The notes beneath the pieces are model-generated. The model was not told the origin of the DNA, ran no database searches, and was given only the letters and a program-made list of their open reading frames with translations. This document shows, piece after piece, positions 1-64,000 of a stretch of DNA of 64,000 nucleotides (the stretch's first letter is position 1; the number at the start of each line of letters is the position of its first letter). Location of the stretch: contig CAJTDN010000007.1 in assembly GCA_910574865.1 (NCBI GenBank), forward strand, positions 62,001-126,000, read 5' to 3'. Position numbers and translations under genes: made by a program. This DNA comes from Lachnospiraceae bacterium. GTDB taxonomy: Bacteria > Bacillota > Clostridia > Lachnospirales > Lachnospiraceae.

Positions 1-437
1 AAAAGCTGGGCGGGCTGTTCCACGTGGTAAACGATATCGAGCGAATCGGCGACCACGCGGAAAACTTTGCCGATTCGGCGATGGAGCGAATCAACAAGAA
101 GATATCGTTCAGTGAGAAAGCGGTTAAACAATTGCAGGAAATGACGGAAATGGTTCTCAAGGTGCTGGAGTACTCGCTGGACATGTTTTCCAACCAGAAC
201 CTTGAGCATATGCGGGAAATCGTCAGGCTGGAGGACGCGGTGGACGAGTACGAGAAAAAGCTTCAGCGTTCCCATGTGAAACGCCTTTCCAAGGAGAAGT
301 GCACGCCGGAGGCCGGGATGCTTTATTCGGACGCTCTTTCCGGGCTGGAGCGCGTGGCCGACCATGCCACCAACATCGCGTTCGCCATCATGGAGTCGGA
401 GAGCGTGGATGACTTCGAGGATGACGGGGAGGTGTGA
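1..437 (+). CDS. Na/Pi cotransporter family protein, C-terminal PhoU-like part (5' truncated)
   Basis: The frame is already open at the left edge (first full codon at base 3), so only the C-terminus is present. The visible part is all helical and carries two PhoU-type signatures, NDIERIGDHAENF near its start and LERVADHATNIAF near its end, which are the acidic metal-binding motifs of PhoU three-helix bundles. In Lachnospiraceae such a domain is usually the cytoplasmic tail of a sodium/phosphate cotransporter of the NptA/YjbB type. A free-standing PhoU protein is the alternative, and the missing upstream DNA would decide. The acidic end (DDFEDDGEV) matches a soluble tail. Confidence 0.7.
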   Translation, partial: KLGGLFHVVNDIERIGDHAENFADSAMERINKKISFSEKAVKQLQEMTEMVLKVLEYSLDMFSNQNLEHMREIVRLEDAVDEYEKKLQRSHVKRLSKEKCTPEAGMLYSDALSGLERVADHATNIAFAIMESESVDDFEDDGEV

Positions 438-575
438 GGATGCTGGCCAGGTTGAAGATGGAGCTGGCAAGCACATTTCTGGGAGGTGAAGTCTTTCAGG
501 CTTCATATAAATTATGACGAGGAAAAATGCGCGGAACTGTTGGAACAAATGGAATTGGCAAGGGAGGAATGACCA
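438..575 (+). other. Short interval with two overlapping mini-frames, no clear gene
   Basis: Two short frames overlap here. One starts at ATG 440 behind GAGGTGTGAGG and stops at 517 (25 codons). The other can start at GTG 486 and stops at 572 (28 codons, ending in an acidic helix with ELLEQMELAREE), just before the Uma2 start. They could be pieces of one small partner protein split by a frameshift, but neither has a recognisable family and both may be chance. No promoter or terminator was seen. Confidence 0.2.
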
Positions 576-1151
576 ATGGCCTTACCGGCAAAAAAAGAGC
601 AGTACACTTTCGCGGACGTTCTCACCTGGGATGAGGGCGAGCGTGTCGAAATCATCAACGGTGAAGCGTTTATGATGGCAACGCCATCCAGCCGGCACCA
701 GGAGTTGAGCGGCGAGCTGTTTCGCCAGCTGGCCAATTTTCTGGTGGGGAAGCGATGCAAGGTTTATCCCGCCCCGTTTGGTGTCCGGCTGTTCGAGCGG
801 GACGGTGACAAGCCGGAAGATGTTGACACGATTGTTGAACCGGACATTTCCGTGGTATGCGACCGGGGCAAGATAGACAAGCGCGGCTGTAAAGGAGCAC
901 CAGATTTGATTATTGAAATACTCTCTCCCTCCACCCGGCGGCATGACCGGCTTGTAAAGCTGAATTTGTACCAGCGGGCGGGAGTTTTGGAATATTGGAT
1001 GGTAGATCCGGACAATCAGTCTGTCCAGGTGTTCACATTGGACGGTGGCATGTTGAAAATCCGCGAAGATTATGGGGCGGAAGATATTGCAAAGGTCAAT
1101 GTTCTGGAGGGCTGCTTCATTGAATTGGAAAAGGTCTTTTCTGAGGGGTGA
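576..1151 (+). CDS. Uma2 family endonuclease (DUF820)
   Basis: A 191-residue protein of the Uma2/DUF820 group, a PD-(D/E)XK nuclease fold common in cyanobacteria, actinobacteria and clostridia; its biological role is poorly known. Family features visible are the N-terminal segment around VEIINGEAFMMATPS, the strand EPDISVVCD, and the core PDLIIEILSPSTRRHDRLVKL followed by YQRAGVLEYWMVDP, where the acidic residue, the E of IEILSPST and the downstream K form the expected nuclease centre. Length is typical. GGGAGG lies at good spacing before the ATG. It sits alone between a transporter end and rpsO, so the context gives no functional hint. Confidence 0.85.
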   Translation: MALPAKKEQYTFADVLTWDEGERVEIINGEAFMMATPSSRHQELSGELFRQLANFLVGKRCKVYPAPFGVRLFERDGDKPEDVDTIVEPDISVVCDRGKIDKRGCKGAPDLIIEILSPSTRRHDRLVKLNLYQRAGVLEYWMVDPDNQSVQVFTLDGGMLKIREDYGAEDIAKVNVLEGCFIELEKVFSEG

Positions 1152-1182
1152 ATTCACAAAACTAAAATGTTAAATTTCGCAC

Positions 1183-1211
1183 TTTACAAGCGGGAGGATA
1201 CGTGCTATACT
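1183..1211 (+). promoter_or_regulatory. Sigma-A-type promoter of rpsO
   Basis: TTTACA, 17 bases, TATACT, about 95 bases upstream of the rpsO start. Box quality and spacing are close to the housekeeping consensus. Confidence 0.7.
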
Positions 1212-1217
1212 TTACCC

Positions 1218-1307
1218 GTGTGAAATCAGCCGGCGTTCGGTGACTGGAGGACTCCACCATCGCTTAATGCCAGGCGGTTACCAGAATATTAAAGGAGGAT
1301 GCAAGAC
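1218..1307 (+). promoter_or_regulatory. rpsO 5' leader, possible S15 autoregulatory site
   Basis: The roughly 90-nt leader can pair GGTGAC (1239) with GTTACC (1277), using one G-U pair, and TGG with CCA just inside, ending shortly before the AAAGGAGG ribosome site. S15 represses its own translation through leader RNA structures in several bacterial groups, so an S15-responsive fold is plausible. The fold is inferred from base pairing only. Confidence 0.35.
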
Positions 1308-1574
1308 ATGATTTCCAAAGAGAAGAAACAGGCGATTATCGCGGAATATGGAAGAAGCGAGGGCGACACGGGTTCACCGGAGGTGCAGATTGCGATTCTG
1401 ACGGCCAGGATTAACGAGCTGACCGAGCATTTCAAGGCAAATCCGAAGGATCACCATTCCAGAAGGGGTCTTCTGAAGATGGTCGGCCAGAGGCGCGGGC
1501 TTTTGGCGTATTTGAAGAAGGTTGACATCGAGAGATATCGTAGCCTGATTGAGAGATTGGGTCTGAGAAAGTAA
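1308..1574 (+). CDS. rpsO: 30S ribosomal protein S15
   Basis: An 88-residue S15 of normal length that binds 16S rRNA at the central three-way junction and nucleates platform assembly. Diagnostic stretches are [34 protein letters not shown] and [17 protein letters not shown]. The start is the ATG that follows AAAGGAGG by nine bases; an ATG three codons further upstream abuts the Shine-Dalgarno and is unlikely. The gene has its own promoter and terminator. In many Bacillota rpsO lies just before pnp, but here about 9 kb with several unrelated genes separate them. Confidence 0.97.
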
Positions 1575-1623
1575 TTAGGGTGCGCGGCCAATGGCCGCAC
1601 GTCATAATGGAATGAATCACGAG

Positions 1624-1665
1624 AAAAGCGTCATGCAAGAGGTTTATCGATTGCATGGCGCTTTT
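1624..1665 (+). terminator. Rho-independent terminator after rpsO
   Basis: A 15-bp stem (AAAAGCGTCATGCAA against TTGCATGGCGCTTTT, one G-T pair) with a 12-base loop, ending in TTTT. It is A-rich on the other side, so it may work both ways. The group II intron fragment begins within a few bases of its end. Confidence 0.7.
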
Positions 1666-1668
1666 GGT

Positions 1669-1968
1669 GTGCGCCCGGCGGCGTACGTTTCTAACCGGTG
1701 AAAGTCTGGAATCCGCCCGGTAGTGGGAAGGATATAGCCGAAGGCAAGGGTGTCCATCGTGAGGTGGAATCTGAAGGAAGCCGGATTTCGGGGAAAATAC
1801 TAACCCGGAGGGCAAACCTCTGGTCTGACGAACAGAAACCACATACGAGGTTATGTACGAGGGTAAGGCTACAAACCAAGTCAAAGCCCGATAACTACAC
1901 GGAATCGTGCGTGGTAAATGCGGCAGATGGATGGAGGGAAAGAAACGCGTGGTATCCGGGGAGGTCTT
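1669..1968 (+). mobile_element. Truncated group II intron (5' part of ribozyme domain I onward)
   Basis: The sequence begins with the group II 5' signature GTGCG and continues with blocks I recognise from bacterial group II intron RNAs: TAACCGGTGAAAGTC, GGTAGTGGGAAGGATATAGC, GACGAACAGAAACCACATAC, and ACACGGAATCGTGCGTGG followed by TGGTATCCGGGGAGGTCT. The resemblance ends abruptly at GGAGGTCTT. No intron-encoded reverse transcriptase, domain V or 3' end follows, so this is a dead 5' fragment of about 300 bases. The long frame inside it is structural RNA sequence, not a gene. It lies directly after the rpsO terminator, a position favoured by class C introns, though the class is not established here. 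Confidence 0.8.
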
Positions 1969-2434
1969 AACCTTTTTCGTTCCCCGCGTTATCCCGTTCA
2001 AGTTCCCTCAGCCTTTCATTAATCCGTTTCGCCTCGCTTCGGTTAAACAGATAGAAGCAGAACCAGATTAGCATGAAAATGCCGCATGTGAATAAAAGCT
2101 GCAGGAGCGTGAGGGTGACGTTGCCAGGATAAAAAGGAATCCAGCCCAAACAAATGGCAACGGGATAAAAAACGCCCATCCCCACACAAAAGTGTATGAT
2201 TCTTTTGGAAAAAGAGGAAGGACGGTCAAACTGGTAGATGACGGACGTGCCGCCGCCGGCGATGCCTACCAGCATGGCGCCGGCGGACTGCCTCGCGAAA
2301 TCTTTGCAAATCAGCATTAAAATGTCCTCCCGGCCCGCAAGGGAAAAGGCCAGGCATGTAACCATGAAAAAAGTGCAGCCCAGGGAAATGCCAAATAAAA
2401 GATATTTTATTATTAATTTAGAGGTACGTTTCAT
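1967..2434 (-). CDS. DUF3021 family membrane protein
   Basis: A 155-residue protein with about four hydrophobic segments (near residues 10-30, 45-65, 80-100, 108-128) and a charged C-terminal tail (FNRSEAKRINERLRELERD). This size and layout, directly behind a LytTR regulator gene, match DUF3021. In streptococcal LytTR regulatory systems such membrane proteins restrain the partner DNA-binding protein. Its ATG overlaps the LytTR stop by four bases, implying coupled translation. Its stop codon falls exactly where the group II intron fragment breaks off, so the original 3' end may have been altered. Confidence 0.8.
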   Translation of the reverse strand: MKRTSKLIIKYLLFGISLGCTFFMVTCLAFSLAGREDILMLICKDFARQSAGAMLVGIAGGGTSVIYQFDRPSSFSKRIIHFCVGMGVFYPVAICLGWIPFYPGNVTLTLLQLLFTCGIFMLIWFCFYLFNRSEAKRINERLRELERDNAGNEKG

Positions 2435-2880
2435 TCTAATCCCAACCTTTCTTTGAAATTTTTACGAAAACGTCTGGAAATATAATCCGTGATGCCGTTT
2501 TTCATTACCAGTTCCATTGTCCCGTTAAAACTTGCTTCCACGTGATGAATTTGGTTGATATTGGCAATCGCCGATTTTGAAATGCGGACGAAGTTGGCGT
2601 CAAGCGTGTTTTCCAGCTCATACAAGGGCTTGTCCAGTCCATATCTGTTTTTTAGCCTGTCGTAACAGATGATGTCCCTGCCCTCGGCACGTATTAACGA
2701 GATGTCTTCCGGTTTGATGAAATAGGTTTTTTTGTCTTTTGCCGCGACCAATGCCGGGGAATTCGCGTTTTCTTTTTCCAGCATGGAAATGATTTCCGCA
2801 ATCGTCCCGGTCATTTTGTTTATGTGAAGCACCGCGTAGGGTTCTTTATAGGCCGTGCTGATTTTGCATTCCACTCTCAT
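2431..2880 (-). CDS. LytTR-type DNA-binding transcriptional regulator
   Basis: A 149-residue regulator made of a short N-terminal segment and a LytTR DNA-binding domain over about residues 50-148 (IKPEDISLIRAEGRDIICYD, LDANFVRISKSAIANINQI, GITDYISRRFRKNFKERLG). It has no receiver domain, as in stand-alone LytTR/DUF3021 pairs. The start chosen is the ATG eight bases after GGAGG; a GTG two codons earlier is too close to that site. It is divergent from an ABC exporter, the classical target arrangement, and probably controls both its own operon and the exporter. Confidence 0.88.
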   Translation of the reverse strand: MRVECKISTAYKEPYAVLHINKMTGTIAEIISMLEKENANSPALVAAKDKKTYFIKPEDISLIRAEGRDIICYDRLKNRYGLDKPLYELENTLDANFVRISKSAIANINQIHHVEASFNGTMELVMKNGITDYISRRFRKNFKERLGLE

Positions 2881-3163
2881 GACCACACCTCCTCTGTCGA
2901 AATCATATCATGTCCTTCGGACATGTACCCTCCGGGGGAATCGCACGATTTGCCTATGCATTTGTCCTCTCTTTGGTCGGACGCAAATCGGCGCGGGTAT
3001 AATCTCTGTCGATATTATACCACAACAAAAAAATAAATGCGTGTATTTCATGCATGAAATTCGACCGCTTGCGCGCCACGAACCACCGCTGCCCCGGAAC
3101 TCATTGTTCGTTTTCAAAAATAATTGTAGAATGTCGATATCATGAAAACAAGGAGGAATCATC
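2881..3163. promoter_or_regulatory. Divergent control region with three TGTCGAWATNAT repeats
   Basis: This 283-base spacer feeds the LytTR operon leftward and the ABC operon rightward. The core TGTCGAWATNAT occurs three times in the same orientation, at 2895, 3007 and 3132. The first copy reads TGTCGAA, identical to the Spo0A box core. The third directly follows the -10 of the ABC promoter. An inverted TATAAT (3014-3019, minus strand) may be the -10 of the LytTR operon, without a good -35. The repeats are candidate operators for LytTR or Spo0A. Confidence 0.5.
3104..3132 (+). promoter_or_regulatory. Promoter of the ABC exporter operon
   Basis: TTGTTC, 17 bases, TAGAAT. The TGTCGATATCAT repeat begins at the last base of the -10 box, so a bound regulator would touch the transcription start. 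Confidence 0.6.
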
Positions 3164-3937
3164 ATGGCAGAGGAAATCGTGCGGGTGGAAAACCTGGACT
3201 TGGCGTATAAGAACGTGCACGCGGTCAAGGGCGTCTCATTCTCCGTGAAAGCCGGGGAAATCGTGGCAATTATCGGGCAGAACGGCTCCGGGAAGACATC
3301 CACCGTGGAGTGCGTGGAGGGGTTACGGAAGCCGGACGGCGGCCAAATCCGGGTTTTCAATAAAGACCCCTGGCTGCGCCGTGGCGAGGTCTACAAAGAA
3401 ATGGGCGTCCAGTTGCAGGAAGCGGAATATCCCCTGAAAATCAGGGTGGAGGAATTGTGCGGGTTGTTTGCCAGTTTTTACGAGAGGCCGGCCGACTGGG
3501 AGTTATTGCTGGCACAGATGGGGCTTGATGAAAAAAGAAAACGCCCGGTTCACAAACTGTCCAGCGGGGAGAAGCAACGGCTGTCCATCCTGCTTTCCCT
3601 CATGGAGCGTCCGAAGCTTCTGGTATTGGACGAGCTGACGACGGGGCTTGACCCGGAAGTGCGGCAGAACATGTGGAAGAGTTTTGGGAACATAAGGAAG
3701 GGCGGCGTGGCCATCCTCATGGTTTCCCACTATCTGGACGAGGTGGAGGTTCTCTCGGACAAAATTCTTTATCTGGAAAAGGGTGAACGGCAATTTTTCG
3801 GGACGAAGCAGGAATTCCGGGAATACGTTAAGACGCGGGTTCCTGCGGGAGAGTGGGAGGAAACGTTCTCATTGGAAAAATTATACTTGATGATTACGCC
3901 GAAAACGGCGGGGCTGACAATGGAGGGAATCTTATGA
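3164..3937 (+). CDS. ABC transporter ATP-binding protein
   Basis: A 257-residue ATPase subunit of an ABC-2 type exporter. All motifs are intact: Walker A GQNGSGKT (38-45), Q-loop about residue 83, signature LSSGEKQR (132-139), Walker B LLVLDE (152-157), D-loop GLDPE and switch His189 in SHYLDE. AAGGAGGA precedes the ATG. It forms an operon with the permease that follows (4-base overlap) under the divergent LytTR pair. Exporters in this setting commonly remove or sense membrane-active peptides or lipids, but the substrate cannot be read from the sequence. Confidence 0.92.
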   Translation: MAEEIVRVENLDLAYKNVHAVKGVSFSVKAGEIVAIIGQNGSGKTSTVECVEGLRKPDGGQIRVFNKDPWLRRGEVYKEMGVQLQEAEYPLKIRVEELCGLFASFYERPADWELLLAQMGLDEKRKRPVHKLSSGEKQRLSILLSLMERPKLLVLDELTTGLDPEVRQNMWKSFGNIRKGGVAILMVSHYLDEVEVLSDKILYLEKGERQFFGTKQEFREYVKTRVPAGEWEETFSLEKLYLMITPKTAGLTMEGIL

Positions 3938-4686
3938 AAGGTTTTATCGCTTTATGCAAAATGGAATTACGATTGTTTACACGGGATTTTTTCAGTTTTT
4001 TCTTCGCGCTCGTGTTTCCCGTGCTGATGCTCCTTTTATTTGGAGGTATCTTTGGAAACGAGCCGGTTTATGAAGGGGCAAACGTCCGGATGATGGATGT
4101 TTGCGTGCCGGCCTATTGTGTCATGGTAATCGGGGTCACGAGCCTGATGTCACTGCCCTTGACGTTGGCGGGGTATAAGGAGAAAAAAATTTATAAACGG
4201 TTTGATGCCACGCCGGCCGGGAAGGGAAACGTCATGCTGGCACAAGTATTTGTCAATGTCGTCATGACGCTCGTGGGGATTTTCATCCTGCTGGTTGCCG
4301 GGGCGGTTCTTTACCATGTCCAGGTGAAGGGTAAAATTCTTCCCGTCAGCATTGGGCTGTCGTTCTCCATGGCGGCCATGTTTTCCATGGGGTTCCTTTT
4401 CACGGCCGTCGGGTGGGACGTAAAAAGCACGTCCCTGCTATGCTACCTTTTTTATTTTGTCATGCTGTTTTTGTCTGGTGCGACAATGCCGGACATGTTG
4501 TTTCCCGACACGGTTAAAACAATCTCCGGATTCCTGCCGATGACCTACGCGGTTGATTTGGTGCAGGGGGTGTTTGCCGGGGACGGCCTCGGATTGCATG
4601 GCCGGGAACTGCTTGTCCTCGGGGCGGTGACGGTGGCATGTGGCGTCGCCGGTGCGATATTATACAGAAGGAAGGACTGGACGTAA
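3934..4686 (+). CDS. ABC-2 type transporter permease
   Basis: A 250-residue integral membrane protein with about six hydrophobic segments, the partner of the ATPase before it. The N-terminus (MKGFIALCKMELRLFTRD) is the amphipathic elbow typical of ABC-2 permeases, and the motif LSGATMPDMLFPDTVKTIS before the penultimate helix is the usual re-entrant region. The start is the ATG overlapping the ATPase stop (ATGA) seven bases after GGAGGG; an in-frame extension further upstream lies inside the ATPase gene. Two permeases would assemble with two ATPases in the cytoplasmic membrane. Confidence 0.9.
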   Translation: MKGFIALCKMELRLFTRDFFSFFFALVFPVLMLLLFGGIFGNEPVYEGANVRMMDVCVPAYCVMVIGVTSLMSLPLTLAGYKEKKIYKRFDATPAGKGNVMLAQVFVNVVMTLVGIFILLVAGAVLYHVQVKGKILPVSIGLSFSMAAMFSMGFLFTAVGWDVKSTSLLCYLFYFVMLFLSGATMPDMLFPDTVKTISGFLPMTYAVDLVQGVFAGDGLGLHGRELLVLGAVTVACGVAGAILYRRKDWT

Positions 4687-4714
4687 GGCGACGACGGAGC
4701 GGGCGGGTTCCAAA

Positions 4715-4749
4715 GTCATGCTTTTCCATGCAAGCATGGAACGCATGAC
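4715..4749 (+). terminator. Possible terminator hairpin after the ABC operon
   Basis: Two stacked stems: GTCATGC/GCATGAC outside and TTCCATGC/GCATGGAA inside with a two-base AA tip. There is no T-run after it, so it may be a processing or protein site rather than an intrinsic terminator. Confidence 0.35.
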
Positions 4750-4809
4750 CTTCTGAACCTGATATCGTCATATGCCAAAAAGGAATAACACGAAATAGGA
4801 AAGAAGTAT

Positions 4810-4838
4810 TTGTCAATTGGATGCATGGCCTTTATAAT
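4810..4838 (+). promoter_or_regulatory. Promoter of the aldo/keto reductase gene
   Basis: TTGTCA, 17 bases, perfect TATAAT, about 48 bases before the start codon. Confidence 0.75.
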
Positions 4839-4886
4839 GGAAATGTAAGCGTACGTATATCATTTTCAGAGAGGAGAGCATGAACG

Positions 4887-6017
4887 ATGGTAATGAAGGA
4901 ATTCCAGGATAAAAAATTGTCCGCGCTGGGGATGGGGGCAATGCGTCTGCCGGTGGTTGACGGGGACGACGCGAAAATCGACGTGGAGGCTACAAAGGAA
5001 ATGGTGGCCTACGCGATGGGGCATGGCATCAATTACTATGACACGGCTTGGGGATATCATGGCGGCAATTCGGAAACCGTGCTGGGCGGGGCACTGTCCG
5101 GGTATCCGCGCGAAAGCTTTTACCTGGCGGACAAATTTCCCGGCTACGACCTTTCAAACATGGCAAAGGTGGAGGAAATTTTTGAGGAGCAGTTGAAAAA
5201 ATGCGGCGTGGAGTATTTTGACTTTTATTTGTTCCACAATGTTTGCGAGATGAACATTGACGCGTATTTGGACGATGAGAAATACGGGGTGTTTTCTTAC
5301 CTTCTGGAGCAGAAGAAAAACGGACGCATCCGGCATCTGGGATTTTCCGCGCACGGCAGCCGCGACGTGATGAAGCGTTTTTTGGACGCCTACGGCGGGC
5401 ACATGGAATTTTGCCAAATCCAGTTAAATTACGTGGACTGGTCGTTCCAGGACGCCAAGGCGAAGGAGGAGCTTCTGGACGAATTTCACATCCCGGTCTG
5501 GGTGATGGAGCCGTTGCGGGGCGGACGGCTTGCGAAGCTTTCGGAGGAAGGGGAGAAAAAGCTGCTTGCCCTGCGGCCGGACGAGAAGGTTCCGGCGTGG
5601 GCGTTTCGTTTCCTGCAAAGCATTCCCGGCGTGACCGTCACGCTTTCGGGGATGTCCAATTTTGAGCAGCTGAAAGAAAACATTCATACATATGAGACGG
5701 AGCGCGCGCTTTTGGCGGAGGAAATGGACACGTTGCTCATGGTTGCCAGAGGAATACTGGGCGGCGCGCTGCCTTGTACGTCCTGCCGCTATTGTGTCAG
5801 CCATTGCCCGAAGGGGCTTGACATCCCGATGCTGTTAGGGCTTTACAACGAGCACGCGTTCACCGGGGGCGGATTTATCGCGCCGATGGCCTTGATGGCA
5901 CAACCCGGGGAGAAACACCCGTCCGCCTGCGTGGGTTGCAGAAGCTGCGAGAAAGTGTGCCCGCAGCAGATAAAAATATCGGAGGCGATGGCGGATTTCG
6001 CGGCGAAGCTGGGATGA
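4887..6017 (+). CDS. Aldo/keto reductase with C-terminal 4Fe-4S domain
   Basis: A 376-residue protein with an aldo/keto reductase barrel (about 1-285) and a ferredoxin-like tail. The catalytic tetrad is intact: Asp52 and Tyr57 (YYDTAWGY), Lys83 (ADKFP), His117 (YLFHN). The tail has two cysteine clusters, CTSCRYCVSHCPKG and CVGCRSCEKVCPQ, predicted to bind iron-sulfur clusters. Such fused proteins are common in anaerobic clostridia and are thought to reduce aldehydes or ketones with electrons from NAD(P)H or ferredoxin; the substrate is unknown. GAGAGGAGAG lies 9-13 bases before the chosen ATG. It has its own promoter and appears monocistronic. Confidence 0.92.
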   Translation: MVMKEFQDKKLSALGMGAMRLPVVDGDDAKIDVEATKEMVAYAMGHGINYYDTAWGYHGGNSETVLGGALSGYPRESFYLADKFPGYDLSNMAKVEEIFEEQLKKCGVEYFDFYLFHNVCEMNIDAYLDDEKYGVFSYLLEQKKNGRIRHLGFSAHGSRDVMKRFLDAYGGHMEFCQIQLNYVDWSFQDAKAKEELLDEFHIPVWVMEPLRGGRLAKLSEEGEKKLLALRPDEKVPAWAFRFLQSIPGVTVTLSGMSNFEQLKENIHTYETERALLAEEMDTLLMVARGILGGALPCTSCRYCVSHCPKGLDIPMLLGLYNEHAFTGGGFIAPMALMAQPGEKHPSACVGCRSCEKVCPQQIKISEAMADFAAKLG

Positions 6018-6048
6018 TGAGAAAGTTTGTATAAAATCGACAAAACAC

Positions 6049-6077
6049 TTGTATTATGTCTAAATATTCGATACAAT
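6049..6077 (+). promoter_or_regulatory. Promoter of the GH3 gene
   Basis: TTGTAT, 17 bases, TACAAT, about 57 bases before the GH3 start. Confidence 0.55.
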
Positions 6078-6133
6078 ATACACAATGGGCGGGCGTGTTT
6101 GCCGTCAAGTGGAGAATATGGAGGTGAAAGGAC

Positions 6134-9079
6134 ATGAAACAAGTGGACGGGGCGAAAGCCGCGAAAAAGGCATGGAAGAAGGGGCTGAGAAAGGCGGGAA
6201 GGCCGTGGGGGATCCTGGCGTTTTTGTCAGCGTTCGTGGCGGTGGTCTGCGGCGTGGCGCTTCTTCTGGTCGGCGTGATGGAGAATTCGTTCGTGATTCT
6301 GGCCGGCTCGACGTACACGAAGTACGAGAATTATGACGAGGACGCGATGTACTACAGCGTGGGGTTTGAGAGCGACGAGGAACGGATCGCGTACGAGCGT
6401 GACCTGGTGGAGCAGGTTGAGGGCGAGGGCGCGACCCTTCTGATGAACGAGAACGGCGCGCTGCCGCTTGATATGGGCGCGAAGGTGAGCTGCTTTTCCA
6501 GTTCGTCGGTGAACCTTATTTACGGCGGCACTGGTTCTGGCGCGGTGGATACAGAGAAAGCGCCGGACCTGAAGGACGCGCTGGAGGACGCCGGATTTTC
6601 CGTGAACGAGACGTTATGGGAGTTCTATAGCGAGGGCGAGGGGAGCGAGTACGTGCGCAGGAACAGCAGCATGTTCGCCAACACGAACGCGGCGACCGGC
6701 GAGGTGCCGTGGGACGAGTACACGGACGAGGAACTGTCTTCCGTGAAGGAGTACGGCGACGCGGCCATTGTCGTGATTTCCCGCCTGGGCGGCGAGGGGG
6801 CCGACCTGGAATTCCAGGACTTGAATTACCTGGCCCTTGACGACAATGAGAAGGCGATGCTTTCGAACCTGGCGAAGATGAAGGAAGAAGGGACAATCGG
6901 GCGTATTATCGTGCTCTTGAATTCTTCCAATGCCATCCAGCTCGATTTTTTGAAGGATGAGGTGTACGGGGTGGACGCGGCCCTCTGGATTGGCGGGGTC
7001 GGCGTGACCGGCATCAACGCGGTGGCGGACATCCTGGCGGGCGACGTGGTGCCGTCGGGGCATTTGCCGGACACGTTCTGTTATGACAATTATTCCTCGC
7101 CGGCCATGGTCAACATGGCGACGCAGGTCTATGACGGGGCGGAAGGAGCCGGGTTGGGGAACAACCAGAAATATTACGTGGTGTACCAGGAAGGTATTTA
7201 CGTGGGATACCGTTATTATGAGACGCGCTACGAGGATTACGTGATGGGGACGGGCAACGCCGGGGCTTATGCCTATGGCGACGACGTGGCCTATCCGTTC
7301 GGCTTCGGTCTCAGTTATACCGAGTTTGAATACTCGGACGCGTCCGTCAGGTACAACGCGCAGACGGACCAGTTCGAGGTCACGGTGACGGTGAAAAACG
7401 TCGGTGACCAATATTCCGGCAAGGAGACGGTGCAGGTATACTCCCAGTCGCCGTACACGGATTATGACAAGGAAAACCAGGTGGAGAAGGCAGCCGTGAC
7501 CCTCTGCGGGTTTGAAAAGACGGACATCCTGGCACCAGGCGAATCGCAGGAAGTGACGGTTTTCGTGGACAAGCGGGACTTGGCCTCCTATGACGCGTAC
7601 GGCGAGGGGACTTACATATTGGACGACGGGGACTATTACCTGGTCATCGGGAAAAATGCCCACGACGCGGTCAACAACGTGCTGGCGGCCAAGGGATTTA
7701 CGGCGGGGTCGAGCGGCGGCCGGATGGATGAAAACGGCAGGGCGGACCTGGCACTTTTGTGGACGCAGGAGGAGTTTGACGCGGACACGTATGCCATGTC
7801 AAAAAACGGAACTGAGATTGTGAACCAGTTCGAGGGCGCGGATTTGAACCTGTACGGGGACAGCCCGGCCAAGGTGACGTACCTTTCGCGGAGCGACTGG
7901 AGCGGGACGTATCCGGCAGAACCGGTGAAACTGGGCCTGACGGACGGCCTGGTCGCGGATTTGGCCTTGCAGAGGCATGAAAACGTGAAATCGGACGCGT
8001 CCGAGCTGCCGACGTTCGGGGCCAAGAACGGGCTGAAACTTTACGACATGATGGGACTTGATTTTGACGACCCGAAGTGGGAAGACTTGCTTGACCAGCT
8101 GACCTGGGACGAGATGGTAAACACGGTGTCCGAAAGCTTCCACCTGGTCCGCGGCGCGGGAAGCGTGCAGGCACCGACCGCCAGGCAGGAGAACGGCCCG
8201 CAGGGATTTACCGGGTTTTTCGGGCGGGGCGCGAAAGACGCGATGGCCATCACTTCGGTGGACATCCTGGCCGCCACGTATAACAAGGAACTGGCCGGGC
8301 GGGTGGGGGACTGCATCGGGCAGGACTGCTTAAATGCGGGAGTGAGCGCACTGTACGGCCCGGGCAACAACACGCACCGCACTCCCTATGCGGGGCGCAA
8401 TTTCGAGTATTACAGCGAGGACGGCTTCCTGGCGGGCGCGCTGGCGGCGGAGCAGAACGCGGCCATCACTGAGAATGGCGTGCTGGTGGAGATGAAGCAT
8501 TTTGCCCTCAACGACTGCGAGGAGAACCGCATGGGGCTTGGCACCTGGGCGAACGAGCAGTCCATCCGGGAGATTTACTTAAAAGCGTTCCAGCCGGTGG
8601 TGGAGAGGACCCCTTCGGCGGGCGTGATGAACGGGTACGACCGTTTCGGGGCCGTCTGGTGCGGCGCGCACGAGAATCTTTTGAAGAACGTGTTGCGCGG
8701 CGAGTGGGGCTGCACGGGCTTCATCATCACGGACAACGCGACGGTGGACTATATGAGCGGCGTGGACGGCGTGCTGGCCGGTTCCGCACTCTTTGACGCG
8801 ATGATGACGAACGCCGAGAAGCATTTGCGCGCGGCCGAGGGCGACGCGGAAGTGGCGTACGCGCTCCGCGAGGCGATGCATTATAACTTGTACAACATGG
8901 CCAATTCCTCGGCGATGAACGGCATCGGCCCGGACACGGTCGTGAAGGCATGTACGCCTGGCCTGATTGTGAAGCTTCGCATTGGCGCGGGCGTGTTCGC
9001 GGTACTGTTCGCGGCCTGCCTGGCTCGGAGGATTTTGAAACGGAAAAAGTATAAGGGCGAGAACCCAAAGCCGTGGTAA
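6134..9079 (+). CDS. Membrane-anchored glycoside hydrolase family 3 with inverted domain order
   Basis: A 981-residue glycosidase, probably beta-glucosidase-like, displayed outside the cell. A basic N-terminus and a membrane helix (about 26-50) are followed by the GH3 (alpha/beta) sandwich domain (about 85-400), a fibronectin III-like domain (about 405-510), and only then the TIM-barrel domain (about 640-940), the reverse of the usual order. Barrel signatures are GPGNNTHRTPYAGRNFEYYS and EMKHFALNDCE; the nucleophile is likely Asp867 in GFIITDNATVD. A second membrane helix near 955-972 ends in a basic tail, so both ends are anchored. The inverted order is known from ruminal Butyrivibrio and Ruminococcus enzymes. 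GGAGGTGA precedes the ATG. Substrate is not resolved. Confidence 0.9.
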   Translation: MKQVDGAKAAKKAWKKGLRKAGRPWGILAFLSAFVAVVCGVALLLVGVMENSFVILAGSTYTKYENYDEDAMYYSVGFESDEERIAYERDLVEQVEGEGATLLMNENGALPLDMGAKVSCFSSSSVNLIYGGTGSGAVDTEKAPDLKDALEDAGFSVNETLWEFYSEGEGSEYVRRNSSMFANTNAATGEVPWDEYTDEELSSVKEYGDAAIVVISRLGGEGADLEFQDLNYLALDDNEKAMLSNLAKMKEEGTIGRIIVLLNSSNAIQLDFLKDEVYGVDAALWIGGVGVTGINAVADILAGDVVPSGHLPDTFCYDNYSSPAMVNMATQVYDGAEGAGLGNNQKYYVVYQEGIYVGYRYYETRYEDYVMGTGNAGAYAYGDDVAYPFGFGLSYTEFEYSDASVRYNAQTDQFEVTVTVKNVGDQYSGKETVQVYSQSPYTDYDKENQVEKAAVTLCGFEKTDILAPGESQEVTVFVDKRDLASYDAYGEGTYILDDGDYYLVIGKNAHDAVNNVLAAKGFTAGSSGGRMDENGRADLALLWTQEEFDADTYAMSKNGTEIVNQFEGADLNLYGDSPAKVTYLSRSDWSGTYPAEPVKLGLTDGLVADLALQRHENVKSDASELPTFGAKNGLKLYDMMGLDFDDPKWEDLLDQLTWDEMVNTVSESFHLVRGAGSVQAPTARQENGPQGFTGFFGRGAKDAMAITSVDILAATYNKELAGRVGDCIGQDCLNAGVSALYGPGNNTHRTPYAGRNFEYYSEDGFLAGALAAEQNAAITENGVLVEMKHFALNDCEENRMGLGTWANEQSIREIYLKAFQPVVERTPSAGVMNGYDRFGAVWCGAHENLLKNVLRGEWGCTGFIITDNATVDYMSGVDGVLAGSALFDAMMTNAEKHLRAAEGDAEVAYALREAMHYNLYNMANSSAMNGIGPDTVVKACTPGLIVKLRIGAGVFAVLFAACLARRILKRKKYKGENPKPW

Positions 9080-9080
9080 T

Positions 9081-9176
9081 AACTCTCCGGGGATGCGCAT
9101 TTCGCGCCTAAGGAAAGCGGCTGCTGACGCAGCCACACTCCGGCGCGGGAGTTACGCTTGCGAAACACTTTTTTAG
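9081..9176. repeat. Dispersed multi-hairpin repeat, copy 1
   Basis: Starts CTCCGGGGATGCGC and contains small stems GCGC/GCGC, GGCTGC/GCAGCC (loop TGAC), ACTCC/GGAGT and an imperfect GTTaCGC/GCGaAAC at the end; the outer AACTC can also pair with GAGTT. Related copies lie near 20731, 40489 and 42588. It fills the space between the convergent GH3 gene and the AraC remnant and may serve as a terminator. Confidence 0.65.
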
Positions 9177-9601
9177 TGCCTTTTCCGGTACTCCTTGGGC
9201 GTCATCTTAAACCTGGCATAAAATTTGCTATAAAAGGAGGCCGTGCTTTTGTAGCCGATGGAGGCTGAGATTTCCTCGATGGAATCCGCCGTAAGCAGGA
9301 GAAGGTTGCATGCCCTCTGCAGGCGGATGTCGGTCACGAGTTCCAGAAACGTATGGTTTGTCCGTTTCTTTACAATCGTGGGGAAATAATTTTTATGGTA
9401 GCCAAAATGCGTCGCGGCAAGTTCCATGCTGATGTCGGTCATGTGGTCCGTGATAAACGCGATGAGTTCTTGGACGAACGGGGAAGAATGGTTTTTCTGA
9501 AGGTCGAGCAGGCCAACAAGGAACTGGACAAGGCAGCCGGAAAGTAAAGAAAAGTACCGGGAAGACGGCTGATTCAAAAAGGGCGGCGTGTTTTGTTTCA
9601 C
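9173..9601 (-). pseudogene. AraC family regulator, C-terminal remnant
   Basis: About 142 codons remain. They encode both helix-turn-helix units of an AraC/XylS DNA-binding domain (MELAATHFGYHKNYFPTIVK and IEEISASIGYKSTASFYSKF, ending MTPKEYRKR) plus some linker. The N-terminal sensor half, about 150 residues in relatives, is missing. The only possible start, a GTG, has no ribosome site and lies inside the stem of an intrinsic terminator reading the same way, and a stop codon lies just upstream. The break coincides with the palindromic element at 9609, suggesting that element's arrival or a linked deletion removed the 5' half. A small functional HTH protein is possible but unlikely. Confidence 0.7.
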
Positions 9602-9607
9602 GCCGCC
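9576..9607 (-). terminator. Intrinsic terminator, leftward
   Basis: Perfect 9-bp stem GGCGGCGTG/CACGCCGCC with an 8-base loop, followed on the minus strand by CTTTTT. It would end leftward transcripts crossing the three-branched element next to it and would cut off transcription into the AraC remnant. Confidence 0.65.
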
Positions 9608-9608
9608 T

Positions 9609-9887
9609 TAGCGTCGGTGTACGGAGGGCAACACGCCTCAGCCCATGTGATTTCAAGGGTTTTCAGCGTCATCTTCAATCGGCGTACGTCCTTGTACGCC
9701 TCATTCATCTTTCTTGAAAACCCTTGAAATCCCTATGGGTGAGGTCGCAGAGTCGTGAAGAGGCATATTTCCCCCCTTTCAAGGCACTTGAGCGACGCGT
9801 ACAAGGACGTACGCGGAGTGAAAGTAACGACGAAAGGGGGGAAATATGCCCTTCATCGACCGTGTTGCCTTCTGTACACCGACGCTA
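9609..9887. repeat. 279-bp three-way-junction palindromic element
   Basis: Every part pairs. The outer stem is 27 bp (TAGCGTCGGTGTACGGAGGG onward, with its complement at 9861-9887); its two mismatches are G-T, so it is fully paired as plus-strand RNA. Branch A (9636-9744) has a perfect 17-bp core (9649-9665 with 9715-9731), outer pairings CCTCA/TGAGG and CCCAT/ATGGG, and a tip GGCGTAC-GTCCTT-GTACGCC. Branch B (9752-9860) has a perfect 17-bp core (9764-9780 with 9832-9848) plus flanking pairs and a tip GCGTAC-AAGGAC-GTACGC. Loops GTCCTT and AAGGAC are exact complements. No protein frame is credible here. It may be a structured RNA or a non-autonomous mobile element; a collapsed relative lies at 42286. 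Confidence 0.8.
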
Positions 9888-9932
9888 TCCTTGCTGTTTA
9901 CAGAGATTGTTTTGAATTTATAAAAGTTTTCG

Positions 9933-9961
9933 TTGCACTTGTAACTACCCCGTGTTATAAT
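9933..9961 (+). promoter_or_regulatory. Promoter of pnp
   Basis: TTGCAC, 17 bases, perfect TATAAT, about 400 bases before the pnp start, implying a long leader. It overlaps a weaker candidate minus-strand promoter (GTTACA at 9940-9945, TATAAA at 9917-9922) that would read the palindromic element. Confidence 0.7.
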
Positions 9962-9967
9962 GATAAA

Positions 9968-10367
9968 GCTTGTGGGTCGGGACAAGATTCCGGGACCACT
10001 GAAAAGCATGTCAATTTGCCTTTTCTGTACATGGTGTATGGTGCCATGTGTTCTGCCACATGGATGCCGTTCGGTAAAGTGACGGTGTTGATGGGCGTGT
10101 TTTTCAGTAGTTTCGGACGTTTTCCCCCTTGCAGGCATAACGAAACACCCATGTCGCTTGACGGCGACACAACCACGAGTAAAAGTCGATTGCTTCGTGC
10201 AAAGCACTCTCGCAATCGCCACCCGCGTTCTTGGGTTCGGGCTATCGCCCTACTTGTTCATACGGGTTAGCCCGTCCGACGTCGAAACGAATATGCAAGC
10301 TAGCTTGCATTCGTTTCGATGCCGGACGGGACTTTTACGGTAAATACCAGACAAAAAGGAGAAAACG
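9968..10367 (+). promoter_or_regulatory. Long structured 5' leader of pnp
   Basis: About 400 nt without a credible gene, packed with hairpins: CCATGTG/CACATGG (10044-10063), GTCGC/GCGAC (10153-10168), GATTGC/GCAATC enclosing GTGC/GCAC (10188-10217), and a roughly 27-bp hairpin at 10271-10330. The last has one mismatch, one G-U and a two-base bulge and ends GGACGGGACTTTT, 34 bases before AAAAAGGAG and the ATG. In E. coli, PNPase represses itself through RNase III cleavage of a leader hairpin. The big stem fits a similar role, or attenuation, but this is inference. Confidence 0.55.
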
Positions 10368-12455
10368 ATGTTTAAACAGTATGAGATGGAACTTGCGGGG
10401 AGAACCCTGCGGGTTGACGTGGATCGCGTGGCCAAGCAGGCGAACGGCGCGGTATTGATGCATTATGGGGATACGACCGTGCTTTGTACGGCGACCGCGT
10501 CCGAAAAGCCGAGGGACGGGATTGATTTTTTCCCGTTAAGCGTGGAGTACAACGAGAGGATGTATTCCGTCGGCAAGATTCCGGGCGGATTTAACAAGAG
10601 GGAGGGCAAGGCCTCGGAGAACGCGGTGTTGACCGACCGTGTCATCGATCGCCCGATGCGCCCCTTGTTCCCGAAGGATTATCGTAACGACGTGACGTTG
10701 GAAAACCTCGTCATGTCCGTGGACCAGGACTGCAGCCCGGAGCTGACCGCCATGCTGGGGGCGGCCATCGCGGTGAGCATTTCCGACATCCCGTTTGACG
10801 GGCCGATTTCCACCACGCAGGTGGGGTTGGTGGACGGCGAGCTGGTGTTCAACCCGACGGCGGTACAGAAGCTGGTGTCTGACATGGCGTTGACCGTGGC
10901 TTCCACGAGGGAGAAGGTCATCATGATTGAGGCCGGGGCCAACGAGATACCGGAAAACCGCATGATTGAGGCCATTTTCGCCGCGCATGAGGTAAACCAG
11001 AAGGTCATCGCTTTCGTGGACAAGATTGTCGCCGAGTGTGGCAAGCCGAAGCATGAATATGCGAGTTGTGCGATTCCAGAAGAGCTGTTCGCGGCCATCA
11101 AGGAAATCGTGCCTCCGCAGGAGATGGAGGAGGCCGTCTTTACGGACGACAAGCAGACGAGGGAGGAGAACATCCGCCAGATTACGGCCAAGTTGGAAGA
11201 GGCGTTCGCGGAAAATGAAGAGTGGCTCGCCGTGCTTTCCGAGGCGGTTTACCAGTACCAGAAAAAGACGGTGCGCAAGATGATCCTGGTTGACCATAAG
11301 CGTCCGGACGGGCGCGCCATCGACCAGATTCGTCCGCTGGCGGCAGAAGTCGACCTGATTCCGCGGGTGCATGGTTCGGCCATGTTCACACGTGGGCAGA
11401 CGCAGATTTGTACCGTGACGACGCTTGCCCCGCTTTCCGAAGCACAGAGGCTGGACGGCCTGGACGAGGCGGAAACCTCCAAGAGATACATGCACCACTA
11501 TAATTTCCCGTCCTATTCGGTCGGCGAGACGAGGCCGTCGAGAGGGCCGGGAAGACGTGAAATCGGACATGGCGCGTTGGCGGAGCGGGCGTTGATTCCG
11601 GTATTGCCGAACGAGGAAGAGTTCCCGTACGCGATTCGCACGGTTTCCGAGACGTTCGAGTCCAACGGCTCCACGTCGCAGGCGAGCATCTGTGCGTCCA
11701 GCATGTCCCTGATGACGGCCGGCGTGCCGATCAAGGCGGCGGTGGCGGGTATTTCCGCCGGACTGGTGACGGGCGAGAGTGACGACGACTACCTGGTACT
11801 GACCGACATCCAGGGGCTGGAAGACTTCTTTGGCGACATGGATTTCAAGGTGGCCGGTACGCACAAAGGTATCACGGCCATCCAAATGGACATCAAGATT
11901 CATGGTTTGACACGCCCGATTATCGAGGAGGCGATTGCCGCGACCAAGAAGGCGAGGACGTACATCCTCGACGAGGTCATGGGCAAGGCCATTGCCGAGC
12001 CGAGGCCGGAGGTCGGCCCGTACGCGCCGAAGATCATGCAGATGCAGATTGACCCGCAGAAGATTGGTGACGTGGTCGGCCAGCGCGGCAAGACCATCAA
12101 CGCGATTATCGACCAGACCGGCGTGAAGATTGACATCAACGACGACGGTTTCGTGTCGATTTGCGGCACGGAGAGGGAGATGATGGAAGAGGCGATGAAG
12201 CTGGTCACCATCATCGTGACCGATTTCGAGGCGGGACAGGTGTTCGAAGGAAAGGTGGTCAGCATCAAGGAGTTTGGCGCGTTTATCGAGTTCGCGCCGG
12301 GCAAGGAAGGCATGGTGCACATTTCCAAGATTTCCAAGAAGAGAATTGACAAGGTTGAGGACGTTTTGGCCGTTGGAGACAAGGTGAAGGTCGTCTGCAT
12401 GGGCAAGGACAAGATGGGAAGATTCAGCTTTAGCATGCGCGACGTGGCAGAGTAA
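10368..12455 (+). CDS. pnp: Polyribonucleotide nucleotidyltransferase
   Basis: A 695-residue PNPase of normal length, the phosphorolytic 3'-5' exoribonuclease that degrades mRNA and trims RNAs in the cytoplasm. Domains in order are RNase PH 1 (about 10-140), a helical linker, RNase PH 2 (about 310-540, with FPSYSVGETRPSRGPGRREI), KH (about 550-610, IGDVVGQRGKTINAI) and S1 (about 620-690, VFEGKVVSIKEFGAFIEF). AAAAAGGAGAAAACG precedes the ATG. It has its own promoter, long leader and terminator, and is not linked to rpsO as in many relatives. Confidence 0.97.
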   Translation: MFKQYEMELAGRTLRVDVDRVAKQANGAVLMHYGDTTVLCTATASEKPRDGIDFFPLSVEYNERMYSVGKIPGGFNKREGKASENAVLTDRVIDRPMRPLFPKDYRNDVTLENLVMSVDQDCSPELTAMLGAAIAVSISDIPFDGPISTTQVGLVDGELVFNPTAVQKLVSDMALTVASTREKVIMIEAGANEIPENRMIEAIFAAHEVNQKVIAFVDKIVAECGKPKHEYASCAIPEELFAAIKEIVPPQEMEEAVFTDDKQTREENIRQITAKLEEAFAENEEWLAVLSEAVYQYQKKTVRKMILVDHKRPDGRAIDQIRPLAAEVDLIPRVHGSAMFTRGQTQICTVTTLAPLSEAQRLDGLDEAETSKRYMHHYNFPSYSVGETRPSRGPGRREIGHGALAERALIPVLPNEEEFPYAIRTVSETFESNGSTSQASICASSMSLMTAGVPIKAAVAGISAGLVTGESDDDYLVLTDIQGLEDFFGDMDFKVAGTHKGITAIQMDIKIHGLTRPIIEEAIAATKKARTYILDEVMGKAIAEPRPEVGPYAPKIMQMQIDPQKIGDVVGQRGKTINAIIDQTGVKIDINDDGFVSICGTEREMMEEAMKLVTIIVTDFEAGQVFEGKVVSIKEFGAFIEFAPGKEGMVHISKISKKRIDKVEDVLAVGDKVKVVCMGKDKMGRFSFSMRDVAE

Positions 12456-12519
12456 GAAGGCATTGGTGCATGACGTGCCGCGTTCGCACGTCAGCGTCAG
12501 TTAAAAAATGAATAAAAAT

Positions 12520-12569
12520 AAAGCGGCATCATCATTTTCCGACCAGGAGGATGAAGATGCCGCTTTTTT
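12520..12569 (+). terminator. Rho-independent terminator after pnp
   Basis: AAAGCGGCATC pairs with GATGCCGCTTT across a long loop, followed by a run of Ts. It separates pnp from the sporulation operon. Confidence 0.8.
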
Positions 12570-12583
12570 CTGCAAAAGTCCCG

Positions 12584-12612
12584 GTCATATTTTCCATATC
12601 TCTTCATATACA
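12584..12612 (+). promoter_or_regulatory. Sigma-E-like promoter of the spoIIIA operon
   Basis: GTCATATT, 13 bases, CATATACA. The -35 agrees with the mother-cell sigma-E consensus known from Bacillus, and the -10 is close to CATACANT. It sits just after the pnp terminator and about 21 bases before spoIIIAA, matching known mother-cell control of this operon. Confidence 0.7.
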
Positions 12613-12633
12613 TTTCTTAGAGAGGTGGACAAG

Positions 12634-13575
12634 ATGAAGGAGAATAGAAAGAAAAAACAAATTTTAAACATCCTGGCGGAGAACATCCGCGAATGCCTGC
12701 TGAAGGAGGACCTGGATTTTGCGGAACTGCAGGAAATACGGTTGCGGATCGGGAAGCCGCTGATTGTCGTGTACCGCAACCGGGAGAAGGTGCTTCCGGC
12801 GGGCGGGACGGAGAAGTATGCCGTGACGAGGGAGGACGTGCGGGAGACGATGGATTATGTCAGCCACTATTCGCTCTATGCCTACGAGGAAGAACTGCGG
12901 CAGGGGTTTTTGACAATCGAGGGCGGCCACCGCGTCGGCGTGATGGGGAAGGCGCTGCTGGAAGGGGCGAGGGTGAAGAACATCCAGTATATTTCTTCCG
13001 TCAACATCCGGATGGCGCACGAGAAAATCGGTTGCGCCGACCGCGTCCTGAAGTATATCACGAAAAACCGGGAGGTTTGCCACACGTTAATCATTTCCCC
13101 GCCCAGGTGCGGGAAGACGACTTTGATCCGCGACATCGTCCGCCAGGTTTCCGACGGAAATGATTTCGTGAAGGGATGCACGGTCGGCGTGGTGGACGAG
13201 CGTTCGGAAATCGGCGGGTGTTACCAGGGCGTCGCCCAGAACCATTTGGGAATGCGTACGGACATTTTGGACTGTTGCCCGAAGGCGCAGGGGATGCTGA
13301 TGCTGATTCGTTCCATGTCCCCGCAGGTGCTGGCAATCGACGAGATTGGAACCTGCGAGGAGGTGCATGCCGTGGAGTACGCCATGCAATGCGGATGCAG
13401 GCTGGTTGCCAGCGTGCACGCCCTGGACATGGAGGAAGCGGGGGAAAAGCCGGGGGTTGGCGACCTGATCCGAAAGCACCGTTTCGAGCGTTACGTCGTC
13501 CTTGGCAATTCGCGGCATCCGGGGGAAATCGTGCACGTTTATGACGGACGGGGGAACATATTATGCAGCGGGTGA
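12634..13575 (+). CDS. spoIIIAA: Stage III sporulation protein AA, ATPase
   Basis: A 313-residue secretion-type ATPase and first gene of the eight-gene operon whose products form the mother cell-forespore channel (SpoIIIA-SpoIIQ feeding tube). The P-loop is SPPRCGKTT (155-163); a Walker B-like LAIDEIGT and the segment VVDERSEIGGCYQGV agree with the family. The start follows GAGAGG and the sigma-E-like promoter; the same frame is open further upstream but only across the pnp terminator, so that extension is not coding. The stop overlaps the spoIIIAB start by 13 bases. Confidence 0.95.
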   Translation: MKENRKKKQILNILAENIRECLLKEDLDFAELQEIRLRIGKPLIVVYRNREKVLPAGGTEKYAVTREDVRETMDYVSHYSLYAYEEELRQGFLTIEGGHRVGVMGKALLEGARVKNIQYISSVNIRMAHEKIGCADRVLKYITKNREVCHTLIISPPRCGKTTLIRDIVRQVSDGNDFVKGCTVGVVDERSEIGGCYQGVAQNHLGMRTDILDCCPKAQGMLMLIRSMSPQVLAIDEIGTCEEVHAVEYAMQCGCRLVASVHALDMEEAGEKPGVGDLIRKHRFERYVVLGNSRHPGEIVHVYDGRGNILCSG

Positions 13576-14081
13576 TAGGCGCGGTCCTGGTGGTGGCCTC
13601 GACGGGAGCGGCGGGCGTGCTCTATGGGGCGTGGCTCAAGGAATATTTGGAGACGCTTTTGTATTTGCGGCATGTCGTTTCTATGATGAAGGGAGAGCTG
13701 GAATATACCGGCGCCCCCCTGCAAGAGGTGTTCGGTCGCGTGGCGGCGCGGGTAAGGCGGCCTTACAGAGCCTGGCTTGTGGGGATGGAGAGGCGGATTG
13801 ACGAGCGGGACGGCGAAAGTTTCCGGCGGATATGGAACCACGCGGCGGACGAAAGCCTTTCTTCCCTCCGCCTGAAAAGGGAGCACCTCGCGCAGCTGAA
13901 GGAATTGGGGGAAAGCCTCGGGCAGGCGGACCTTGCGTCGGAGACGAGGAATTTTTCAAGGTATCTGGAGCGGCTGGAGAAGGAGATTGAGAAGGAACGG
14001 CTGCAGATGGCGGCAAAGCGGCGGATTGGCAATTGCCTCGGGGTGATGGGGGGGATTTTTTTGGTCATCATCTTGCTGTGA
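13563..14081 (+). CDS. spoIIIAB: Stage III sporulation protein AB
   Basis: A 172-residue protein resembling type II secretion GspF-like membrane components. It has an N-terminal membrane helix (about 5-25), a cytoplasmic helical bundle with MMKGELEYTGAPL (about 41-53), a coiled charged region (KELGESLGQADLASE, then RYLERLEKEIEKERLQ) and a C-terminal membrane helix (about 155-172). It overlaps spoIIIAA, giving coupled translation. The 98-base spacer to spoIIIAC contains a 9-bp hairpin (CCGCCATTC/GAATGGCGG at 14106-14130). Confidence 0.93.
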   Translation: MQRVIGAVLVVASTGAAGVLYGAWLKEYLETLLYLRHVVSMMKGELEYTGAPLQEVFGRVAARVRRPYRAWLVGMERRIDERDGESFRRIWNHAADESLSSLRLKREHLAQLKELGESLGQADLASETRNFSRYLERLEKEIEKERLQMAAKRRIGNCLGVMGGIFLVIILL

Positions 14082-14179
14082 CGTGCCGACATGCCAATGG
14101 GCGCCCCGCCATTCGTGGCGGGAATGGCGGATTGGAATCAACGGGACAAGAAACTAGTAGAAAACGATGGGAGGAAACA

Positions 14180-14374
14180 ATGACGATAAACCTGATATTT
14201 AAAATTGCCGCGGTCGGCATACTTGTTTCCATATTAAGCCAGGTGCTCAAACACAGCGGGAGGGACGAGCAGGCGTTCCTGGTCAGCCTGGCCGGGTTGA
14301 TTTTGGTGCTGACCTGGATATTGCCGCAGATTTATGATTTGTTCATGACAGTGCAAAGGCTGTTCGCGTTGTAG
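14180..14374 (+). CDS. spoIIIAC: Stage III sporulation protein AC
   Basis: A 64-residue protein with two membrane helices (about 6-22 and 32-52) around the conserved charged loop HSGRDEQAF. Length and pattern are standard for SpoIIIAC, a small membrane part of the SpoIIIA channel. GGGAGG five bases before the ATG fixes the start; the frame is open further upstream but without support. The preceding intergenic hairpin may separate expression of AA-AB from the rest. Confidence 0.93.
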   Translation: MTINLIFKIAAVGILVSILSQVLKHSGRDEQAFLVSLAGLILVLTWILPQIYDLFMTVQRLFAL

Positions 14375-14456
14375 CGGGAGAACATGGAAGACACGTGCCA
14401 TGGGCGGTGGGTGCGGTGTTCGCGTCATGGACGGACGCGAAGAAAGGGGTGCGGGG

Positions 14457-14843
14457 ATGACGATTATGCAGATTGGAGCCGTCGGGGTTCTGGGTGCCTT
14501 GCTGGCGGTGCAGTTCAAGGCTTCGAAGGCGGAGTATGCCGTATATGTCAGCGTCGCGGTAGGCATTTTTTTGTTTTTCTGCATCGTGCAACGGCTCGGC
14601 TTTTTCGTGGACGTGGTTTCGCGGCTGAAGTCTTATATCAACGTGGACGTCGCGTACGTGCAGACGATGCTGAAAATGGTGGGTCTTACCTACATCGCCG
14701 AGTTTGCTTCGGGAATTTGCAAGGACGCGGGACACCAGGCGATTGCCGTGCAAATCGAGACGTTTTGCAAGCTGACGATTCTGGCCTTGGGGATGCCCGT
14801 TCTTTTGGCATTGTTCGAGGCGATACGGGAGTTTATGGCATGA
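14457..14843 (+). CDS. spoIIIAD: Stage III sporulation protein AD
   Basis: A 128-residue membrane protein with four hydrophobic segments, related to SpoIIIAC in its first half. It shows the family segment TYIAEFASGICKDAGHQAIA and the end LTILALGMPVLLALFE. The start MTIMQIGAVG matches relatives; the ribosome site is GAAAGGGG, rather weak. The stop overlaps the spoIIIAE start (ATGA), so the two are translationally coupled. Confidence 0.93.
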   Translation: MTIMQIGAVGVLGALLAVQFKASKAEYAVYVSVAVGIFLFFCIVQRLGFFVDVVSRLKSYINVDVAYVQTMLKMVGLTYIAEFASGICKDAGHQAIAVQIETFCKLTILALGMPVLLALFEAIREFMA

Positions 14844-16072
14844 GGAAGAAAATTGGCACGATGGTATTGTTTTTTTTATTGTCCCTGGCAATGCCCGGCT
14901 GTTTGGCCGTGCCGGCAAAGGCGGCCGGCGGGGACGCGGGAACCGGGCGTGGACAAGCGTACGCGGAGGACGGGGGGGAATCCGAAGAAAGGGCGGGGGA
15001 GGAAAATGAAAACGTCAGGGAGCAAATGGAGGAACGGCTTTTGGCGGAATTTGATTTCCGGGAGATTGACGACGGCTTGGCGGAAATGTTCCCGGGCCAG
15101 CGGGTTCTTTTTTCCGAGGTGCTTTCCTCCCTGATGGCCGGCGACCTCGAAGGAACCGGGCAAAAGTTGGTGGAGTACGTGAAGGACAGGCTCGGCTACG
15201 AATTTGCCAGCAATAGAAAGAGCGTCGCCTATATTTTGCTAATTGCAATCATGGCCGCCATCTTTACCAATTTTTCCGACGCCTTGCAAAGCCGCCAGGT
15301 GTCGCAGGTCGGCTTCTACATATTATACATGCTGATTATCACCATGTGCCTGCATTCGTTTCGCGTCGCGTTTGCCGGGATGGAGGGGCAGGTCGCGAAA
15401 GTGGTGGGGTTCATGCGCCTGCTTTGTCCCATGTACTTTTTGGCGGTGGCGCTTTCCTCCGGCAGCAGCAGCGCGGTGATGTTTTACGGGCTCGCCTTGT
15501 TTCTGATTTACGCCGTCGAGGCGGTGATCTTACATCTGGTGCTGCCGATGATTAACGTCTACATCATGCTTGAGGTGGTAAATTATCTTTTGGGAGGGGA
15601 CGCGTTAAGTGAATTTGCGGACTTGCTGAAAAAGCTCGTGACGTGGGGGCTTAAAACGATGTTTGGCATCGTCATCGGAATAAACGTCGTGCAAGGCCTT
15701 TTGGGGCCGGCCATCGACGTGCTCAAGAGGAGCGCGCTGACGAAGACGATCGAGGCCATCCCAGGCATCGGCAACACGTTCGGCAGCATTACGGACGTCG
15801 TGCTCGGTACGGCGGTACTGCTGAAAAACGGAATCGGGATGGCGGGCGCTGCGTTCCTTTTGCTGCTTTGCGTGGTTCCAGTGGTGCAGGTGGCGTTGGC
15901 ATGCCTCATGTTCAAGGTGACCGCCGCGCTCGTGCAGCCGGTTTCCGACGAACGGATTACCGGGTGCATCCGCAGCGTCAGCGAGGGATATGGGCTGATG
16001 CTGCGCACGTTTTTGACCGTGGCGGCACTGTTCCTTCTCACGATAGCCGTGGCGGCCGCCGCAACCTCGTAG
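14840..16072 (+). CDS. spoIIIAE: Stage III sporulation protein AE
   Basis: A 410-residue polytopic membrane protein, the largest SpoIIIA channel subunit. A signal peptide (about 1-30, core VLFFLLSLAMPGCLA) is followed by a soluble segment rich in Gly/Glu, then about seven hydrophobic segments. Family segments include SRQVSQVG-like QSRQVSQVGFYI, LVTWGLKTMFGIVIGINVVQ and SVSEGYGLMLRTFLTVAAL. The start is the ATG overlapping the spoIIIAD stop; the same frame stays open upstream across AD but has no separate start. About 100 bases separate it from spoIIIAF. Confidence 0.94.
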   Translation: MRKKIGTMVLFFLLSLAMPGCLAVPAKAAGGDAGTGRGQAYAEDGGESEERAGEENENVREQMEERLLAEFDFREIDDGLAEMFPGQRVLFSEVLSSLMAGDLEGTGQKLVEYVKDRLGYEFASNRKSVAYILLIAIMAAIFTNFSDALQSRQVSQVGFYILYMLIITMCLHSFRVAFAGMEGQVAKVVGFMRLLCPMYFLAVALSSGSSSAVMFYGLALFLIYAVEAVILHLVLPMINVYIMLEVVNYLLGGDALSEFADLLKKLVTWGLKTMFGIVIGINVVQGLLGPAIDVLKRSALTKTIEAIPGIGNTFGSITDVVLGTAVLLKNGIGMAGAAFLLLLCVVPVVQVALACLMFKVTAALVQPVSDERITGCIRSVSEGYGLMLRTFLTVAALFLLTIAVAAAATS

Positions 16073-16173
16073 GGAAGTGGCGCGTGCCGACGGATTGGTT
16101 TTGATATGAAGAGGACGACCCGCCACGGGGTTCATGTAAACTTCACCAAGTGTTAGCGGGGAGGAGGGAAGAG

Positions 16174-16578
16174 ATGTTGGACGTGCTTTATGAATGGATA
16201 CAGAACCTGGTGTTCTTTTTGCTGATCGCGGGCATGGCGCTGGACGCGCTGCCGGGAACGGCGTACCGTAAATACGTGCGCTTCTTTACCGGAATGGTGG
16301 TCATCCTTTTACTGGCGTCGCCGATTTTCAAGCTGAGCGGGATCACGCAAAACTTTGAGGGACTTTACCACGGCGAAGAGTATGGGCGGATGCTGCGCGA
16401 GGTGGAATCCATGGAGCGGTATTTCCAGGAGACGGGCGAGGAATTCTGGGAAAACCAGGCGGAGTCGGCGGGCGGGGGCGGCGAGAGTGCCGGGACGGGC
16501 GTGGAAAGCGTGGGAACTGGCGGCAGCGGCGTGGAGGTAGAAGACATAGAAGTGGAGGACGTTCGGATTGGGGAATAA
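16174..16578 (+). CDS. spoIIIAF: Stage III sporulation protein AF
   Basis: A 134-residue protein with two N-terminal membrane helices (about 9-28 and 38-55) separated by GTAYRKYVRFFTGM, as in SpoIIIAF. In relatives a ring-forming domain follows. Here the region after about residue 85 is a low-complexity Gly/Glu/Val tail (ESAGGGGESAGTGVESVG-like), and the protein is shorter than the usual 170-200 residues, so the ring-building module may be reduced or lost. GGGGAGGAGGG precedes the ATG. Confidence 0.88.
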   Translation: MLDVLYEWIQNLVFFLLIAGMALDALPGTAYRKYVRFFTGMVVILLLASPIFKLSGITQNFEGLYHGEEYGRMLREVESMERYFQETGEEFWENQAESAGGGGESAGTGVESVGTGGSGVEVEDIEVEDVRIGE

Positions 16579-17161
16579 TTGGATGGAAAAGTTGAAACTG
16601 TGGTGCGGGCATCCGAAGCTTCCTAACAAGACGCAGCTTTTGACCATGTTCCTGGTCGGGATCCTTTTGTTGGTCGTCGCCTGGCCGATGCCGGGGCAGG
16701 AGCCGGAGGAGAAGGGGGACGCGGAGCCGGTTTCGGATTCGGGGCTGTCGGACGAGGAGGCGTACCAGGAATATCTGGAGAAGCGGATTGCCCGCGCGCT
16801 CGAACAGGTGGAGGGCGTTGGCAGGGCGGAGGTCGTCATCACGCTGAAATCCACGGCGGAGAAGGTGGTGGAAAAGGACCAGGTTTCTGACAGCCAGACG
16901 AGCAGCGAGGCCGACAGCGTGGGTGGAACCCGCACCATCGACGAGCGTTCCTCGCAAAGGGAGAGCGTTTACGAACAGCGTTCGGACGGGACGCAGACCC
17001 CGTACGTGCGCAAGGAGCTGACACCGGAAATCGGGGGCGTGCTGATCGTGTGCGACGGTGGCGACAACGCGGTCGTGATTCGTGACATTACGGAGGCGGT
17101 ACAGGCATTATTTGGGGTGGAGGCGCATAAAATAAAAATAATGAAAAGGACAGATACATAA
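16568..17161 (+). CDS. spoIIIAG: Stage III sporulation protein AG
   Basis: A 197-residue protein with one membrane helix (about 24-41) and an extracytoplasmic ring-building domain. In SpoIIIAG this domain makes a large ring between the two membranes. Family hallmarks are LEKRIARALEQVEGVGRAEVVITL and the C-terminal EIGGVLIVCDGGDNAVVIRD followed by LFGVEAHKIKIMK. The TTG start overlaps the spoIIIAF stop and follows GGAGG by nine bases; an ATG five codons later (16583) is an equally possible start with a weaker GGGG site. Confidence 0.93.
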   Translation: MGNNWMEKLKLWCGHPKLPNKTQLLTMFLVGILLLVVAWPMPGQEPEEKGDAEPVSDSGLSDEEAYQEYLEKRIARALEQVEGVGRAEVVITLKSTAEKVVEKDQVSDSQTSSEADSVGGTRTIDERSSQRESVYEQRSDGTQTPYVRKELTPEIGGVLIVCDGGDNAVVIRDITEAVQALFGVEAHKIKIMKRTDT

Positions 17162-17175
17162 AAGGAGGTTTACAA

Positions 17176-17787
17176 GTGAAACGTATATTTAAGAAGAACC
17201 AAATCATTATTACCACCCTGGCGGTCATGATTGCCATTGCCGGATACCTGAACTATTCGGGGGCGCTTTTTGACGGGAAGAAGGATGACACGACGCAGGC
17301 CAACGCCGACCTTGCCAACCAGGAGCTTTTGGACATTTCCGACGAGGACCTGGCGACTGGCACGGACGACATCTTAAGCAATGACTCCGAGGTGGAGGGG
17401 GTTCCCGGCGAGGCGGTACTGACGGGTTCCGGCGCGGAGACGACCGTTGCCCAGGCCAAGGTTTCGAGGGAACAGGTGCGCTCGCAGAACAAGGAGACGC
17501 TGCAGTCCATCATCGACAACACCAACATCAGCGACGAGGAAAAGCAGGAGGCCGTGTCGCAGCTCGTGCGCATGACGGAGATTGCCGAACAGGAGATGGC
17601 GATTGAGACGCTGATGGCTTCCAAGGGATTTTCCGAGTCGGTGGTCAACCTGACGGAGGATTCCGCGGACATCGTGGTCAACGCGGCCGAGCTCACGGAC
17701 GCGAACCGGGCGCAGATTGAGGACATCGTGAGCCGCAAGACGCAAATCGCGCCGGAAAACATCGTAATCACGCCGATTCACGAGTAA
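17176..17787 (+). CDS. spoIIIAH: Stage III sporulation protein AH
   Basis: A 203-residue protein with an N-terminal membrane helix (about 9-27) and an extracytoplasmic ring-building domain that pairs with forespore SpoIIQ in relatives. The helical segment SREQVRSQNKETLQSIIDN and the end DIVVNAAELTDANRAQIEDI are typical. It starts with GTG behind AAAGGAGG at good spacing. It is the last gene of the complete spoIIIA operon; no clear intrinsic terminator follows before the prfC promoter. Confidence 0.94.
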   Translation: MKRIFKKNQIIITTLAVMIAIAGYLNYSGALFDGKKDDTTQANADLANQELLDISDEDLATGTDDILSNDSEVEGVPGEAVLTGSGAETTVAQAKVSREQVRSQNKETLQSIIDNTNISDEEKQEAVSQLVRMTEIAEQEMAIETLMASKGFSESVVNLTEDSADIVVNAAELTDANRAQIEDIVSRKTQIAPENIVITPIHE

Positions 17788-17843
17788 AAACGCGGGGAAT
17801 GGAAAAAATAAACGGGAAAATGGGCGAAATTAAAAACCAGGCG

Positions 17844-17872
17844 TTGCCATGGATGTAAGAAAGTGGTATAGT
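17844..17872 (+). promoter_or_regulatory. Promoter of prfC
   Basis: TTGCCA, 17 bases, TATAGT, about 64 bases before the prfC start. Confidence 0.65.
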
Positions 17873-17935
17873 AGAATACGCACCGCGCGAGGCGGACTTA
17901 AGCCGCTCGCCGCAAAAAATAATAGGAGAGCCATC

Positions 17936-19525
17936 ATGGATTTTACGAATGAAATAAAGAAGCGGAGGACGTTCGCCATCATTTCCCACCCGGACGCGGG
18001 AAAGACGACGCTGACCGAGAAGTTCCTGCTCTATGGCGGGGCCATCAACACGGCCGGCTCGGTGAAGGGCAAGGCGACGGCCAAGCACGCCGTTTCCGAC
18101 TGGATGGAGATTGAGAAGGAGCGCGGTATTTCCGTCACTTCCTCCGTGCTGCAGTTTGGTTACGGTGGTTACTGCATCAACATTTTAGATACGCCAGGCC
18201 ATCAGGATTTTTCGGAGGACACCTACCGTACGCTGATGGCCGCCGACTCGGCGGTCATGGTCATCGACGGGTCGAAGGGGGTGGAGGCGCAGACGCGCAA
18301 GCTGTTCAAGGTTTGCGTGATGCGCCACATCCCGATTTTCACGTTCATCAACAAGATGGATCGTGACGCGATGGACACCTTCGAGCTGCTTGACGACATT
18401 GAGAAGGAACTTGGCATCGCGACTTGTCCAATCAACTGGCCGATTGGATCCGGCAAGGCCTTCCAGGGCGTGTACGAACGGCAGGGCAAGACGATAGAGC
18501 TGTTTTCCGGCACGCAGAAGGGCACCCGCGTCGGCGAGGTGCGGACGGTGGATGCCGCGGGCGGCCGGCTCGAGCAGGTTATCGGTGCGGCCGCGAAGGA
18601 AAAACTGGAAGAAGAAATCGAACTGCTTGACGGCGCGGCGGCCGAGTTCGACCAGGAGCTCGTGTCGAAGGGGGAGCTGTCCCCGGTATTTTTCGGCTCC
18701 GCCCTGACCAATTTCGGGGTGGAGACCTTTTTGCGCCATTTTTTGGAGATGACGACCTCCCCCCTGCCGAGGATGTCCGACCATGGAATGGTTGACCCGA
18801 TGGAAGAGACGGCGTTTTCCGCGTTCGTGTTCAAGATTCAGGCCAACATGAACAAGGCGCACCGTGACCGTATTGCGTTCATGCGCATCTGTTCGGGGGC
18901 GTTCACGGCCGGGATGGACGTTTGGCACGTACAAGGCGGCAAACAGATTCGCCTTTCCCAGCCGCAGCAGATGATGGCAAGCGAGCGGAAAATTATCGAG
19001 ACGGCGTATGGCGGCGACATCATCGGCGTGTTCGATCCGGGCATCTTTTCCATCGGCGACACGTTGACGACCTCCAGGGACAAATATGCCTACGAGGGAA
19101 TTCCTACGTTCGCCCCGGAGCATTTCGCCCGCGTGCGGCAATTGGACACCATGAAGCGCAAGCAATTCGTCAAGGGCATCAACCAGATTGCCCAGGAAGG
19201 CGCGATACAGATTTTCCAGGAGTACAATACCGGCATGGAGGAAATCATCGTCGGCGTGGTCGGCGTGCTGCAGTTCGACGTGCTGAAGTACCGTTTGAAA
19301 AATGAGTACAACGTGGACATTTTGCTGGAGAACCTTCCATACGAGTACATCCGCTGGATTGAAAACGAAGGGATTGACATGGATGCCTTAAGCGGCACGT
19401 CGGACATGAAGAAAATCAAGGACCTGCACGGCAGGCCGCTTCTTTTGTTCGTCCATGAGTGGAGCGTGCGCATGACGCTGGAACGGAATCCCGACTTGCG
19501 GCTGTCGGAGTTCGGGCGGTCATAA
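17936..19525 (+). CDS. prfC: Peptide chain release factor 3
   Basis: A 529-residue translational GTPase that recycles RF1 and RF2 from the ribosome. GTPase motifs are G1 HPDAGKTT, G3 DTPGHQDF and G4 NKMDRD; switch region ERGISVTSSVLQF is of the RF3 type, which distinguishes it from EF-G. Length equals the family norm. The start MDFTNEIKKRR follows TAGGAGAGCC. It seems to be monocistronic. LepA or TypA are excluded by the RF3-specific N- and C-terminal segments. Confidence 0.96.
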   Translation: MDFTNEIKKRRTFAIISHPDAGKTTLTEKFLLYGGAINTAGSVKGKATAKHAVSDWMEIEKERGISVTSSVLQFGYGGYCINILDTPGHQDFSEDTYRTLMAADSAVMVIDGSKGVEAQTRKLFKVCVMRHIPIFTFINKMDRDAMDTFELLDDIEKELGIATCPINWPIGSGKAFQGVYERQGKTIELFSGTQKGTRVGEVRTVDAAGGRLEQVIGAAAKEKLEEEIELLDGAAAEFDQELVSKGELSPVFFGSALTNFGVETFLRHFLEMTTSPLPRMSDHGMVDPMEETAFSAFVFKIQANMNKAHRDRIAFMRICSGAFTAGMDVWHVQGGKQIRLSQPQQMMASERKIIETAYGGDIIGVFDPGIFSIGDTLTTSRDKYAYEGIPTFAPEHFARVRQLDTMKRKQFVKGINQIAQEGAIQIFQEYNTGMEEIIVGVVGVLQFDVLKYRLKNEYNVDILLENLPYEYIRWIENEGIDMDALSGTSDMKKIKDLHGRPLLLFVHEWSVRMTLERNPDLRLSEFGRS

Positions 19526-19701
19526 GGCCGGGGGATGATTACGGATTGTTTCGCCGCAAGCAGCTTTCACAATCCTGCCCGCAATTCGGATTCCCATGGG
19601 GCTTCGCCCACTTCATCCTCATTGTGGGGCGTGTTATAAAGTCTGTTCCCACTGATATGCAAGCATATCGTGGGGAAATAACACTGTAATCAATATTTTT
19701 G

Positions 19702-19730
19702 TTTGCAAAAAGAAGGATATTTGTTATAAT
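19702..19730 (+). promoter_or_regulatory. Promoter of the Asp23-nusB transcript
   Basis: TTTGCA, 17 bases, perfect TATAAT. Upstream, a hairpin CCCAC-GATATGC/GCATATC-GTGGG (about 19648-19675) may end the prfC transcript; it lacks a T-run. Confidence 0.6.
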
Positions 19731-19806
19731 ACTATAAGGTGGCGGGAAAACTTTGAAAGGGACATGCCCCGCCAAGGAGATTGATGACCGAACGGAGGTT
19801 TTTGAA

Positions 19807-20190
19807 ATGGCAAAGGACGAGAGGACGACGTATACGATACAGCAGGACGCCAACAAGGGTGAAATCAAGATTGCGGACGAGGTGGTGGCAATCATCGCCG
19901 GGCTGGCCGCGACGGAAGTGGAGGGCGTGGACTGCTTGAACGGCAGGCTGACGAACGAGACCATCAGCCGCCAGGGAATTAAGAACTTGTCCAAGGGCGT
20001 GCGCGTGGACGTGCTTGAGGGTATCGTCACGGTGTCGCTGGCGTTGGTGTTGAAGTACAATTACAGCATCGTGAACGTGACGGCCAAGGTGCAGGAGAAG
20101 GTAAAGACGGCGATTGAGAACATGACCGGGCTGGAAGTGGCGGACGTCAACATCCGCGTGGCAGGCGTGGAGATGGGAGCGCAGGCGTAG
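19807..20190 (+). CDS. Asp23/Gls24 family envelope stress response protein
   Basis: A 127-residue Asp23/DUF322 protein (YqhY-like in Bacillus, where it lies near nusB and accBC). Typical stretches are GEIKIADEVVAIIAGLAATEVEGV, LSKGVRVDVLEGIVTVSLAL, and VQEKVKTAIENMTGLEVADVNIRVAGV at the end. In Bacillus it is linked to control of acetyl-CoA carboxylase; elsewhere Asp23 proteins relate to cell-wall stress. The ATG follows GGAGG by nine bases. The neighbour nusB agrees with the usual gene order. Confidence 0.92.
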   Translation: MAKDERTTYTIQQDANKGEIKIADEVVAIIAGLAATEVEGVDCLNGRLTNETISRQGIKNLSKGVRVDVLEGIVTVSLALVLKYNYSIVNVTAKVQEKVKTAIENMTGLEVADVNIRVAGVEMGAQA

Positions 20191-20291
20191 CCGGGACACC
20201 GGGTATGGCGAACCGGGATGGGCTGGCGGGAACAAGGCGGTTTCCCTCGTCTGCCATACAAGCGCGGACTTACGCTCGTGGAGGTACGAGG

Positions 20292-20711
20292 ATGATAAGG
20301 ACAGAACTTCGGGAGCATATATTCAAGATGTTGTACCAGGTCGAATTTCACGGGGCGGAGGAGATGCAGGAGCCTTTGCGGCTGTATCTTGACGCCTTGG
20401 GGCATGCCACGGAAGACGACAAGGCATATATGCAAAATAAGTACGGGGCGGTTGCAGGACGGCTGCCGGAGATTGACAAGCTGCTCAACGAGAACACGCA
20501 GGGCTGGAAGACGAAACGGATGAACAAGGTCGACTTGGCCATTTTACGGCTCGCGGTCTATGAGATGGCGTGGGACGAGGACATTCCGACCAAGGTCGCC
20601 ATCAACGAGGCGGTCGAGCTGGCGAAGCGTTTTGGCGGGGACGACAGCCCGTCCTTCGTGAACGGGGTGCTGGGCAAGGTGGCCCGTGGCGACGACGTGA
20701 CGGGCGACTGA
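20292..20711 (+). CDS. nusB: Transcription antitermination protein NusB
   Basis: A 139-residue all-helical RNA-binding protein that, with NusE/S10, forms the antitermination complex for rRNA operons. Segments RTELREHIFKMLYQVEFH, VDLAILRLAVYEMAWDEDIP and VAINEAVELAKRFGGDDSPSFVNGVLG are hallmark NusB. The start codon follows GGAGGTACGAGG. It is downstream of the Asp23-family gene and followed by a multi-hairpin repeat before xseA. Confidence 0.95.
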   Translation: MIRTELREHIFKMLYQVEFHGAEEMQEPLRLYLDALGHATEDDKAYMQNKYGAVAGRLPEIDKLLNENTQGWKTKRMNKVDLAILRLAVYEMAWDEDIPTKVAINEAVELAKRFGGDDSPSFVNGVLGKVARGDDVTGD

Positions 20712-20730
20712 AACTTCGTTCCTACGACAC

Positions 20731-20818
20731 AAAACCCTCCGGGGGATGCGCACAAGCGCGAGAAGAAACATGTCGCCAAGGCGACCGCGCTTGGCGCGGG
20801 AGTTTCGCAAGCGAAACT
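20731..20818. repeat. Dispersed multi-hairpin repeat, copy 2
   Basis: Starts CCTCCGGGGGATGCGC. Stem positions match copies 1 and 3, but the middle stem is TCGCC/GGCGA instead of GGCTGC/GCAGCC, a paired change that keeps the structure. The last stem, GTTTCGC/GCGAAAC, is perfect here. It lies between nusB and xseA. Confidence 0.65.
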
Positions 20819-20846
20819 CTTTGTTATGATGATGGGAGGCGGGTGT

Positions 20847-22070
20847 ATGCGCAATGTCTACACGGTCAGGCAGGTGAACGCTTACATCAAAAACATGTTC
20901 AGCCAGGACTTCATGCTGAACCGCATTTATGTGAAAGGCGAAGTCTCGAACTGTAAGTACCATACTTCCGGCCATATATATTTTTCTTTGAAGGACGAGT
21001 CCGGCACGATAGCCTGCGTCATGTTCGCGGGTGCACGGTCAGGGCTTTCTTTTCGTATGCAGGAAGGACAGAAGGTTGTCGTGCTGGGGAGCGTGGCCGT
21101 CTATGAGCGTGACGGGAAATACCAGCTTTACGCCAAGGAAATCATTTTGGACGGCGTGGGGGACTTGTACGAGCGCTTCGAGGCGTTAAAAAAGGAACTG
21201 GAGGAGACGGGGATGTTCGCGCCGCAGTATAAGCAACCCATTCCCAGATACGCGAAAACCGTCGGTATCGTCACGGCCCCGACCGGGGCGGCGGTGCGTG
21301 ACGTCATACATGTCGCCGGCAGGCGTAACCCTTACGTGCAGTTAGTTCTTTACCCGGCCCTGGTGCAGGGCGAGGGGGCGGTGGAAAGCATCGTGCGCGG
21401 AATCCGCGCGCTGGAACGGTACAAGGTTGACGTGATAATCGTGGGCCGGGGCGGCGGTTCCATCGAGGACTTGTGGGCGTTTAACGAGGAAGCCGTGGCG
21501 AGGGCGATTTTTGACTGCGGCGTGCCGGTGATTTCGGCGGTCGGGCATGAGACGGACGTTTTGATTTCCGATTTCGTGGCAGATTTACGGGCGCCGACCC
21601 CGTCCGCGGCGGCGGAACTGGCCGTGAGCGAATACGTGGTTTTGGAAGGACGTATGCTGGAGGGTGGGATGCGGCTCCGGCGGCAGATGCAGGCGCGCGT
21701 GCGGGAGCACAGGCAGCGGTTGGAGCAGCTGTCCCTCCGGCTCAAGCATGCAAGTCCCCAGCAGAGGCTCAATGAAAACCGACAGCGTTCGGCAGATTTT
21801 GAGACGGCCCTGCGCCGCCTGATGGGGCGTGCAACCGAGGCACGGCGGCACCAAATGGCCATTTATATTGAAAAAATGCGGGGACTGTCCCCGCTCTTGA
21901 AATTGAACCAGGGCTATTCGTACATGGAAGACGCGAACGGCCGCCAGATTCGTTCCGTTCTGCAGGTCGCGGCGGGCGACGAGGTGCGGGTTTTTGTGAA
22001 GGACGGGTGCGTCACGGCGGATGTCAAGAAGGTGCAAAAGGGGAACGGTTTTAACGGCCATATGCCGTAA
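20847..22070 (+). CDS. xseA: Exodeoxyribonuclease VII large subunit
   Basis: A 407-residue large subunit of ExoVII, which degrades single-stranded DNA into oligonucleotides together with XseB. An N-terminal OB-fold (about 1-100, with VYTVRQVNAYIKNMF and SGHIYFSLKDESGTI) is followed by the catalytic region (VGIVTAPTGAAVRDVIHVAGRRNP, DVIIVGRGGGSIEDLWAFN, GHETDVLISDFVADLRAPTPS) and a C-terminal coiled coil. The start MRNVYTVRQ follows GGGAGG by seven bases. It heads a long, tightly spaced cluster running to recN. Confidence 0.95.
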   Translation: MRNVYTVRQVNAYIKNMFSQDFMLNRIYVKGEVSNCKYHTSGHIYFSLKDESGTIACVMFAGARSGLSFRMQEGQKVVVLGSVAVYERDGKYQLYAKEIILDGVGDLYERFEALKKELEETGMFAPQYKQPIPRYAKTVGIVTAPTGAAVRDVIHVAGRRNPYVQLVLYPALVQGEGAVESIVRGIRALERYKVDVIIVGRGGGSIEDLWAFNEEAVARAIFDCGVPVISAVGHETDVLISDFVADLRAPTPSAAAELAVSEYVVLEGRMLEGGMRLRRQMQARVREHRQRLEQLSLRLKHASPQQRLNENRQRSADFETALRRLMGRATEARRHQMAIYIEKMRGLSPLLKLNQGYSYMEDANGRQIRSVLQVAAGDEVRVFVKDGCVTADVKKVQKGNGFNGHMP

Positions 22071-22113
22071 CCGTTTAGCATTTGTTGAACGGTCGCGCAA
22101 AAGGAGGATTGGC

Positions 22114-22392
22114 ATGGCTTCGAAGAAAACGAACGGGGACAAGATGACGAAAACGAAAGTGGACGTGCAAGCGCAAGAAGCGGCAGGCGAGGAACAGCTT
22201 CCTTTGGAGGAAATGTTCGAGCGGATGGAGGCCATCGTCGGCAGGATGGAGACGGAGGACGTAAGCCTCGAGGAGTCTTTCCGGCTTTACAGCGAGGGGA
22301 TGCGTCTTCTGAAAAAATGCAACGAGACCATCGACACCGTGGAAAAGAAGGTGCTGGTGCTCGACGAGAACGGGGAGACATATGAATTCTGA
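22114..22392 (+). CDS. xseB: Exodeoxyribonuclease VII small subunit
   Basis: A 92-residue small subunit. The conserved core LEEMFERMEAIVGRMETEDVSLEESFRLYSEGM is present, preceded by a short basic, Lys-rich N-terminus that is longer than usual. AAAAGGAGGATT sets the ATG. Its last codons are the first unit of a four-unit tandem repeat that runs into ispA. Confidence 0.93.
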   Translation: MASKKTNGDKMTKTKVDVQAQEAAGEEQLPLEEMFERMEAIVGRMETEDVSLEESFRLYSEGMRLLKKCNETIDTVEKKVLVLDENGETYEF

Positions 22393-22467
22393 CAAGATAG
22401 GGAAACGCACGGATTCTGACGGGGATGCAAAAACACGTGAATTTTGACGAGAATGGAGAGACACATG
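22357..22467 (+). repeat. Four degenerate 27-28 bp tandem repeats across the xseB-ispA junction
   Basis: Units end at 22384, 22411, 22439 and 22467 and share ATTYTGACGAGAAYGGRGAG followed by ACAYATG. The first covers the xseB 3' end, the last contains the ribosome site and ATG of ispA. The pattern implies tandem duplication of the intergenic start region followed by drift. Confidence 0.65.
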
Positions 22468-23355
22468 GATTTTAAGGAAGAACGGGAACGAAAAGTCGCC
22501 GAAATCGAGGAAGCGCTGGCGCGGTTTCTACCGGAAAGGCGCGGCCTCCAGAAGACGGTTTTGGAGGCGATGGAATACAGCCTGATGGCGGGCGGGAAGC
22601 GTCTGCGCCCGTTATTCATGTTGGAGACGTACCGCATGTTTGGCGGGAGGGGCGAGGTGGTCTGGCCGTTTGCGGCCGCCTTGGAGATGATCCACACGTA
22701 TTCCCTGGTGCATGACGACCTTCCGGCGATGGATGACGATGAATACCGCCGTAAACGAAAAACGACACACGTGGTTTACGGCGAGGCGATGGGCATCCTG
22801 GCCGGGGACGCGCTTTTGAACTATGCTTTCGAGACTGCCGCCTCGGCTTTTGACATGGAAGAAGAGGACGCGCGCGTGGTCGGCCGGGCGATGCAGGTCC
22901 TGGCCGCCAAGGCGGGGGTGTTCGGCATGATCGGCGGGCAGGTCGTGGACGTGGAGTTGAGCGGGAAGGCGATGGACGAAGAAACGCTCGATTTCATTTA
23001 CCGGTTAAAGACGGGGGCTCTCATCGAGTGCGCCATGATGGTGGGGGCGGTGCTCGCCGGGGCTTCCGCGGAACAGGTTTCGGTGGTGGAATCGATTGCC
23101 GCCAAGGTGGGGATGGCTTTCCAGATCCAGGACGACATCCTGGACGTGACCGGCACCCCGGAAGTGCTCGGGAAGCCGACGCACAGCGACGAGAAAAATG
23201 AAAAGACCACCTACGTGGCGTACAAGGGTCTTGACGTGGCGCGTGGCGAAGTGGCGAGATTGTCCGGGGAAGCGGTGGAAATGTTGCGTGATTTGCATCC
23301 CGTGGACACGTTTTTGGAGGAACTTTTGCTGTCATTGATAAAGAGGGAAAAATAG
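22465..23355 (+). CDS. ispA: Polyprenyl (farnesyl/geranyl) diphosphate synthase
   Basis: A 296-residue trans-prenyltransferase that condenses isopentenyl diphosphate with allylic diphosphates. First aspartate-rich motif HDDLPAMDDD (about residue 83) and second QDDILD are both intact, with MAGGKRLRPLF and the YRLKTGAL segment. Position after xseB and before dxs matches ispA of Firmicutes; product chain length is not certain. The chosen ATG follows GGAGAGACAC; a second ATG four codons upstream is possible. Confidence 0.92.
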   Translation: MDFKEERERKVAEIEEALARFLPERRGLQKTVLEAMEYSLMAGGKRLRPLFMLETYRMFGGRGEVVWPFAAALEMIHTYSLVHDDLPAMDDDEYRRKRKTTHVVYGEAMGILAGDALLNYAFETAASAFDMEEEDARVVGRAMQVLAAKAGVFGMIGGQVVDVELSGKAMDEETLDFIYRLKTGALIECAMMVGAVLAGASAEQVSVVESIAAKVGMAFQIQDDILDVTGTPEVLGKPTHSDEKNEKTTYVAYKGLDVARGEVARLSGEAVEMLRDLHPVDTFLEELLLSLIKREK

Positions 23356-23357
23356 AA

Positions 23358-25304
23358 ATGCTTTTGGAGAAAATTCAGAAAGAGAATGACATTAAAAAAC
23401 TGAATCCGGAAGAATTGGGTTTGCTCGCGCAGGAAATCCGTGGGTTCCTTATCGAAAAAATCAGCGTGACGGGCGGCCACCTGGCATCCAACCTGGGCGT
23501 GGTCGAACTGACCATCGCGCTGCATCTGGCGTTCGAACTGCCGAAGGACAAGATTATCTGGGACGTGGGGCACCAGTCTTACACGCACAAGCTTCTGACC
23601 GGGCGTATGGCCGGTTTTGACAAGCTGCGCAAGTACGGGGGGATGAGCGGTTTTCCAAAACGCAAGGAAAGCGATTGCGACGCGTTTGACACGGGACACA
23701 GTTCGACCTCCATTTCGGCCGGGCTGGGATACGTGGCGGCGCGCGACATCCAGCAGCAGAAGTACAACGTGGTGTCCGTTATCGGTGACGGTTCCATGAC
23801 CGGCGGGATGGCTTACGAGGCGCTCAATAACGCGGCCCGCTTAAAGACCAATTTCATTATCGTGCTCAACGACAACAACATGTCCATCTCGGAAAATGTC
23901 GGCGGCATTTCCCATTATTTGAACGGACTGCGCACGGCGGACGCTTACACGGGTCTCAAGCAGGGCGTGGAGGAGACGTTGCGGAAAATTCCCGTGAAGG
24001 GCGACCGCATCGTGTACCAGCTGAAAAAGACGAAGAGCGGTATCAAGCAATTAATCGTGCCGGGAATGTTGTTCGAGGACATGGGGCTTACGTATTTAGG
24101 GCCGGTGGACGGGCATGACGTGAGAAAGCTTTACAAGACGTTTTGCGAGGCGAAGCGGCTGAAACGTGCGGTGCTCGTGCACGTGCTGACGAAGAAGGGG
24201 AGGGGCTATCCTCCGGCGGAGGAAAATCCCGCGCTTTTCCACGGCCCGGGGCCTTTCGAGGTGGATACGGGAAAGCTGAAAGCCGTTTCGGGAAAGGACA
24301 GCTACACGGATATCTTTTCCAAGGTCATCTGTGACATTGGGAAAAAGGACGAGAAAGTGGTGGCCATCACGGCGGCGATGGCGGACGGCACTGGACTTTC
24401 CCGCTTTGCCAGGTATTTTCCCAAACGGTTCTATGACGTGGGAATCGCGGAAGAGCACGCCATGACCTTCGCGGCGGGGCTGGCCGCGGGCGGGATGAAG
24501 CCGGTGCTGGCGTTGTATTCTTCGTTCCTGCAGAGGGCTTTTGACCAGACGCTGCACGATGTCTGCCTGCAGAATCTGCCGGTGAAGCTGATGGTGGACC
24601 GGGCCGGGCTCGTCGGCAGCGACGGGGAGACGCACCAGGGGATTTTTGACCTTTCCTTTTTGGCGATGGTTCCGGGCATGACTGTCCTTTCCCCGAAAAA
24701 CCGTTGGGAGATGGCGGACATGGTACGTTTTGCCGTGGAGCTGGAATGTCCGGTGGCACTGCGCTACCCGCGCGGGGAGGCGTACGAAGGCCTGCGGCAG
24801 TTCCGCGCGCCCGTCGAGTATGGCAAAAGCGAGATATTATACGAAGAGGAGGAAATCGCCATCCTTTTCGTGGGACACATGGCAAAAGTGGCCGAAGAGG
24901 TGCGGGGTGCGCTGAAGGAAGAAGGTTTTTCCTGCAGCCTGATAAACGCACGTTTCGTAAAACCACTGGACGCGGAAATGATAAAGGAACTGGCGGGGAG
25001 CCACCGGTTGCTGGTGACCATCGAAGAAAACGTCTGGACCGGCGGCTACGGGCAGCAGGTGCAGGCTTACGTGTCGGGGGAAGAATTGCCCGTTGACGTG
25101 CTCGGTATCGCCATACCGGACGAATATGTCGAGCACGGGGACGTGAATATCTTGCGGCGGGAGGTCGGCCTGGAGAAAGGGGCAATCGTCCGCCGGGTGA
25201 AGGAGCGGCTGTCGCCCGGCGCCTCAAGGGGGATAGGATACGGCCATAATCGTGGCCGGTGCCGTGAAGAAACGGGAATGAGAAAGGCTGAAGAAAGAAC
25301 ATGA
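23358..25304 (+). CDS. dxs: 1-deoxy-D-xylulose-5-phosphate synthase
   Basis: A 648-residue thiamine-diphosphate enzyme, first step of the MEP isoprenoid pathway (pyruvate plus glyceraldehyde 3-phosphate). The TPP motif region GDGSMTGGMAYEALNNA, the N-terminal GHLASNLGVVELTIALH, WDVGHQSYTHKLLTGR, and the central VGIAEEHAMTFAAGLAAGG are all present. The C-terminal 25 residues are poorly conserved and rich in Gly/Arg. Two bases separate it from ispA; its stop overlaps the tlyA start (ATGA). Together with ispA it makes this cluster partly an isoprenoid operon. Confidence 0.96.
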   Translation: MLLEKIQKENDIKKLNPEELGLLAQEIRGFLIEKISVTGGHLASNLGVVELTIALHLAFELPKDKIIWDVGHQSYTHKLLTGRMAGFDKLRKYGGMSGFPKRKESDCDAFDTGHSSTSISAGLGYVAARDIQQQKYNVVSVIGDGSMTGGMAYEALNNAARLKTNFIIVLNDNNMSISENVGGISHYLNGLRTADAYTGLKQGVEETLRKIPVKGDRIVYQLKKTKSGIKQLIVPGMLFEDMGLTYLGPVDGHDVRKLYKTFCEAKRLKRAVLVHVLTKKGRGYPPAEENPALFHGPGPFEVDTGKLKAVSGKDSYTDIFSKVICDIGKKDEKVVAITAAMADGTGLSRFARYFPKRFYDVGIAEEHAMTFAAGLAAGGMKPVLALYSSFLQRAFDQTLHDVCLQNLPVKLMVDRAGLVGSDGETHQGIFDLSFLAMVPGMTVLSPKNRWEMADMVRFAVELECPVALRYPRGEAYEGLRQFRAPVEYGKSEILYEEEEIAILFVGHMAKVAEEVRGALKEEGFSCSLINARFVKPLDAEMIKELAGSHRLLVTIEENVWTGGYGQQVQAYVSGEELPVDVLGIAIPDEYVEHGDVNILRREVGLEKGAIVRRVKERLSPGASRGIGYGHNRGRCREETGMRKAEERT

Positions 25305-26116
25305 AAGAGCGATTGGACATCTTGCTGGTGAAGCGAAACCTCGCTTCCTCCCGGGAAAAGGCGAAAGCCGTCATCATGGCGGGCGACGTGTACGTGGACG
25401 GCGAGCGGGAGGACAAGGCGGGAACGCCGGTTTCGGAGACCGCGCGGATCGAGGTGCGGGGGAACGCGCTTCCCTATGTGAGCAGGGGCGGATTGAAACT
25501 GGAAAAGGCGTTGGCCGTCTTTGACGTGAGCGTGGAGGGGAAGGTATGCACGGATGTCGGTTCTTCCACCGGCGGGTTTACGGACTGCATGTTGCAAAAC
25601 GGGGCGCGGAAAGTCTTCGCCATCGACGTGGGGCGCGGGCAGCTCGACTGGAAGCTAAGGCAGGATCCGCGGGTCGTCTGCATGGAAAAGACCAACATCC
25701 GTTACGTGAAGCCGGAGGACATTGGGGAGCCGATTGACTTTTCCTCGATTGACGTTTCCTTTATTTCACTGACCAAGGTGCTGGGGCCGATAAGGGACTA
25801 TTTGAAAAAGGACGGGGAAATCGTGGCCCTGGTCAAGCCCCAGTTTGAGGCCGGCAGGGAGAAAGTGGGAAAAAAGGGCGTGGTCAGGGAGCAAAAGACG
25901 CATCGCGAAGTGATTCACAAGGTGGTCGGCCATGCTTGTTCCATCGGGTTTGAAATCAAGGAAATCGATTATTCCCCCATCAAGGGACCGGAGGGGAACA
26001 TCGAGTACCTGCTGCACATGAAAAAAGGCGCGGCAAAGGCGGCAGGGGCCGCCGGCCCGGGGACGGACATTGACTTGGACGCGGTGGTGGATTTGGCATT
26101 CGGGGCACTGGCGTGA
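25301..26116 (+). CDS. tlyA: TlyA family rRNA 2'-O-methyltransferase (hemolysin A family)
   Basis: A 271-residue protein with an N-terminal S4 RNA-binding domain (about 1-62, MKERLDILLVKRNLASSREK) and an FtsJ-like methyltransferase domain (SAM motif DVGSSTGGFTDCML about 83-96; KPQFEAGREKVGKKGVVRE). TlyA of mycobacteria methylates cytidines in 16S and 23S rRNA. An Ala/Gly-rich insert (about 243-257) precedes the last helix. Coupled to dxs by a four-base overlap, the usual Firmicute order. Confidence 0.92.
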   Translation: MKERLDILLVKRNLASSREKAKAVIMAGDVYVDGEREDKAGTPVSETARIEVRGNALPYVSRGGLKLEKALAVFDVSVEGKVCTDVGSSTGGFTDCMLQNGARKVFAIDVGRGQLDWKLRQDPRVVCMEKTNIRYVKPEDIGEPIDFSSIDVSFISLTKVLGPIRDYLKKDGEIVALVKPQFEAGREKVGKKGVVREQKTHREVIHKVVGHACSIGFEIKEIDYSPIKGPEGNIEYLLHMKKGAAKAAGAAGPGTDIDLDAVVDLAFGALA

Positions 26117-26209
26117 CATGCCGGCATGAAAACCGCATCGGGTGCTTGCCGCGCAGGCAGAAAAGGACACGTCGGCACGATGGAAGGAAAGTGGTCGGGG
26201 GCGATTACG

Positions 26210-27043
26210 ATGGATAAATTTTATTTGATCACGAATCCGTTGAAGGACAAAAACAACGAGGTGACAGAAGAAATCAGGCACTATATCGAGCAGAACGGGA
26301 AGATTTGCCACTTGTCGAAGAAGGACGGGGAGGGCTACATTTTGCCGGGGAGCGTTCCCGGGGACGCCCAATGCGCGATTGTCGTCGGCGGGGACGGGAC
26401 GTTGATCCGGGCGGCGCGGGAACTGTCGGGTACGGCCCTGCCGATTCTCGGGGTCAACATGGGGACGCTCGGGTACTTGGCAGAGGTAGAGCGTTCCAAC
26501 GTGAGGGGGGCACTGGACCGCCTTTTTCGCGACGACGTGGACGTCGAGGAACGGATGATGCTTAAGGGACGCGTTGGAGTGACGTTTTCGCACACGGCGT
26601 TAAACGACATCGTCGTGAGCCGGGAGGGGGGATTGCGCCTGGTCCATTTCCACGTGTACGTAAATGGTGTCCTTTTAAACAGTTACCAGGCCGATGGGAT
26701 TATCATTTCCACCCCGACGGGCACGACGGGGTACAATTTGTCAGCCGGCGGGCCGATCGTGGAGCCGACGGCGAGCATGTTTGTCATCACTCCGATTTGT
26801 TCCCATTCACTCAACGCCAGCAGCGTCGTTCTGTCGGGCGAGGACCTCATCGAGGTGGAAATCGGGGAAGGGCGTTACGGGGGCGTCGAGCATGCCTGCG
26901 TCACGTTTGACGGGGCGAGGACCGTGTCCGTGACGACGGGAAACCGGGTGTTGGTCGCGAAGGCCGCGGACACGACCCGTCTTTTGAAGTTGGGAAAAGA
27001 AAGCTTCATGAAAACCATGAGGGAAAAGATGAAAGGAAATTAA
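26210..27043 (+). CDS. nadK: NAD kinase
   Basis: A 277-residue kinase making NADP from NAD and ATP. The diagnostic GGDGTLIRAARE motif (about 62-73), NMGTLGYLAEVE, the TALNDIVVSR segment and DGIIISTPTGTTGYNLSAGGP are all intact. The start MDKFYLITNP matches relatives, but the ribosome site (GGGGGCG) is weak and an ATG 10 codons upstream cannot be excluded. About 90 bases separate it from tlyA; four bases from argR. Confidence 0.94.
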   Translation: MDKFYLITNPLKDKNNEVTEEIRHYIEQNGKICHLSKKDGEGYILPGSVPGDAQCAIVVGGDGTLIRAARELSGTALPILGVNMGTLGYLAEVERSNVRGALDRLFRDDVDVEERMMLKGRVGVTFSHTALNDIVVSREGGLRLVHFHVYVNGVLLNSYQADGIIISTPTGTTGYNLSAGGPIVEPTASMFVITPICSHSLNASSVVLSGEDLIEVEIGEGRYGGVEHACVTFDGARTVSVTTGNRVLVAKAADTTRLLKLGKESFMKTMREKMKGN

Positions 27044-27047
27044 AGCG

Positions 27048-27512
27048 ATGAAGGTCAGCCGCCACGCGAAAATCATAGAATTAATCAGCCAGTACGACAT
27101 TGAAACGCAGGAGGAGCTGGCACGGCGTCTTAATGATGCCGGATTCAAGGTCACGCAGGCCACGGTGTCGCGGGATATCCGGGACATGAAGCTGATGAAG
27201 GTGCCAATCGACGCGAAAAGGCAGAAATATGCCTTCCAGAAAACGGTGGAGGAAGAAATCGGCGAGAAGTACATCCGCGTCTTGCGTGACGGCTACGTCT
27301 CGATGGACATGGCCCAGAACATCCTTGTCATCAAGACCGTGTCCGGCATGGCGATGGCCGTGGCGGCGGCCCTTGACGCGATGAGGTGGCGGGAGGTGGT
27401 CGGCTGCATTGCCGGGGACGATACGATCATGTGCGCGGTGAGGAGCGTCGAGGAGACGGTCGCGGTCATGGGCAAGATCCGCAAGATCATTTCGCGCAAA
27501 GACGAAAGATGA
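27048..27512 (+). CDS. argR: Arginine repressor ArgR
   Basis: A 154-residue ArgR/AhrC. The N-terminal winged helix-turn-helix is SRHAKIIELISQYDIETQEELARRL with VTQATVSRDIRDMKL; the C-terminal domain has GCIAGDDTIMCAVRS, whose GDDT binds arginine in the hexamer core. It represses arginine biosynthesis and activates catabolism in relatives. Location between nadK and recN is the conserved clostridial and Bacillus arrangement. Confidence 0.95.
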   Translation: MKVSRHAKIIELISQYDIETQEELARRLNDAGFKVTQATVSRDIRDMKLMKVPIDAKRQKYAFQKTVEEEIGEKYIRVLRDGYVSMDMAQNILVIKTVSGMAMAVAAALDAMRWREVVGCIAGDDTIMCAVRSVEETVAVMGKIRKIISRKDER

Positions 27513-27536
27513 CGGCAGGAAAGGACGGAAGGATTT

Positions 27537-29204
27537 ATGTTAGAATACTTGCATGTGAAAAATCTGGCGTTGATTGACGAGGCGGAAGTGGAGTTTAAGC
27601 CGGGGCTCAACATCCTGACCGGCGAGACCGGCGCGGGAAAGTCCATCCTGCTCGGTTCTGTCGGCCTGGCGTTGGGCGGAAAGTATAACGCGGGCATGTT
27701 GCGCACCGGGGCCGCGTCGGGATTTGTCGAGCTGACGTTCACCGTGGAGGACGGGGAAATCGAAAAACGCCTGGCTGAAATGGACATTTTCGTGGAGGAC
27801 GGGCGGATTGTCCTTAGCAGGAAGCTGATGGAGGGGCGCAGTGTCAGCAAGATTAACGGGGAGAGCGTCTCGAAAGGAACCTTGAAGGACGTGGCGAGCC
27901 TTCTGATTGACATTTACGGGCAGAACGAGCACCAGACGTTACTGCACAAGAAAAACCACCTGGCGTTTTTGGACTTGTATGCGGGGGGGAAGATTGAAAA
28001 GTTAAAGAGGGACACGGCCAAGTTCTACCATGAACATGCGAAACTGAAGCAGCAGCTTGAGGAAGGCTCCATGGACGAGCGGGAACGGTTGAAGGAGATT
28101 TCTTTGGTGGAATTTGAAATTGAGGAGATTGAGCAGGCGAACCTTTTGACGGACGAGGACGATGAGTTGGAGCAGCTTTATCGAAGGATGTCGGAGGGGA
28201 AGAACCTTTCCGAGAGTGTCGAGCAGGCCCACCGCTACACGAGCGAGGATCCGTCCGGCAACGCGAGCGAGTGCCTGAGCCGGGCCATCCGTGCGCTGGC
28301 GGACGTCGTGGACGTCGACCAGGAGGGGGCGGCGTTGTACGAGCGGCTGGTGGAAGTGGACGGCTTGTTAAACGACTTCAACCGGGAACTCGCGCGGTAC
28401 GGGAAGAGCCTCGAATTTTCCGAAGAGGAGTTTTACGAGACGGAAGGCAGGCTCAACGAAATTAACCGTTTGAAGGCAAAATATGGAAATACTGTCAATG
28501 ATATCCTGGCATATTGTGAGGAGAAAAGACAAAGACTATCAAGACTGAAAGATTACGAAAATTATATTGAAGAATTAAAGGAAAAATTGGAAACGTCGGC
28601 CGCCATGTATGAAAAGTGCGCCCTTTCTTTAAGGAAGAAACGCAAGGAAACGGCCAAGGCTTTCGTGGAAGAGATTCGAAAAGGGCTCGTTGACTTGAAT
28701 TTCCTTGACGTGCGTTTCGAGATGCGTTTTTCGGACACGCGGAAATATACGGCGAACGGCATGGACGAGGCGGAGTTTTATATTTCGACGAATCCGGGTG
28801 AGAACGTGCGGCCAATGGGAACGGCGGTATCCGGCGGCGAGTTGTCGCGCATCATGCTGGCGGTGAAGACCGTCCTGGCCGACAAGGAGGACACGCCGAC
28901 TTTGATATTTGATGAAATCGATACCGGAATCAGCGGCATCACGGCCGGCAAGGTGGCGGAGGCGATGCACTTGATCGGAAAGTCCAGGCAGGTGCTCTGC
29001 ATCACCCACCTGGCGCAAATCGCGGCGTTGGCGGACGCGCACTTCCTAATTGAGAAGGCGGCCAGGAAAAACGTGACGAAAACCGAGATTAAAATTTTGT
29101 CGGAGGAAGATTCCGTGCGGGAATTGGCACGGCTGCTTGGTGGCGCAAACGTGACGGAAAGCATCCTTGCGGGCGCGCGGGAGATGAAGGAGCGGACGCG
29201 ATGA
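27537..29204 (+). CDS. recN: DNA repair protein RecN
   Basis: A 555-residue SMC-like ATPase acting early in double-strand break repair. Walker A GETGAGKSI (about 31-39), long coiled coils (about 160-380), and near the C-terminus the signature VSGGELSRIMLAVK and Walker B TLIFDEIDTGISG, followed by CITHLAQIAALAD. The frame starts with MLEYLHVKNLALI behind GGAAGGATTT. Length is family-typical. A short stretch near 28495-28600 is more AT-rich than its surroundings but stays in frame. Confidence 0.96.
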   Translation: MLEYLHVKNLALIDEAEVEFKPGLNILTGETGAGKSILLGSVGLALGGKYNAGMLRTGAASGFVELTFTVEDGEIEKRLAEMDIFVEDGRIVLSRKLMEGRSVSKINGESVSKGTLKDVASLLIDIYGQNEHQTLLHKKNHLAFLDLYAGGKIEKLKRDTAKFYHEHAKLKQQLEEGSMDERERLKEISLVEFEIEEIEQANLLTDEDDELEQLYRRMSEGKNLSESVEQAHRYTSEDPSGNASECLSRAIRALADVVDVDQEGAALYERLVEVDGLLNDFNRELARYGKSLEFSEEEFYETEGRLNEINRLKAKYGNTVNDILAYCEEKRQRLSRLKDYENYIEELKEKLETSAAMYEKCALSLRKKRKETAKAFVEEIRKGLVDLNFLDVRFEMRFSDTRKYTANGMDEAEFYISTNPGENVRPMGTAVSGGELSRIMLAVKTVLADKEDTPTLIFDEIDTGISGITAGKVAEAMHLIGKSRQVLCITHLAQIAALADAHFLIEKAARKNVTKTEIKILSEEDSVRELARLLGGANVTESILAGAREMKERTR

Positions 29205-29375
29205 CCTTTGAGCCGTGCGGGAGAAAGGGCGGCGTCCGTGTATGCGCGGCTTGTTACAAGAATTGGCAGAGTGTGAAACGAAATACCAGTGTGGCATTCT
29301 GAAAGTTCCACATACTATAAGAGAACCCTTAAGAGGAAGACACAAAAGTAAAAAAGAAAGGGCGTGGCTTATAGT

Positions 29376-30449
29376 ATGAACAGAAGAAAAAGGAAATGGA
29401 AGAAACCACTTTTCGGCCTGCTTCTCTTATTTGCCTGCTGCATGTATGGACCCGTCGGGTGGACGGCGGCGGACGTCCTGCCCGAGGAGACTTCCGGGGC
29501 GGTGGAAATGGGAGAGGACACCGTCCTGGTCGGTGGAATGCCGGTCGGGATTTATATGGAGACGGAGGGCGTCCTCGTGCTTGACACGCAGGGCGTGAAG
29601 GGCATGGACGGGCAGGAGCGCGAACCGGCCCATAACCTGGTCAAGGCCGGTGACTATATCGTTCGTGTCAATGACACGCAGATTTCGGACAAGAAGGAAT
29701 TGATCCAGACGCTGGGCAGACTGGAAAAGAAGGAAGTCGTCCTGAACGTCAAAAGGGACCAGGAGGAAATCAGCGTGAAGCTTGACGCGGTGGAGTGCGA
29801 ACCCGGGGAATTCAAGCTTGGAATCTGGGTGAAGGATAACATACAAGGATTAGGAACCATTACATTTCTTAATCAAAATGGCGTGTTTGGCGCGCTGGGG
29901 CATGGTATCCACGACACGGACACGGGCGTGTTGCTTAATTTGAGCGAAGGGAGGGTGTACAAGACCAGCATCCGTTCCGTGGTCAAGGGCATGGACGGCG
30001 TTCCTGGCAGCATGGAGGGGCTAATCGTGTATAACCGCTACAACAGGCTGGGTTCCATATGGAAAAACACGGAAAAAGGAATTTACGGGACGATTGACGA
30101 CGTGCAGTCCCTCTTTGAGGAGCGGATGGCGGTGCAGGTCGCCTCGAGGGAGGAAGTGCAGGCAGGCCCCGCAACGATTCGTTGCTACGTGCAGGACAAG
30201 GTACAGGAATACGAGATACGGATTCTGGAAATCAACGAGTCGGCGTATGACACGAACAAGGGAATGGTCATCGAGGTGACCGACGAACGCCTCCTTCGGG
30301 AGACGGGGGGAATCGTGCAGGGGATGAGCGGGTCGCCGATTTTACAGAACGGCAAGCTGGTGGGGGCCGTCACGCACGTTTTTGTCAACGACCCGACAAA
30401 AGGATACGGCATTTTTGCGGACGTTATGCTAAGGGAGACGGTAGAATGA
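29376..30449 (+). CDS. spoIVB: SpoIVB peptidase
   Basis: A 357-residue sporulation serine protease (family S55) secreted by the forespore to trigger SpoIVFB-dependent pro-sigma-K processing. N-terminal membrane anchor (about 12-28), a PDZ domain (about 60-130, LVKAGDYIVRVNDTQISDKK), then the protease: His in GALGHGIHD and Ser in VQGMSGSPILQNG. Chosen start is the ATG; a GTG four codons upstream is nearer a poor GAAAGGG site. A CATACTA sequence (29311) resembles a forespore sigma -10 but has no convincing -35. Next to spo0A as in Bacillus. Confidence 0.94.
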   Translation: MNRRKRKWKKPLFGLLLLFACCMYGPVGWTAADVLPEETSGAVEMGEDTVLVGGMPVGIYMETEGVLVLDTQGVKGMDGQEREPAHNLVKAGDYIVRVNDTQISDKKELIQTLGRLEKKEVVLNVKRDQEEISVKLDAVECEPGEFKLGIWVKDNIQGLGTITFLNQNGVFGALGHGIHDTDTGVLLNLSEGRVYKTSIRSVVKGMDGVPGSMEGLIVYNRYNRLGSIWKNTEKGIYGTIDDVQSLFEERMAVQVASREEVQAGPATIRCYVQDKVQEYEIRILEINESAYDTNKGMVIEVTDERLLRETGGIVQGMSGSPILQNGKLVGAVTHVFVNDPTKGYGIFADVMLRETVE

Positions 30450-30518
30450 CAAAATCGTTTTACAAGATGGGAGTTGTTACGACAAAAAACGTCAAAAAAT
30501 TGATGGAAAATTCATCAA

Positions 30519-30586
30519 ATCGACATGGCTTGTCGAAATCCATCATAGGAATGTGCTTGATTATCGAAAAGGGACGGGCGTATAAT
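30519..30586 (+). promoter_or_regulatory. spo0A promoter with two Spo0A boxes
   Basis: TTGATT, 18 bases, perfect TATAAT (30557-30586). Just upstream, an inverted pair of 0A-box cores: ATCGACA (30519-30525, one mismatch) and TGTCGAA (30531-30537, exact). This fits autoregulation by Spo0A~P. AGGAATG at 30548 overlaps a weak sigma-H-like -35. Confidence 0.65.
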
Positions 30587-30634
30587 GGAGCAGGTGGCTT
30601 TCTTAGTGTAAGGGATTCATGAGGAGGAAGCTTT

Positions 30635-31516
30635 ATGGAACCTTTGAACGTGGCCATTGCTGATGATAACGTCCGTATGCTTAATTTGATGGAAAGCATC
30701 ATCAACACGGATGAAGATTTAAACGTGGTAGGAAAAGCGACGGATGGTGAGGAAATGTGCCAGATCATTAAAGAGACGGAACCGGATGTCGTCCTGATGG
30801 ACTTGATCATGCCAAAGATGGACGGCATCACGGTCATGGAAAACGTCGGGCATGACCCAAAGATGAAAAAGCAGCCTTGCTTTATCATCATATCGGCAGT
30901 TGGACAAGAAAGGATTACAGAAGACGCCTTCAACAAAGGGGCAAATTACTATATCTTAAAGCCGTTTAACAATGACATGTTGCTAAAACGAATCAAGACG
31001 GCCAAGGAGATGTACAAAAGCCACGAAGAACCAAGGGATGAAATCATAGAGCGGCCAAGGAAGAGTGAAAGGGTAGAAAAAGTAACGGCAAAGGAGATAA
31101 AAGAGAGGGAAAAGGAAGCACAAGACGTTGCGGATCCGGGTGCGCTGGAGCGGGATTTGGAAAACAGGGTGACGGACATGCTGCATGAAATCGGCATTCC
31201 GGCGCACATCAAGGGTTACCATTACTTGAGGGACGCAATCATGATGGCGGTCGAGGACATGGACATATTGAACGCCATCACGAAAATCCTCTATCCAACG
31301 GTTGCCAAGAAGTACCAGACGACTTCAAGCAGGGTCGAGCGGGCGATACGCCACGCGATCGAAGTGGCCTGGAGCCGGGGAAAATTGGACACGCTGGACG
31401 AGTTGTTCGGATATACGGTCAGCAACGGCAAGGGCAAGCCTACGAATTCAGAATTCATAGCCTTGATTGCCGATACGATACAGTTAGAATACAAGCATAG
31501 GGAAAACCACAGATAA
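30635..31516 (+). CDS. spo0A: Sporulation master regulator Spo0A
   Basis: A 293-residue response regulator controlling entry into sporulation. Receiver domain (about 1-125): acidic pair Asp10/Asp11, phosphoacceptor Asp56 in [13 protein letters not shown], Lys in ILKPFN. A Lys/Glu-rich linker (about 130-175) leads to the Spo0A DNA-binding domain with the recognition region [17 protein letters not shown], nearly invariant in the family, and [22 protein letters not shown] precedes the ATG. Phosphorelay genes are not in the window. Confidence 0.97.
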
Positions 31517-31590
31517 AAGAACTTTCTGCGACGAGATGGGGAGGATTTCTATTATTTGAGATAGGAATAACGCAGATAGTTCTTTTCTTT
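31515..31590 (+). terminator. Terminator after spo0A
   Basis: AAAAGAACTTTCTGCG pairs with CGCAGATAGTTCTTTT (one mismatch) across a 40-base loop, followed by CTTT. The left arm starts at the spo0A stop codon. Confidence 0.65.
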
Positions 31591-31658
31591 CTGCCTAAAA
31601 TGAGTTATAATATACGCACATCCACTAAAAAACAAAAAGAAAAAATCGGAGGTTGGTT

Positions 31659-33107
31659 ATGAAAAACATATTGTTTGCTGCTTCAGAATGTGTCCCGTTT
31701 ATCAAGACTGGAGGACTTGCGGACGTGGCGGGCTCCTTGCCGAAGTATTACGACAAGGACAAGTACGACGTCCGGGTCGTCCTTCCAAAGTACAACTGCA
31801 TGTACCAGAAGTGGAAGGACATGATGGAGTATGTCGACAGCTTTTACATGAATCTGGCGGGGGCGGACCGTTACGTCGGCATTTTAACATGCGTCTATGA
31901 TGGCATTCGCTTCTACTTTATCGACAACGAGTACTATTTCAGCGGAGGCAGCCCGTACGAGGGCGACCCGAAGTGGGGCATTGAGAAGTTCGCGTTTTTC
32001 TCGAAGGCGGTGCTCAGCATACTGCCGGTCATCGGTTTCCGGCCGGATCTGATCCACTGCCATGACTGGCAGACCGGCCTGATACCGGTTTACCTTGACA
32101 ATTTCCGTTTCGCGGGCGAATATTACCGGGGCATCAAGAGCGTGATGACGATACATAACTTGAAGTTCCAGGGCGTGTGGGACACGAAGACGGTAAGGAA
32201 CATCACCGGGCTGCCGGAGTACTACTTCGTTCCGGACAAGATGGAGGCCTACAAGGACGCCAACTTGTTGAAGGGCGGCATCGTTTACGCGGACAAGGTG
32301 ACGACGGTCAGCCAGACTTACGCGCAGGAAATCAAGACGCCGTTTTACGGCGAGGCGCTCGACGGCCTGATGAATGCCCGTTCCCATGACTTGTGGGGCA
32401 TCGTCAACGGTCTTGACTACGACGAGTGGAACCCGGAAAAGGATTCGATGATCTCGCACCCGTTTAGCGTGGACAATTTCCGCAAGGTCAAGGTGCTCAA
32501 CAAGACGAGCCTGCAGGAGGAACTGGGGCTGGAGAAGGATTCGAAGACGATGATGATCGGCCTCGTTTCCCGCCTGACGGACCAGAAAGGGTTCGACCTC
32601 GTGGATTACATCATGGACGAGTTGTGCCAGGACGCCGTCCAGATCGTGGTGCTTGGAACCGGGGACGGGAAGTACGAGAACATGTTCCGCCATTTTGCGT
32701 GGAAGTACGCGGGCAAGGTGTCGGCCAACATCTATTACTCCAATGAGCTGTCCCATCGGATTTATGCTTCTTGTGACGCGTTTTTGATGCCTTCGCTGTT
32801 CGAGCCATGCGGGCTTAGCCAGTTGATGAGCCTGCGTTATGGGACGCTTCCCATCGTGCGCGAGACCGGCGGACTCAAGGACACCGTGGAGCCTTACAAT
32901 GAGTTTGAGAAGACAGGGACGGGATTCAGCTTCACGAATTACAACGCGCATGAGATGTTGAGCACGGTTCGTTATGCGGAGCAGATTTTCTACGACAAGA
33001 AGAGGGACTGGAACAAGATGGTGGAGCGGGCTATGAAGATGGACTTTTCCTGGAAGAATTCGGCGGCACAGTACGAGCTGCTCTATCACGAACTGCTGGG
33101 GGAATAA
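31659..33107 (+). CDS. glgA: Glycogen synthase (ADP-glucose)
   Basis: A 482-residue GT5 glucosyltransferase that elongates glycogen from ADP-glucose. The N-terminal KTGGLADV motif (substrate-binding lysine), HCHDWQTGLIP and the C-terminal FEPCGLSQLMSLRYGTLPIVRETGGL are diagnostic. CGGAGG sets the ATG; a TTG two codons upstream overlaps that site. TATAAT at 31610 is a probable -10 with a poor -35. No other glycogen genes are nearby, so glgA stands alone, as in several Lachnospiraceae. Confidence 0.95.
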   Translation: MKNILFAASECVPFIKTGGLADVAGSLPKYYDKDKYDVRVVLPKYNCMYQKWKDMMEYVDSFYMNLAGADRYVGILTCVYDGIRFYFIDNEYYFSGGSPYEGDPKWGIEKFAFFSKAVLSILPVIGFRPDLIHCHDWQTGLIPVYLDNFRFAGEYYRGIKSVMTIHNLKFQGVWDTKTVRNITGLPEYYFVPDKMEAYKDANLLKGGIVYADKVTTVSQTYAQEIKTPFYGEALDGLMNARSHDLWGIVNGLDYDEWNPEKDSMISHPFSVDNFRKVKVLNKTSLQEELGLEKDSKTMMIGLVSRLTDQKGFDLVDYIMDELCQDAVQIVVLGTGDGKYENMFRHFAWKYAGKVSANIYYSNELSHRIYASCDAFLMPSLFEPCGLSQLMSLRYGTLPIVRETGGLKDTVEPYNEFEKTGTGFSFTNYNAHEMLSTVRYAEQIFYDKKRDWNKMVERAMKMDFSWKNSAAQYELLYHELLGE

Positions 33108-33154
33108 AGGATGAGGCCCATGGACAAGCCAATGGGTTGTTGGGAGAATAAGGG

Positions 33155-34027
33155 ATGAAGATTATAGACAAGCTGAACCATGGTGACAAAATACGTATTT
33201 CTTTCGAAGTGTTTCCACCAAAGACGGATGCCGGGGTGGACAAGGTGATGGAGGCGACGGACCGCATCGCGGCGCTTAAGCCTTCCTACATCAGCGTCAC
33301 GTACGGCGCCGGCGGCGGCACGAGCAAGAACACGGCGCGGATTGCCAACCACATCAAGAGCGATTTGGGCGTGGAAAGCCTTGCGCACCTGACGTGCGCC
33401 TCGTCCACGAAGGATGAGGTGCGAAAGGTGGTTGCCGACTTGAAGGCGCTGGGCATCGAGAACATTCTTGCCCTGCGGGGGGACATTCCGCAAGGGATGC
33501 CGTTTCCCACCGCCGACCGGTTTCGGTACGCGTACGAACTGGTGGAAGAGATTCGGAAGAATGGTGACTTTTGCGTCGGGGCGGCCTGCTATCCGGAAGG
33601 GCACGTGGAGAACGAGCACAAGGCGGACGACATCAAGTACCTGAAGCAGAAAGTGGACGCGGGGGTCGATTTTTTGACGACGCAGATGTTTTTTGACAAT
33701 GATATCCATTATAACTTTCTTTACCGCATCCGCGAGGCGGGTATCATGGTTCCGGTGCTGCCGGGCATCATGCCAATTACGAGCGCGACGCAGATGAAGA
33801 GGAGCCGGGAATTGTCGGGAACGGTGTTTCCCAGGCGGTTCTTGTCCATCCTTGACCGGTTCGGGGATCATCCTGAGGCGATGCGGCAGGCGGGAATCGC
33901 TTATGCGACGGACCAGATTATCGACTTACTGGCCAACGGGGTGAAGAACATCCATATTTACTCGATGAACAAGCCGGACGTCGCGGCCGCCATCATGGGA
34001 AATCTTTCGGAAATCGTCAAGAGCTAG
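33155..34027 (+). CDS. metF: Methylenetetrahydrofolate reductase
   Basis: A 290-residue TIM-barrel flavoprotein producing 5-methyl-THF, the methyl donor for the MetH encoded next. Family segments are FEVFPPKTDAG, VTYGAGGGTSKNTARIA, HLTCASS, NILALRGDIPQG and DFLTTQMFFDNDIHYNF. The ATG follows GGGAGAATAAGGG. It starts a three-gene methionine/one-carbon group (metF, activation protein, metH) with short spacers. No SAM or cobalamin riboswitch was seen upstream. Confidence 0.95.
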   Translation: MKIIDKLNHGDKIRISFEVFPPKTDAGVDKVMEATDRIAALKPSYISVTYGAGGGTSKNTARIANHIKSDLGVESLAHLTCASSTKDEVRKVVADLKALGIENILALRGDIPQGMPFPTADRFRYAYELVEEIRKNGDFCVGAACYPEGHVENEHKADDIKYLKQKVDAGVDFLTTQMFFDNDIHYNFLYRIREAGIMVPVLPGIMPITSATQMKRSRELSGTVFPRRFLSILDRFGDHPEAMRQAGIAYATDQIIDLLANGVKNIHIYSMNKPDVAAAIMGNLSEIVKS

Positions 34028-34038
34028 AGAGGGACACG

Positions 34039-34692
34039 ATGGGACATCTGGAAAGGGAGGCCGTTCGTTACCTGGGATATGGAAAGCATGCGGTAGATGA
34101 CGGGACGCTCGCCTTGATTGCGGAATCCTTCGCGGATTTGCGCAAGGTGGCGGAGCAAAAAAGCATCTATCGCATCTTTGCGTTGTCGCACGGGGAAACG
34201 GGTGGCGCGGGGCGCCTCGCGATTGGCGGACTTCAACTTGAAAGCAGGAACCTCGCAAAAAATTTAAAAGGGTGCGGGGAGGCCGCACTGTTCGCGGCCA
34301 CGTTGGGCGTGGGCGTGGACCGGTTGATACGCCGGGCGGAAATTACCAACATGGCGAAAGCCGTCGTCTTGCAGGCTTGCGCGGCCGCGTACTTGGAAGA
34401 ATATTGTGATGCCTGCCAGGAGCGGATTGCGCGGGAGGCGCGAAGAGAAGGAAAATATTTAAGGCCGAGGTTCAGCCCGGGTTACGGTGACTTTTCCTTG
34501 TCATACCAGGCGGGAATCATGCGGATGCTGGACTGTGCGAAGCAAATCGGTCTCACGATGACGGACGGGTGCCTGATGACCCCAATAAAGTCCGTCACGG
34601 CGGTAATCGGGATTGGCACGGTTGGTGCCGCGTGCCATCAAGGCGGCTGCGGGGCGTGCCGGAAGAGGGACTGCCTTTATCGGAGGGATTGA
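34039..34692 (+). CDS. Stand-alone methionine synthase activation-domain protein
   Basis: A 217-residue protein equal to the SAM-dependent reactivation domain that is the C-terminal part of E. coli MetH. The key FSPGYGDFSLSYQ motif corresponds to RPGYG and binds SAM; YLEEYCDACQERI and LMTPIKSVTAVIGIG also fit. The tail has a Cys cluster (CHQGGCGACRKRDC) found in many of these small proteins and possibly metal-binding. It would reductively methylate oxidised cobalamin on the MetH encoded just downstream, which lacks this domain. GAGAGGGACACG precedes the ATG. Confidence 0.88.
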   Translation: MGHLEREAVRYLGYGKHAVDDGTLALIAESFADLRKVAEQKSIYRIFALSHGETGGAGRLAIGGLQLESRNLAKNLKGCGEAALFAATLGVGVDRLIRRAEITNMAKAVVLQACAAAYLEEYCDACQERIAREARREGKYLRPRFSPGYGDFSLSYQAGIMRMLDCAKQIGLTMTDGCLMTPIKSVTAVIGIGTVGAACHQGGCGACRKRDCLYRRD

Positions 34693-34768
34693 GGGCGGGC
34701 AAACGGGTGCGGCACTGGGGCGGATGGCAAGGCCGTTGCCTGAAAATCGTAAATGAAAGGGGTGCCAC

Positions 34769-37279
34769 ATGATTTTAGACGAATTGGGGAAAAGGCTGCT
34801 GTTTTTTGACGGCGGCATGGGAACGCTTTTGCAGGAGAGGGGACTGGGGCCGGGGGAACTTCCGGAAACGTGGAATTTTGGGGAGCGCGCGAATGACGTC
34901 GTTGATGTCCACAAGGCGTATGTCGAAGCGGGCAGCGACGTCATATTGACGAACACGTTCGGGGCGAACGCGCTGAAATACCATGACGGGCGGTATCCGT
35001 TGAAAGACGTGGTGGAGGCCGCGGTCCGCAACGCGCGCGATGCGTTCGGGCAGGCGGGCAGGAACGGATACGTCGCGCTCGACGTGGGGCCGACGGGGAA
35101 ATTGCTGAAGCCGATGGGGGACTTGGATTTCGAGGAAGCCTACCGGGCGTTTCGAGAGGTGGTCGTCTATGGTGCCGACGCCGGCGTCGACGCCATCCAT
35201 ATCGAGACGATGGGCGACACCTACGAGATGAAGGCGGCGGTACTGGCGGCCAAGGAAAACACCGACCTTCCGGTGTTCGTGACGGCGGTCTTCGACGAGC
35301 GCGGGAAGCTCTTGACAGGGGCAGACGTGCTGGCGGTCGTAAGCATGCTGGAAGGCCTGCGGGTGGACGCGCTGGGAGTCAATTGCGGCCTGGGTCCCAT
35401 GCAGATGGGGCCGGTATTGGACGAATTGTTTGCCTACAGCTCGCTTCCCGTCATTGTCAAGCCGAACGCGGGCCTGCCAAAGACGCGGGGCGGGAAGACG
35501 GTGTACGACATATCGGCAGGAGAGTTCGCGGAGGAGATGGAAAAAATCGTGCGGAAGGGGGCGCTCGCGGTCGGGGGCTGTTGCGGGACGACCCCGGAGC
35601 ACGTCCGCCTTTTGGCCGGGCGTTGTGCCGGCATAAAGGTCGCGCCGCCGCAGAGGAAAGCGCGGACCGTCGTCTCGTCGTATGGGAAGGCCGTCTTGTT
35701 CGGCGGACGTTCCATAATCATCGGTGAGCGGATCAACCCGACCGGCAAGAAAAAATTGAAGGCGGCCTTGAAAGCACACGATATCGATTATATTTTAAAG
35801 GAAGCCATCACGCAGGAGGACCAGGGGGCGCACATCCTCGACGTGAACGTGGGGCTTCCGGGTATCGACGAGACGGAAATGATGAAGGAGGCCGTGGAAA
35901 GCCTGCAGGGCGTTACCGGCCTGCCGCTGCAGATTGACACCGTGGACATGAAAGCGATGGAGGCCGCGCTTCGCGTTTATAACGGGAAGGCGATGGTCAA
36001 TTCGGTCAGCGGAAAGCAGGAGTCGATGGACGGCGTGTTCCCGCTTGTTCGAAAGTACGGGGGAGTAGTGGTGGCGCTCCTGCTCGACGAGGACGGCATC
36101 CCGGACACGGCCGGGGGAAGAATCGCCATCGCAAAAAAAATCATTGCCGAGGCGGCGAAATATGGAATTGAGAAAAAGGACCTGGTGATGGACGCGCTGG
36201 CGCTGACAATCAGTTCCGAGCCGCGCGGAGCCGCCGTGGCCTTGGAGACGCTTCGGCGGCTGCGCGACGAACTGGGCGTGCACACGGTGCTCGGCGTGTC
36301 GAACATTTCTTTCGGGTTGCCGATGCGCCCGGTCATCAATGCCGCGTTCTACACGATGGCGTTACATGGCGGATTGAGTTCGGGCATCATCAACCCCGCC
36401 TCGGAAGACATGATGCGTGCCTACGACGCATACCACGCTTTGATGGGACTGGATGACAATTGCGGGAATTACATTTCCAAGTACGGAGGCATGACGACCG
36501 CGGTGGCACCGGCCGGTGCGGCAAACGAATCCCCGGTCGGATCGGGGAACGTCGGGAACGGGGCGGGCATGCCGGGGGCGGGAGGCGCCGGGGGCGGCCG
36601 AATGACGTTGCAAAAGGCGATTGAACGGGGGATGAAGGACGAGGCGGGCGCCTTGGCACGGGAACTTGTGAAGGCAAGCGCGCCACTTGACGTCATCAAC
36701 GGGCATTTGATTCCGGCCTTGGACCTTGTCGGAAAAGGGTTCGAGGAAGGGACGGTGTTCCTGCCGCAGCTTTTGATGAGCGCGGAGGCGGCGAAGGGCG
36801 CGTTCGCGGTGTTGAAAGAGGCGATGGAGGGGGCCGGAAACGCCGGCGGGAAAAAAGAGAAGGTCGTGCTCGCCACCGTGAAGGGCGACATCCACGACAT
36901 CGGGAAGAACATCGTCAAGGTGCTTTTGGAAAATTATAACTTCGACGTGGTTGACCTGGGCAAGGACGTGCCGCCCGAGCGCGTCGTCGAGGCCGTGAAG
37001 GCGCAGGACGTCCGCCTGGTGGGGCTCAGCGCGCTGATGACGACGACGGTGGCCGGCATGGAAGAGACGATTCGCCTGCTCCGCAAGGAGGCTCCGGATT
37101 GCAGGGTGATGGTCGGCGGCGCGGTATTGAACCAGGAATACGCCGACATGATCGGTGCGGACTTTTACGGAAAAGACGCCATGCAGTCCGTGTATTATGC
37201 ACAGCGGGTGTTGCAAGGCACAAAATCGTGCGCCCCGCTACAGGCGGGTATTGCAAAAAAGGTAAGTGATGAGTCTTGA
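34769..37279 (+). CDS. metH: Cobalamin-dependent methionine synthase (without activation domain)
   Basis: An 836-residue enzyme transferring methyl from 5-methyl-THF to homocysteine via cobalamin. Order: homocysteine domain (about 1-290; zinc ligands in VNCGLG and VGGCCGTTPEH), pterin domain (about 315-570, IIIGERINPTGKKK), Gly-rich linker (about 586-610), B12 cap (about 612-690) and B12-binding domain with axial ligand His709 in DIHDIGK. The fourth, SAM-binding domain is absent and is supplied by the preceding gene. Unusual is the low-complexity Gly/Ala linker. Start ATG follows AAAGGGG. Confidence 0.95.
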   Translation: MILDELGKRLLFFDGGMGTLLQERGLGPGELPETWNFGERANDVVDVHKAYVEAGSDVILTNTFGANALKYHDGRYPLKDVVEAAVRNARDAFGQAGRNGYVALDVGPTGKLLKPMGDLDFEEAYRAFREVVVYGADAGVDAIHIETMGDTYEMKAAVLAAKENTDLPVFVTAVFDERGKLLTGADVLAVVSMLEGLRVDALGVNCGLGPMQMGPVLDELFAYSSLPVIVKPNAGLPKTRGGKTVYDISAGEFAEEMEKIVRKGALAVGGCCGTTPEHVRLLAGRCAGIKVAPPQRKARTVVSSYGKAVLFGGRSIIIGERINPTGKKKLKAALKAHDIDYILKEAITQEDQGAHILDVNVGLPGIDETEMMKEAVESLQGVTGLPLQIDTVDMKAMEAALRVYNGKAMVNSVSGKQESMDGVFPLVRKYGGVVVALLLDEDGIPDTAGGRIAIAKKIIAEAAKYGIEKKDLVMDALALTISSEPRGAAVALETLRRLRDELGVHTVLGVSNISFGLPMRPVINAAFYTMALHGGLSSGIINPASEDMMRAYDAYHALMGLDDNCGNYISKYGGMTTAVAPAGAANESPVGSGNVGNGAGMPGAGGAGGGRMTLQKAIERGMKDEAGALARELVKASAPLDVINGHLIPALDLVGKGFEEGTVFLPQLLMSAEAAKGAFAVLKEAMEGAGNAGGKKEKVVLATVKGDIHDIGKNIVKVLLENYNFDVVDLGKDVPPERVVEAVKAQDVRLVGLSALMTTTVAGMEETIRLLRKEAPDCRVMVGGAVLNQEYADMIGADFYGKDAMQSVYYAQRVLQGTKSCAPLQAGIAKKVSDES

Positions 37280-37304
37280 AAAAAGGAATGGGACATGCTA
37301 TGAT
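37276..37304 (+). promoter_or_regulatory. Promoter of alaS
   Basis: TTGAAA, 17 bases, TATGAT, beginning within the metH stop region and about 80 bases before the alaS start. The leader is too short for a T-box. Confidence 0.65.
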
Positions 37305-37385
37305 GAATCGTGTCATGCGCGCCATGGAAGCGGCCGCGTGGCCGTTCGAAATTTATGATGTCATACGAATTGGAGGAACAGGCAG

Positions 37386-40025
37386 ATGCAGCCATATGGA
37401 GTAAACCAATTAAGGAAGATGTTTCTGGAGTTTTTTGAAAGCAAGGAACACCTGGCGATGAAGAGCTTTTCGCTGGTGCCGCACAATGACAAGAGCCTTC
37501 TCTTGATTAATTCGGGAATGGCCCCGTTAAAGCCATATTTTACGGGACAGGAAATTCCGCCGAGGCGGCGCGTGACCACTTGCCAGAAATGTATCCGCAC
37601 GGGCGACATTGAAAATGTCGGAAAGACGGCCCGCCACGGCACGTTTTTCGAGATGTTGGGCAATTTTTCGTTCGGCGATTATTTCAAACGGGAGGCGATT
37701 TCGTGGTCGTGGGAGTTTTTGACCGAGGTGGTGGGACTCGACCCCGAACGTTTATACCCGTCCGTCTACGAGGAGGACGACGAGGCGTTTGAAATCTGGA
37801 ACAAGGAGATGCACGTCCCGGCCGGACGGATTTTCAAGTTCGGCAAGGAGGACAATTTCTGGGAGCATGGCAGCGGCCCCTGCGGCCCCTGCTCCGAGAT
37901 TTATTATGACCGTGGGGAAAAATATGGTTGCGGAAAGCCGGGGTGCACGGTGGGCTGTGACTGCGACCGTTACATGGAAATCTGGAACAACGTGTTCACC
38001 CAGTTTGAAAATGACGGGAACGGGCATTACACGGAGCTCGTGCAGAAAAACATCGACACCGGCATGGGACTTGAGCGGCTGGCATCGGTCGTGCAGGACG
38101 TGGATTCCATTTTTGACGTGGACACGGTCAAGGCGTTGCGCGACCATGTCTGTGAACTGGCCTCGAAGACCTATGGGGAAGACGCGTCAAACGACGTGTC
38201 AATCCGCGTCATCACCGACCACGTGCGTTCCGTCACGTTCATGATTTCCGACGGCATCATGCCCTCGAACGAGGGACGGGGCTACGTGCTCCGCCGGCTT
38301 TTGCGCCGCGCGTGCCGCCATGGGAGGCTGCTTGGCATCGGGGGAAGCTTCTTGCCGGTGTTGTCCGGGACGGTTATCAAAGGGTCGAAGGAAGGCTATC
38401 CGGAGCTGGAGGAGAAACGCGACTTTATCCTCAAGGTGATTGCCAAGGAGGAAGAGCAATTTAATAAAACGATTGACCAGGGGCTTGGCATTTTGGAGGA
38501 AATGACGGCCGAGATGGAAAAAGAGGGCGTTAAGACGCTCGAGGGGGCGAAGGCGTTCCGGCTCTATGACACGTACGGGTTTCCGCTCGACTTGACGCTG
38601 GAAATCCTTGCGGAGAAAGGCATGGACGTGGACGGGGAAGGTTTTGCGGCCGCGATGGAAGTGCAGCGGAGGACCGCCAGGGAAGCCAGGGAAGTGACCA
38701 ATTACATGGGGGCCGACGTGACGGTCTACGAGTCGGTTGACCCGGGCGTGACGAGCAAGTTCGTCGGCTACGACCATCTGGATTACGAGTCGGAGGTTAC
38801 GGTGCTTACGACGGACAAGGAAGTGGTGGACGCGCTTTCTGACGGGGAGCGGGGAACCGTTTTCGTGAACGAGACCCCGTTCTATGCGACCAGCGGCGGC
38901 CAGGAGGCCGATACCGGCGTCATCCGTACCGCCGGGGGCGAGTTCCAAGTGGAGGACGTCGTCAAGCTGCTGGGCGGCAAGATTGGCCATGTCGGCCATG
39001 TCGTGAAGGGCATGGTCAAAGTGGGCGACGCGGCGACGCTTTCGGTGGACGCGAAAAAGCGCGCGCTTTCGGCCAGGAACCACAGCGCGACCCATCTGCT
39101 GCAAAAGGCTTTGCGCACCGTCTTGGGAACGCATGTCGAGCAGGCGGGGTCGAGCGTGAACGAGGACAGGCTGCGTTTCGACTTCACGCATTTTTCCGCG
39201 TTGTCGGCGGAAGAACTTCAAAGGGTGGAGGACATCGTCAATGAAAACATCCGCAAGGGGCTTACGGTTGACATCCGCGACATGCCCATCGAGGAGGCGC
39301 GAAAGACCGGGGCGCAGGCCTTGTTCGGCGAGAAATACGGCGACGTCGTGCGCGTGGTCAACATGGGCGATTTTTCGATTGAATTTTGCGGCGGCACGCA
39401 CGTGGAGAACACGGCCGACGTCATGGCGATGAAAATCGTCTCCGAGACTGGCGTGGCTGCGGGCGTGCGCAGGATTGAGGCGTTGACATCGGAGGGCTTG
39501 TTGAGTTATTATGGAAAATTGGAAAAGGAACTGCACGACGCGGCACGGCTTTTGAAGGCCACGCCGGAACAGCTGGGCGACAAGATTGCGCACCTTCTGG
39601 CCGAAAACAAGACGCTCCATGGGGAAGTGGAGAGTTTGAAGAGCAAGATGGCGCAGAGCGCGGCCAGTGACGTGATGGACCAGGTGCAGGACGTGGCGGG
39701 CGTGAAGCTTTTGGCGGCGCGGCTTGACGGAGTGGACATGAACGGCCTGCGTGAGCTCGGCGACCAGTTGAAAGGCAAGCTCGGCGAGGGTGTCGTGGTG
39801 CTGGCTTCCGGAAATGACGGTAAGGTCAGCCTGATGGTGACGGCCACGGACGGCGCGATGAAAAAGGGTGCCCACGCTGGGAACTTGATTAAGGCCGTCG
39901 CGGGATTTGTCGGCGGTGGCGGTGGCGGACGGCCGAACATGGCGCAGGCGGGAGGAAAGAACCCGGCGGGCATCCCCGACGCGCTTTCAAAGGCGGCCGA
40001 AGTGCTGGCGGAGCAAGTGTCATAA
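37386..40025 (+). CDS. alaS: Alanine--tRNA ligase
   Basis: An 879-residue class II synthetase. Catalytic domain (about 1-240, class II motif 2 CQKCIRTGDIENVG through RHGTFFEMLGNFSFGDYF), tRNA recognition region, editing domain (about 550-710; metal ligands in NHSATHLLQKAL and CGGTHVENT) and C-terminal C-Ala/oligomerisation domain ending in a Gly-rich stretch (VGGGGGGRPNMAQAGG). Unlike many relatives it has an inserted Cys-rich loop, CGKPGCTVGCDCDRY, near residue 185. GGAGG 10 bases before the ATG. Confidence 0.97.
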   Translation: MQPYGVNQLRKMFLEFFESKEHLAMKSFSLVPHNDKSLLLINSGMAPLKPYFTGQEIPPRRRVTTCQKCIRTGDIENVGKTARHGTFFEMLGNFSFGDYFKREAISWSWEFLTEVVGLDPERLYPSVYEEDDEAFEIWNKEMHVPAGRIFKFGKEDNFWEHGSGPCGPCSEIYYDRGEKYGCGKPGCTVGCDCDRYMEIWNNVFTQFENDGNGHYTELVQKNIDTGMGLERLASVVQDVDSIFDVDTVKALRDHVCELASKTYGEDASNDVSIRVITDHVRSVTFMISDGIMPSNEGRGYVLRRLLRRACRHGRLLGIGGSFLPVLSGTVIKGSKEGYPELEEKRDFILKVIAKEEEQFNKTIDQGLGILEEMTAEMEKEGVKTLEGAKAFRLYDTYGFPLDLTLEILAEKGMDVDGEGFAAAMEVQRRTAREAREVTNYMGADVTVYESVDPGVTSKFVGYDHLDYESEVTVLTTDKEVVDALSDGERGTVFVNETPFYATSGGQEADTGVIRTAGGEFQVEDVVKLLGGKIGHVGHVVKGMVKVGDAATLSVDAKKRALSARNHSATHLLQKALRTVLGTHVEQAGSSVNEDRLRFDFTHFSALSAEELQRVEDIVNENIRKGLTVDIRDMPIEEARKTGAQALFGEKYGDVVRVVNMGDFSIEFCGGTHVENTADVMAMKIVSETGVAAGVRRIEALTSEGLLSYYGKLEKELHDAARLLKATPEQLGDKIAHLLAENKTLHGEVESLKSKMAQSAASDVMDQVQDVAGVKLLAARLDGVDMNGLRELGDQLKGKLGEGVVVLASGNDGKVSLMVTATDGAMKKGAHAGNLIKAVAGFVGGGGGGRPNMAQAGGKNPAGIPDALSKAAEVLAEQVS

Positions 40026-40121
40026 GGGCATATTTTTAGGACGGGCAGGGGTGGTTTTGCCGATTTTGGTAATTTTATCAAAAGAAAATGATAATTTCCT
40101 GCCCGATTTGAAAAGAAAAGG

Positions 40122-40149
40122 TTGACGTGACGGAAAAATATGTTATAAT
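40122..40149 (+). promoter_or_regulatory. Promoter of rpsU
   Basis: TTGACG, 16 bases, perfect TATAAT, about 85 bases before rpsU. Confidence 0.7.
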
Positions 40150-40232
40150 TTACTGTAGTGCGATAATATTATACACCCGAACAGTCGTATGATGCACAAT
40201 ATAAGACTGGAGGGGAGGTTAGGTGTGAGACT

Positions 40233-40409
40233 ATGTCAAATGTAATCGTAAAAGAAAACGAGACGTTGGATAGTGCTTTACGCAGATTCAAAAGAAATTG
40301 CGCCAAGGCAGGTATCCAGCAGGAAATTCGTAAGAGAGAGCATTACGAGAAGCCGAGCGTAAGACGTAAGAAAAAGTCTGAAGCTGCCAGGAAACGTAAA
40401 TACAACTAA
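40233..40409 (+). CDS. rpsU: 30S ribosomal protein S21
   Basis: A 58-residue basic ribosomal protein. The sequence opens [20 protein letters not shown], continues with [20 protein letters not shown] and ends KYN, textbook S21. AGGTG seven bases before the ATG. It has its own promoter and a very strong terminator, so it is made as a monocistronic message. In many Bacillota rpsU is paired with yqeY; here it is followed by repeats and gdhA instead. Confidence 0.96.
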
Positions 40410-40420
40410 AACGTGCGGAG

Positions 40421-40454
40421 AAAGAGACACCAGTCGATCTGGTGTCTCTTTTTT
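40421..40454 (+). terminator. Rho-independent terminator after rpsU
   Basis: Perfect stem AGAGACACCAG/CTGGTGTCTCT with a 5-base loop and six Ts. Confidence 0.92.
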
Positions 40455-40488
40455 GCGTATGGGAAACTTTTGTTTCCCATACGCAAAA
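40451..40488. repeat. Perfect 17-bp inverted repeat following the rpsU terminator
   Basis: TTTTGCGTATGGGAAAC, loop TTTT, exact complement. It shares its first Ts with the terminator T-run and abuts repeat copy 3. On the minus strand the pattern is identical, so it could end leftward transcripts. Confidence 0.7.
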
Positions 40489-40560
40489 ACCTTCCGGGGG
40501 ACGCGCGCTTCACGTCCAAGGAAAATGGCTGCTGACGCAGCCGCGCTCCGGCGCGGGAGC
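40489..40560. repeat. Dispersed multi-hairpin repeat, copy 3
   Basis: CTTCCGGGGGACGCGC start, AAGGAAAATGGCTGCTGACG middle with GGCTGC/GCAGCC stem, and GCTCCGGCGCGGGAG end. It lacks the final GTTTCGC/GCGAAAC stem. The remaining 300 bases up to gdhA hold only the gdhA promoter and no gene; short frames across this area are not credible. Confidence 0.65.
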
Positions 40561-40703
40561 CGGCTGGTCGTCGGCGGCTTTACGCCGGCGTTAAATCGGG
40601 ACACGAACGGGACGTTTTGCAACTTTTGGATTTACAAAAAGGCAAAATGAGTTAAAAAAAATCAAAAAGATAGAAGAAAACCATGAAAATGTGAAATTAT
40701 CGA

Positions 40704-40732
40704 TTGACAATCATGCAATTTCCTTATAAAAT
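40704..40732 (+). promoter_or_regulatory. Promoter of gdhA
   Basis: Perfect TTGACA, 17 bases, TAAAAT, about 140 bases before gdhA. The leader between is GC-rich and has no recognised riboswitch. Confidence 0.65.
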
Positions 40733-40867
40733 GAATGGGTGGGTAAAAAAGCCTTCGTGCCGTGCGTCGTGTTCGGTTTCCGGAGGCGCGACGGCATGGG
40801 GCAATCCGTGCGTTTCATGCGCCGATACGTGTGTTGGCGCGTTCACCATTTCATAATTAGGAGGTAG

Positions 40868-42208
<1,341 letters not shown>

Positions 42209-42285
42209 CGTTAAAGAGTGAACAAAGAGTTTCGCATATCAATGATACCATGAAGTGATTCTGGTAACATGTTTTTTGCAATGAT

Positions 42286-42337
42286 GGTAGCGTCGATATA
42301 CGGAAGGCAATACGGCCTTTTGTATACCGACGCTACC
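42286..42337. repeat. Collapsed relative of the three-way-junction element (outer stem only)
   Basis: GGTAGCGTCGATATACGGAA onward pairs with the region ending CCGACGCTACC; the stem has one A-C mismatch and two G-U pairs in the plus sense. It matches the outer stem of the 9609 element (shared TAGCGTCGRTRTACGGARGG) but lacks both inner branches. It may now act as the gdhA terminator. Confidence 0.6.
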
Positions 42338-42381
42338 TTCATTTCAAACACTTCCATCAATTCTTTTTGATATTTGAAGAC

Positions 42382-42483
42382 ATGAAAAAGAAAAGATTTG
42401 CCATCGTGGCCTTCGTGCTGGCTTTAATCGCGTTCGGGACATATTGCATGAAAAAGGGAAAAAGGGCATGTAATGCGAAGTAA
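42382..42483 (+). CDS. Possible 33-residue membrane peptide
   Basis: MKKKRFAIVAFVLALIAFGT, then a Cys and a basic tail (MKKGKRACNAK). A basic start, one hydrophobic helix and a basic end are typical of a small membrane protein or of the signal end of a broken lipoprotein gene. Ribosome site is weak (TTTGAAGAC). It sits between two repeats next to a pseudogene, so it may itself be a remnant. Confidence 0.3.
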   Translation: MKKKRFAIVAFVLALIAFGTYCMKKGKRACNAK

Positions 42484-42521
42484 TCCGTAGGCATCATGGT
42501 GTCAAAATGAGAAGGGCCGTC

Positions 42522-44062
42522 ATGAAACGAATAAACATCGGAATCATGGCGGTTTTTATGCTGTAGGAAACCGCGTTCCCAATAACACAAAAATTTCCGG
42601 GAGGATGCGCCGGGGCGCGAAAGGGAATACGTTGCTAAAGTGACCGCTATCTTATCTGGTTCCGATTACGGGGTCAGAACAGGACAACTTTAACTTGTTA
42701 TCGCCGCGACTGGGTCGTAAAATATGCGGAGCCAACGGAATACGTGTGGGATTGGGAAAGTGATTGTGTTAAAAAGTACGGACATCCCACGGTGACTCCT
42801 CTTGCGCGGGCCGTCGAGGAAAATGACTTGGAGGGTTGGAAGAAAAACGAGGTAACCGCTTTTCACGCGGATTATGGGGAAGACCCTGCCAACACCTATT
42901 CGGACAATGTCATTTTCCCAAGCGGGACTTCCGACCCAATTACTATTAGTGACTGGGAATGGATGTTTGAGGCGTTTGACAAGGCAATCGATGAAAGAGG
43001 ATGGAGTGATGACAGCAACGCCTATGGAACCACGGTTCAGTATTATGGGTATAGTGGGTTGGGTGACGTGACATCCTCTTTCGGTGGTGGTACCGGCAGC
43101 TTTTATCTGAAGGACGGGGAGATATCCTATGATGGCATTTCCGAGAATTTTAAAACCTATTTGGAGTGCATGCAGGTATGGTATAAAAATGGCTGGCTGG
43201 ATTCACAGTTCCATACTCGTTCTAACGACATCTTTTTCCAAATTAATTCAACGGGGGTTAACCAAGGCAAGGTTGGTATGTGGTGTGGCCTTGTCAGCAC
43301 GCTAGGAACGGCAATCCGCACATCTTGCCAGGATTCTTCTGACCAGGCGGATGCTTTTGTGATGGGAGCCGCTCTTCCGATAAATGACATGTATGGAAAC
43401 GACGGACACCAGTTCGTGGATCCGGACGCGTTGTATCAGACGAGTCGAAAGGGTGCGGCACTCGGTATTACCACCAAGGCCAAAGGAAAGGATTTGGCCA
43501 CGTTGTTTACATTTTTGGATTGGACATATACGTTGGAAGGGTCCAAGACGATTCGTATCGGGTTGAGCGAGGAACAATATGCATCCGTGACCCTTGATCC
43601 GGATTTGTATGCGGAGTATGAGATTGACGCAGCTTATACGGAAGAAACGGATGAAGCAGGAAATACAATAATCACGCCGACCGTGGATTCATCCAATTCA
43701 CTCATTACGGCTCTTGCGGGAATTCGAATGGTGTTGGTTTCAAACTAACTGGAAACGGTGAACTTGCCCGGTATGAACAGCATGCCACCGCGGTGGTCGA
43801 TAAGGCTTATGAGCAGTGGACCAAATATTTGAATACCGGAAACGTCATGGATTATACAAGTCTTCTTTCCACGGAGGAAGCGAATCAGTATAACAAGATT
43901 CTGACGGTGTGCCGGGAATATTCGTCTCAGAATGTGCCAAACGTGATTAACGGTACGTTGAGTTGGGAGGATTATGTGAAAGGGTTTGACAATATAGACA
44001 CCGATGCAGGTGTCGAAATCTTACAGAAATATGTAGAATTGGCAAAAGCGGCATCAAGATAA
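42522..44062 (+). pseudogene. Sugar ABC transporter solute-binding lipoprotein, broken
   Basis: Pieces of one extracellular solute-binding protein (family 1 type). A start with GAAGGG and ATG at 42522 runs only 14 codons (MKRINIGIMAVFML, the head of a signal peptide) before TAG. Repeat copy 4 follows. The body resumes near 42680 (DWVVKYAEPTEYVWDWES) and runs in one frame to 43748 with ITISDWEWMFEAFDKAID, FGGGTGSFYLKDGEISYDG and MQVWYKNGWLDSQF. Near 43725-43740 the reading shifts by one base and continues (GFKLTGNGELARYEQHAT) to 44062. The N-terminal domain is mostly missing. No permease genes remain nearby; the beta-galactosidase gene downstream suggests the lost substrate was a galactoside. 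Confidence 0.85.
42588..42655. repeat. Dispersed multi-hairpin repeat, copy 4 (degenerate)
   Basis: Shares ACACAAAA before and TTCCGGGAGGATGCGC with GCGC pairing, then AAAGGGAA, but later stems have decayed. It lies exactly between the 14-codon head and the body of the broken solute-binding protein gene. Confidence 0.5.
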
Positions 44063-44093
44063 GAGTACGGGAGTAGTATTTTGAAAGATGACC

Positions 44094-44122
44094 TTGACAA
44101 AAGGGGACGGCAGAGGTACATT
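44094..44122 (+). promoter_or_regulatory. Promoter of the beta-galactosidase gene
   Basis: Perfect TTGACA, 17 bases, TACATT, about 27 bases before the start. The weak -10 leaves room for activator control, for example by the AraC protein encoded at 50260. Confidence 0.5.
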
Positions 44123-44148
44123 ATGGATAAAAATGAAGAGGAGGCATC

Positions 44149-47100
44149 ATGATGGGGTATGAAAAATGGGAGGATCCCTCTGTCATAGGTGAAAATGTAT
44201 TGCCCGCCCACGCGGCGTTTTCGGAGGAGGACGGCATCAGCCTGAACGGTGAATGGTATTTTTCGTGCGAACCGTCGCCGGAGCAAGTGCCTGAGAATTT
44301 CTATAAGGAAGGGTATGACGTGACGGGATGGGAGAAGATTTCGGTGCCAGGCTGCTGGGAGACGAAAGGGTATGGCGCTCCCTGGTATTTCGGGGCCGGA
44401 TTTCCATCGGCCGTGAACACTTCGAAAAAGAAGATTCCTCAAATTGACCACAAGAAGACGTATACGGGGGCTTACCGTCGAAGTTTCTTTGTGCCGGAAG
44501 AGTGGCAGGGAAAGCAGGTGATTTTGCGGTTTGGCTCCGTGAAGTCCGCGTTTTACTGCTGGATAAACGGAACATACGTGGGGATGGGGAAAGGCTCCAT
44601 GCTGCCGGTGGAGTTTGACGTCACAGAGTTTGTCCGTCAGGGGGAGAACACGGTCAGCGCGAAGGTGTACCAGTTTTCGGATGCCACTTATCTGGAAGAC
44701 CAGGACATGTGGTTCATGTCGGGAATTTATCGGGATGTGACATTATATGCCAGGCCGAGAGCGCATATCGCGGATGTTTATGCGAAAAGCGAGTTGGACG
44801 GCGAGTACCGGGACGCGAAACTGTATGTCGAAGTGAAGACGGAAAACGTGCAAAACGCGACGGCGGAAAATGTGGCGGTGGAAAGTGCGGTGGCGGAAAG
44901 CGTAGCGGTAGAAAATGCGGCAGGCGGCGAAGGCGCGACGCATGGAGGGCGGCCGCGCGGCGCGGATGCCACGGTGGAGCTTCTGTGGCAGGGCAACGTG
45001 GAGGCGCAGATGACGCAGGCGGTTCTGGGGGATGTCGTGTCATTTGTCATGGATTGCAAGGCGGTGCGTTTGTGGACGGCGGAAACGCCGAACCTGTACC
45101 AGGTTCGGGTGACGTTGCGCACGGCGGACAAAAAAAGCCAGACGCGGGTGGTGGATTTTGGTTTCCGGCAAATCGAGATTAACCGTGAAAAGGCCCAGCT
45201 TCTGTTAAACGGGATGCCGTTGAAGCTGCGGGGAATCAACTACCACGCGTTCACGCCGGACAACGGCTATTATGTGCCGAGGGAGGTGTATGAGCGTGAT
45301 TTGCGGATCATGAAACGGTTTAATATTAACGCCGTCCGCACGAGCCATTACCCGCAGGATGAGTACTTTTACACGCTGTGCAACCGGTATGGCATTTATG
45401 TGATGGATGAATGTAACGTGGAATCCCATGGCGTCCGGGACAAGGACGTGCCCGGGGACAATCCGGTCTGGAACGCCCATGTGGTGGACCGGATGGAGAG
45501 GATGGTGGCCAGGGACCGCAACCATCCTTGCGTGGTCATCTGGAGCCTGGGCAATGAATCGAGCATCGGTATGAACCATTATTGCATGAAAGAGGCGGCT
45601 CTCGCGCTGGACGCCACCCGTCCCGTCCATTATGAGGGCGGCAGTGACCTGAAGGTCTCCGATTTTCTGTGTGACGGGTATTCCTCGCCGGAGCGGGAGA
45701 TGCTTTTTGCCGAGGGGAAGGACGTGGAGAAAAAGCCGGGCGTGTTGCAGATGTTGTTGCCTTTAAACATGTCCCTGGGATCAATCAAATTTGAGGATTA
45801 TAAGCATCATCCGATTGTGGCGACGGAATACGGACATTGTATGGGAAACGGCTGCAGTGACGTAGAAAAACACATGGAGGTGTTCGAAGGAGCCGACCGG
45901 TGGTGCGGAGGCTTCATCTGGGATTTCAAGGACAAGTCCCTTACGAAGGGGGAGATTGGCGGCAAGCCCGTCCAGACTTACGGCGGCGACTGGGGTGTGA
46001 AAGACCAGGCAGGAAATATTTGCTGCAACGGCGCGGCGGACTGGAACGGAAAACCGCACGAGGTCTTTTATGAAATCCAAAAAGCGTTCCAGCCGCTGGT
46101 CTGCGTGCTTAAGGAGGGACGGCGGGTGGAAATCACGAACCGCCACAGTTTCACGGACGCGGGCGAATATCTTTGCCGGTGGGAACTGGCCCGAAACGGA
46201 AAGCGGACAGAAGGCGGGGAACTCACGGTTCATGTGGAACCGAGAAAAACGGGCGTCGTGGAAATCCCTTATGAGAGTTCCCTGCAGGAGGCGGGAGTCA
46301 TTTCCTTGAAGGTGGAATTTTCCCTGCGAAAGGATTTGCCGTGGGCGCGGGCCGGGCACGTGGTGGCCTATGAACAATGGATTTTGAAAGAAACGAAGCC
46401 GTCCGGGCGAAAGGGCGAGGTCACGATCACGCAGGACAAGGAGGAAATCCGGCTGATTACCAAATCCGCGGTTTATAGGATTTCAAAAAAAACCGGGAAT
46501 GTGGAGCAAATCGAGGCGGCGGGGAAGGTATGGTTAAAAACGCCGCTTCGTCCCAGCTTTTTCCGGGCGATAACGGATTCGGACGCCGGATTTATCGGGC
46601 TCGCCATGGGAAGGACAAAGCAGGTCGGATTCTGGGGCGACTTGAGCCTGGACGGAATCGGCAGTCCGAAGTCTCTGAAAGTGACGAAGGACGGCGTGAC
46701 GGTAATCCACGAATGGAAGAAAAACTATTATGGGCGTTCTTACCGGGTGACGGAGGACGGCGGCCTTCTGGTATCCTGCGTGCTGCGGACGGGAAAGAAA
46801 AACGTGCCGGCGCGGTTTGGCATGCAGATGGAGCTTGACGGCGCTTATGACAGCTTTACCTGGTTTGGAAAGGGTCCCCATGACACATATTGGGGAAGAG
46901 AATATAGCGGCATGGTGGAAATTCACCGGAAAAAGGTGGAAGAACAGGACGAGCACGTCCGCCCGCAGGAGCATGGGAACAAACAAGGCGTGCGCTGGCT
47001 GACGCTGACGGACAAGGAGGGGAACGGCCTTCGGGTCGAGTGCATGAACAAGCCGGTCGCGGCCTCCGCGTGGCCGTACACGTTAAGGCAGTTGCAGGAC

Positions 47101-47265
47101 GCGACCCATGTGCATGAACTGTCGGATCATGAACAGACGACGTTGAATATCGACGGCATACAGAACGGGCTTGGCGATTGTTTCGTGCCGTGTCCGGACA
47201 GGTACAAGATAAGGCCGGAGACCAGGTATCAATACGGGTTTAAAATTTCAGTGACGGGGAAATGA
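44149..47265 (+). CDS. lacZ: Beta-galactosidase, glycoside hydrolase family 2
   Basis: A 1038-residue LacZ-type enzyme, cytoplasmic (no signal peptide). Order: sugar-binding sandwich (about 25-220), Ig-like domain (about 225-335), TIM barrel (about 340-630), Ig-like domain, and the C-terminal beta-galactosidase small chain domain (about 765-1035). Acid/base Glu470 in WSLGNES and nucleophile Glu560 in ATEYGH. Residues about 231-274 are an Ala/Val/Glu repeat followed by Gly/Arg, an insert absent from standard LacZ. GAGGAGG precedes tandem ATGs; the second (44152) has slightly better spacing. It would release galactose and glucose for the convergent galK-galT genes. Confidence 0.94.
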   Translation: MMGYEKWEDPSVIGENVLPAHAAFSEEDGISLNGEWYFSCEPSPEQVPENFYKEGYDVTGWEKISVPGCWETKGYGAPWYFGAGFPSAVNTSKKKIPQIDHKKTYTGAYRRSFFVPEEWQGKQVILRFGSVKSAFYCWINGTYVGMGKGSMLPVEFDVTEFVRQGENTVSAKVYQFSDATYLEDQDMWFMSGIYRDVTLYARPRAHIADVYAKSELDGEYRDAKLYVEVKTENVQNATAENVAVESAVAESVAVENAAGGEGATHGGRPRGADATVELLWQGNVEAQMTQAVLGDVVSFVMDCKAVRLWTAETPNLYQVRVTLRTADKKSQTRVVDFGFRQIEINREKAQLLLNGMPLKLRGINYHAFTPDNGYYVPREVYERDLRIMKRFNINAVRTSHYPQDEYFYTLCNRYGIYVMDECNVESHGVRDKDVPGDNPVWNAHVVDRMERMVARDRNHPCVVIWSLGNESSIGMNHYCMKEAALALDATRPVHYEGGSDLKVSDFLCDGYSSPEREMLFAEGKDVEKKPGVLQMLLPLNMSLGSIKFEDYKHHPIVATEYGHCMGNGCSDVEKHMEVFEGADRWCGGFIWDFKDKSLTKGEIGGKPVQTYGGDWGVKDQAGNICCNGAADWNGKPHEVFYEIQKAFQPLVCVLKEGRRVEITNRHSFTDAGEYLCRWELARNGKRTEGGELTVHVEPRKTGVVEIPYESSLQEAGVISLKVEFSLRKDLPWARAGHVVAYEQWILKETKPSGRKGEVTITQDKEEIRLITKSAVYRISKKTGNVEQIEAAGKVWLKTPLRPSFFRAITDSDAGFIGLAMGRTKQVGFWGDLSLDGIGSPKSLKVTKDGVTVIHEWKKNYYGRSYRVTEDGGLLVSCVLRTGKKNVPARFGMQMELDGAYDSFTWFGKGPHDTYWGREYSGMVEIHRKKVEEQDEHVRPQEHGNKQGVRWLTLTDKEGNGLRVECMNKPVAASAWPYTLRQLQDATHVHELSDHEQTTLNIDGIQNGLGDCFVPCPDRYKIRPETRYQYGFKISVTGK

Positions 47266-47280
47266 AGTTTCCTATGACAT

Positions 47281-47311
47281 AAAAAGAGTCCGGTCAGCCG
47301 CCGGACTCTTT
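47281..47311. terminator. Bidirectional terminator between lacZ and galT
   Basis: AAAGAGTCCGG pairs with CCGGACTCTTT around a short loop, with As before and Ts after, serving both convergent operons. Confidence 0.85.
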
Positions 47312-47326
47312 ATGCGCATAACTTGT

Positions 47327-48820
47327 TTACAGCGTCCGGATGAAGCGGTCAAACGCCTTGATTCCTTCCTCGTTACATTTATACACTCCGGCGTCCTCGA
47401 GCACCTGGCAGAATACCATGCCGACTTCCCGGCGCAGGATGTCCTCAACGTTCTCCGGCGAAAGTTCCGGGTGGCGGGGCAGAAATTCCTCCACCCAGTC
47501 GGCGTGTTTTTCAATCTGTTCGTTCGAGCGGATGTCCTTCCCTTCCAGGATGTATTCCTTCAAAAGCTCCAGCTCGCCTTTTAAGCGGGCTGGAAGCACC
47601 GCCAGGCCCATCACCTCAATCAGGCCGATGTTTTCCTTCTTGATGTGGTGCAGGTTGGCATGCGGGTGGTACACGCCCAAGGGGTGCTCCTCGGTCGTGA
47701 TGTTGTTGCGTAGCGTCAAATCCAATTCATACAAGTCTCCGCGTTTGCGGGCAATCGGGGTAATCGTGTTGTGCGGCTCCCCGTCCGTCTCGGCAAAGAC
47801 AAAAGCCGCCTCGTCGGTGTAGCCGCGCCATGCTTTTAAAACGTGGTCGGCCAGGTCAACCAGCCGTCCGCTGTCCGCGCTTTGCAGGCGGATGACGGAC
47901 AACGGCCATTTCACGATGCCGGCCGTCACGTCCTCGTAGCCCGGCACGGTGAAATGCTTGATGAAAGGAGCCTTTGCCATGGCGAACGTATAATGCCCGC
48001 CCTGGAAATGGTCATGGCTTAGAATCGAGCCGCCGACGATTGGCAGGTCCGCGTTGGAGCCGAGGAAATAGTGCGGGAACTGCTTCACGAAATCAAACAA
48101 TTTGGCAAAGGCGGCACGGTCAATCTTCATCGGCGTGTGTTCCCCGTTGAAAACGATGCAGTGCTCGTTGTAATACACGTAGGGGGAGTACTGGAATCCC
48201 CAGTGTGAGCCGTTGATCGTGACGGGGATGACGCGGTGGTTCTCCCTGGCGGGATGGTTTACGCGCCCCGCATAGCCCTCGTTTTCCATGCACAAGAGAC
48301 ATTTTGGATATGAGGAAACCGCCGCGTTCCTGGCCGCAGCGATGGCTTTCGGATCCTTCTCCGGCTTGGACAAGTTGATCGTGATGTCAAGCGTCCCGTA
48401 AGGCGTGTCGGTCGTCCATTTGACATCCTTCCTAATGCGGTAGCGGCGGATATAGTCGCTGTCCTGGCTGAACTTGTAGTAGTACTCGGTGGCCTCCTCG
48501 GGAGAGACCTGATATTTCTGCCAGAATGTTTCCTGTACCGTCGCCGGCCGCGGCAACAAGCAGTTCATTAATTTCGTGTCGAACAAGTCACGGTAAACGA
48601 CGCTGTTTTCAATGATGCCGCGCGCGCAGGCCTCGTCAAGCAACTCCTTAAGCACGTCTTCCAACACGATATGTACGAGGTCGCACCCGACATCCTCGTA
48701 AGAAGACTCGCCAAAAGCGTCAAGCAGGAGGTTGGTCGTGTACACGCGCTCGCACTCCGGCGTGATGCCGCAATCGATTCCATACTGTACTAATTTTTTA
48801 ATGTTCTCGTAGAGTTTCAT
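47327..48820 (-). CDS. galT: UDP-glucose--hexose-1-phosphate uridylyltransferase (Firmicute type)
   Basis: A 497-residue GalT of the second, longer class found in Gram-positives. It exchanges UMP between UDP-glucose and galactose 1-phosphate. Motifs: CLLCMENEGYAGRVNHPARE, the active-site region GSILSHDHFQGGHYTF (HxH) and FAETDGEPHNTITPIARKR. It overlaps the galK stop by one base (TGATG), so the two are coupled. Position behind galK and opposite lacZ completes most of a Leloir pathway; galE and galM are not in the window. Confidence 0.96.
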   Translation of the reverse strand: MKLYENIKKLVQYGIDCGITPECERVYTTNLLLDAFGESSYEDVGCDLVHIVLEDVLKELLDEACARGIIENSVVYRDLFDTKLMNCLLPRPATVQETFWQKYQVSPEEATEYYYKFSQDSDYIRRYRIRKDVKWTTDTPYGTLDITINLSKPEKDPKAIAAARNAAVSSYPKCLLCMENEGYAGRVNHPARENHRVIPVTINGSHWGFQYSPYVYYNEHCIVFNGEHTPMKIDRAAFAKLFDFVKQFPHYFLGSNADLPIVGGSILSHDHFQGGHYTFAMAKAPFIKHFTVPGYEDVTAGIVKWPLSVIRLQSADSGRLVDLADHVLKAWRGYTDEAAFVFAETDGEPHNTITPIARKRGDLYELDLTLRNNITTEEHPLGVYHPHANLHHIKKENIGLIEVMGLAVLPARLKGELELLKEYILEGKDIRSNEQIEKHADWVEEFLPRHPELSPENVEDILRREVGMVFCQVLEDAGVYKCNEEGIKAFDRFIRTL

Positions 48821-49989
48821 CAGGAAAGCCTCCTTGCCCCGTCACCGATTTCCACGGTGTAAAATTCCGCCTCGTGGCCGACCTTTTCCAGGTAGGCCTT
48901 GCCAACGGTCTCGATGAACGCGTCGATGGAATCATTTTTCACGATGCTGACCGTGCAGCCGCCAAAACCGCCGCCGGTAATGCGGGAACCGAGCACGCCG
49001 GGAATCTTCCAGGCCAAGTCGACCAGGATGTCAATCTCCTCGCAGGACACCTCGTAGTCGTCGCGCAGGGAGACGTGCGACTGGTTCATCAGCTGTCCGA
49101 ACCGCTCGATGTCGCCGGCCCCCAAGGCGGCCACGGCCTCGATGGTGCGCTGGTTTTCCGCCACGGCATGTTTGGCGCGGCGTTCCTTTACCTCGTCGCC
49201 GATGACCGACTTGTGTTTTTCAAACGTCTCCATGTCCAGGTCGCCCAGCCCCTTGATGTCCAGGACCGTCTGCAGGGCCTTTAACGCGTCCGCGCACTCC
49301 GAGCGGCGGGTGTTGTACTCCGAATCGACCAGGCTGTGCTTGACCTTGCTGTTCGTGATGATGATCTTGGAGTCCGTCAACACGACCGGCGCGTACTCGA
49401 AGCTTAGGTCGGCGGTATCCAAAAAGATGGCGTTGTCCTTCTTGCCGTTGGCCACCGCGAACTGGTCCATGATGCCGCAGTTGCAGCCGTTGAAATTGTT
49501 CTCGGAATACTGGCCGTAAAGGGCGAGGTCGGTCATGCCCAAGGCGTCAAAGCCGTACAAGTCGCGCAGAACCACCCCGGTCAGCACCTCGAGGGAGGCA
49601 GAGGAGGAAAGGCCCGACCCGTTGGGGATATTGCCCCAGATGAGCATGTCGAGGCCATGCTCCAAAACGTACCCCTTTTCGGCAAACGCCCATACCATGC
49701 CGAGCGGGTAGTTGGCCCAGTTGTACGCCGCCTGGTACGACAAGTCGTCGAGCGAAACCTCCACCACCCCGAAATGGTCCAAGTTCATCGAATAAAAATG
49801 AAGCAGACGGTCCGTGCGCGGCCTGGCAATCCCGTAAGTGCCGATGGTCAGCGCGCAAGGAAACACGTGTCCCCCGTTATAATCCGTGTGTTCCCCAATC
49901 AGGTTGACGCGGCCGGGGGAAAAATAGAAACGCGCGTCGTTGTCATCGCCGTACAATTCGGCAAATTTGGCAAATAATGTTTCTTTCAT
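48820..49989 (-). CDS. galK: Galactokinase
   Basis: A 389-residue GHMP kinase making galactose 1-phosphate. Signature SPGRVNLIGEHTDYNGGHVFP near residue 30, ATP-binding GSGLSSSASLEVL, and the C-terminal GSRITGGGFGGCTVSIV. The start is an ATG 51 codons inside an open frame whose earlier part is AT-rich promoter DNA; GAGGAACG lies upstream. First gene of galK-galT, divergent from an AraC regulator. Minus-strand TATAAT sequences occur at about 50058-50085, but the -35 is unclear, which would suit activator dependence. Confidence 0.96.
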   Translation of the reverse strand: MKETLFAKFAELYGDDNDARFYFSPGRVNLIGEHTDYNGGHVFPCALTIGTYGIARPRTDRLLHFYSMNLDHFGVVEVSLDDLSYQAAYNWANYPLGMVWAFAEKGYVLEHGLDMLIWGNIPNGSGLSSSASLEVLTGVVLRDLYGFDALGMTDLALYGQYSENNFNGCNCGIMDQFAVANGKKDNAIFLDTADLSFEYAPVVLTDSKIIITNSKVKHSLVDSEYNTRRSECADALKALQTVLDIKGLGDLDMETFEKHKSVIGDEVKERRAKHAVAENQRTIEAVAALGAGDIERFGQLMNQSHVSLRDDYEVSCEEIDILVDLAWKIPGVLGSRITGGGFGGCTVSIVKNDSIDAFIETVGKAYLEKVGHEAEFYTVEIGDGARRLS

Positions 49990-50259
49990 AATTAATCGTT
50001 CCTCGCTTTCTGGCGGATTTTGCCATGCACCTGAAATGACAATGGACAAAATGCCGGTATAGATTATACTGGTTTCATTATAGGGCAAGGAACAAAAAAA
50101 GTATATAAAAAATCGGTGCAAAAACATGTAAAAATGTTGCAAAAGTTGCTTGAAAAATCTGGTTGCCTACATTATAATTGATGATACCTAAGGTCCGTGG
50201 GGCAAAACGTATTCAGCCCCAGCACCATAAAGATACCGGGGAGGGCAAAGGGGGGAACA

Positions 50260-51138
50260 ATGGAAAGGGGGAAGCGTTCCATGGAAGGTACGTATAAATA
50301 TTCTTACAAGGTCGGTGAGAACCTGATGAATTCCTTGTCGGTGTGCAACGTCGGGCACCAAAGGTGCGAGCCGGGTTACCAATGGGGACCGGGCGTGCGA
50401 AACCACTACTGTATCCACTACGTGATTTCGGGAAAGGGATATTACGAGGTCAACGGCGTGGTGCGCCCCCTGGCCTCGGGGGACTTGTTTATTCTTTATC
50501 CCGACGCGCAGGTGAAATATTATGCGGACGAGAAAAAGCCTTGGGAATATGCCTGGGTCGGGTTCATGGGGGAGGACGCGGACTCCCTCATCCGGGCGAC
50601 GGACTTCACCCAGGAAAGGCCGTGGATTGAAAGGGGGGCGTTGCCGAAGAGGGAAGTGCACGGACAGCTTGACGACATTTACAAGGTCAAGGGGAACACG
50701 TACGACTCGGCGGTGGCGATGACGGGGGCGCTGTACACGTTTTTATCCACCCTGATGCGCCATGCCAGCCCGCCCGTGGAGCAGGTCCGCGACGGACAGC
50801 TTGTTTACGTGGAAAAGGCGAAGGACTATATCACGAACAATTATTCCTACCCCATCACCGTGGAGGAAATCGCGGAATACGTCGGGATTAGCCGAAGCCA
50901 CTTGTTCCGCGCGTTCAAAAGCCACGTCCAGCAGTCGCCGAAAGAATATTTGACGGAGTTTCGCATCAAACGTGCCCGGCAGATGTTGAGGGAAACCACG
51001 CTCTCCGTGTCGACGATTGCCTATTCGGTGGGATTTGACAACAATCTCTATTTTTCCAAGGCGTTCAAGGACAAAATGAAGACGAACCCGTCAGAGTACC
51101 GGAAAATTGCGGCCGCGGGCATGAGGCGGCCGAAGTAG
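50260..51138 (+). CDS. AraC family transcriptional regulator, probable galactose/lactose regulator
   Basis: A 292-residue regulator with an N-terminal cupin-like sensor (about 30-150, HYVISGKGYYEVNGVVRPLA and GDLFILYPD) and a C-terminal double helix-turn-helix (about 190-285, TVEEIAEYVGISRSHLFRAF and VSTIAYSVGFDNNLYFSKAF). GGGGGGAACA before the ATG; a second ATG eight codons later is also possible. Divergence from galK-galT and proximity to lacZ suggest it activates this sugar module. The effector (galactose, lactose or a derivative) is inferred only from context. Confidence 0.9.
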   Translation: MERGKRSMEGTYKYSYKVGENLMNSLSVCNVGHQRCEPGYQWGPGVRNHYCIHYVISGKGYYEVNGVVRPLASGDLFILYPDAQVKYYADEKKPWEYAWVGFMGEDADSLIRATDFTQERPWIERGALPKREVHGQLDDIYKVKGNTYDSAVAMTGALYTFLSTLMRHASPPVEQVRDGQLVYVEKAKDYITNNYSYPITVEEIAEYVGISRSHLFRAFKSHVQQSPKEYLTEFRIKRARQMLRETTLSVSTIAYSVGFDNNLYFSKAFKDKMKTNPSEYRKIAAAGMRRPK

Positions 51139-51379
51139 GCGTCCAATTATGGGCAATGGCGGCCAAAGCGGTAACCGTGGAAGAACCGGAAATGGTGCCT
51201 GAACCGGAAACCGTGGCAGGAGCGAGAATCATGGCCGGGTCGGCAAATATGACCAATATTTCGCGAGGTTCGCGCATATACATGGAGAGAAATGGCGGTC
51301 GCCCCGGGGGTTGGCAAGCGGTGTGGCGGATGGCCGCAGGACGCCAGGGTGCGCGCGAAATAGCATGGACGTGAAGGCA
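51139..51379. other. Intergenic stretch with degenerate short repeats
   Basis: Contains loosely repeated blocks based on ACCGGAAAYSGTGSCTG (51170-51225), and no clear gene, terminator or promoter. A 72-codon frame here has no ribosome site or recognisable content. Confidence 0.3.
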
Positions 51380-52249
51380 ATGAACGATAGAACGAATCGG
51401 CGGAAGATGAAACGGTGGCTACAAGGGCTTGGCCTGGCGTATGTTTTGCTGTTGCTGGGGCTTTTTCCATGGATCCAAAATCCAGAAGATTCCGAACGGA
51501 CGGTGCATGGGCAGGTGACGACGGAACCCAAAGCGGCGGGGGACGATGCCAAGGAGACGCAAGGGGATGCGGGCCAAGTGGAAGACGATGGTGGACAGAC
51601 GCGGGGGGACACAAGCCAGGCGCAGGAGGATGGCCGGCCGGGGGAGGACGCCGGGCAGGTGAAAAATGACGGCGGGCAAACAGGCGAGAGGCCGAAAATC
51701 GCCCTCACGTTTGACGACGGGCCGAACGCGAAATGGACTCCCGTGTTGTTGGACGGCCTGAAGGAACGTTCCGTGAAGGCGACGTTTTTCCTGATCGGGG
51801 TAAACATAGAAAAGGACGGCAATGACGAAATCGTGAGGCGCATGCAGGAGGAAGGGCATTTGATTGGCAACCACACTTACCATCACGTGGAAATCACGAA
51901 GGTCAGCGACAAGGCGGCGCTGAAGGAACTTGCCACGACGAACGACTTGATTTCCGACATCACCGGCGAACCGGTGGAGTACATGCGCCCGCCGTTCGGG
52001 GCGTGGCAAAAGCCCTTGGAGGAAAAGCTGCACGTGTTGCCGGTGTTGTGGACGGTGGATCCGCTTGACTGGAAAACGGATGACGTGGATAAGGTGGTAG
52101 AACGGGTGGTAAAGGATGTGGAGGAAAACGACATCATCTTGTTGCACGACTGTTATGAAAGCTCGGTGGAGGCCGCGCTGAAAATCATAGACGTCCTGAC
52201 GGAGCAGGGGTACGAGTTCGTGACGGTGGATGAACTCATATTGGATTAA
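51380..52249 (+). CDS. Polysaccharide deacetylase family protein (NodB-like)
   Basis: A 289-residue membrane-anchored carbohydrate esterase family 4 enzyme. Short basic N-terminus, membrane helix (about 15-31), an Asp/Gly/Gln linker with an internal repeat (GDAGQVEDDGGQT, later EDAGQVKNDGGQT; about 36-100), then the NodB domain: TFDDGPN, metal ligands in GNHTYHH, RPPFGAW, DPLDW and LLHD. It probably removes acetyl groups from peptidoglycan or another cell-surface glycan. Start choice is uncertain; an ATG five codons upstream is equally weak. Context is uninformative. Confidence 0.88.
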   Translation: MNDRTNRRKMKRWLQGLGLAYVLLLLGLFPWIQNPEDSERTVHGQVTTEPKAAGDDAKETQGDAGQVEDDGGQTRGDTSQAQEDGRPGEDAGQVKNDGGQTGERPKIALTFDDGPNAKWTPVLLDGLKERSVKATFFLIGVNIEKDGNDEIVRRMQEEGHLIGNHTYHHVEITKVSDKAALKELATTNDLISDITGEPVEYMRPPFGAWQKPLEEKLHVLPVLWTVDPLDWKTDDVDKVVERVVKDVEENDIILLHDCYESSVEAALKIIDVLTEQGYEFVTVDELILD

Positions 52250-52369
52250 GGGAGCAGGCGCCGCCTGGCGAGTTTGAAAGAACCTTGCTGGCGACGTGTA
52301 TCGTATGTAAGCGTTTAAAGCACAAGCGCCAGTGCCCAGGACGGGTTCATGGCTAAGGAGAAAAGCACG

Positions 52370-53686
52370 ATGGATTTATTTGACTACATGAGGGAAACAA
52401 AGCAGGAGAAGGAGTCGCCGCTGGCGTCGCGGATGCGTCCGGAGACGCTCGAGGAGGTGGTGGGGCAGCAGCATATCATCGGGAAGGATAAGCTGCTCTA
52501 CCGCGCCATCAAGGCGGACAAGCTCGGCTCGATCATATTTTACGGCCCGCCGGGAACCGGCAAGACGACGCTGGCGAAGGTCATCGCCCATACGACCAGC
52601 GCCCGGTTTGAGCAGATTAACGCCACGGTGGCCGGCAAGAAGGACATGGAGGAAGTGGTGAAGTCCGCCAAGGACCTGCTCGGCATGTACCAGCAGAAAA
52701 CCATTCTCTTTATTGACGAAATCCACCGTTTCAACAAGGGGCAGCAGGACTACCTGCTCCCGTTCGTGGAGGACGGCACGATCACGCTGATCGGGGCGAC
52801 GACGGAAAATCCCTATTTCGAGGTAAACGGGGCGTTATTGTCACGTTCCAGCGTGTTCGAGCTGCACCCTTTGGAAAAGGAGGACGTAAAGAAACTCCTC
52901 GTGCGGGCTGTCCGTGACGAGAAAAAGGGCATGGGGAGCTTTCAGGCGGACATTAGTGGGGACGCGTTGGAGTTTTTGGCCGATATTTCCGGCGGCGATG
53001 CCAGGAACGCGTTAAATGCGGTCGAACTTGGCATATTGACGACGGAGCGGGGGTCGGACGGAATCATCCACATTACACGGGACGTGGCCTCGGAGTGTAT
53101 CCAGAAACGGGTCGTGCGCTATGACAAGACGGGCGATAACCATTATGACACGATATCGGCCTTCATCAAGAGCATGCGGGGGTCGGATCCGGACGCGGCG
53201 GTCTATTACCTGGCGAAAATGCTTTACGCGGGCGAGGACATCAAATTCATCGCCAGGCGCGTCATGATTTGCGCGGCCGAGGACGTGGGGTGCGCGGACC
53301 CGATGGCCTTGACGGTGGCGGTGGCCGCGGCCCAGGCCGTGGAGCGTGTCGGGATGCCGGAGTCGCAGATCATCCTATCCGAGGCGGTGTTGTACGTGGC
53401 CGGCGCGCCCAAGAGCAATTCGGCGGTAAACGCGATCGCGGCGGCCAACGAGTCCGTGAGGACGGTGAAGACGACGGTGCCCGCGCATTTGCAGGACGCG
53501 CATTACAAGGGGGCGCATAAATTAGGCCACGGGGTCGGGTACGAGTATGCGCACGATTTCCCGAATCATTTTTCCAGGCAGCAGTATTTGCCCGATGAAA
53601 TCAAAGAGGCCAGGTTCTATGAACCTGGCGACCTGGGATATGAAAAACAAATCAAGGAACACCTACAAAAGCTGAGAGAGCAGTGA
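52370..53686 (+). CDS. rarA: Replication-associated recombination protein A (MgsA/RarA AAA+ ATPase)
   Basis: A 438-residue AAA+ ATPase acting at stalled replication forks. Walker A FYGPPGTGKTTLA, Walker B ILFIDEIHRFNKGQQD, sensor 1 GATTENPYFEVN, arginine finger LLSRSSVFEL, and the C-terminal tetramerisation domain (GHGVGYEYAHDFP). Start chosen is the ATG (MDLFDYMRE) nine bases after AAGGAG; an in-frame ATG seven codons earlier has no good site. The last 24 bases overlap the end of the convergent DUF4364 gene. Confidence 0.94.
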   Translation: MDLFDYMRETKQEKESPLASRMRPETLEEVVGQQHIIGKDKLLYRAIKADKLGSIIFYGPPGTGKTTLAKVIAHTTSARFEQINATVAGKKDMEEVVKSAKDLLGMYQQKTILFIDEIHRFNKGQQDYLLPFVEDGTITLIGATTENPYFEVNGALLSRSSVFELHPLEKEDVKKLLVRAVRDEKKGMGSFQADISGDALEFLADISGGDARNALNAVELGILTTERGSDGIIHITRDVASECIQKRVVRYDKTGDNHYDTISAFIKSMRGSDPDAAVYYLAKMLYAGEDIKFIARRVMICAAEDVGCADPMALTVAVAAAQAVERVGMPESQIILSEAVLYVAGAPKSNSAVNAIAAANESVRTVKTTVPAHLQDAHYKGAHKLGHGVGYEYAHDFPNHFSRQQYLPDEIKEARFYEPGDLGYEKQIKEHLQKLREQ

Positions 53687-54175
53687 GGCGTAAATTTGCT
53701 GGCTCTTGTTCGTCCAGGAGGCGGAGATGGCCTTTGCCTCCGTCTCGGTGGGGACGACGAGCTTCAAGTCAACGAGGTTGACTCCGTCCTCCGTAATCTT
53801 GCAATGCACCTCGTATTCGTGGGTGGTGGTAAGGTAATAATCCGCCCGCACGGCGGCTTCCGACTTCAAGTCGTAGGATTTTTCACGCAGGAAATCATTC
53901 ACGTCCTTGCGGATGGCGGCGGAGAGGCTTGCGCGCAACACGGAAATGGTCTCGCCCCCATATTCCGTCAAGCTGTATAGCGTGCGACTGTGCGTGCGTT
54001 CAGCTTTTATCATTTTCAAATGAAGGAGTTCCGACAAGGCGTCCTGCAGCTTGAAATAGGTCGTGTAGCCCTTTTCCAGGAGAAATTCGGAAATCTGGGC
54101 GGTGGTCAATGGAAAATCCACCTTATCCAACATGTATAAAATGATTAACTTATATAAGGTGAGTGTCTCGATCAT
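53663..54175 (-). CDS. DUF4364 family protein (winged-helix-like)
   Basis: A 170-residue protein of the DUF4364 family common in Clostridia. The N-terminal half (TLYKLIILYMLDKVDFPLTT, QISEFLLEKGYTTYFKLQDA, SLTEYGGETI) looks like a winged helix DNA-binding domain; the C-terminal half is a beta-rich domain. A regulatory role is likely, no target known. GGAAAGGAG before the ATG. It overlaps the upstream radical SAM gene by 26 bases, so they share a message, and it overlaps rarA at the 3' end. Confidence 0.85.
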   Translation of the reverse strand: MIETLTLYKLIILYMLDKVDFPLTTAQISEFLLEKGYTTYFKLQDALSELLHLKMIKAERTHSRTLYSLTEYGGETISVLRASLSAAIRKDVNDFLREKSYDLKSEAAVRADYYLTTTHEYEVHCKITEDGVNLVDLKLVVPTETEAKAISASWTNKSQQIYASLLSQLL

Positions 54176-55139
54176 GGTACTCCTTTCCCGACGATTCATG
54201 GGGCCGTTCGGCGAAGCACGCGGCCTCCTTTCCCTGCCAGATGTCCTTTTCCTTCAAATGCCGGTGCAGGGCGTTTAACACGCCCCGCTTGTTCGTGCTC
54301 CAAAGCGGCGCGATTAGCAGGTCACTAGGTCCGTCCCCGGTCAGGCGGTGAATCGTGATGTCCGGGCGTAACCTGGCGATGCAGTCCCCGGCGAGTGACA
54401 CGTATTCGTCCAAGGTAGGAACCCGAAAGGGCTGTTCGTGATAAATGCCGGCGAGGTCGGTACCCGCCAGCACGTGCAAAAGCTGCAGCTTGACACCCTG
54501 GATGTCATGGCGGCTCAGGTAGTCGATGGTTTCGAGCATCATTTCCCTTGATTCGCCCGGAAGCGCGAGAATCGTGTGGACAATCACGTCGATGCGGCGC
54601 TTTCTCAGTTCGCGTACGGCACACTCGAAAACGGGCAAGTCATACCCGCGACGAATCCAGGCGGCGGTTCGTGGGTGGATGGTTTGTAAGCCGAGCTCCA
54701 CCCAGACCGGCTTGATTTTGTTCACGTGTTCAAGCAAGTCCAACACGTCTTCCCCCAGACAGTCCGGCCTCGTGGCAATGGAGAGGATGACGACGTCTGG
54801 ATCTAAGACCGCCTCCATGTAAATCCGCTCCAGTTCGTCCATGGGGGCATAAGTGTTGGTGAAGGCTTGGAAATACGCGATAAACAAGCGGACGGGTCGT
54901 TTTTCCCGCAAGGTTTTCTTTCCCGCCGCGAGCTGGGCGGCGACGGGAAGGGACGCGTCCCCGGCAAAGTCGCCGGAACCGCCCGCGCCACAGAAAATGC
55001 ACCCGCCGGTTCCAAGCGTCCCGTCCCGGTTTGGGCAGGTCATCCCGGCGTTTATCGTGACTTTGTAGACTTTTTCCCCATAGGCGCGTTTCAGGTCATA
55101 GTCCATGGAATGGTATCTTTTTTCACCCCAGGTAAGCAT
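54150..55139 (-). CDS. TIGR01212 family radical SAM protein (YhcC-like)
   Basis: A 329-residue radical SAM enzyme with the unusual cluster spacing of this family, CPNRDGTLGTGGCIFCGAGG, at residues 35-54. Other family segments are FIAYFQAFTNTYAP, ILSIATRPDCLGEDVL and WVELGLQTIHPRTA. The molecular function of YhcC proteins is not settled; links to tRNA modification have been suggested. AAAGGACAAG before the ATG; an ATG seven codons upstream is less likely. Co-transcribed with the DUF4364 gene. Confidence 0.9.
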   Translation of the reverse strand: MLTWGEKRYHSMDYDLKRAYGEKVYKVTINAGMTCPNRDGTLGTGGCIFCGAGGSGDFAGDASLPVAAQLAAGKKTLREKRPVRLFIAYFQAFTNTYAPMDELERIYMEAVLDPDVVILSIATRPDCLGEDVLDLLEHVNKIKPVWVELGLQTIHPRTAAWIRRGYDLPVFECAVRELRKRRIDVIVHTILALPGESREMMLETIDYLSRHDIQGVKLQLLHVLAGTDLAGIYHEQPFRVPTLDEYVSLAGDCIARLRPDITIHRLTGDGPSDLLIAPLWSTNKRGVLNALHRHLKEKDIWQGKEAACFAERPHESSGKEYHDRDTHLI

Positions 55140-55214
55140 GAGTCTTGTCCTTTCCGGCAAGTTGATGTTGGGGTCAAAAGGGATTTTGGCCCCATGATGC
55201 CCACGTCGGCGTTT

Positions 55215-56363
55215 CTAAATCAGTGCCTTCACGGCATTGCTGACGACTTCGGAGACGCGGGGGTCGAAAGCCTCCGGCAAAATGTGCTCTTCGCCTAGTT
55301 CCCCGTCCGGCACGAGCGAGGCGATGGCCTTGGCGGTGGCCAGCTTCATCTCCTCGGTAATCTGGGTGGCCCGCCCCTCCAACGCCCCGCGGAAAATGCC
55401 GGGGAAGGCGACCACGTTGTTCACCTGGTTGGGGAAGTCCGAGCGGCCGGTTCCGACGACCCTGGCCCCGGCGGATTTTGCCAGGTCGGGCATGATTTCC
55501 GGTACCGGGTTGGCCATGGCGAAAAGAATCGCGTCCTTGTTCATGGAAGCGACCATCTCGGGGGTCACGATGCCCGGCGCGGAAACCCCGACGAATATGT
55601 CCGCGCCCTTCATGGCATCAGAAAGCGTTCCCGTCCGGCCCTCGAGGTTCGTCACCCCGGCCATTTTTTCCTGCATCCAGTTTAGGTTCTTCGAGGATTT
55701 GCCGATGATTCCATTTATGTCGCACATGGTGACGTGGGCAAAACCGTAGGTAAGCAAAAGCTTCGTGATGGCGATGCCGGCCGAACCCGCGCCGTTCACG
55801 ACCACGCGGCAGTCCTCCTTGTCCTTTCCGACCACCTTGAGTGCGTTGATGATGCCCGCCAGCACGACGATGGCCGTGCCATGCTGGTCGTCGTGGAAGA
55901 CGGGGATGTCCAGAAGTCCTTTTAACCGTTCCTCTATTTCGAAACAGCGCGGGGCGGAAATGTCCTCCAAGTTGATGCCGCCAAAGGCCGGTGCGATATG
56001 TACGACGGTCTTGATGATTTCCTCGGTATCCTGCGTGTCCAGGCAAATCGGGACCGCATTGACCCCGCCGAATTCTTTAAAGAGGACGGCTTTCCCCTCC
56101 ATGACCGGCATCGCAGCTTTCGCCCCGATGTTGCCGAGCCCGAGGACGGCGCTCCCGTCGGAGACGACGGCAATCGTGTTGGCCTTGATGGTGTAGCGGT
56201 AGGCGGCCTCCGAATCCTTGGCGATGACCTTGCACGGCTCGGCCACGCCCGGCGTGTATGCGATGGCCAGGTCTTCGCGGGAATTTACGCGCGACTTGGC
56301 CACGGTTTCAATCTTTCCATTCCATGCCTCATGCATCTGTAACGCTTTCTCATTATTCGTCAT
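55215..56363 (-). CDS. NAD(P)-dependent malic enzyme
   Basis: A 382-residue short-form malic enzyme (oxaloacetate-decarboxylating), converting malate to pyruvate and CO2. Segments AYTPGVAEPCKVIA, DGSAVLGLGNIGAKAAMPV, PVFHDDQHGTAIVVLAGI and the Rossmann motif VVNGAGSAGIAITKLL are diagnostic. AAGAGG is 11 bases before the ATG. It has its own promoter on the minus strand. Cofactor preference cannot be read reliably. Confidence 0.94.
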   Translation of the reverse strand: MTNNEKALQMHEAWNGKIETVAKSRVNSREDLAIAYTPGVAEPCKVIAKDSEAAYRYTIKANTIAVVSDGSAVLGLGNIGAKAAMPVMEGKAVLFKEFGGVNAVPICLDTQDTEEIIKTVVHIAPAFGGINLEDISAPRCFEIEERLKGLLDIPVFHDDQHGTAIVVLAGIINALKVVGKDKEDCRVVVNGAGSAGIAITKLLLTYGFAHVTMCDINGIIGKSSKNLNWMQEKMAGVTNLEGRTGTLSDAMKGADIFVGVSAPGIVTPEMVASMNKDAILFAMANPVPEIMPDLAKSAGARVVGTGRSDFPNQVNNVVAFPGIFRGALEGRATQITEEMKLATAKAIASLVPDGELGEEHILPEAFDPRVSEVVSNAVKALI

Positions 56364-56476
56364 AGTTCCCATACCTCTTCTTATAAAATTCGTTTTCCAT
56401 GGCATGTGCCTTTACCATGACGCGCCTGCCATGATGTGGTGTCGGACACGACGCGTCCTTGTACTGACGCTCCTAT

Positions 56477-56505
56477 ATCATAGCACGCTTAAGTGTTCAA
56501 AGCAA
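56477..56505 (-). promoter_or_regulatory. Promoter of the malic enzyme gene
   Basis: On the minus strand TTGCTT, 17 bases, TATGAT, about 115 bases before the start. It is divergent from the rho promoter about 50 bases away. Confidence 0.6.
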
Positions 56506-56553
56506 GGCTTGAACAAGCCAGTTGAAAAAATTTTTGAAACCAAGAAAAAAAGC

Positions 56554-56582
56554 TTTGCATTTTTTGCGCGGTCGTGTATAAT
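56554..56582 (+). promoter_or_regulatory. Promoter of rho
   Basis: TTTGCA, 17 bases, perfect TATAAT, giving a leader of about 160 nt. Confidence 0.65.
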
Positions 56583-56589
56583 AGGGAAA

Positions 56590-56750
56590 GAAGTTATTTC
56601 ACTTGAAGTCGAATCAGACAATCAGACAATCAGACAAAATTGTCCCTCATTGTCCCCAAAACAAATTTTAAAGCTTTGTAGATATGTATTCTTTCAGGTT
56701 AAATAAACAAGGATGTCAAGTAAACATGGATAAAAGAAAGGAAGGAAAGC
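56590..56750 (+). promoter_or_regulatory. rho 5' leader with AATCAGAC triplet repeat
   Basis: Three perfect tandem copies of AATCAGAC (56612-56635) are followed by two TTGTCCC(C) blocks (56640-56656) that can pair with the GACAA junctions. The region is weakly structured otherwise and C-containing, compatible with a Rho loading or attenuation site as in the autoregulated E. coli rho leader; this is inference. Confidence 0.4.
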
Positions 56751-58223
56751 ATGACGAGAGAGAAGTATGAATCCTTGCCATTGATGACGTTGCGTGAGCT
56801 GGCAAAAGCAAGAAGGATGAGAGGAATCACCTCGTTGAAAAAGGGCGAGTTGATTGAAGCGATGCTCGCGCAGGACGAGAAGGACAAGCAGGCCGGGGCA
56901 TTTACGCAGGAAGAGGCCAACCGCATGAAGGAAGCGAAGAAAGAACAAGAGGCACAAGAAGAGGCGGAGGCTGCAAGGGATTTTGGCGACGTGAAAGAGA
57001 TGAAGGATCCCAAGTGGGCGAAGGACTCCAAGGACGCGAGAAGCGAGCCTGCCGAGAAACCGAAAAAGGACTTGACGGACATCGAGCAGCTTGACAGCGG
57101 AAAGACCGTGGACGGGATTTTGGAAGTCATGCCGGACGGGTTCGGGTTCATCCGAAGCGAGAATTATTTGCCTGGCGAGAGCGACGTGTACGTGGCACCT
57201 TCCCAGATTCGCCGTTTCGGCTTGAAGACCGGCGACATCCTGACGGGCAATACGAGAATCAAGACGCAGCAGGAGAAGTTCAGCGCGCTTTTGTACGTGA
57301 CGGCCATCAACGGGCTGGAGCCGTCCGTGGCGATGCAACGGCACAATTTCGAGGATTTGACGCCGATTTTCCCGAACCAGCGGCTGAAGCTGGAAGGGCC
57401 GAAAAGCAGCACGGCGATGCGCATCATGGACTTGCTTTCCCCGATTGGAAAAGGACAGCGTGGCATGATCGTGTCACCACCGAAGGCCGGGAAGACGACT
57501 CTTTTGAAGGAAGTGGCCTTGTCCATCCAGCGCAGCGAGCCAAACATGCACATATTGATTCTTTTAATTGACGAGCGTCCGGAGGAAGTGACCGACATCC
57601 GCGAGGCAATCGTCGGGGACAACGTGGAAGTGATTTATTCGACGTTCGACGAATTGCCGGAGCACCATAAGCGCGTGTCGGAGATGGTGATCGAGCGGGC
57701 GAAACGCCTGGTGGAGCACGGGAAGGAAGTCGTGATTTTGTTGGACAGCATCACGAGGCTGGCACGTGCCTACAACCTTACGGTTCCACCGTCAGGAAGG
57801 ACGCTTTCCGGCGGCCTTGACCCGATGGCCCTGCATATGCCGAAGCGTTTCTTCGGCGCCGCGCGCAACATGCGCGAGGGTGGCAGCCTCACGGTGCTGG
57901 CGACGGCGTTGGTGGACACCGGAAGCCGGATGGACGACGTGATTTATGAGGAATTCAAAGGAACCGGCAACATGGAACTGGTGCTTGACAGGAAACTCCA
58001 GGAGAAACGGGTGTTTCCGGCCATTGACATTCCAAAATCCGGTACCAGGAGGGAGGACCTGCTCCTTACCAGGGAGGAACAAGAGGCCGTGTACATCATT
58101 CACCGCGCGCTCAACGGCATGAAGGCGGACGAGGCGGTGGACAACCTTTTGAACATGTTTACCCGTACGAGGGATAACGCGGAATTGGCGCAAAAGGTCA
58201 TCAAACAAAAATTCATTGGATAA
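56751..58223 (+). CDS. rho: Transcription termination factor Rho
   Basis: A 490-residue hexameric RNA-dependent ATPase. N-terminal helical Rho-N domain (about 1-45, [22 protein letters not shown] style), a Glu/Lys-rich insert (about 45-105), cold-shock-like RNA-binding domain (about 115-190, [15 protein letters not shown]), then the ATPase: Walker [12 protein letters not shown], Walker [19 protein letters not shown]-loop region [13 protein letters not shown]. The charged insert is larger than in E. coli Rho, as common in high-GC or clostridial Rho. GAAAGGAAAGC before the ATG. Confidence 0.96.
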
Positions 58224-58237
58224 TATGAAAAAATAAC

Positions 58238-58266
58238 TTGCAATTGAATTGCGGGTATGGTACAAT
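58238..58266 (+). promoter_or_regulatory. Promoter of rpmE
   Basis: TTGCAA, 17 bases, TACAAT, about 57 bases before rpmE. Confidence 0.7.
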
Positions 58267-58323
58267 GTCAACGTTGTTTGGCGATTATAGCGAAAGTCAG
58301 TTTAAAATAGAGAGGTGAAAATC

Positions 58324-58524
58324 ATGAGAGAAGGAATCCATCCAGAGTACCATCAGGCGACCGTGACCTGCAACTGCGGCAATACCTTCATGACGGGTTC
58401 TACGAACAAGAACATCCACGTAGAAATCTGTTCCAAGTGCCACCCGTTCTACACGGGCCAGCAGAAGGCCGCGCAGGCGCGTGGACGTGTTGACAAGTTC
58501 AACAAGAAATATGGTATGAAATAA
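58324..58524 (+). CDS. rpmE: 50S ribosomal protein L31 (zinc-binding form)
   Basis: A 66-residue L31. It has the C+ pattern, CNCGN near residue 16 and [10 protein letters not shown] near 37, which holds zinc. GAGAGGTG sets the ATG; an in-frame GTG within that site is not the start. Placement after rho matches many Firmicutes. It has its own promoter and a terminator. Confidence 0.96.
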
Positions 58525-58536
58525 GAGTGGAATGTT

Positions 58537-58573
58537 ACAGGCTGGGGTGATGGCGCCTCAGCCTATTGTTTTT
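58537..58573 (+). terminator. Terminator after rpmE
   Basis: AGGCTGGGG pairs with CCTCAGCCT (one mismatch), followed by ATTGTTTTT. Confidence 0.75.
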
Positions 58574-58632
58574 GCCCCATGGAAGTCCGGCGCGGTTTTT
58601 CATGGCGGCATTATTTTATACGGGAGGGCGGC

Positions 58633-59595
58633 ATGAAATCATCAAATATCGGCGGGCAGGCGGTGCTGGAGGGCATCATGATGAAAAATGGTGACCGCTA
58701 TGCGGTGGCCGTAAGGCGCCCGGACAAGGAAATCGAGGTCAGCGTGGAAGACTACCATGGCGTCGCCTCGTGGGGCAAAGTGAAGAAAATCCCATTTATA
58801 CGAGGGATTTTTAATTTTGTGGATTCACTTGTCCTGGGCATGAAGACCATTACCTATTCGGCAAGCTTTTATGAGGACGAAGAAGGCGAGGGCGAAAAGA
58901 AGAAGGAGATGACGAATCAGGAACTTTTAAAAGAGGAAAAGAAGGAGAAACTCGTCATGGGCCTGACGATGGCGTTTTCCGTCGTGCTGGCAATCGCCGT
59001 CTTCATGGTGCTACCTTATTATATGAGCGGCTTCCTCCGGCGGTTCACGCAGTCGCGGATGATTTTGACCGTGTGCGAAGGAATCATCCGGGTGCTCATT
59101 TTCCTCGCGTACATTTTGCTCGTGTCGCGGATGGAGGACATCCAGAGGACGTTCATGTACCATGGGGCGGAGCACAAATGCATCAACTGTATCGAACACG
59201 GACTGGAGTTGAACGTGGAAAACGTCCGTGCAAGCTCCCGCCGGCATAAGCGGTGCGGGACGAGCTTCTTGTTTTTCGTCATGGTCGTCAGCATCGTTTT
59301 CGCCTTTTTCATTACCACCGAGTCGCCCGTTTTGCGGGTGGCGCTTCGAATCGCGCTCCTGCCGCTGATTGCCGGCGTTTCTTATGAAATCATCCGCCTT
59401 GCGGGAAATAGTGAGAACCCGGTCGTCAACGCGCTGAGCAGGCCGGGGCTTTTGATTCAGAATTTGACGACAAAGGAGCCGGACGACGGCATGATCGAGG
59501 TCGCCATCCGTGCCGTGGAGGCCGTGTTTGACTGGAGGAATTATATTAATGAGAACTTCGGCACGGGCGGCATTGAAAGCGGGGTGACACCATGA
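58633..59595 (+). CDS. DUF1385 family membrane protein
   Basis: A 320-residue protein of the DUF1385 family (YqhQ-like). It opens with the conserved SSNIGGQAVLEGIMMKNGDR and has PFIRGIFNFVDSLVLGMKT, a Lys/Glu-rich loop, three or four membrane helices (about 115-140, 155-175, 210-235, 240-260), and YHGAEHKCINCIEHG, a strongly conserved His/Cys motif that may bind metal. Function is unknown; it nearly always precedes prmC-prfA in clostridia, as here. GGGAGG precedes the ATG; its stop overlaps prmC. Confidence 0.93.
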   Translation: MKSSNIGGQAVLEGIMMKNGDRYAVAVRRPDKEIEVSVEDYHGVASWGKVKKIPFIRGIFNFVDSLVLGMKTITYSASFYEDEEGEGEKKKEMTNQELLKEEKKEKLVMGLTMAFSVVLAIAVFMVLPYYMSGFLRRFTQSRMILTVCEGIIRVLIFLAYILLVSRMEDIQRTFMYHGAEHKCINCIEHGLELNVENVRASSRRHKRCGTSFLFFVMVVSIVFAFFITTESPVLRVALRIALLPLIAGVSYEIIRLAGNSENPVVNALSRPGLLIQNLTTKEPDDGMIEVAIRAVEAVFDWRNYINENFGTGGIESGVTP

Positions 59596-60497
59596 GGATG
59601 GACGAGGCATACATGCTTGGAAGGCGGAAATTGGAAGAGGCGGACGTGGGCGAGGCGCAGTTGGACGCATGGTATTTGCTGGAACACGCGACAAGGATGT
59701 CGCGGGCCGACTATTTCAAGGAACCGAAGAAAGAATTGACGAAAGAACAAGAATTGAGATATTTCCTATATATAGAGAAGCGTGCACAGAGAATCCCGTT
59801 GCAGCATATCACCGGGGAGCAGGCGTTCATGGGACTTCCTTTCCTGGTCAACGAATTTGTACTGATTCCGCGCCAGGACACGGAAATCCTCGCAGAAATC
59901 GCGCTTGGGCTTTTAAAGTCCCTCTCCAGGGAACGCCAAAAGGACGTGACGGGGGGTGAACCGGCGGCAAGTCCTTTGCGTATATTGGATATGTGCACCG
60001 GGTCGGGGTGCATCTTGCTAAGCCTCATGCATTATATGAAGCAGGACTCCTGCCTTGCCCTGGAGGGGGTCGGGGCGGACGTTTCCGACGAGGCGCTTCA
60101 AGTTGCGAGGGAAAACGCGGAAAGGCTGGAACTGGAAGCCACATGGGTTCATGGCGACTTGTTTTCCAAAGTGGAGGGGCGATTCCAGGTCATCGTTTCC
60201 AATCCCCCATACGTCAGGACCAAGGAGCTGGATCAGTTGCAGGCGGAGGTACGCTTCTACGATCCGCGCATCGCGCTGGATGGAAAAGAGGATGGATTGC
60301 ACTATTTCAGGCGAATCGTGGAAGGGTGCAAGACGCACTTGGAGCCGGGCGGGCATCTGCTTTTTGAAATCGGATACGACCAGGCAAAAGACGTGACCAA
60401 GTTGATGCAGGAAGCCGGATTTTCTAAAATAAAGGTAAAAAAAGATTTGACGGGGCTTGACCGGGTGGTGAGCGGCGTGTATGATAGATGCGCGTAA
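59592..60497 (+). CDS. prmC: Release factor glutamine methyltransferase
   Basis: A 301-residue SAM-dependent enzyme that N5-methylates the Gln of the GGQ motif in release factors. N-terminal helical domain, PLQHITGEQAFMGL, SAM motif ILDMCTGSGCILLSL (about 130-144) and catalytic VSNPPYV near residue 207. A four-base overlap with the DUF1385 gene couples them, and prfA, its substrate's gene, follows. Confidence 0.95.
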   Translation: MRMDEAYMLGRRKLEEADVGEAQLDAWYLLEHATRMSRADYFKEPKKELTKEQELRYFLYIEKRAQRIPLQHITGEQAFMGLPFLVNEFVLIPRQDTEILAEIALGLLKSLSRERQKDVTGGEPAASPLRILDMCTGSGCILLSLMHYMKQDSCLALEGVGADVSDEALQVARENAERLELEATWVHGDLFSKVEGRFQVIVSNPPYVRTKELDQLQAEVRFYDPRIALDGKEDGLHYFRRIVEGCKTHLEPGGHLLFEIGYDQAKDVTKLMQEAGFSKIKVKKDLTGLDRVVSGVYDRCA

Positions 60498-60571
60498 GGC
60501 GGCTTGGGGCGGTTCTGGCGCACGATACGCGTGCCACGCATGTACAAGGTGGATAGAAAGGAAAAAGCGTG

Positions 60572-61645
60572 ATGTTTGACAAATTGGAGGATTTGTTAAT
60601 CCGATACGAGGAAGTGATGGGGGAACTGCAGGAGCCGGACGTTGCAAATGACGCGCGGCGTTTCCGCGGCCTGATGAAAGAGCAGAGCGACCTTGCCCCC
60701 ATCGTGGAGACGTTCAAGAAATACAAACAATGCAGGCAGAACATCGAGGACGGGCTTATGCTCTTGGAAGAGGAGTCCGACGAGGAGATGCGGGAATTGG
60801 CAAAGGAGGAAATCAGTGAATCCAGGGAACAAGTCGAGACGCTGGAGCGGGAATTGAAAATACTCCTCCTGCCCAAGGATCCGAACGATGAAAAGAATGT
60901 CATTTTGGAAATCCGGGCCGGGGCGGGCGGCGACGAGGCGGCTTTGTTTGCCGCGGAGGTTTACCGTATGTACGCGCATTACGCGGAAGGGCGCCGTTGG
61001 CGGATGGAGATGATTTCCGTCAATGAGAACGGGATTGGCGGCTTCAAGGAGTGCGTGTGCATGATTACCGGACAAGGGGCATATTCCCGCTTGAAGTACG
61101 AAAGCGGCGTGCACCGCGTGCAACGCGTGCCGGAGACCGAGAGCGGCGGGCGCATCCACACGTCCACGATTACCGTGGCCATCATGCCGGAGGCGGAGGA
61201 AGTGGACGTGGAACTGGACATGAACGACTGCAAGTTCGACGTGTTCCGCGCCTCGGGAAACGGCGGCCAGTGCGTCAACACGACGGACTCGGCGGTACGG
61301 TTGACCCATGTCCCGACCGGAATCGTCATTTCCTGCCAGGATGAAAAGTCCCAGTTGAAAAATAAGGATAAGGCCTTGAAGGTGTTGCGGGCAAGGCTGT
61401 ACGAGATGGAGTTGGCAAAGCAGCACGACGCGGAAGCGCAGGCGCGCAAGAGCCAGGTGGGAACAGGGGATCGTTCGGAGAAGATCCGCACCTACAATTT
61501 CCCACAGGGACGCGTGACGGACCATCGCATCAAGCTGACGCTGCACAAGCTGGACACCATTTTGGACGGGGCGCTTGACGAGGTCATCGACAGCCTTATC
61601 GCGGCGGACCAGGCAGAACGGCTGGCACGGATGAACGGGGCGTGA
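60572..61645 (+). CDS. prfA: Peptide chain release factor 1
   Basis: A 357-residue RF1 that ends translation at UAA and UAG. The GGQ loop is [13 protein letters not shown]; the stop-codon recognition tripeptide is PET within [11 protein letters not shown], of the RF1 PxT kind rather than the RF2 SPF kind. AGAAAGGAAAAAGC precedes a GTG directly followed by ATG; either may be used, and ATG is chosen. Encoded just after its methylase. Confidence 0.96.
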
Positions 61646-61706
61646 GGGACGGCGCGGCAGGAAAAGGGAATGAGAAGAGGAACGGGTCGAAAAAGCTTAG
61701 GAAAGA

Positions 61707-62648
61707 ATGGTTGAAAGGATGAATGGCATAGAGTTTCACTATCCGAGTTTGGAGGACAAGGAGCAGATACGGCATTACTATCGGAAATATAAGGGGCGAA
61801 GTTGCGAGAACACGTTTGCCAACGTGTACTTGTGGGCGAAGCATTATGAATCCCGTTACGCGGTAATCGAGGATACCATCGTGTTTAAAAACGAGGCGCG
61901 GGGCGAGCCGTCTTTTTCCTTCCCGGTGGGGGAGGAGGATGCCGTCAGGCGTGCGGTGGAGTTTTTGCGGGCTTACGTCTCGGGGCAGGGGGCGGATCTC
62001 CGCTTCTATTGCGTGACGCGGGAAGAATTCGACTTGCTGGAATCATGGTGGCCGGGACGGTATACGATTGAATATGACCGGGACGCGGCCGACTATGTTT
62101 ATGAACGGGAAAAGCTGGCCACGCTTTCGGGCAAGAAGCTGCACGGGAAGCGCAACCATATCAACCGGTTCCAACAGACGCATGAAAATTGGAGTTATGA
62201 AACACTGGACGACGGAAACGTGGAGGATTGTTTCCAGATGGCGCTCACATGGCGCAACCAGAACGGTTGTGACGATGACCCGGAGAAAAATGCGGAGCTG
62301 TGCGTGGCGATGAACGCGTTGCGGCTTTACAAGGAATTGGAACTGACCGGCGGCGTCCTCAAGGTGGATGGCCAGGTGGTGGCATTTTGCGTGGGCGAGC
62401 CGGTCGGGACGGACACGTTTGTCGTGCACGTCGAGAAGGCGCTCGCGGAAGTAGACGGGGCCTATCCGATGATTAACCAGCAGTTCGTCATACGTGAATG
62501 TGAAGGTTACCAGTACGTCAACCGGGAGGAAGACATGGGGCTGGAAGGCCTGCGCCAGGCCAAGCTGTCTTACAAGCCGGCCTTCCTGGTGGAAAAAGGG
62601 ACGGTGACCAAAAGCAACTTAATGAAAGCGAGCGCAAGCGAAGCTTGA
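61707..62648 (+). CDS. DUF2156 domain protein (GNAT-like, LPG synthase C-terminal type)
   Basis: A 313-residue protein matching the DUF2156 family, two GNAT-like folds related to the aminoacyl-transfer part of lysyl-phosphatidylglycerol synthase. Hallmarks: CENTFANVYLWAKHY near residue 33, SGKKLHGKRNHINRFQQTH near 143-161, and FVVHVEKALAEVDGAYPMINQQF with the end YVNREEDMGLEGLRQAK. No membrane part is present. It may transfer an acyl or aminoacyl group; substrate unknown. The ATG at 61719 is an alternative start. Confidence 0.88.
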   Translation: MVERMNGIEFHYPSLEDKEQIRHYYRKYKGRSCENTFANVYLWAKHYESRYAVIEDTIVFKNEARGEPSFSFPVGEEDAVRRAVEFLRAYVSGQGADLRFYCVTREEFDLLESWWPGRYTIEYDRDAADYVYEREKLATLSGKKLHGKRNHINRFQQTHENWSYETLDDGNVEDCFQMALTWRNQNGCDDDPEKNAELCVAMNALRLYKELELTGGVLKVDGQVVAFCVGEPVGTDTFVVHVEKALAEVDGAYPMINQQFVIRECEGYQYVNREEDMGLEGLRQAKLSYKPAFLVEKGTVTKSNLMKASASEA

Positions 62649-62769
62649 ATTTAGTGCGAGGTCGTTCTTTGAGATTAATGAGACCGAAGGTCGAATTTAG
62701 CGAAAAGAACTTCCTTGTTGAAGTATCGGGTGAGAGCAGTTTCATAAGAGAAAAGGAAGGATAATTACG

Positions 62770-63957
62770 ATGATATCGAAAAAGATGGAAAACATGGTTG
62801 CCAACAGTTCGGCCATCCGCGCGATGTTCGAGGAGGGAAACCGCATGGCCAAGCTGTACGGGGCGGAGAACGTTTATGATTTTAGCCTGGGAAACCCCAA
62901 CGTCGCGGCACCGGAGTCGGTAAAAGAGGCGATTCGCCGCATTTTGGAGGAGGAGGATCCGATTGCCCTGCACGGCTACACGAACAGCAACGCCGGTTAC
63001 GAGGACGTGCGCGCGGCGGTGGCGGAGTCCTTGAACGGGCGGTTTGGCACGGCCTTTTCGGCGAAGAACATCACGATGAGCGTGGGTGCGGCCGGGGGCT
63101 TGAACGTGATTTTGAAAGCCTTGCTAAATCCCGGGGACGAGGTGGTGACATTCGCCCCCTATTTCGGGGAATATCGGAGTTACGTGGACAATTATGACGG
63201 CGTGCTGGTCGAGGTGTCGCCGAACACGGCGGATTTCCAGCCCAAATTGGGTGAATTTGAGGAAAAAATAACGAAAAGGACGCGGGCGGTCATCGTGAAC
63301 ACCCCGAACAATCCGACGGGCGTCGTGTATTCAGAGGAGACCATCTTGAAACTGGCGGCCATTTTGGAAAAAAAGCAAAAGGAATACGAAACGGACATTT
63401 ATTTGATTTCTGACGAGCCGTACCGGGAACTGGCCTATGACGGGGTGGAAGTCCCGTATTTGACGAAGTATTATGCCAACACGATTGTCGGTTATTCCTA
63501 CAGCAAGTCCTTGTCCCTGCCAGGAGAGCGGATTGGCTACCTGGTGATTCCCGACGAGGCGGCGGACAGCGGGAACTTAATCGCGGCGGCTAACGTGGCG
63601 ACACGTATCCTCGGGTTCGTAAACGCGCCGACGTTGCAGCAAAAGGTGGTCAAGGCATGTTTAAACGAGCGCACGGACATTTCATACTATGACAGAAACC
63701 GGGAGACGCTGTACCAGGGACTTGCCAAGCTTGGTTTCGAGTGCGTCAAGCCGCAGGGGGCGTTCTACTTGTTCGTGAAGTCCCCCGTCGCCGATGAAAA
63801 GGCGTTCGTGGCGGCGGCGAAAAAGCACAACATCTTAATCGTGCCGGGAAGCTCGTTCGGTTGTCCGGGATACGTGCGAATCGCGTATTGCGTGGCGTAT
63901 GAGACAATCGTGAATTCCCTGCCGAAGTTTGCACTTCTGGCGGAAGAGTACAAGTGA
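62770..63957 (+). CDS. Pyridoxal phosphate-dependent aminotransferase (class I/II)
   Basis: A 395-residue fold type I aminotransferase. FSLGNPNVAAPESVKEA near the N-terminus, NTPNNPTGVVY, LISDEPYRELAYDG and the PLP lysine in GYSYSKSLSLPGERIGY, then the C-terminal Arg region GYVRIAYCVAYE that binds the substrate carboxylate. AspC-like, but the exact amino acid cannot be told. GGAAGG before the ATG. About 120 bases upstream no clear promoter is visible, so read-through from the DUF2156 gene is possible. Confidence 0.92.
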   Translation: MISKKMENMVANSSAIRAMFEEGNRMAKLYGAENVYDFSLGNPNVAAPESVKEAIRRILEEEDPIALHGYTNSNAGYEDVRAAVAESLNGRFGTAFSAKNITMSVGAAGGLNVILKALLNPGDEVVTFAPYFGEYRSYVDNYDGVLVEVSPNTADFQPKLGEFEEKITKRTRAVIVNTPNNPTGVVYSEETILKLAAILEKKQKEYETDIYLISDEPYRELAYDGVEVPYLTKYYANTIVGYSYSKSLSLPGERIGYLVIPDEAADSGNLIAAANVATRILGFVNAPTLQQKVVKACLNERTDISYYDRNRETLYQGLAKLGFECVKPQGAFYLFVKSPVADEKAFVAAAKKHNILIVPGSSFGCPGYVRIAYCVAYETIVNSLPKFALLAEEYK

Positions 63958-64000
63958 CGGAAGACGGGCGTGGTTGGCGTGGCAGGAATGATGCAATACG

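Follow-up and report, generated by a model that had tools for sequence, protein, structure and literature searches.

A TA-bounded folded repeat of Lachnospiraceae, probably a non-autonomous transposon formed by an inverted pair of one conserved hairpin module

The DNA analysed here, referred to as the window, is a 64,000-nucleotide stretch of the genome of a Lachnospiraceae bacterium. Between an ORF for an AraC-type regulator (9173-9601, minus strand) and pnp (10368-12455, plus strand) it contains a 279-bp element that starts and finishes with TA and is organized as follows.

9609..9887, no strand assigned: complete 279-bp element, from TA to TA, with the same ends in 37 full-length copies.
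9609..9635, plus strand: left terminal inverted repeat, the left half of the outer stem (27 nt, 93% complementary); its first TA is the presumed target duplication.
9636..9744, minus strand: branch A hairpin, whose purine tip reads on the minus strand (from fold and covariation).
9667..9716, minus strand: conserved GA tip A, 58 nt from the minus-strand 3' end, which is the left end of the window element (from tip alignment and spacing).
9745..9751, plus strand: junction segment between the branches, within GGTCGnnGAGTC, kept in most aligned homologues (from fold and alignment).
9752..9860, plus strand: branch B hairpin, whose purine tip reads on the plus strand (from fold and covariation).
9780..9829, plus strand: conserved GA tip B, 58 nt from the plus-strand 3' end, which is the right end of the window element (from tip alignment and spacing).
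9861..9887, plus strand: right terminal inverted repeat, the right half of the outer stem; its last TA is the presumed second copy of the duplication (from arm complementarity and copy ends).

A terminator-like hairpin (9582-9607, minus strand) stops one base short of the element. Elsewhere, the window holds a match to the group II intron model D1-D4-3 (RF02001, 129.6 bits) at 1753-1950 (plus strand) and two Clostridiales-1 RNAs (RF01699, both on the minus strand), at 10180-10337, near the element, and at 19536-19692. The same RNA occurs twice near a homologous element in genome G014 (locus L033, 902-1037 and 1158-1310, minus strand), within approximately 410 bp; given two copies per stretch, it may also be repeated.

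A previous, sequence-only reading of this DNA had proposed a three-way junction with 27-bp outer arms, two branches and a 7-nt gap between them, all of which we recovered at the same coordinates. Both mismatches of the outer stem (27 nt at 93%) are G-T, as it claimed, and are paired in the RNA fold; the arm of branch A spans 30 nt at 83% and the core of branch B 19 nt at 100%. With RNA parameters, the 279 bp fold at -174 kcal/mol versus -83.8 ± 4.7 in 200 shuffles (z -19.2), and with DNA parameters at -97.4 (z -16.8); none of the 200 shuffles folded as well with either set. The fold is, hence, real. That reading did not note that the two tips are inverted copies of one another (76% over 59 nt). 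The tip loops of the window copy, GTCCTT and AAGGAC, are indeed complementary, which had led to the idea that they kiss; such complementarity is, however, expected because the two tips are inverted copies, and it is lost in the homologue from G010, with the non-complementary loops GTCCA and AGAGAC. The idea is thus weakened, and we discarded kissing loops as independent evidence for a device.

The genome of origin (5.33 Mb in 82 contigs, 96% complete) contains at least 37 full-length copies of the element, 95-100% identical and dispersed at different sites. These, together with three partial copies (94-100%), came from the 40 candidates scored out of 143 found at first look, so copy counts are lower bounds. 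The left end was TAGCG in all 31 copies whose flanks were read, and the right end GCTA in 30 of them and GCTT in the remaining one. Flanks differed among these 31 copies, save for two (L014 and L027) in which a second element end adjoins the copy, with one TA shared between them, an arrangement that suggests insertion into or beside an existing end. Short, gene-less, dispersed and bordered by terminal inverted repeats (279 bp, 27-bp arms), the element agrees in these respects with a TA-type MITE.

For the 31 copies we also fused the left and right flanks, once keeping one TA and once omitting it, and compared the open frames across the join. The shorter side of the frame was longer with the TA in 18 copies and without it in 13. 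A clear case is L009, with 688 + 911 nt open with the TA versus 517 + 50 without it; L028 (296 + 502 versus 135 + 93) and L008 (192 + 702 versus 199 + 116) likewise speak for the TA, and the long frame of L004 resembles an antisense reading. Downstream of the element, L009 shows a BREX PglZ match from profile position 379; at E <= 1, PglZ was not matched by the 57 residues directly preceding the element, and a frame at 1777-2445 (minus strand), which opens as BREX PglX, closes immediately upstream of the element with a tail lacking any match, so this BREX locus is already rearranged. No empty site was seen among the loci read. Duplication of the TA upon insertion is likely, mainly because almost all copies have TA at each end and because of the CTAG context of relatives described below.

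Matches to the element occurred in 6 of 98 genomes, including its own, with full-length homologues at 73-77% identity in genomes G010, G014 and G039, and more from G370. We aligned 16 elements (alignment A4, superseding alignment A3, which held one internally deleted row) on the structure of the window copy, a choice that favours this structure. In this alignment 93.5% of 1691 cells were paired, compared with only 35-44% for slid structures, both partners had changed in 38 of 107 pairs, and covariation scored 0.307 versus 0.138 in shuffles, none of 500 reaching as high. The count of further pair types (67 versus 77.5, below every shuffle) was the sole measure not favouring the fold. As judged from these homologues, pairing is maintained by compensatory change and the stems themselves are not conserved. 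The sequence-only reading had considered both a structured RNA and a folded non-autonomous mobile element; the dispersed, sharp-ended copies, together with the compensatory changes in homologues, strongly support the mobile element. The comparisons thus reveal a multicopy, dispersed, sharp-ended element whose fold is kept by compensatory change.

The part that recurs most widely is the hairpin tip. A covariance model built from 13 hairpins of five genomes, a search that the earlier reading had also proposed, detected the tip in 41 of the 392 genomes searched within the order, representing 26 of 174 genera, counts that include the own genome and some training genomes; 11 candidates were scored per genome, and copy numbers are minima. 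An exact tip pattern yielded at least 120 matching stretches in named genomes. Among the matches listed, Bacillota were represented by Lachnospiraceae, Selenomonadaceae, Pelosinus, Peptococcaceae and Syntrophomonadaceae, and actinomycetes by Streptomyces, Actinacidiphila, Microbacterium and Propionibacteriaceae; no viral contig matched the pattern. The tip is shared by one-hairpin elements of approximately 163 bp across Bacillota and Actinomycetota. A second model, run on 15 genomes chosen as tip carriers, gave at least 116 matches in Streptomyces sp. NBC_01481 and at least 1 to 43 in the others. A 191-base Streptomyces query, comprising most of an element and some flank, matched 43 plasmid records, all from Streptomyces, and no phage record; the window element had no credible match among plasmid records (2 records, E 0.8). 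In one genome assembled as a single contig (G359 C1; loci L101, L275 and L276), some tip elements form part of larger composite structures that contain additional inverted segments. We found no description of this tip in the open literature that the search covered. A set of 3161 structured RNAs from human microbiomes includes 250 palindromic candidates (PMC8040213), and some tip elements may be among them, unnamed.

In 52 aligned rows the tip is nearly invariant, with a purine-rich strand and tandem G.A mismatches. The purine strand reads CAAGGC-nnn-GA-nn-GA, followed by a variable stem and loop and then GA-nn-GA-nnn-AACG. Of these rows, 36 came from a pattern that fixes loop bases and leaves inner and outer stems free, so the identity of their loops results from selection of the rows. 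Either G.A or A.G occupies tip positions 27-61 and 32-56 in 50 of the 52 rows, and 28-60 and 31-57 in 51; at 24-65 and 25-63, G.A is sometimes swapped for C-G and T-A, and 26-62 swaps among G-C, T-A, C-G and A-T. The tip structure paired 86.8% of cells versus 61.3% in shuffles, with 312 doubly changed cells versus 100.5, and 22 of 24 Watson-Crick pairs showed double changes versus 19.5 (15 of 500 shuffles were as high). The conserved part is the hairpin tip, while stems and ends turn over.

The tip also lies at a fixed distance from one end. From 122 pattern matches we selected the 43 with CTAG at both ends and matching arms (search range 45-75). Every one of the 43 had the 3' end of its tip (AACG) either 57 nt (25 elements) or 58 nt (18 elements) from the element's end; the 5' side measured 55-58 nt and the total length 161-165 bp, and sequence divergence among the left arms was high (a median of 48% identity over 360 pairs of equal length). 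The window element shows a distance of 58 nt at either end, between the end of tip B and the right end on the plus strand and, on the minus strand, between that of tip A and the left end; it therefore corresponds to two right-hand modules facing each other, with one purine tip per strand. With looser end criteria, under which some ends were called too far in, 37 of 71 one-hairpin TA-ended elements were in a C-TA-G context. By these comparisons, the shared tip and spacing define a one-hairpin family of approximately 163 bp in Bacillota and Actinomycetota, around half of whose members with callable ends lie in CTAG. In Streptomyces sp. NBC_01481, 20 of the at least 116 copies were read, and their interior was nearly constant; the terminal approximately 18 bp existed in several versions (TAGGGCCTGTCGTTTGG, TAGGTCCTGTCCGGTCG and TAGGGGGTGTCTTTTGG), both arms having changed together in those. 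These versions may be adaptations to different transposases.

On the purine strand, G.T mismatches exceed A.C mismatches 87 to 29 in the 52 rows (binomial p 6e-8, relatedness ignored), an excess that stems from the 36 rows found by pattern (76 to 20); in the other 16 the ratio is 11 to 9, with 2 to 2 in eight two-hairpin arms and 9 to 7 in the remaining eight. Of the two strands, the purine one forms the better fold at 95 of 98 pattern loci with RNA parameters and at 98 of 98 with DNA parameters. Tip orientation with respect to flanking genes is random, with 18 in the same and 19 in the opposite direction at 37 codirectional sites (from the 122 matches, after dropping 39 at contig edges and 15 within long ORFs). 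Given the strand bias and the random orientation, the fold therefore appears to be selected on one strand, and not within the messages of its neighbours. The earlier suggestion of a structured RNA retains some basis, in that a single strand seems to be the one that folds, yet it gains no support from the orientation, which is random, or from Rfam, which produced no match, either over the element at the gathering threshold or over the tips of 12 chosen relatives' loci at E <= 1. In a fuller version of this alternative, the mobile element would carry a structured RNA under selection, transcribed from the purine strand, whose tip binds a protein or another factor. The apparent strand-specific selection, the better folding with RNA parameters and the tolerance of wobble pairs would suit an RNA well; however, the G.T excess rests on the pattern-found rows, the purine strand is also the better one with DNA parameters, the orientation to flanking genes is random, and no sigma-70-like promoter appears in 9500-10400 (0.7 expected) and no Rfam family covers the element, so we consider this explanation unlikely.

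Many copies have decayed. Besides full-length copies, the own genome contains many incomplete end matches, consisting of single ends, mostly right ends, followed by unrelated sequence, as well as 40-70-bp hairpins built of both ends. We found 112 end matches in G010 and 73 in G014 (9 and 0 in the control), and many of those listed were paired approximately 45-80 bp apart. At an insertion site shared by two genomes (L080 in G370 C6 and L081 in G039 C77), the element is full in G039, whereas in G370 the inner part of branch B has been lost, a natural deletion inside the palindrome. Such remnants are what an unstable palindrome would leave, and fit an alternative in which the tip has no function: copying templated by the hairpin during replication would keep the stems palindromic, the tip only keeping the centre of the palindrome unpaired. 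The abundance of single ends and short hairpins and the partial loss of branch B in G370 agree with it, and template switching can change both arms together. Nevertheless, it does not explain why tips are near-identical across two phyla, why G.A mismatches persist in 50-51 of 52 rows, why there are compensatory swaps within the tip (G-C, T-A and C-G at 26-62), or the 57-58-nt spacing, and we find it improbable.

IS630 elements prefer CTAG as target. Two 1.27-1.28-kb elements with an IS630 transposase (L240 in G418 and L238 in G039) are both inserted in C-TA-G. The ends of two tip elements, L171 and L209, match the ends of these IS630 copies at 19-21 of 25 positions, compared with at most 16 of 25 in 200 shuffles (181 candidate ends); hence, part of the tip family probably uses IS630-type transposases, elements of this kind inserting at TA with a 2-bp duplication (PMC2170065). 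No tip was detected within either of these IS630 copies. The DDE_3 profile (IS630) was detected at E <= 1e-5 in 12 of the 41 tip genomes versus 48 of 351 others (Fisher p 0.019, relatedness ignored), an enrichment, yet 29 of the 41 tip genomes of the order lack it, and we rejected IS630 as a universal requirement. It had no match in the own genome nor in G442, which carries L171, and was present in two of six carrier genomes searched. Two further associations were discarded: an IS630 end match beside L093 in G067 belongs to an adjacent piece and not to the tip element's own end, and the ends of the tip element in G418 are unlike those of the IS630 of that genome.

A search for autonomous partners gave no transposase enclosed by paired ends among the places listed (none were listed for G001 and G002). 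Paired ends 1.76 kb apart in G000 C10 enclose a 525-residue ORF and others, and paired ends 1.9 kb apart in G014 C10 enclose two unrelated ORFs, in both cases with no transposase recognised on inspection by eye. Streptomyces ends led to five plasmid stretches without a listed transposase, one of them unannotated. Likewise, no protein was found recurring beside tips: the 25 neighbour clusters listed show no transposase, the largest (21 loci) being ATP-binding-cassette-like and all others containing at most 6 loci. Mobilization of the folded strand by single-strand transposition, with an HUH/Y1 enzyme as in REP-RAYT systems, is very improbable, since, although a one-strand hairpin at a fixed distance from the end resembles the logic of IS200/IS605 and REP elements, only three partial Y1_Tnp matches, in short or broken frames, were found in the own genome, TA lies at both ends, and the ends of two relatives are also those of DDE transposons.

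Altogether, we interpret the element as a MITE, a non-autonomous transposon targeting TA, in which one conserved folded module occurs twice in inverted orientation; IS630/Tc1-mariner-type mobilization and a signal in the tip are the inferred parts of this view, which we regard as probable. Each module is a hairpin whose purine-rich, tandem-G.A tip lies 57-58 nt before the 3' end of the strand on which it reads. A DDE transposase of the IS630/Tc1-mariner type, acting in trans, would cut at the TA ends, and the excised element would be pasted into a new TA. The tip, folded on one strand, might constitute the conserved signal for mobilization or for a host factor aiding movement or persistence, while the ends would be free to change to suit different transposases. 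More tentatively, and with greater doubt than conviction, these elements could form a mobile superfamily across phyla, defined by the one-strand folded tip rather than by terminal repeats; here a fixed 57-58-nt ruler would lead to the cut TA, the tip would license movement, the terminal approximately 20 bp would be exchanged to borrow transposases, and the window form, with one tip per strand, could be used from either strand or end.

Bacterial MITEs are usually taken as worn-down transposons without a conserved interior, and here the interior is the conserved part. From this follows a testable claim about what recognizes a folded DNA or RNA when bacterial elements transpose, as well as an explanation for a group of palindromic repeats of Lachnospiraceae and Streptomyces that we did not find named. 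Additionally, the covariance model finds these elements where sequence search is weak.

Among known systems, REPs and REPINs with their RAYTs are likewise palindromic repeats scattered over the genome, with some of them presumed to be mobilized in trans, but REPs are 20-40 bp long, with a GTAG or CGTC tag, and predominantly proteobacterial (PMC3733652). The elements described here are approximately 163-279 bp long with TA ends, and no intact Y1 transposase was found in the own genome; with length and ends differing and Y1_Tnp matches partial only, we rejected their membership in this group. The CIR elements of Caulobacter and Brucella, compared by description only, similarly have two hairpin arms and a linker, with a conserved motif exposed at the loop; however, their motif is GANTC and the arms are described without an enclosing 5'-3' stem (PMC2229807), whereas in the window element a 5'-3' stem closes the three-way junction. 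Correia/NEMIS and ERIC, also compared by description only, are small MITEs whose transcripts fold into long stem-loops, and TA is listed at the termini of Correia/NEMIS, but the hosts listed for them are Neisseria and enterobacteria (PMC2229807). The RUP of Streptococcus pneumoniae, for which mobilization by IS630-Spn1 has been proposed, is like the window element in being short and gene-less, with inverted repeats and a TA-containing target, and its ends resemble those of an IS630 transposon; unlike it, RUP has no conserved G.A tip or cross-phylum module in the sections of its description consulted (PMC2229807). For the window element, in turn, no IS630 partner of its own was found, and it differs from RUP in being a dimer of inverted modules that folds into a three-way junction.
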